Of a DNA stretch of 20,320 bases, positions 1-20,320 are shown in pieces (the first letter of the stretch is position 1; each line of letters opens with the position of its first letter). This DNA is from a virus. The stretch is from positions 1-20,320 of IMG/VR virus record IMGVR_UViG_3300025108_000491; one strand, written 5' to 3'. The notes below the pieces were generated by a model. It did not search any database. It saw nothing but the letters and a program-made list of their open reading frames with translations, and was not told where the DNA came from. The translations under genes and the position numbers were made by a program.

Positions 1-1
1 T

Positions 2-358
2 GATGGATCTGCTATGACATCTTTTATTGAATCAGCACCTATAGATATAGGTGACGGAGATAAATTTGTTTTCTTAAAACGAGTTATACCAGATATAACT
101 TTTGACGGCTCAACTAGTGTTAACCCAGATGTATCATTTACAATGAAAGCCAAGAACTTTCCGGGGTCTAACTTTAATGAGACAACAGAAGGTAATACAC
201 AGAGATCTGCAACAAGTCCAATAGAGCAGTTTACAGAAAAACTAGATTATAGGTTGCGTGGTAGATCTTTTGCTTTAAGAATAGATTCTACCTCACTAGG
301 TACAAAATATAAGTTGGGCACACCAAGAGTTGATATAAGACAGGATGGTAGACGATAA
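2..358 (+). CDS. Phage tail structural protein, C-terminal fragment
   Basis: The reading frame is open to the left edge of the window, so this is the last 118 residues of a larger protein. The Met codon at 14 is probably internal, because the residues before it (DGSA) continue the same kind of sequence. The segments FIESAPIDIGDGDKFVFLKR and LRGRSFALRIDS, and the final YKLGTPRVDIRQDGRR, match in style the C-terminal part of large podovirus tail or packaged-DNA-stabilisation proteins, where a beta-rich domain ends in a run like LGxPRxDIRxDGRR. That recognition is from memory of the family. The stop codon overlaps the next start (TAATG), which couples it to the following virion gene. The exact tail role cannot be fixed without the missing N-terminus. 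Confidence 0.75.
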   Translation, partial: DGSAMTSFIESAPIDIGDGDKFVFLKRVIPDITFDGSTSVNPDVSFTMKAKNFPGSNFNETTEGNTQRSATSPIEQFTEKLDYRLRGRSFALRIDSTSLGTKYKLGTPRVDIRQDGRR

Positions 359-747
359 TGTTAATAACCAGTATTCCTCAATATATACAAGGTCTAACAA
401 ATGCGAAGGTTGATCTAACAACAACTGATGCTACAGTTTTGTATACGGCACCTAGTGAAGCAGACTTTAATGCGTCTGTTATTAATTCTATTTTAGTATC
501 TAATGATTCTGGTAGTGCCGATACAATAACAGTTACTCTCACGAGTGGCAGTGATGTTTTTAGTTTATTTAAAGTCAAAGCAGTTGATGCAAATACAACA
601 ATAGAATTATTGACAAATGATTTAATATTAGAGAGTGCAGAAATTTTAAAAGTAACAGCAGCAACAGCCGATAGATTACATGTTGTGGCAAGTATACAAG
701 AACTATCGAAGACAAGAGTGACAACAAGTGCGTTAGCACAGATATAG
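358..747 (+). CDS. Small virion-associated protein, function unknown
   Basis: A 129-residue protein rich in Thr, Val, Ser and Ala with alternating hydrophobic residues, which suggests an all-beta fold. It has no signal peptide, membrane helix or catalytic motif. One stretch (SILVSNDSGSADTITVTLTS, about residues 44-63) reads like a strand-turn-strand typical of phage head-decoration or tail-accessory beta-sandwiches. It starts on the last base of the preceding tail gene's stop codon and is followed by the internal-protein genes. It is therefore placed where podoviruses carry small tail or neck components. I recognise no named family. A structural role is inferred from position and composition only. 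A long antisense frame covers almost the same bases but is a shadow of this gene. Confidence 0.7.
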   Translation: MLITSIPQYIQGLTNAKVDLTTTDATVLYTAPSEADFNASVINSILVSNDSGSADTITVTLTSGSDVFSLFKVKAVDANTTIELLTNDLILESAEILKVTAATADRLHVVASIQELSKTRVTTSALAQI

Positions 748-783
748 GATTGAAAAATTAACAATTACTTGGTATTATAAGCT

Positions 784-1524
784 ATGGGTATATTTAAGAA
801 CATCACTAAGACACTAAAGAAAGCCGCACCATTGATTGGTAGTACGATTGGTATGTACTTTGGTGGTCCAGTGGGTGCATCAATCGGATCGGGGATCGGG
901 TCTCTTGCATCAGGTAAAGATGCAGAAGAAGCTTTGAAGAATGCAGCACTTGCAGGTGCCACAACGTATGCAATGGGTGGTAAAGATTTTGGAAAAGGAT
1001 TTAACTTTAGTACGGCTGGGTCTCCTTTTAGATCGCCAGTAACCACAGACGTTGTTACGGGCAATCCAATTAAATCAATTGCTAAGTCTGGTTCGAGTGG
1101 TATCATAGATATGATTAAAAACAATCCTAAAACAGCTCTTGCTATAGCTGGTACTGGAATAGCTGGATTATCTGGTATTGATGATGAAGTATATACGCCT
1201 AAAGAACAAAGGGATTATCCAGTGGGCAAAACTAGATTAGGGTATGGACGAATTGGAGATACACTGTATAATTTAGATGACGAAGAAGAATTAAAGAAGT
1301 ACCAAAAAGATAATAGAGAAAGAACCACGGGAACCGTTTATTCTGCGGCAGGTGGCGAGGTCAACGGTCCAGGATCGGGAACATCAGATTCTGTGCCTGC
1401 TAGATTATCAGATGGTGAGTTTGTCTTAACTGCAAAAGCAGTCCGTGGTGCAGGTGGTGGCGATAGAAATGTTGGAGCCGCAAGAATGTACGACATGATG
1501 TCACAATTAGAAGGAGCCGCATAA
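784..1524 (+). CDS. Internal virion or tail protein with GEFVLTAKAV motif
   Basis: A 246-residue protein. The N-terminus is basic (MGIFKNITKTLKKA) and leads into a Gly/Ala-rich hydrophobic stretch, residues about 15-45, with repeated small-residue steps like those of membrane-inserting glycine-zipper helices. The middle is charged. The C-terminus carries GPGSGTSDSVPARLSDGEFV followed by LTAKAVRGAGGG. The pattern GxGTSDSxPAxLSxGEFVxTAxAV recurs in tape-measure and internal virion proteins of many unrelated tailed phages. A 36-bp gap with only a weak ribosome site precedes it, the widest gap among the structural genes up to the peptidase. It ends in TAATG with the next gene. The likely role is a DNA-ejection or internal tail component that contacts the host membrane. 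That is inference from the N-terminus and from the neighbouring ejection-type proteins. Confidence 0.75.
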   Translation: MGIFKNITKTLKKAAPLIGSTIGMYFGGPVGASIGSGIGSLASGKDAEEALKNAALAGATTYAMGGKDFGKGFNFSTAGSPFRSPVTTDVVTGNPIKSIAKSGSSGIIDMIKNNPKTALAIAGTGIAGLSGIDDEVYTPKEQRDYPVGKTRLGYGRIGDTLYNLDDEEELKKYQKDNRERTTGTVYSAAGGEVNGPGSGTSDSVPARLSDGEFVLTAKAVRGAGGGDRNVGAARMYDMMSQLEGAA

Positions 1525-2525
1525 TGGCAGATCAAACAGTAAGTCAAGAACAAACCGTAAGGTTAGCTCCTTTTCAAGAAGAATTTCTTGCCGATATATT
1601 TTCAAGTGCAAAAGCATTAACGGGCACTGGCTCGCAAATGCCTTATGCCGATCAGCAATTAGCTGGTCTTTCCGATGCTCAAAAACAAGCAATATCTAGT
1701 GCAATGCAAGGTGTGGGTGCTTATCAACCTTATCTTCAACAAGGATCTCAAGCTCTTGGAACGGGGATCGAGGCTCTTGGTACTGGACTCGGAACTATAG
1801 GTTCTGCAATTGGACAAGCGGGACAAGCAGATTACACACCTACTTCTTATCAAGAATTTATGGATCCTTATACAGAAGATGTTATCGCAACAACACAAGC
1901 CGATATAGCTAGACAAGGAGCAATGCAACAAAATCAATTAGGTGCAGGTGCCGTGGGTGCAGGTGCTTTTGGTGGATCAAGACAAGGTATTGCACAAGGT
2001 GAAATAGCAAGAAATGTTATGGATCAACAAGCTAGAACTGGGTCGCAGTTAAGGTCTCAAGGTTTTGCTCAAGCACAAAGTGCAGCACAACAAGCAGCAC
2101 AACAACAATTAAGACAAGCTCAACTTACTGGTCAGTTGGGTCAATCAACTGGTGCTCTTGGTCAAACTATAGGACAACTAGGAACGGCAACAGCTGGTTT
2201 AGGGCAACTAGGACAACAAATGGGTGTTCAAGATGTAAACTCACTATTAGGTGTTGGTGCACTTGGTCAAGGTCAAACACAGAAAGAACTTGATGTGGCA
2301 AGAGCAAACACACTTGCACAACAAGCATTACCTTATCAACAAATTGGTTTTATGTCTGATATCTTTAGAGGTGTTCCAGCGTTACAACAAACTTATTCAA
2401 CAACCACGACTCCTGGTCCAAGCACGGGTTCTCAAATATTGGGTTTAGGTATTGCAGGTTTAGGTGCCGTAGGACAAGCGGGTGGCTTTCAGAACATGTT
2501 TGGTACACCAACGAGGACATCATAA
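1524..2525 (+). CDS. Gln/Ala/Gly-rich internal virion (ejection) protein
   Basis: A 333-residue protein dominated by Gln, Ala, Gly and Leu. From about residue 70 to 260 it contains degenerate repeats of LGxG, GQLGQ, QQAAQQQ and ALGQ type, expected to form long helices or coiled coils. The C-terminus has a distinct segment, QQIGFMSDIFRGVPALQQTY, then a Thr/Pro linker and a Gly-rich hydrophobic tail. From memory, that segment recurs in the equivalent protein of other podophages. The composition resembles the small T7-like core proteins that pass through the portal and build a trans-envelope channel. No enzyme motif is present. It overlaps the previous stop by one base, and the next gene starts directly after its own stop, so the internal-protein genes are coexpressed. 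Structural role likely, exact function unproven. Confidence 0.75.
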   Translation: MADQTVSQEQTVRLAPFQEEFLADIFSSAKALTGTGSQMPYADQQLAGLSDAQKQAISSAMQGVGAYQPYLQQGSQALGTGIEALGTGLGTIGSAIGQAGQADYTPTSYQEFMDPYTEDVIATTQADIARQGAMQQNQLGAGAVGAGAFGGSRQGIAQGEIARNVMDQQARTGSQLRSQGFAQAQSAAQQAAQQQLRQAQLTGQLGQSTGALGQTIGQLGTATAGLGQLGQQMGVQDVNSLLGVGALGQGQTQKELDVARANTLAQQALPYQQIGFMSDIFRGVPALQQTYSTTTTPGPSTGSQILGLGIAGLGAVGQAGGFQNMFGTPTRTS

Positions 2526-4169
2526 ATGAACAATCCATTAGATAGAAAAATGTTCCGTCAAGCGGGTATGTCTAAACAACCTATGGGTATTCTTGCATCA
2601 TCGCCAGAGTTAATGGGTGCAGTTAAAGGTTATAAAAATGGTGGTATTCAAATACCTTTTTATGGTCAAAGAAAACCACAGAGTAAATACAATCTAGGTT
2701 CTATAGATGACAATCTTCAACTTATTCAAAATGAAGCTCTAAAAACAGAATTTGGAGATGCTTTTGGACCTAAAGAAACTAAAAAAGTTTTTGGTATTGA
2801 GCCTAACGTAGCAGTGCCTCCTAAAACTAATATTAACGATAGCACTAAAAAAATTATAGAAACGTCTACCGATGGCGATAAAGATAACTTATTCAATGTT
2901 AAAAAAGTAAGACCTTCATTCCCAGGTAAAAAAGATAGCGATACAGAAACAACTAAATCAAATGTATCAGCAGATACTTTATATGGTGGCGTATCTAAGA
3001 AGATAGAAGATGAAGCGGAGCTTATAAAAGTTGCTTATGATAAAGTTAATAATAACATTGCCAATCTAAAAACTGCAGAGTTTCTAGGAACAACATATAA
3101 TAAAGAAGTTGCTAAACAACTTGAATTATTACGAAAAGAAGGTAAAGAGTTTTCAATTGCCGATGCAAAAAAAGTTGCAAAGGAAATGGGTTTTTCTGAT
3201 CCAGAAGAATTAGACAAGCAATATGGTGAAGATAGAGAAGCTTCTTTTTGGTTAAATATGATGAAGGCTGGAGCGGCAATGGCTGCAGGTGGCAGTTCTA
3301 ATACACTAACAAATTTTGCAAAAGGTTTTACTGTTGGATTGGAAGGCTATGGAAAAGATACGGGTGAATTAAGAAAAGAATTAAGAGCCGATAAAAAAGA
3401 AGCATCTAAAACAATATATAATTTGTTAAAGGATGGTAGATCAGAAGAACTCGCTAAGAGAGCTTTGGATCTTCAAAAGTCTGCGGCTATAACCAACATT
3501 TTAAAGACAGAAGTTGGAGACGAAAAAGAAAGACTTACAAATGAAGTTAATAATGAAGTGGCGAATAGAAAGCTAACCATTAGTTTATACAAAACTTTTG
3601 CAGACATGAATTTTGAAGCAAAGAAATTTAATGTAAGCCGTGATGATTTTAATAAATCTATTCAAATGGCATACGCTAAAATGATGCCAGATGATTTAAA
3701 GATTTTACAAGCAGCTGGTCAAATAACTGTTATTGATCCTAATAAGCCTCTTACACCAGATAATATAAAAGCTACACCAGAGGGTGAGAAAAATATTGCA
3801 AATATACTAACCAAGACTTTTAATGGTAAAATAACAGACAGTAGATTTAATCAAACAACCGCTGGAGACAGAGGTGTAACATCTTCTGGGATAGATTTAA
3901 AAACAGGTAACGATGACTATAATTCAAGATTAGCAGGTGATGCAATAGTTACTTACAACAAAACAAGAGCAGACACTATTAAAGCAGCAGGTGGTGTTGA
4001 AACTCCAATGATTGCAAATCAAGACATACAATTTGCTAAAGTTAACAACGGTAAAATTGACTTTTCAAAACAAACAAATAGAATGAAACAGATCTTTACA
4101 GATCAATCAAAGGGGCAAAGTTTAGTGGATTTAAACTCAGACATATTTATTAATTATACCTCACAGTAG
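2526..4169 (+). CDS. Internal virion structural protein, 547 residues
   Basis: The ATG follows the preceding TAA with no gap. The N-terminus (FRQAGMSKQPMGILASSPEL, residues 10-29) is a short segment I associate with the equivalent virion protein of marine podoviruses. It is followed by a low-complexity charged linker to about residue 155. Residues about 160-330 are rich in Lys, Glu and Ala and predicted helical. They contain a hydrophobic Gly/Ala patch, MMKAGAAMAAGGSSNT (about 245-260), flanked by a Lys/Glu-rich coiled-coil region. The C-terminal third is mixed alpha/beta and polar. No catalytic motif is visible. Between the Gln-rich protein and the giant ejection protein, it most likely belongs to the internal core. 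It could instead be a tail-hub or scaffolding-like protein. Confidence 0.75.
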   Translation: MNNPLDRKMFRQAGMSKQPMGILASSPELMGAVKGYKNGGIQIPFYGQRKPQSKYNLGSIDDNLQLIQNEALKTEFGDAFGPKETKKVFGIEPNVAVPPKTNINDSTKKIIETSTDGDKDNLFNVKKVRPSFPGKKDSDTETTKSNVSADTLYGGVSKKIEDEAELIKVAYDKVNNNIANLKTAEFLGTTYNKEVAKQLELLRKEGKEFSIADAKKVAKEMGFSDPEELDKQYGEDREASFWLNMMKAGAAMAAGGSSNTLTNFAKGFTVGLEGYGKDTGELRKELRADKKEASKTIYNLLKDGRSEELAKRALDLQKSAAITNILKTEVGDEKERLTNEVNNEVANRKLTISLYKTFADMNFEAKKFNVSRDDFNKSIQMAYAKMMPDDLKILQAAGQITVIDPNKPLTPDNIKATPEGEKNIANILTKTFNGKITDSRFNQTTAGDRGVTSSGIDLKTGNDDYNSRLAGDAIVTYNKTRADTIKAAGGVETPMIANQDIQFAKVNNGKIDFSKQTNRMKQIFTDQSKGQSLVDLNSDIFINYTSQ

Positions 4170-4177
4170 GATTACAA

Positions 4178-7100
4178 ATGCCAGAGTACATAATAGATGG
4201 TAAATCTTATTCTTTCGCTGACGAAATAGGACAAGAAAAAGCCGAAGAAATTATTGCAAGAGGGCAAAAAAATGCTTCTGGTGGTTCAAGTACATACGAA
4301 GGTTTTTTTACTGAAGCTGGAGAAGGCGTAGCCTCTGGTGTAGCTAATATTATAGAAGGTGTTACAACCTTACCGACTCTTGCCGTTGATTTAATCGCTG
4401 GAACAAACGCAACCGAAACAGTAGAAAACTGGTTTGAAGAACAGAAAGATGCTTTAGGTATTGATCCAGAAGGAGCAGCTGGTAAAGTCACCGAAGCTCT
4501 TGTACAGTTTGGTATCCCAGGAATAGGTGCGGCATCTGCCGCAGGTAAAGCAGGTCGCCTTGCTAGAATTGCTACTGGTAAATCAAAGATAGGTATAAAA
4601 AGTGTTGGTGCTAAAGATGCTAGGCAACTAGGTCAGAAGTATGGAAACGTAGTAAAAGGAAGAGCATCTGCCTTAACAAGGTCACAAAGAGCAGGTGTCG
4701 TTGCTCAACAAGTTGCAGCCGCAGGTTTAGCTGATGCAATTGTATCTACTGATGGCACACAAACAATAGGTGATTTCTTTGAACAAGGTCCGACTAGCAC
4801 AAATGATGCAGTTGGTTATGAGGGCAGAGATAAAGCATTTCAAAAGATATTGAATAAAGTAAAGGTCGGTGTAGAAGGAGGAGTAGCTACTGCTATTTTG
4901 CCTCCAGTTGTAGGAGCTGGACTTAAAACAGTATCCAAGGTTGCAGCTATACGACCTTTTGAAGGATTAGGTTCAAGTACAAGTGTTCTTGACATTGCTA
5001 GTGGTTTCACGATCCCCGCAGCACGGAAGGGTTTTGAAGTAGCGGGTAAAAAAATAACCGGAGCTAAAGAAAAAGTTTTAAAACAACCAGATGATTTAAC
5101 AACTTTAGATAAAGTTGTTGGCTATGGTGCTTCAATGCTCACATATGGTGGCTTTCTAGACCCAATAGTAGCGAGAGCGAAATCGTTAGTTAATCCAGAA
5201 ATAGAAGGTGCAACTAAACAAGCTACAGATAGAATTAAAAATATCGATAAAAAAATTAAAACTGTTTTAAAAACTAAACCATATAGAAATTTACCAGAAA
5301 TAGAAAAACAAAAATTAGTTGATAACTTTATGGATATTTTGGAAGGAACAAATCCAAACAACATCAAAGAGCTACCAGATGAATTAAAAGATCTATACGT
5401 TGCAGCCAAAAGAGACATTGATAATCTTTCTAACAAAATATTAAACTCTGCTGCTTTTAAAGCTTTGCCCGAAGCTAGTGCTAACACTAGAGAAATGACT
5501 CAAGAAAAATTTAAAAAACAATTACAAGAGAACATAACAAAAGGTGGATATCTAAGAAGACTATATAGAGTTTTTAATGACAAGGACTATGTCATCAAAC
5601 CCGAAGACAAAAAAATTATTTTTGATAAGATTGCATCGGGTGAGGGTGTTAACTATGGTCATGTAAAAGGTCTTCTACAAGATACTGCCTTTGCAATTGA
5701 TGATGCTCAGATGGCTCAATTAATGAGTGGAACTGCTAAACTAACGGACAGACAAGCAAAAGCATATGTTGATAAGTATCTTAGAATTAATAAAGAAAGA
5801 GGAGGTAAAGCAACCTCTGGAGCTATTAGTAGAATATTTAATGTTAGATTAGACACTAGCCTTTTAGCTAAAAGAAAAGTAGACGATGAAATACAAAGAT
5901 TGATTTTAGGAGAGATAAGAGATCCTAGAGAAGCTTATGTTGCGACTGTATCAGAACTTTCAAACTTCATAGCCTCTGATAAAATGTTAAACACTTTTAA
6001 ACAAAGTGTTGACGCAAGTATTGCATCAACTATTGCTAGAAATGCAGAAAATGTAGCTAACAATGTTAGAGGTGCAGACGGAGAGATAGTACAAGAAGGA
6101 CAACTATTCTTCAAAATGGATGATGAAATTTTAAAAATAGTAAAAGAAAATCCAGAAACACTTAGAGATTCACTAGCCAAAGCAAAAATAGATAATGCAG
6201 ATGATCTTACTTCTGTCAGTCAGTTAGACTCCAATGTTATTGCAGACGCAGTAGAGATATGGCAAGGAAGAAATGCAGGCTTTGAGATTTTAGGTCGAAC
6301 TCTGGAGACAGCAGGAAGAAGAGCTTCTGATCCAATGGCTAACCCAACTCAAAGTGTGTTTGGAACTATGTTCGGTTACGCTATTCCAAGAGCCATGTAT
6401 AATAACATGTCATCTAAAGTATGGGCTGATGGGGATGCTTTTCCGACAATGCTTCGCTATCTATATCAACCTATGATGAAATTAAAAGGCTATTCTCAAT
6501 ACGCTAAAACAATTTTATCTCCAATTACTCAAGTTAGAAACGTAACATCTGCCGCTATGTTTGCTTTAGCCAATGGTAACTTTGGTAAAGGTGCAAGTTT
6601 AGGTACGTCTGTCAATGTTGTTCTAAGGGACATAATTGATAAAGAACTTAAACTAGGTGGTAAAACTTTTGATAGTATGAAGATGAATGATGAGGTTTTA
6701 GATTTTTTAACAGAGTTGCAAGAACGAGGTGTTATCGGTAGTTCGGCTCAACTTAGAGAGATACAAGACAACCTAAGAAAAGGTATGGGCTACGACAGAC
6801 AAGACAAAGCATCTTATGCTGCTAGAGTTGCAGCAGGTGGTGATGAAGTAACTGCAACTAGACAAAACCCAGATTTTAAGGCAACTGAAAGAAGTAAGTT
6901 AGGTCAATTCTTTAGAACACCTTTTCAAAAAGCCGAAGACTTATATAAAGGTGGTGATGATATTTGGAAGATATATAACTATACTTTCGAAATGAATAAG
7001 TTTCGTAATGCCAGACGAAAAATACAGAATGCAGAAATAAAAAAAGCTAAACAAAGCAGTGCATATAAAGCAGCAGAAGGTAATAATGAATTACAACTAA

Positions 7101-8761
7101 AGATAATCGGTGACGCTACAAGATCAGCCGATCAACAATTTGCTAAACACATTGCTCCTGGCGAAACACTTGAACCTAAGATGTTTGAGGAAAGATTAAA
7201 ACAGTTCGCAGCCGACAATGTTCGTAATCTTGTACCCAACTATGAATTAGTTCCAGAAGCCATTACTGGTTTAAGAGGACTACCTTTTGGTAACTTTATA
7301 GCTTTCCCAGCAGAAATATTAAGAACTGGTTTTAATATAATGGATGTGTCCATGAAAGAACTAGCCAGTAACAATGCCGCTATAAGAGAACTCGGGGCAA
7401 GAAGAATGATGGGTGCTATAACTTCTTTCGGCTTATTGGGTAATGGACTACAAGAATTTGGTAAAATGATGACGGGTACTAGTTCAGAAGAGATAGATAT
7501 TATAAATAGACTAGCTGCTCCTTATCAAAGAAATGCTCAATTCATACCTATAGGTAAAGATGAAAAAGGTAACCCAGAAGTTATGGATTTTAGTCACACT
7601 AATCCATATGATATGTTATCAAAACCTTTAAACACTATGCTTAGAAGTCTAAGAGAAGGAAGTCGTTTAGATCAAGGTGGTATTGAGAAAACAAGAAACG
7701 CTATGTTCGAAACAATAGGTGAATTTTTTGAGCCATTCTTTGGTGTATCAATGGTCTTCGAATCTTTCTTAGATATCATGCCAAGAGGTAGTGGAGTCGG
7801 AAGAGGTGGAGAAACAGTTTCTGGTGCCAAAGTATATAAACCAGAAGACACTATTGGAAAGCAATTAGAAAAATCTGTCATACATGTAATAGACACTCTT
7901 CTACCGAATGTTGTTGGTGCAAGAATTCCAGTAGGAGCAGATATAGGTTTATCTGATTTTAGTTTTACACCAGTAAAAAGTATAGAAGCAGGACGTTTTG
8001 TAAGAGGTGCTTTTATGGATGCCGATTCTGTTGAACCTACAACAGGTAGACAATATACAACGGGTGGTGAGTTGTTCAGAGCCTTTACTGGTTTGAACAG
8101 TCAGATAATAGATAGAGAAAAAGTGTTAGGTTTTAAATCTCAAGAATTTAAATCTAAAAGATCTGGAGCAGCCACTCTATTTAACGATGTTTTATTTTTA
8201 GAAAACCCATCTCAAGATACATTCGTAGAAGGATATGTCAGAGCAGACAATGCTAGATTAAAAGCATTTAGAGAATTAAAACTTGATGTTGATGGTTTAC
8301 AAAAACTTGGTTTAAAAGATTATGAAATAAGAAGAATAATGAAAGAAAAAGGTCTTGGTAAAGATGAAATAAATTCTGTTATGAATGATATGTATAGATC
8401 TTTTAGACCTTCAAAGGAAAAAATAAAACAAGTAAATAGAAAAGGATTAGATTATCCGTATACTGCAATACAAGACTTAATTGACTTGAGGGATTTTATG
8501 CAAATAACTCCACCAGAGCCTGTGGATCCACCTGAAGAAAAAAAGAAAAATCCTTTAGATTTATCAAATTTAAGTATACAAGAACCCAATGTTAGTAGTA
8601 ATGTAAATCTCAAAACACAACCTTTAAATGTTTCTTCGTTGGATCAAGTGATTGCTCCTTCTGTGAATGTAGCAAGTACGGCTAGAAACAGTCCTAGTTT
8701 CTTAGGAAGCAATCCAACAGACATTGCGAAGAACATGGATATTGCTAGGAGAACAGCGTGA
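4178..8761 (+). CDS. Giant internal virion (DNA-ejection) protein, 1527 residues
   Basis: The largest gene in the window, in the place and size range of the big core ejection proteins of T7-like podoviruses. It starts at an ATG with AGGA about 7 bases upstream. The N-terminus (YIIDGKSYSFADEIGQEKAE) is a small soluble module. Residues about 35-130 hold hydrophobic Gly/Ala helices that could insert in membranes. The long middle is helical and charged. Residues about 1028-1060 contain GLRGLPFGNFIAFPAEILRT, a motif I associate with the large internal proteins of many podoviruses. Residues about 1440-1470 form a Pro/Glu/Lys linker, and the end carries PSFLGSNPTDIAKNMDIARR. I see no convincing lytic transglycosylase motif. 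Wall cleavage may instead come from the next gene, which overlaps it by four bases (GTGA). Confidence 0.8.
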   Translation: MPEYIIDGKSYSFADEIGQEKAEEIIARGQKNASGGSSTYEGFFTEAGEGVASGVANIIEGVTTLPTLAVDLIAGTNATETVENWFEEQKDALGIDPEGAAGKVTEALVQFGIPGIGAASAAGKAGRLARIATGKSKIGIKSVGAKDARQLGQKYGNVVKGRASALTRSQRAGVVAQQVAAAGLADAIVSTDGTQTIGDFFEQGPTSTNDAVGYEGRDKAFQKILNKVKVGVEGGVATAILPPVVGAGLKTVSKVAAIRPFEGLGSSTSVLDIASGFTIPAARKGFEVAGKKITGAKEKVLKQPDDLTTLDKVVGYGASMLTYGGFLDPIVARAKSLVNPEIEGATKQATDRIKNIDKKIKTVLKTKPYRNLPEIEKQKLVDNFMDILEGTNPNNIKELPDELKDLYVAAKRDIDNLSNKILNSAAFKALPEASANTREMTQEKFKKQLQENITKGGYLRRLYRVFNDKDYVIKPEDKKIIFDKIASGEGVNYGHVKGLLQDTAFAIDDAQMAQLMSGTAKLTDRQAKAYVDKYLRINKERGGKATSGAISRIFNVRLDTSLLAKRKVDDEIQRLILGEIRDPREAYVATVSELSNFIASDKMLNTFKQSVDASIASTIARNAENVANNVRGADGEIVQEGQLFFKMDDEILKIVKENPETLRDSLAKAKIDNADDLTSVSQLDSNVIADAVEIWQGRNAGFEILGRTLETAGRRASDPMANPTQSVFGTMFGYAIPRAMYNNMSSKVWADGDAFPTMLRYLYQPMMKLKGYSQYAKTILSPITQVRNVTSAAMFALANGNFGKGASLGTSVNVVLRDIIDKELKLGGKTFDSMKMNDEVLDFLTELQERGVIGSSAQLREIQDNLRKGMGYDRQDKASYAARVAAGGDEVTATRQNPDFKATERSKLGQFFRTPFQKAEDLYKGGDDIWKIYNYTFEMNKFRNARRKIQNAEIKKAKQSSAYKAAEGNNELQLKIIGDATRSADQQFAKHIAPGETLEPKMFEERLKQFAADNVRNLVPNYELVPEAITGLRGLPFGNFIAFPAEILRTGFNIMDVSMKELASNNAAIRELGARRMMGAITSFGLLGNGLQEFGKMMTGTSSEEIDIINRLAAPYQRNAQFIPIGKDEKGNPEVMDFSHTNPYDMLSKPLNTMLRSLREGSRLDQGGIEKTRNAMFETIGEFFEPFFGVSMVFESFLDIMPRGSGVGRGGETVSGAKVYKPEDTIGKQLEKSVIHVIDTLLPNVVGARIPVGADIGLSDFSFTPVKSIEAGRFVRGAFMDADSVEPTTGRQYTTGGELFRAFTGLNSQIIDREKVLGFKSQEFKSKRSGAATLFNDVLFLENPSQDTFVEGYVRADNARLKAFRELKLDVDGLQKLGLKDYEIRRIMKEKGLGKDEINSVMNDMYRSFRPSKEKIKQVNRKGLDYPYTAIQDLIDLRDFMQITPPEPVDPPEEKKKNPLDLSNLSIQEPNVSSNVNLKTQPLNVSSLDQVIAPSVNVASTARNSPSFLGSNPTDIAKNMDIARRTA

Positions 8762-9213
8762 AACTATCAGACAACTTTTCATTAACAGAATTTACTAAAT
8801 CACAGACAGCTGAAAGAAAAGGCATAACTAATAAACCTAACGAAATACATGTTATGGCTATGGAATCTTTATGTCACAATGTACTAGAGAGAGTCAGGTC
8901 AGCATTTGCTAAACCAATCAACATTAATTCGGGTTATAGAAGTGTTGCTTTGTGTGAAGCTATTGGATCAAAATCCACCTCACAACATTGCGATGGAGAA
9001 GCAGCAGACATAGAAATATATGGCGTAAGTAATTACGACTTAGCAAAATATATAGAAAACAATTTAAACTTTGATCAATTAATACTAGAATGTTGGGACG
9101 GTATTGACCCTAACTCTGGATGGGTACATGTTTCTTACGTCAACGATGTTGCTAATAGAAAAGATGTGCTAACATATACGAGAGCAAACGGATATACGAA
9201 AGGTATTATATAA
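8758..9213 (+). CDS. M15-family peptidase, probable endolysin or virion wall hydrolase
   Basis: A 151-residue zinc peptidase of the M15 (D-Ala-D-Ala carboxypeptidase-like) group, which cuts peptidoglycan stem peptides. The signature SxHxxGxAxD is exact: SQHCDGEAAD at residues 75-84, with His77 and Asp84 as expected zinc ligands. Glu111 in DQLILE is a candidate catalytic acid, and His124 in GWVHVSY is the expected third ligand. INSGYRS at 56-62 is also typical. The whole protein is one catalytic domain with no signal peptide or separate wall-binding domain. It starts with GTG inside the end of the giant ejection gene, so it is translationally coupled to it. It may act at lysis, or be packaged to open the wall during infection. 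No holin is recognisable nearby. Confidence 0.9.
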   Translation: MKLSDNFSLTEFTKSQTAERKGITNKPNEIHVMAMESLCHNVLERVRSAFAKPININSGYRSVALCEAIGSKSTSQHCDGEAADIEIYGVSNYDLAKYIENNLNFDQLILECWDGIDPNSGWVHVSYVNDVANRKDVLTYTRANGYTKGII

Positions 9214-9395
9214 TGGAAGATGGTCCTTTTAAGCAGTATTTAGAACAAAGCACCGAAGGTGTTATTAGACAAGAATTAATAACATATAGAATAGAAGATG
9301 GTGTTTTAAAAAGACAAATAGTCACAAGAGATTTTATTGAATCTGGTGACTATCATGATACTTCATACTCACTACCTTTGGTGACTATGCATTAA
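9213..9395 (+). CDS. Small conserved phage protein, 60 residues, unknown function
   Basis: A short acidic protein with no hydrophobic segment long enough for a membrane helix. It reads as a compact beta unit: VIRQELITYRIEDGVLKRQI (about residues 17-36), then a DYHDTSYSLPLV tail. This style (RQE-ITYR-EDG-LKR, then DYHDTS) is familiar to me from small proteins next to the endolysin in marine phages, but I know no assigned function. It is joined to its neighbours at both ends by TAATG, so it is probably translated only as part of the run peptidase, 60-mer, 213-mer, 65-mer. It does not look like a holin, because it is polar throughout. Confidence 0.65.
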   Translation: MEDGPFKQYLEQSTEGVIRQELITYRIEDGVLKRQIVTRDFIESGDYHDTSYSLPLVTMH

Positions 9396-10036
9396 TGTCC
9401 ACTTTAATTTGTAATTTACCTTCCGTAGACGTATGGGTTAGACGAGAATATTTAAGGGATCATCAAGATGGACATGGGGAATTCGTAAAAGGTGTCTGGG
9501 TTACTGCTAAATCTATTCCTGGCAGAAGTTTTTATTTTGAAACTTACCTTCCTGATTATGGTGCTTTGTATGACAAGCTACCTATTTCAGCATTCCTATC
9601 GAGCCCCGATACCCCGACCACAGATATGGATCTTTACAATCTTCAGTTTTGGAATTGTATGGATTATGGCGTGGTGTCTATTTGTAAACAATTTATAGGA
9701 TCAATGTCCTTTGAGATACTAACAAGGGATCACGGTACAATGACGGGTACATATATTTGTACTCTTGATAATTACCATCAAGATCCAGACGTAGCTGATT
9801 ATTCTACCAGCGAAACACCAGCAGAACATAAATCATTTAATCTTTTAGAATTAAAGAACGGACAGTTCTGTTTGTATCCGAACAATAGAATGAGAGTCTA
9901 TGATAATTCTTTGACACCTCAAGAGCCATTGCAACCAGACTTCAAAGTAAGTACAATAGAGTACCAGGTTGAGAATGGTCAAAAATTTAGACTTGGTGAT
10001 ACTGACGAATACTTTTGGAAAACCAAAGATGAATGA
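9395..10036 (+). CDS. Conserved phage protein of unknown function, 213 residues
   Basis: A well-formed acidic protein rich in Tyr, Phe, Asp and Trp. It has no signal peptide, membrane helix or known catalytic motif. Its densest conserved-looking part is the N-terminal third, with VDVWVRREYLRDHQDGHGEF (about residues 11-30), then PGRSFYFETYLPDYGALYDK (about 42-61) and LPISAFLS. The remainder contains aromatic beta segments such as NLQFWNCMDYGV. I recall closely similar openings in marine phage genomes, always listed as hypothetical. The strong aromatic content and strand-like alternation suggest a virion or DNA-associated beta protein. That is a guess. It shares TAATG with the gene before it and ATGA with the gene after it. 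Confidence 0.7.
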   Translation: MSTLICNLPSVDVWVRREYLRDHQDGHGEFVKGVWVTAKSIPGRSFYFETYLPDYGALYDKLPISAFLSSPDTPTTDMDLYNLQFWNCMDYGVVSICKQFIGSMSFEILTRDHGTMTGTYICTLDNYHQDPDVADYSTSETPAEHKSFNLLELKNGQFCLYPNNRMRVYDNSLTPQEPLQPDFKVSTIEYQVENGQKFRLGDTDEYFWKTKDE

Positions 10037-10230
10037 TAGAGTTTGCTTTAGTCTATATGATAGGCACGATAATAATTAATCAAGATCAAACATTTCCCAA
10101 TGTTAATGATTGTCTGTATTTTGCCAGACGATTAAACGAACAACCAGAGATTCCATATCCAGATGCCAAGTTCAGAAAGATTACAGCCTATTGTAAGCCC
10201 GTGCCAAAACGTCTGCAAAATAGAAGATAA
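10033..10230 (+). CDS. Small protein with hydrophobic N-terminus and two cysteines
   Basis: A 65-residue protein starting with a short hydrophobic stretch (MIEFALVYMIGTIIINQ), which could be a signal peptide or buried strand, followed by a polar part with Cys27 (NDCLYFARRL) and Cys53 (ITAYCKPV). The two-cysteine layout suggests a small disulfide-bonded extracytoplasmic protein. A single N-terminal anchor is also possible. The start lies in the stop of the 213-residue gene (ATGA), and its last 68 bases overlap the next gene in another frame. A protein with the same plan is encoded at 14672-14893 on the other strand. Lysis accessory or envelope modification are conceivable, but nothing shows this directly. 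Confidence 0.6.
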   Translation: MIEFALVYMIGTIIINQDQTFPNVNDCLYFARRLNEQPEIPYPDAKFRKITAYCKPVPKRLQNRR

Positions 10231-10357
10231 TATATGTATCGGATGTTTTAGAACTTTAGATGAGATATCTGTGTGGTCTAAGCTTTCAAGCCAGAAAAGA
10301 GCAGAAATTATGGAATCAGTGAAAAAACGAGGCTCTCAGATGCCTCAGAATCGTTGA
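10163..10357 (+). CDS. DUF1289 family protein, putative small Fe-S or zinc protein
   Basis: A 64-residue protein matching the DUF1289 pattern: SPCQNVCKI then ICIGCFRTLDEISVWSKLS (residues about 12-42), then a basic helix. The four cysteines (14, 18, 25, 28, as C-x3-C and C-x2-C) are the expected metal ligands. The Gly-Cys-x-Arg-Thr-x-Asp-Glu run after them is characteristic. The family is common in proteobacteria, especially alphaproteobacteria, and its biochemical role is not established. Here the ATG lies inside the preceding 65-residue gene, giving a 68-base overlap. No better in-frame start is visible before the first cysteine, and the ribosome site is weak, so translation may depend on the upstream gene. 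A short hairpin (GAGGC/GCCTC, 10329-10346) lies over its last codons. Confidence 0.75.
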   Translation: MPSSERLQPIVSPCQNVCKIEDNICIGCFRTLDEISVWSKLSSQKRAEIMESVKKRGSQMPQNR

Positions 10358-10475
10358 AACATAAGGCTTTGGTATGATTGGTACCTAAAATAGTCTTTTC
10401 CTTTGTACATTTAAGATAGATGCCTTAGAATTAATTCATGCTTTTTTGGAACTTATTTCTTTCATTCTAGCCTAG

Positions 10476-10510
10476 TTTTTTATTTTTAAGAACGAATGTA
10501 TAAATAAAAT
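10476..10510 (+). promoter_or_regulatory. Possible AT-rich promoter for the DUF1127 gene
   Basis: Two overlapping -10-like hexamers, TATAAA (10499-10504) and TAAAAT (10505-10510), lie 38-49 bases before the DUF1127 start. The matching -35 region is only a T-run (around 10476-10487), far from TTGACA. In DNA this AT-rich such matches occur by chance. Support comes mainly from position: the only gene-free stretch on this strand, before a gene with its own strong ribosome site. Confidence 0.3.
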
Positions 10511-10515
10511 GCAGA

Positions 10516-10528
10516 GTTAAGCATTAAC
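10516..10528. repeat. Short inverted repeat in the DUF1127 leader
   Basis: GTTAA-gca-TTAAC, a perfect 5-bp inverted repeat with a 3-base spacer, sits just downstream of the possible -10 element and upstream of the ribosome site. Its position would suit an operator or small RNA hairpin. It is short and AT-rich, so chance is a real alternative. Confidence 0.3.
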
Positions 10529-10547
10529 AAACAAAAAAGGAATAGAA

Positions 10548-10748
10548 ATGTTATCGAAGTGGTTTTACAATTTTAAGATAGGAAGAACAGTTTCAGCTTT
10601 ACATAGTTTAGATGACGCTACATTAAAAGATATAGGTATTCATAGATCAAATATCAGATCACATGCATATGAAATTTTTAAAAATGAAAAGCCTGTAGAT
10701 GATCCTATGTCAGAGTTACATGATTTGTATGTAAAATCTACTTACTAA
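10548..10748 (+). CDS. DUF1127 family small regulatory protein
   Basis: A 66-residue, Arg/Lys-containing protein with the DUF1127 (YjiS-like) core: LHSLDDATLKDIGIHRSNIR at residues 18-37, matching the family pattern LxxLDDxxLxDIGxxRxxI. DUF1127 proteins are short, abundant in alphaproteobacteria, and have been linked to RNA binding, RNA turnover and phosphate or carbon regulation. In a phage such a protein could rewire host RNA metabolism or nutrient response. That is inference. The gene is set apart from the late operon by 190 bp, has a clear ribosome site (AAAAAGGA, 6-base spacing), and its stop TAA overlaps the stop of the convergent polymerase gene by 4 bp. A host origin followed by adaptation is likely. 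The C-terminal tail (residues 45-66, acidic) extends beyond the usual core. Confidence 0.85.
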   Translation: MLSKWFYNFKIGRTVSALHSLDDATLKDIGIHRSNIRSHAYEIFKNEKPVDDPMSELHDLYVKSTY

Positions 10749-12658
10749 TCAACCTCGCCCCAATTGTCACATAGAGCAGTATCTACTTCAAAAGGTATCT
10801 TTAAGTCTGGTACACAAGTTGTCATAATTTCTACAATCTTATCAGCTTGTGCTTGACTTTCTATATTAAAACACAGTTCATCATGCACAGTTAAGGTTGG
10901 GCACAGTCCTTCTTTATAACATTCAACCATAGCTCTCTTGGTCTGATCGGCACTTGATCCTTGTATTAATCTATTCAAAGCTTTGTATGTATAGGCTCTT
11001 CTAATTCTACCTTTACTTCCATATTCTTTGATGGCTTGTTCCATAGGTAAAGCTCTGTTAAATCCGAAGGACACAGGTTCGTACATATCAAACCTACACT
11101 TACGACCTAGCCAAGTTCTAATAACTCCATGATCTTTTGCACGAGTCATGGCTTTTTCAGATAAAGATTTTAAAAAAGGAACTTTTTCATTATAAGTTTG
11201 TAAAAGTTTCTCTGCTTCTTCTATTTCTATATCCATAACATTAGCAAGCTTACCTTTACCCATGCCGTACATAATACCAAGGTTAACTGTTTTAGCTTGT
11301 TTTCTAGGTATGTTTGCCATATCTGCAACCATTTGATGAAAGTCAGCATTACCTTCGTGATACATTTTTACAACGTCATCTATTTGTGGGTGTCGATCTA
11401 CACCTGTCAAGGTGGCACAATAATGAACTAACCATCTTGGTTCTTGTGATGCATAATCAAAGGAACCCCATTTGTGGCCCTCCTCCGGGATAAACAAACC
11501 ACGAATTAATTTTTTGATCTCAGGATCTCGTGCAGGTATCTGTTGCAAATTGGGGTTGCTTGAACTAAATCGTCCTGTTACAGTTCCTCCACCATCGGAT
11601 CTTAGGGAGTGAAAATCACAATGTATTCTACCATTATGAGAGTGATCGAGAATAGTATCGACAAATGTCGTATTAGCTTTATTTATTTCTCGAATTTTTA
11701 TAATCTTTTGTGCAATTGGATGAGTGTTGTTCGCAAGAAATTGTTTTGTAAACATGGGAGCCCCGGACTTTTCTGTGCGAGAGTACGGAAGTCCCACGGC
11801 ATCAAAGACCTTTGCTACAGATGTGGCGACCCAAGGTTCAACCGTGACTCCAGTTTCCTTGACTATTTCATCTATAAGTGATTTTTCTATTTTAGTTAAA
11901 TCTTTTTTAGTTTGATGTGCCTTTTCAACATCAACACGAACTCCCTTTGTTTTCATCTCAAACAATACGGGAAGTAAATCTGTCTCTAATTCAAAAATAC
12001 TTGTGCACTCTTGTTGAGTTATTTTCTTTCTTAAATTTTCCCAAAGTTTTAAAGTTATCAAAGCATCTTGCTCGGCATACTTACCTACATATCTAGGAGG
12101 TAGTTGCCACATACCAGATTTAGCATCAACACCAAACTCTTCTGCAGCAGACTTTAATAATTTTTCGTCCTTAAATTCTCCCAAGTAATCTCTAGCAAGT
12201 GAGTTAAGGTTATACCATTTTCTATTTTCATCTAATAAAGGTGCTGCAATCATTGTATCTATGATTTTACCTTTAACTTCTATACCCTCGGCTCGAAGCC
12301 AACCTAAATCGTACAAAGCATTATGAAACACTTTAGTTATTGTTTCGTCTGCACAAAGTTTTGTTAACCAATTGTACACGGCATTCTTTGGCATGTTGCC
12401 AACCTTATGCCCCGTAGGAAAATACCAAGCACTTTCGCCAGCACCAACGGCTATTCCTATTATGTATCCATCTTTCCTAGTCCACCCAGGCCCAAGAGTT
12501 AAAAGGTTTGAATCTTTTGTTTCTAAGTCAATAGATATAGTTTTATGTTGTGATAAATCTGGAAGTGTTTGAGGTGGTTCCCAATCAGAATCTACGTTGC
12601 CCCACGAAACATCTTTAATATCTTGATCTAGTAAGTGATATTGATCATGATTTGTCAT
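10745..12658 (-). CDS. polA: Family A DNA polymerase with 3'-5' exonuclease domain
   Basis: A 637-residue replicative polymerase. The N-terminal proofreading domain has Exo I (IDLET, Asp44 and Glu46), Exo II (FHNALYDLGWL, Asn113 and Asp117) and Exo III (YAEQD, Tyr194 and Asp198), so it appears active. The polymerase domain has motif A (DYASQEPR, Asp401), motif B (RKQAKTVNLGIMYG, Lys456 and Tyr464) and motif C (VHDE, residues 591-594). The 5'-nuclease domain of bacterial Pol I is absent, as usual in phages. The residue equivalent to E. coli Phe762 is Leu460, a variant known from marine viruses. The GGTGGAG ribosome site lies 9 bases before ATG. The start overlaps the DUF6378-like gene by 14 bases. 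This is the last gene of the minus-strand operon, and its TAG overlaps the stop of DUF1127. Confidence 0.97.
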   Translation of the reverse strand: MTNHDQYHLLDQDIKDVSWGNVDSDWEPPQTLPDLSQHKTISIDLETKDSNLLTLGPGWTRKDGYIIGIAVGAGESAWYFPTGHKVGNMPKNAVYNWLTKLCADETITKVFHNALYDLGWLRAEGIEVKGKIIDTMIAAPLLDENRKWYNLNSLARDYLGEFKDEKLLKSAAEEFGVDAKSGMWQLPPRYVGKYAEQDALITLKLWENLRKKITQQECTSIFELETDLLPVLFEMKTKGVRVDVEKAHQTKKDLTKIEKSLIDEIVKETGVTVEPWVATSVAKVFDAVGLPYSRTEKSGAPMFTKQFLANNTHPIAQKIIKIREINKANTTFVDTILDHSHNGRIHCDFHSLRSDGGGTVTGRFSSSNPNLQQIPARDPEIKKLIRGLFIPEEGHKWGSFDYASQEPRWLVHYCATLTGVDRHPQIDDVVKMYHEGNADFHQMVADMANIPRKQAKTVNLGIMYGMGKGKLANVMDIEIEEAEKLLQTYNEKVPFLKSLSEKAMTRAKDHGVIRTWLGRKCRFDMYEPVSFGFNRALPMEQAIKEYGSKGRIRRAYTYKALNRLIQGSSADQTKRAMVECYKEGLCPTLTVHDELCFNIESQAQADKIVEIMTTCVPDLKIPFEVDTALCDNWGEVD

Positions 12659-12932
12659 TTATTATTTCTCCACCTAAAGCTGCATATCCGATAACATCTG
12701 TCCAAGAATCGTCTTTTGAAATATCTTCAGCGAGACGAGCTACCTTGACTCCTATCATACAAGCCACAACTTCCTCTGGAGTGATTGCACCATTTAATTT
12801 TTTATCTAACAGTATAGTCCATATATCGGCTATACGTTGATGATTCTTTTTAGCAGGTCCATACTCCTTGGCTCTCTGTCCATTGATTAGTTTCTCTGCT
12901 TCTTTTAAAAAAAATTCTCTATCTTTTTTCAT
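12645..12932 (-). CDS. DUF6378-like phage protein
   Basis: A 95-residue, mostly helical protein. The run INGQRAKEYGPAKKNHQRIA (residues 17-36), then WTILLDKKL, ITPEEVVACMIGVKVARLAE and DDSWTDVIGYAALGGEI, matches a family found widely in phages next to replication genes (DUF6378, named from memory). The helical layout with Glu/Asp and Lys pairs at ARLAED and DDSWTDVIGYA recalls MazG-like all-alpha nucleotide pyrophosphohydrolases. The full metal-binding ExxE...D set is not obvious to me, so a nucleotide-related role is speculation. It is coupled to the UvrD-like helicase gene (ATGA) and overlaps the polymerase start by 14 bases, so all three are made together. Confidence 0.75.
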   Translation of the reverse strand: MKKDREFFLKEAEKLINGQRAKEYGPAKKNHQRIADIWTILLDKKLNGAITPEEVVACMIGVKVARLAEDISKDDSWTDVIGYAALGGEIINDKS

Positions 12933-14443
12933 ATGTTAAACCTATTTAATGCTGTTGATTCGATTAAGTGCAATGTTTTTTTAGCACGAGTTGCTCCCAC
13001 ATAGAAAGTTCTTATTTCAGAATCTTGATCTAAGCTTTCAACACAGGCCTTGGTTGAGTCAAGTAGTAGAGCTACGTTATCCGCCTCTCCACCTTTGGCT
13101 TTGTGAATTGTCGATATCCGAATCCTCGGAGTTCCCGTCAGTATCCTCTCCCCTCGTCTCCTCACTGACATTATGTATGCTACTTCCTGATCCGAGACTT
13201 TCAAGACTTTTTGCCACGGTGTCTCGTGTGTAACGCTCAAACTGCAACTCTCTAAAATATCGTCTAGAGTATAAGTTCGTTCTGCATCTAGGGACGATAG
13301 TGACTTTCTCCCAGATTTGGAAATAATATTCGGGTTCAATATTTTCGCAAAGCTCTTCAGTTCTGCTGAAGACAAGTTTTGGTTTTTGCATAGTTTAAGC
13401 CATACCTCTATTCCGTTAATAACATTTGGGGAAATAGACCAACCAGTGCCTTCTCTCCAATAGAGATACCCGTCTTCTTTGAGACGATTACAGACTTTAT
13501 TTGTAATGTAATTAGTTCTCGCAAGTACCAACCATTCGCCACTAGTTAAATCTACATCAAGTATATCTCGATGCCATGTTATGGTGCCATCTTTTTTGGC
13601 GGGTTGCCATACTTTTGATTGTCTGATAGCGACTTTTTTTATTAAGTCTTGTGAAAATTTGTGAATGGTATTCGGTACACGAAACGATTGTGTTAAGAAT
13701 AATTTATCGTCACATGCATTTAGAAAATCAGAAACCTTTACACCCATCCAAGTGTATATAGCTTGATCATCATCTCCAGCGTAGTAAATTTTTTTTGAAT
13801 TAGGTACTAATACTTCTTTAACCATCTTCCATTGCAGAGGTGCCAGATCTTGTGCCTCATCTATTATAAGTAAATCAAACTTAGGAGACGTTCCTTGTGC
13901 TATAAATTTTTCAATCATATCAACAAAGTCTAATTTATTCTTAGCGTCTTTATAATCACGATATGCTTTGTCTAAATTTTTCAACTCTTGCCAATGTAAT
14001 GTATGATCCCAAGCATCATTAAACTGTTGTTCTAAAGATACTTCTCTAACACGAGCCATCTGTATAATGGACATATACTTATCCCCACCAGCTCCTATTT
14101 GAAACAAAGGTCCTTCTTCTAAACTAACTGTCGGAGCAGACCTAAACTCTAAGCCAACAAGCTTACCAAGATCATTATAGTCAGAACCTTTAAATACTTT
14201 CTTAGTATCTAAACCTAACCATGTGAAAGCAAGAGAGTGTAATGTTCTAAAGTAAAGCATCTGTTTTATATCTAGACCGAGTTCAATAGCAGACCTATCT
14301 CTGGCTTCAGTCGCAGCCTTACGGCTAAATGACATGAAAGCTATCTTAGTAGGATCCATTCCATCTTGAATGCTCTTCTTAATTATATCAATTAAGGTTG
14401 TTGTTTTTCCCGTGCCCGGGGGTCCAAAAATTACTGTCTCCAT
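12929..14443 (-). CDS. UvrD-like superfamily 1 DNA helicase
   Basis: A 504-residue ATP-dependent helicase with the full SF1A motif set. Walker A is FGPPGTGKTTTL (residues 6-17), motif Ia SFSRKAATEA, motif II LLIIDEAQDLAP (191-202), motif III YAGDDDQAIYTWMG (221-234), motif IV TQSFRVPNTIH, motif V STIHKAKGGEAD (444-455) and motif VI YVGATRAKKTLHLI (481-494). It is shorter than cellular UvrD (about 720 residues), with reduced 1B/2B regions, and nearer in size to phage helicases such as Dda. Unwinding of forks or recombination intermediates is the expected role. It starts within the stop of the gene before it (TAATG) with GGGA 6-7 bases upstream, and ends in the ATGA of the DUF6378-like gene. 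No nuclease domain is fused to it. Confidence 0.93.
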   Translation of the reverse strand: METVIFGPPGTGKTTTLIDIIKKSIQDGMDPTKIAFMSFSRKAATEARDRSAIELGLDIKQMLYFRTLHSLAFTWLGLDTKKVFKGSDYNDLGKLVGLEFRSAPTVSLEEGPLFQIGAGGDKYMSIIQMARVREVSLEQQFNDAWDHTLHWQELKNLDKAYRDYKDAKNKLDFVDMIEKFIAQGTSPKFDLLIIDEAQDLAPLQWKMVKEVLVPNSKKIYYAGDDDQAIYTWMGVKVSDFLNACDDKLFLTQSFRVPNTIHKFSQDLIKKVAIRQSKVWQPAKKDGTITWHRDILDVDLTSGEWLVLARTNYITNKVCNRLKEDGYLYWREGTGWSISPNVINGIEVWLKLCKNQNLSSAELKSFAKILNPNIISKSGRKSLSSLDAERTYTLDDILESCSLSVTHETPWQKVLKVSDQEVAYIMSVRRRGERILTGTPRIRISTIHKAKGGEADNVALLLDSTKACVESLDQDSEIRTFYVGATRAKKTLHLIESTALNRFNI

Positions 14444-14682
14444 TAACTATCCCAATCGAAATTTATTGATTCAGTTCTAGTATCTATGTAATCTTTAACC
14501 ATTCCTATATTTCTAACCATCTCTTGATAATAAACTAATTCGGTTCTTTCTGTTCTTGTTAGAGATCCAGGAAGTTTTCTCATAGCTCTTTCTGCCATTT
14601 TAAAATATTTTAAATAATCATTTAAAACCTCAACACAAATATCGTTCATCAACTTTGTGTCTGCTCTTACATCACTTTCCAC
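14443..14682 (-). CDS. Hypothetical helical protein in the replication operon
   Basis: An unrecognised small, charged, helical protein containing DYLKYFKMAERAMRKLPGSL, RTERTELVYYQEMVRNIG and the acidic end INFDWDS. It is probably cytoplasmic, and I can assign no function. The start is uncertain. The frame is open to an ATG at 14748, but that would overlap the upstream gene by 77 bases with a badly spaced ribosome site. I prefer a GTG at 14682 with AAGGA 8 bases upstream, which leaves an 11-base overlap and 79 residues. An ATG at 14700 is also possible. Its stop shares TAATG with the helicase start, so it is cotranslated with the helicase. The acidic-aromatic C-terminus recalls tails of phage proteins that bind replication partners, but this is weak. 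Confidence 0.6.
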   Translation of the reverse strand: MESDVRADTKLMNDICVEVLNDYLKYFKMAERAMRKLPGSLTRTERTELVYYQEMVRNIGMVKDYIDTRTESINFDWDS

Positions 14683-14893
14683 TACACATTCCTTTCGCAT
14701 ATATTCGCACTGCCTTGGGATGAATCTTCCAAGCCTCTTCAACAACATAGTCCTCTATTAATTTTTTATCTGCCATACACTCTTGTCTACTTTTAAACTC
14801 AACTTTAGGTTCATAAAAACCACATATTGACTTACCACCATCTATTCTAGGTGCCTCAACCAATACAATACAAAAAGCTATTAATACTTCCAT
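14672..14893 (-). CDS. Small protein with hydrophobic N-terminus and paired cysteines
   Basis: A 73-residue protein with a short hydrophobic start (MEVLIAFCIVLVEA), then a polar part with Cys24, Cys39 (KSRQECMADKKL) and Cys70 (YAKGMCSGK). The plan of hydrophobic N-terminus, one Cys in an F-x-x-x-x-C helix and a last Cys near the end after a beta strand is shared with the 65-residue protein at 10033-10230. The two may therefore be distant relatives. Export or membrane association is possible but unproven. It lies between primase and helicase genes and is joined to the primase by TAATG. That is an odd place for an envelope protein, so an intracellular Cys-rich fold is an alternative. Confidence 0.6.
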   Translation of the reverse strand: MEVLIAFCIVLVEAPRIDGGKSICGFYEPKVEFKSRQECMADKKLIEDYVVEEAWKIHPKAVRIYAKGMCSGK

Positions 14894-16431
14894 TAGAATG
14901 GTGCCTCACCTGCTTCTATCTTTACGGGTTCTATTTCTACTTCTGACACAAATTCTGGTATACTCCAAACACGAATTGTTTTAGAGTTTCCCGTTGATGT
15001 TTTAAATCTTTTTACAATAGAACTATCTCCACTGTTTATTTCTTTCAATCTTTCTTGCACTTGTGCTCTTGTATAAACATCAAACTTTTTCTGTCTCATG
15101 AACTCCATTAAAGACTCAAGCCTAAAGTAAGTCTTATTTTCTTCTGCCTCGGTGTATGGTTTACCTAGCATAATCTCTTCGAAGGTTTGTGCTTGTACTC
15201 GACCCGTACAATAAGTTTCTAACAAAGATATAAACTGTCCTTTGTATGTAAGTTCTTCGGGTACATTGATTTCATTACAGTTCTCTAATAGTCCATTGAT
15301 TTGTTCTTCCCAAAGATTATCTCTTAACTTCGGGGGCATGAAATTTAATTGTTCCATACATGCTCTTTGAAATAGTCTTGGAGTTTGTAATTCATCTGTT
15401 GTTAACTCAAGTCTTCTCCCACCTATATCCACGAACCATAGTCTTGGCTCCGATAAGATAACAGATAGTCCACTAATTGTAGGCATAGATCCAACACCAA
15501 TACCATGCTTTAAAGTTCTACATACTCCTTGATTACAATGAGAAGACATAGGTTCTTCTTTACATAAGTATTGATATTCTTTTTTTTCTAATGTGTTTTG
15601 TATTGCTACGACTTCTGATGCCGTAAGTGGTGGTGTAAAGTCTTTTGCATTATGTTCTTCTAATTTAGATTTCCAATCTTCGGGAAAAGCTTTTTGTAAG
15701 AAAACACCAAGATGAAAGGCAGCTCGGTTTCTCCCCCCTTCGAATATACCTATTGACATTAATGAACGTAAGCACGGAACATAATTAGGATATAATTCGA
15801 CTGCCCCACCGATTGGTATCTTTAAGAAATCTTTCGGATTCGTTTTGACTTTTTGTATCTCTTCAATGAATTCCTGTAACGAAGCATCCTTATACGTTCC
15901 CTCCTTTTTGAGGATCGCATAACGGAAAGTCTGTTCGGAATCAAAGTACGGTAAATTAATAAAGTTACCCACATCGCCCCTTTCGACAAGAACTTGTTCT
16001 TGCTTTGGGAATATTTCACACCGACCATGCCCAAGTGCTGCAGAAATCTCAGCAGCTTTGTCTCTAAAATCGCTCGCATTCATCCACTCCTCAAAGAAAA
16101 AGAATATATGTGCACCACCAGATTTACTACGGCACACGATACACGGAACATTGAACTTCTCTAATTTATCTATTAATTCATTATGATCAAGAGGGTATTG
16201 ATCTATATCTAAAGCACCAAACTTACACTTGTTATCTTCATTGATTGGTATAGCACCGACACCTTGTTTACCATCGATGTGTCTTTGCATTAATTCAAGT
16301 GTTAATGGATTTCTTACAATGTAAGACTTTGCTTTTTGTTTACCAGCCATTCGTTGAGTTGACACTTCTGTCTGACCATGTGCTGATCGAAAACCTTCAA
16401 AGGCTTTCATTAATTCTTCTGCTAAATTCAC
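14893..16431 (-). CDS. Archaeo-eukaryotic-type primase (AEP) with putative Fe-S cysteines
   Basis: A 512-residue predicted primase or primase-polymerase. Residues about 40-165 hold the catalytic palm: FGALDID with Asp75 and Asp77, RSKSGGAHIFFFF with the motif II His108, and a third-motif region near Glu139 followed by GNFINLPYF. These are the features of AEP primases of the TOTE type. Residues 220-304 carry four cysteines (220, 290, 299, 304) around EGGRNRA and the SSHCNQGVC stretch, like the Fe-S-binding C-terminal part of AEP primases. The rest is helical and ends in GEAPF. It starts at GTG with GGAG 6 bases upstream, just after the terminator that follows the SSB-like gene. It would supply primers to the family A polymerase. 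The helicase domain of T7 gp4 is not present. Confidence 0.85.
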   Translation of the reverse strand: MNLAEELMKAFEGFRSAHGQTEVSTQRMAGKQKAKSYIVRNPLTLELMQRHIDGKQGVGAIPINEDNKCKFGALDIDQYPLDHNELIDKLEKFNVPCIVCRSKSGGAHIFFFFEEWMNASDFRDKAAEISAALGHGRCEIFPKQEQVLVERGDVGNFINLPYFDSEQTFRYAILKKEGTYKDASLQEFIEEIQKVKTNPKDFLKIPIGGAVELYPNYVPCLRSLMSIGIFEGGRNRAAFHLGVFLQKAFPEDWKSKLEEHNAKDFTPPLTASEVVAIQNTLEKKEYQYLCKEEPMSSHCNQGVCRTLKHGIGVGSMPTISGLSVILSEPRLWFVDIGGRRLELTTDELQTPRLFQRACMEQLNFMPPKLRDNLWEEQINGLLENCNEINVPEELTYKGQFISLLETYCTGRVQAQTFEEIMLGKPYTEAEENKTYFRLESLMEFMRQKKFDVYTRAQVQERLKEINSGDSSIVKRFKTSTGNSKTIRVWSIPEFVSEVEIEPVKIEAGEAPF

Positions 16432-16445
16432 TCTTCACTCCATAG

Positions 16446-16483
16446 AAAAAAGAGCCGTGGCTTGGAGGACATAGCCACGGCTC
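16446..16483 (-). terminator. Intrinsic terminator between SSB-like and primase genes
   Basis: On the minus strand a perfect 11-bp stem, GAGCCGTGGCT and AGCCACGGCTC, with a 10-base loop, is followed at once by six T residues. It starts 6 bases after the stop of the SSB-like gene and ends just before the primase ribosome site. The stem is GC-rich in an AT-rich genome. Some read-through must occur if the primase has no promoter of its own, so it probably works as a partial terminator that lowers expression of the downstream genes, or as a 3' stabiliser of the SSB message. Confidence 0.92.
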
Positions 16484-16489
16484 AGTTAA

Positions 16490-17281
16490 TTAAAACGGTA
16501 TTTCTTCGTCCTTCTGACTTGATGACATTTCATCGGCAGAAGCCGCAGCCATTTTAATTTCCCCTTTTCTAAAACTTTGATACATAGTCCTAGCCTCTAA
16601 CATCATAGCCTCTAGTTCCTTTGTCATCTCAGTTACACGATCAACCTTGTAGTTATACCAACTACCTTGATCATTACTTTCTGCAATAGTCTTAATAGAC
16701 CATGCAGTTCCATAGAGAGGCATAGGCTTACCCGAAGGTAGTCTTATGCCATTCTTCATAGTGTTCCATCTACGAGAGACTTTTAACTGTGTCTTCTTCA
16801 TATCAAGAACTGCTGGAGAACTTAACTTAGTTTCGGGATCCATCACTTGCACGAGATGTTGATGAGTCCTAACTAACTCATTACCAGACGGCAGAATTTC
16901 TGCCGCACCTTCACGAGTTGTTAAAGTTATGTCCTTATCATCGGGAGATAGTTCTCTTATGAAACCACCACCACTTGATCTAAGGGCGAACTCCAGGAAC
17001 TTCTTTTCAAAGAAACAAGGTACAACAATTATTCCTTCTTCTGCTCGGAAGACTTGTTGAGACACAGTATTAAAGATGTCGCCTTGTTCGGCTCCCTTCA
17101 TATACATACTGTCTTGCTTGTTTAATTGTGGCGATAGTGCTTGTAGTATCCTTATAAAAGGAATTTGCATATCGTCTGTTGTGAAGTTTTCAAGACCAGC
17201 ACCAGCTTCCTCTTCAAGTAATGAAGATAAATCTGATACTGCTACTTCTGTCTTTGCTTTTTGTGCTACTGCTTGGGACAT
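16490..17281 (-). CDS. ssb: Putative phage single-stranded DNA-binding protein
   Basis: A 263-residue protein ending QKDEEIPF (256-263), almost identical to the DDDIPF tip by which bacterial SSBs recruit replication and repair enzymes. It is preceded by a Ser/Ala/Lys-rich flexible linker from about 240. The body (about 30-235) is mixed alpha/beta with aromatic strands such as FEKKFLEFALRS, MPLYGTAWSIKTI and GSWYNYKVDRV, consistent with an OB-type core but not proof of it. It lies between a coiled-coil protein and the primase. Evidence for high expression is a consensus ribosome site (AAGGAGGT, 5 bases before ATG) and the strong terminator right after the stop. High output fits a stoichiometric SSB. 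It is longer than T7 gp2.5 or E. coli SSB. The assignment rests on the tail and context, so moderate confidence. Confidence 0.7.
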   Translation of the reverse strand: MSQAVAQKAKTEVAVSDLSSLLEEEAGAGLENFTTDDMQIPFIRILQALSPQLNKQDSMYMKGAEQGDIFNTVSQQVFRAEEGIIVVPCFFEKKFLEFALRSSGGGFIRELSPDDKDITLTTREGAAEILPSGNELVRTHQHLVQVMDPETKLSSPAVLDMKKTQLKVSRRWNTMKNGIRLPSGKPMPLYGTAWSIKTIAESNDQGSWYNYKVDRVTEMTKELEAMMLEARTMYQSFRKGEIKMAAASADEMSSSQKDEEIPF

Positions 17282-17850
17282 TACTGACCTCCTTTAATCT
17301 TTGCACGGTTACCAACATAAACTCCAAACGTATCGAAATCGACCTCTTGACCATCTTCGATTCTGTTCTTTATCCATGTCCTTAAAGTCATTGGGTGTAT
17401 ATGGGTTTTTTGGGCAGGATTTAGCCCTTGCTTTGATAAATCATCAAGCACGGCCCCCGCTACATTATCTTGACCCATCCCAAATTGAACAACGACTTCG
17501 TTCTTAATTATATCAGCCTCGCCAATAGAACGCAGAAAGTTAAATGCTTCTGCCTTCTTATCTTCAGGAATTCTTGCTGATACAAATTTTTCTACGGAGA
17601 CTTTGTTCCCATCTACTGTCAGACTTTGTACTCCAAGCTCTTCCATTAATGAAGGTATGTCCTCCTCATCAATAGTTCGCTTTTTGTACTGCAAGTCTTT
17701 CAAGTATTTTTCGGCATCCTTGACTTGTTTATCTAAGTCAACAGTTTGCCTTATAAGTGAAGATAGTCTTTTAGTACCATCTTCTCCAACCTTATCAAAT
17801 GCTTGAGGGTTGGCAGCTTCTTCTTCAAACAGTGAAAACACATCACTCAT
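17281..17850 (-). CDS. Conserved coiled-coil phage protein upstream of SSB
   Basis: A 189-residue acidic protein. Residues about 25-70 form a predicted coiled coil (LDKQVKDAEKYLKDLQYKKR followed by TIDEEDIPSLMEELG). Next comes a beta segment, SLTVDGNKVSVEKFVSARIP (76-95). The C-terminal half contains EADIIKNEVVVQFGMG, HIHPMTLRTWIKNRIEDGQE and FGVYVGNRAKI. This domain order is one I recognise from phages that place it directly before an SSB-like gene, but I know of no confirmed activity. A DNA-binding or SSB-partner role is inferred from its invariable-looking neighbour. Its own ribosome site is AGGAG, 6-8 bases from ATG. The 53-bp gap before it holds a small hairpin (ATACC-gaag-GGTAT) of doubtful meaning. 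It shares TAATG with the SSB-like gene. Confidence 0.72.
   Translation of the reverse strand: MSDVFSLFEEEAANPQAFDKVGEDGTKRLSSLIRQTVDLDKQVKDAEKYLKDLQYKKRTIDEEDIPSLMEELGVQSLTVDGNKVSVEKFVSARIPEDKKAEAFNFLRSIGEADIIKNEVVVQFGMGQDNVAGAVLDDLSKQGLNPAQKTHIHPMTLRTWIKNRIEDGQEVDFDTFGVYVGNRAKIKGGQ
17287..17294 (-). promoter_or_regulatory. Consensus Shine-Dalgarno site of the SSB-like gene
   Basis: AAGGAGGT on the minus strand, 5 bases before the ATG at 17281, is the best ribosome site in the window. It lies within the last codons (Lys-Gly-Gly) of the preceding gene, whose TAA shares a base with the SSB-like ATG. It fixes that start and predicts strong initiation. Confidence 0.85.
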
Positions 17851-17903
17851 CTTTCTCTCCTTCTTGTTTAAAGTTTATACCCTTCGGTATTGGAACTAAG
17901 GTT

Positions 17904-18083
17904 TTAACCCCTAGCTTGTTGCTTGTCAATAGAATTTGTTTGACTCTTTTTCCACATGTATTCTTGCTTAGTGAGAAAAGAAATCTGACCGCCTATTGAT
18001 CGGTCATTGTCTTGCGACAATTCTTTTAGCATGTTCCAAGTCTTGATTGGTACTGCTACTGATTTCCATTTTTCTGAATCCAT
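17904..18083 (-). CDS. Short ribbon-helix-helix-like DNA-binding protein
   Basis: A 59-residue protein, short enough to be missed by length cut-offs. The sequence KSVAVPIKTWNMLKELSQDN (7-26) then DRSIGGQISFLTKQEYMWKK (27-46) fits a ribbon-helix-helix repressor: one strand (KSVAVPI), helix A (KTWNMLKELSQDN), a turn at DRS, and helix B (IGGQISFLTKQEY). Proteins of this fold dimerise and usually bind operators near their own promoter. The ATG at 18083 has GGGAG with a 6-base spacing, and a sigma-70-like promoter lies directly upstream. It is thus the first gene of the transcript carrying the coiled-coil protein, the SSB-like protein and beyond. An early-gene repressor or host regulator is the natural reading. 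An antitoxin-like role is possible, but no toxin gene is adjacent. Confidence 0.78.
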   Translation of the reverse strand: MDSEKWKSVAVPIKTWNMLKELSQDNDRSIGGQISFLTKQEYMWKKSQTNSIDKQQARG

Positions 18084-18102
18084 TTGATTCTCCCTTTATT
18101 TT

Positions 18103-18131
18103 GTTATGCCTAAGATTTACTATAATGTCAA
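18103..18131 (-). promoter_or_regulatory. Sigma-70-like promoter of the RHH-SSB operon
   Basis: On the minus strand a perfect -35 hexamer TTGACA (18126-18131) is followed after exactly 17 bases by CATAAC (18103-18108), which keeps the central ATAA of the -10 box. Transcription would start near 18096, about 13 bases before the RHH start codon, giving a very short leader that contains the GGGAG ribosome site. It lies in the only gap (66 bp) of this part of the minus strand, between the nuclease stop and the RHH gene. This points to recognition by host RNA polymerase. Confidence 0.65.
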
Positions 18132-18145
18132 ATAATTTCTTATTT
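18130..18145. repeat. Inverted repeat overlapping the -35 box, possible operator
   Basis: AAATAA-4 bases-TTATTT, a perfect 6-bp inverted repeat, overlaps the upstream edge of the TTGACA box of the RHH promoter. A dimeric RHH protein bound here would block the promoter. The repeat is entirely A/T outside its spacer, so chance occurrence is likely enough to keep confidence low. Confidence 0.35.
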
Positions 18146-18149
18146 ATTT

Positions 18150-18644
18150 TTATATGACTTCTTTTAAAGGATGACTTGGCTCCATCCTAGCTAAGTATTG
18201 TTTTGTTTCTTCTATACTTCTATCTAATGCAAACTGCCACGATCTTGCCGTAATGTCTGGATCATTAATGAATGCATCTTTGTGTATTTTTTTAGTTACA
18301 CCACGGCACATACCTACGGGAAGAAATTGTATTTTTCTTTCGGGTAAACAAACCAAAGCTAATATGTCACAGTCTTCTTTTGTGTATGGTCTTTTTGGAT
18401 TGTTACCTTTACTTGTTGTAAAGCTATATTGCTTTCCGTTCTTCTTGTAGTTTTCATTCGTATGAGTCGATGTCTTTACTTCTATTCTTTGAGCAATCGG
18501 TACATTAAATCCTTTTATGGCAACTACATCTGTCCCGTCTTGTTTGACTAGGTCACATTGAACTCCTAGCATTGTTAATTCGAAAGCGGCAAAAAGTTCT
18601 CCAGCCGTTCCCGTTAGTTTCTCCGATCTTATACTTTTAGCCAT
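18150..18644 (-). CDS. PD-(D/E)XK nuclease, possible Holliday-junction resolvase
   Basis: A 164-residue single-domain nuclease. Glu16 (TAGELFAAFEL), Asp39 (QDGTDVVAI), then Glu55 and Lys57 in RIEVKTST fit the PD-(D/E)XK core, with the preceding helix LFAAFELTMLG typical of resolvase-like and PDDEXK_5-type members. A basic middle (YKKNGKQYSFTTSKGNNPKR) could contact DNA. The expected activity is metal-dependent cleavage of branched or host DNA, matching the role of T7 endonuclease I, although the sequences are not obviously related. The start overlaps the SNF2-like helicase gene by 16 bases, so the two are coexpressed and may act as one recombination or DNA-degradation module. It is the last gene before the RHH promoter. 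Confidence 0.78.
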   Translation of the reverse strand: MAKSIRSEKLTGTAGELFAAFELTMLGVQCDLVKQDGTDVVAIKGFNVPIAQRIEVKTSTHTNENYKKNGKQYSFTTSKGNNPKRPYTKEDCDILALVCLPERKIQFLPVGMCRGVTKKIHKDAFINDPDITARSWQFALDRSIEETKQYLARMEPSHPLKEVI

Positions 18645-20068
18645 TCTAAAACTTCCTCTCCTAATGTTTTGTTTGCTATTTTATCCTTTTGTAACAAGGA
18701 CTTAACTATGTGTACATCAACTGTGTTGGGGCACACTAAATCAACATATAGCACGGGTTTATGTTGACCTATTCTATGACATCTGTCTTCTGATTGTTTT
18801 CTTGACTCCAGGTTAAAGTCATTGGAGTAGTAAATTACATTCGATGCAGCCGTTAAAGTTATACCTCGACCACCCGTTTGTGCATTACTGACAAAGAACC
18901 TCGTCTCTGGATTTGTTTGAAAGTTATGTATTGCCGAGTCTCTATCTTCTTGGGAGGTGTCGCCATAATAAGTGACCACGGAACCCGATCCATAGGTTTT
19001 ACATAATTCGTTTTTAATTTTCTTTATGTCGTGACGAAACCTAGACCATATGATTATTTTGCCATCCATTTCTTCAATGACTTCCATCATTACTTTTATT
19101 CTGTTATTGGCAATCTCAACAGTTTCTCCATCGTCACTCACAAGATATCCACAGAGCAGTTGTTGTAGTCTAAGAAGTCTTGTCATAACTTCGGGTGCAG
19201 TAACCATCTCTCCATCTTCCAGAAACACGACCGAGGTTTTCTTCATACTTACATAATGTTCTTGTTGTGTTGATGTTAGTTCTACTTGCCTTGTTGTATA
19301 AATCTTATCGGGTAGATCCAAAGCTTCTTTCTTCGTTGTTCTGTGAGCAAACAGTTTTAGTTTCTGTGTTAGTTCTTCCAAATTTTTATAACCAACAACT
19401 TGATTGAAACTCATACTGCCCATTCTTTGTTGTTTGATAATGGCGAACCTTCCTTGGAAAGACCAATAGCTATCGTATCCAAGAAGTCTTTTATTTAGAA
19501 AAGCACATTGTGAATACAAATCTAGGGGCGATTGTGTTATTGGAGAACCCGTTAGTATTCTTTTATACTTGGCATTCTCTCCAAACTTCATGATTGATTT
19601 TGTACGTTTTGCTTTTACATTTTTGATTGTTGTTGACTCATCGATAGCGAGTAAGAATTCACTTCTGTGGGTAAACGATTCAAGGAACACGGGTGCTTTT
19701 TTTGTAACGAATGATTCCACATTCATTAATAGTATTCTAAACTTATCTCTTTTGGTTACACCTTCGCTTAATTTTTTCTTTTCGTTTTTTGTACAACTAG
19801 CTTTCCATAAATATATATCTGCATCTATATCATCGGGTAAATGGATTGGTATCTCATTGTTCTTCCAATTCATATACACACCCTTGGGGGCGACAACTAT
19901 TGCAGTATCAATTTCTTTCTGCTGCCAAAGCCAATAAATGTTGTCGATTAAAACTTTTGATTTGCCACAACCCATCTCCATAAAGTATGCGAAATTTTTC
20001 TTGTCGTGACTTTTTTGCAAAGCCTCTTCTTGATGAGCATAAGGCTTTGTCTTGTAATTGAATTGCAT
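18629..20068 (-). CDS. SNF2-like superfamily 2 helicase/translocase
   Basis: A 479-residue two-lobed ATPase. Lobe 1 has motif I FMEMGCGKSKVLID (Lys36), Ia VVAPKGVYMNW, II LAIDESTTIKN (Asp143-Glu144-Ser-Thr in place of DEAH) and III ILTGSPITQSP (171-181). Lobe 2 has IIIWSRFRHDI, a YYGD segment, motif V TGGRGITLTAASNVIYYSND and motif VI QSEDRCHRIGQ (425-435). The HRxGQ ending and ASxVIYY-ND run are hallmarks of SNF2-type enzymes. These usually translocate on double-stranded DNA, so remodelling of forks or branch migration is a better guess than strand unwinding. It starts with ATG after AGGGG (about 6-base spacing) and overlaps the following PD-(D/E)XK gene. The Cys in Walker A (GCGKS) is an uncommon but tolerated variation. 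Confidence 0.92.
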   Translation of the reverse strand: MQFNYKTKPYAHQEEALQKSHDKKNFAYFMEMGCGKSKVLIDNIYWLWQQKEIDTAIVVAPKGVYMNWKNNEIPIHLPDDIDADIYLWKASCTKNEKKKLSEGVTKRDKFRILLMNVESFVTKKAPVFLESFTHRSEFLLAIDESTTIKNVKAKRTKSIMKFGENAKYKRILTGSPITQSPLDLYSQCAFLNKRLLGYDSYWSFQGRFAIIKQQRMGSMSFNQVVGYKNLEELTQKLKLFAHRTTKKEALDLPDKIYTTRQVELTSTQQEHYVSMKKTSVVFLEDGEMVTAPEVMTRLLRLQQLLCGYLVSDDGETVEIANNRIKVMMEVIEEMDGKIIIWSRFRHDIKKIKNELCKTYGSGSVVTYYGDTSQEDRDSAIHNFQTNPETRFFVSNAQTGGRGITLTAASNVIYYSNDFNLESRKQSEDRCHRIGQHKPVLYVDLVCPNTVDVHIVKSLLQKDKIANKTLGEEVLEWLKV

Positions 20069-20077
20069 ATAGTCCCC

Positions 20078-20320
20078 TTATATGTATGTTAGCGATGAAC
20101 TCGCAGAATGTCTTTCTTTATATTTGTCTCTATATTTTTCTTCTGGCTTGACGGCTTCAGGATCATCCGTCCCTCTAAAATCTGTCTCGGGTAGTTCACT
20201 TTGCTCTTCTGTTGTTAGGAAGGGTCCCCAATATCCACCCCATCCATCTAAAGCATTTCTTTCTTTTCTCTTCCAACCTTCTAGCCTAGCTATCTTTTGA
20301 ATCGTCTCCCCATCCGTCCC
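20078..20320 (-). CDS. Unknown phage protein, C-terminal fragment
   Basis: The frame is open to the right edge of the window, and the last 80 codons are visible before TAA. The fragment begins with a helical charged part (IQKIARLEGWKRKERNALDG), then an aromatic turn, GWGGYWGPFL, and a long acidic/basic polar tail with no hydrophobic core, rich in Glu, Lys, Asp and Ser. Its end lies 9 bases before the SNF2-like start, so it belongs to the same operon. I cannot name a family. The tail looks disordered. The missing N-terminal part decides what this is. Confidence 0.65.
   Translation of the reverse strand, partial: GTDGETIQKIARLEGWKRKERNALDGWGGYWGPFLTTEEQSELPETDFRGTDDPEAVKPEEKYRDKYKERHSASSSLTYI

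Follow-up and report, generated by a model that had tools for sequence, protein, structure and literature searches.

The window examined here, which is the entire virus record IMGVR_UViG_3300025108_000491 (20,320 bases), encodes a genuine phage member of the DUF1289 family (COG3313/YdhL-type), and we regard this identity and the architecture of the locus as practically certain. Comparison with metagenomic relatives shows that the four-cysteine core of the protein is under selection. It also shows that this core, residues ~12-55, is squeezed between other functional sequence at either end, because the first ~22 codons overlap the gene of a 65-residue protein and the last ~9 residues cover a conserved DNA element. 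Taken as a whole, the best explanation would be a genuine, selected, dual-coding DUF1289 protein acting as a small metal/redox helper, a reading that we hold plausible but tentative.

The DUF1289 protein and its dual-coding start

The genes around DUF1289 lie in the order M15 endolysin, 60-aa ORF, phrog_3704 protein, 65-aa ORF, DUF1289, DUF1127 and convergent polymerase (Table 1). Judged from the polymerase and helicase, the closest named phages are 023Pt_psg01, DSL-LC04 and the pelagiphages HTVC023P and HTVC027P; these reach 46-53% identity, for which reason the host of the window phage is uncertain. The recorded host of DSL-LC04 belongs to the Gammaproteobacteria. The 65-aa ORF is without a match in Pfam, PHROG and NCBIfam, and the phrog_3704 protein is without a match in Pfam. 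The PHROG label of the latter is 'ferredoxin', and its homologues in phage records are called PurM, ferredoxin, transcriptional regulator or virion structural protein; with no Pfam match to the protein, these names look unreliable.

Table 1. Features of the window around the DUF1289 gene
Feature	Position	Strand	Evidence or remark
Peptidase M15 endolysin	8758..9213	+	Pfam E 4.4e-19; PHROG phrog_894, lysis
phrog_3704 protein, upstream cassette member	9395..10036	+	E 8.4e-110; homologue in L051, E 5e-21
65-aa ORF	10033..10230	+	Two Cys; hydrophobic N-terminus (by eye)
DUF1289 (PF06945) ORF, 64 aa	10163..10357	+	Pfam E 1.6e-17; ATG start
68-nt dual-coding overlap, 65-aa ORF/DUF1289	10163..10230	+	Codon-level constraint
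Four Cys codons of DUF1289	C14 10202-10204, C18 10214-10216, C25 10235-10237, C28 10244-10246	+	
Conserved DNA element, terminator-like hairpin on polA strand	10318..10347	-	Inside DUF1289 3' end
DUF1127 (PF06568) ORF, 66 aa	10548..10748	+	E 2.4e-7
Family A DNA polymerase, convergent with cassette	10745..12658	-	Pfam E 2.6e-60

The whole-protein score against the Pfam DUF1289 profile is 63.5 bits (gathering cut-off, 27) and the match covers profile positions 1-46 of 47, which bears out both the family name and the cysteine core of the original prediction. The cysteines follow the pattern C14-x3-C18-x6-C25-x2-C28, and the R-T-x2-E-I-x2-W motif of the family is complete after the last of them (R30, T31, E34, I35 and W38). 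In an alignment of 51 phage and cellular members the R of this motif was invariant and T, E, I and W were kept in at least 90%. All four cysteines were invariant in alignments of 29, 12 and 51 DUF1289 proteins, in part because the search patterns included some of those cysteines. The window protein therefore has the same four cysteines, together with Gly27, Arg30, Thr31, Glu34, Ile35 and Trp38, as DUF1289/COG3313 ('Predicted Fe-S protein') and YdhL. Unlike COG3313/YdhL, it is phage-borne, its N-terminal extension is written over a neighbouring gene and its C-terminal tail lies over a DNA element. The protein had no PHROG, NCBIfam or PADLOC match at E 1 or less, and the PADLOC models of anti-phage defence matched none of four proteins at that threshold.

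Two AlphaFold2 models of the protein had low-to-middling confidence (mean pLDDT 70.5 and 67.7), and the first was used for the fold searches. Foldseek returned four rows from the PDB with a best E of 7.5, and none of these four chains reached Z 2 or more with VIA-align 2; sequence searches of the PDB gave E 0.07 or worse and no related solved structure. In a viral structure library, three of the top four rows were COG3313 proteins (E 3e-3 to 3e-2). The four cysteines would hold one metal site, either Zn or Fe-S, the Fe-S label being itself a prediction, and metal binding by the window protein is probable.

The out-of-frame overlap with the 65-residue gene (ORF 10033-10230) was found as predicted, 68 nt at 10163-10230 with an offset of +1. 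IMG/VR gave 59 loci with a relative of the window protein; in 45 of them (L001-L041 and L043-L046) the DUF1289 gene is of the same kind, and it is overlapped by the 65-aa ORF (61-65 aa) wherever the upstream sequence is long enough. With the 65-aa protein as query, 109 loci were found and 80 kept, and the DUF1289 core overlaps the end of the 65-aa gene in 79 of these; the sequence of the sole miss, L252, stops at the contig end.

Selection was measured on 34 distinct sequences. Past the overlap, dN/dS was 0.139 in the DUF1289 frame versus 1.11 and 1.86 in the two remaining frames, and in the non-overlapped part of the 65-aa ORF it was 0.062, with the wrong frames above 1. Within the overlap, the 65-aa frame gave a dN/dS of 0.42 and its synonymous change was lowered from 0.30 to 0.17. 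The DUF1289 frame alone gave 2.1 (pN 0.10, pS 0.05), a value that counts neither for nor against the gene, since each third position of this frame is a first position of the other.

The constraint can be seen at the level of codons. From the loci of both searches, 60 distinct sequences were gathered by a pattern of the 65-aa protein that did not require the cysteines. The DUF1289 ATG at 10163 was kept in all 60, and codons 14 and 18 were TGC or TGT in every one. Residue 61 of the 65-aa gene is Leu in 40, Val in 15 and Met in 5, and its codon ends in TG in 60 of 60, a constant ending that spells the DUF1289 cysteine. CTG accounts for 0.9% of the leucine codons in the five large plus-strand ORFs of the window. 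When codings of the 65-aa protein were redrawn with the codon usage of these five ORFs, both overlapped cysteines were kept in an open frame in 0.67% of the draws, as against 60 of 60 natural sequences. Together with the dN/dS of 0.139 in its own frame and the 79 of 80 loci, this rules out a chance ORF. Both overlapping genes are under purifying selection in the metagenomic relatives, and conservation of both frames in related phages, which had been proposed as a check, is thus established.

The same data bear on whether the gene could be a neutral passenger, taken from a host and now drifting. Its function is unknown and its C-terminal part is replaced or truncated in L043-L046, as a passenger might be, but the dN/dS in its own frame and the retention of the overlapped cysteine codons against codon bias make drift hardly credible.

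By eye, no Shine-Dalgarno-like run precedes the DUF1289 ATG at the usual distance, so translation of DUF1289 may plausibly be coupled to that of the 65-aa gene. The want of a clear ribosome site, along with a DUF1289 frame that is open for 27 nt upstream of the ATG, would also suit +1 frameshifting in the 65-aa gene, by which DUF1289 would be made as a 65-aa/DUF1289 fusion and not from its own ATG. Against this stand the ATG kept in all 60 distinct sequences and the homologous pair in L051 and L057, where the two are separated genes, and we consider frameshifting very improbable.

Origin of the overlap and the conserved DNA at the 3' end

In a second phage group (L049, L051 and L057) the order is a phrog_3704-like ORF, a 60-aa counterpart of the 65-aa protein, a further ORF (147-246 aa) and then DUF1289; in L049 and L051 other ORFs intervene between the first two. 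Homology of the first two ORFs was tested for L051 alone: its 60-aa protein shares 53% identity with the 65-aa protein (E 1e-24), and its phrog_3704 counterpart was matched at E 5e-21. The 60-aa protein of this group ends right after ...ITAYCKP and DUF1289 starts a little before SPC. In the window, the end of the 65-aa core and the start of the DUF1289 core fall on nearly the same bases, and each non-core tail overruns the core of the other. The middle gene may have been lost in the window lineage, and its gain in the second group is equally possible.

An out-of-frame overlap at the start recurs outside the window group, since in the roseophages CRP-345 and CRP-1 the sole possible DUF1289 start codon lies inside the upstream reductase gene, at 25 and 28 nt, respectively, from the end of that gene. 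In this respect the two phages are like the window. Oceanospirillum phage GJ44 has a 13-nt overlap of DUF1289 with a 'DNA-binding protein' gene, compared with 68 nt in the window. In CRP-207 a small ORF (L144:4512-4712) follows soon after DUF1289 and a glutaredoxin gene, and by eye it resembles the 65-aa protein in its hydrophobic start and two cysteines.

At the other end of the gene, the minus strand carries a stem-loop (10347-10328) followed by a T run to 10318, while the plus strand codes for the tail RGSQMPQ; residues 56-62 of DUF1289 fall within this element. Among the 25 distinct sequences that share the tail, out of 30 of the same length, third-position diversity was 0.042 at the element versus 0.338 in codons 29-55. 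The element is also found where it does not code: in L043, L044 and L046 the DUF1289 gene ends earlier and the same element lies outside it, and in L258, L263, L264, L270, L271 and L278 the stop codon is at the edge of the element. These observations indicate that the tail is conserved mostly as DNA, and since it overlies a conserved DNA element its conservation must not be read as protein function.

Of 64 distinct loci, 36 gave a call of a terminator-like hairpin on the minus strand and 28, by the same rule, did not; among mononucleotide shuffles the rate of such calls was 4.4%. A terminator scan of the window by itself was at chance (a single called terminator versus a shuffle mean of 0.9), so that support for a terminator comes from conservation. 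The likeliest role of the element would be to terminate the convergent polA transcript. A 21-base piece of the element had a single exact occurrence in each of 36 viral stretches. Contig names compared by eye placed 35 of these among the contigs from the DUF1289 or 65-aa searches, and the remaining one, L339, also carries DUF1289.

Beyond the element, a further conserved non-coding block extends to about 10390, before the DUF1127 gene, and contains TTGGTATGATT; this block might be a promoter for DUF1127. Promoters predicted in 8700-10800 were at chance (9 found versus 9.6 expected), Rfam gave no match in 9000-11500, and the RNA fold of 10310-10545 was no better than shuffles (z -0.24). An attachment site was considered because the 3' element is conserved; it was rejected, as no integrase was found in four of four relatives and no tRNA in the window, and the occurrence of the 21-base piece once per viral stretch also counts against it.

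In L043-L046, the C-terminal part of DUF1289 differs and is followed by extra intergenic sequence, with terminator-like stretches in some of these loci; this extra sequence separates the gene from the conserved element in L043, L044 and L046. The differences suggest recombination at the junction.

Gene neighbours in phages

The DUF1127 protein downstream scored 30.8 bits (gathering cut-off, 23.3) over profile positions 13-37 of 37. The window and 44 of 46 loci (L001-L046) have a DUF1127 motif within 900 nt after DUF1289, the distance being about 700 nt in L030 and L031, and the Pfam model was above cut-off in five of five larger relatives. In the two exceptions, L024 and L035, no DUF1127 was recognised downstream, and DUF1289 and its overlap are kept. 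Among 91 other DUF1289 loci from phages, none had the motif within 1.2 kb. The DUF1289/DUF1127 pair is thus stable in the window phage group and absent outside it among the sampled loci. The original prediction had described a pair of alphaproteobacterial-type small proteins. The pairing with DUF1127 stands; DUF1289 itself is not restricted to alphaproteobacteria, since it occurs in E. coli and in more than a third of the genomes sampled from the phylum of Ruegeria.

This pairing is the main argument for a regulator of host takeover. On that reading the zinc of DUF1289 would be structural, and the protein would join DUF1127 in binding RNA, the transcription machinery or a regulator of the host. 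One report (PMC11707872) places some bacterial DUF1127 proteins in phosphate metabolism, in RNA-related processes or with a two-component system, and a short four-cysteine protein would suit protein binding. However, DUF1289 persists in L024 and L035 with no recognised DUF1127, the 91 other loci do without the motif, and the 190 nt that separate the two genes contain conserved non-coding sequence, so that one transcript may not cover both. We therefore judge a takeover role unlikely.

In several phages outside the window group, the neighbours of DUF1289 hint at nucleotide metabolism. In the roseophages CRP-1, CRP-9, CRP-207 and CRP-345 the same DUF1289 core, 40-42% identical to the window protein, begins within 31 nt past the stop codon of a ribonucleotide reductase gene, and the DUF1289 gene is unannotated in all four records (L141-L144: CRP-9, CRP-345, CRP-1 and CRP-207, respectively). 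In L047/L048 the core begins at the last bases of the reductase gene, so that the two overlap. In LR756508, a 484-kb record, DUF1289 follows the reductase and one inserted ORF, and MazG-like and dUTPase-like ORFs, identified by eye and not by profile, come after it. In CRP-207 the glutaredoxin gene follows DUF1289, and in PaBG the gene just upstream of the DUF1289 copy bears the annotation nucleoside triphosphate pyrophosphorylase.

Pfam scores above cut-off support the reductases of CRP-9, CRP-207 and LR756508. That of L047 was below the cut-offs (14-26 bits) and is 31-32% identical to the CRP-1 and CRP-207 reductases. The CRP-9 reductase is of another type, with 22% identity to that of CRP-207 over 392 aa, and two very different reductase types thus occupy the same slot beside DUF1289 proteins that are 52-69% identical between CRP-9 and the other three CRP phages. 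According to the CRP-9 paper, the genes of this region mostly resemble cobavirus genes and are ordered like them, and the word DUF is absent from its main text (PMC8528129). A literature search, with most subscription papers outside its reach, found no discussion of phage DUF1289 together with ribonucleotide reductase.

A reductase lies upstream of DUF1289 in 61 of the 128 viral loci with an upstream ORF, which is not an unbiased rate because some queries were themselves reductase-linked, and the independent reductase-linked cases are few. Whereas the CRP roseophages have DUF1289 directly after a phage reductase, no reductase was detected in the window group: PF02867 had no match in six of six records, three of them ~40 kb and any of them possibly incomplete, and this model detects divergent phage reductases poorly (that of L047 scored 14 bits and that of CRP-207, 39). 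No nucleotide gene is annotated beside DUF1289 in Lu11, HRDY3, Rollin, RcSimone-Hastad and GJ44, where most genes are 'hypothetical'; these five copies and that of PaBG were recognised by tblastn and the cysteine pattern rather than by Pfam. The records of GJ44 and Pseudomonas phage ZRG1 name a DUF1289 protein, and its gene neighbours in these phages differ from those of the window.

Bacterial DUF1289 and the proposed function

Of 150 genomes sampled from the phylum to which Ruegeria belongs, 55 have DUF1289, as does E. coli. In two of the 30 bacterial loci read, L317:850-1761 (-) and L330:1384-2274 (+), it is fused to a NUDIX domain, the DUF1289 domain scoring 67.7 and 65.9 bits, respectively, whereas the window phage protein is DUF1289 alone. 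The L317 fusion, the one scanned against NCBIfam, matched CoA pyrophosphatase. Other bacterial neighbours vary and include RuvX with a CcmH-type TPR protein, DBI_PRT and an aspartyl protease; the scan of neighbours covered 83 of 108 ORFs, short, overlapping and near-duplicate ones being omitted (e.g., all of those in L306). Because the neighbours differ, the bacterial neighbourhood was not used as the main functional argument.

The reductase neighbours in several phages and the two bacterial NUDIX fusions favor a small metal/redox helper that serves nucleotide or cofactor metabolism, which we propose as a possible role while considering it rather doubtful. The adjacency of genes in phages can be inertia, which weakens the link to nucleotides. 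As no ribonucleotide reductase was detected for the window phage, its protein would act on enzymes of the host. In its most specific form, which is less probable, phage DUF1289 would be a metalloprotein that works with ribonucleotide reductase and with enzymes that handle nucleotides, a partnership that has been overlooked. It would have held its place beside the reductase in marine phages even as the latter was replaced by one of a different type, and phages without a reductase, which the window phage seems to be, would use it on the enzyme of the host.

The statement in the original prediction that the role of DUF1289 is unknown even in bacteria was nearly right. The exception is an overexpression screen in which ydhL was protective against H2O2: it was one of 20 genes whose overexpression allowed E. 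coli to grow at 3-fold the H2O2 MIC, and it was also in the HOCl candidate list (PMC8228696). In E. coli, ydhL sits between ydhF and nemR, with sodC one gene past ydhF. Both the screen and this location would accord with general oxidant protection, in which the phage protein, as YdhL may do, would buffer metal or thiols during infection with no specific enzyme partner. However, the result is one of overexpression, among 217 H2O2 candidates, and most deletions raised sensitivity but, katE apart, did so without high significance (PMC8228696). General protection is therefore also a rather unlikely role.

The DUF1289 family itself was already known; what is new is a phage member with an unusually well documented dual-coding start. 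The locus illustrates clearly how one short gene can be dual-coding at either end, between protein and protein at the 5' end and between protein and DNA element at the 3' end. DUF1289 is widespread in bacteria (more than a third of the genomes sampled from one phylum) without a defined role, and phages keep it under strong selection, sometimes beside a reductase and unannotated, which offers a small tractable system for its function. If the proposed partnership with ribonucleotide reductase is true, it would be the first defined role for DUF1289.
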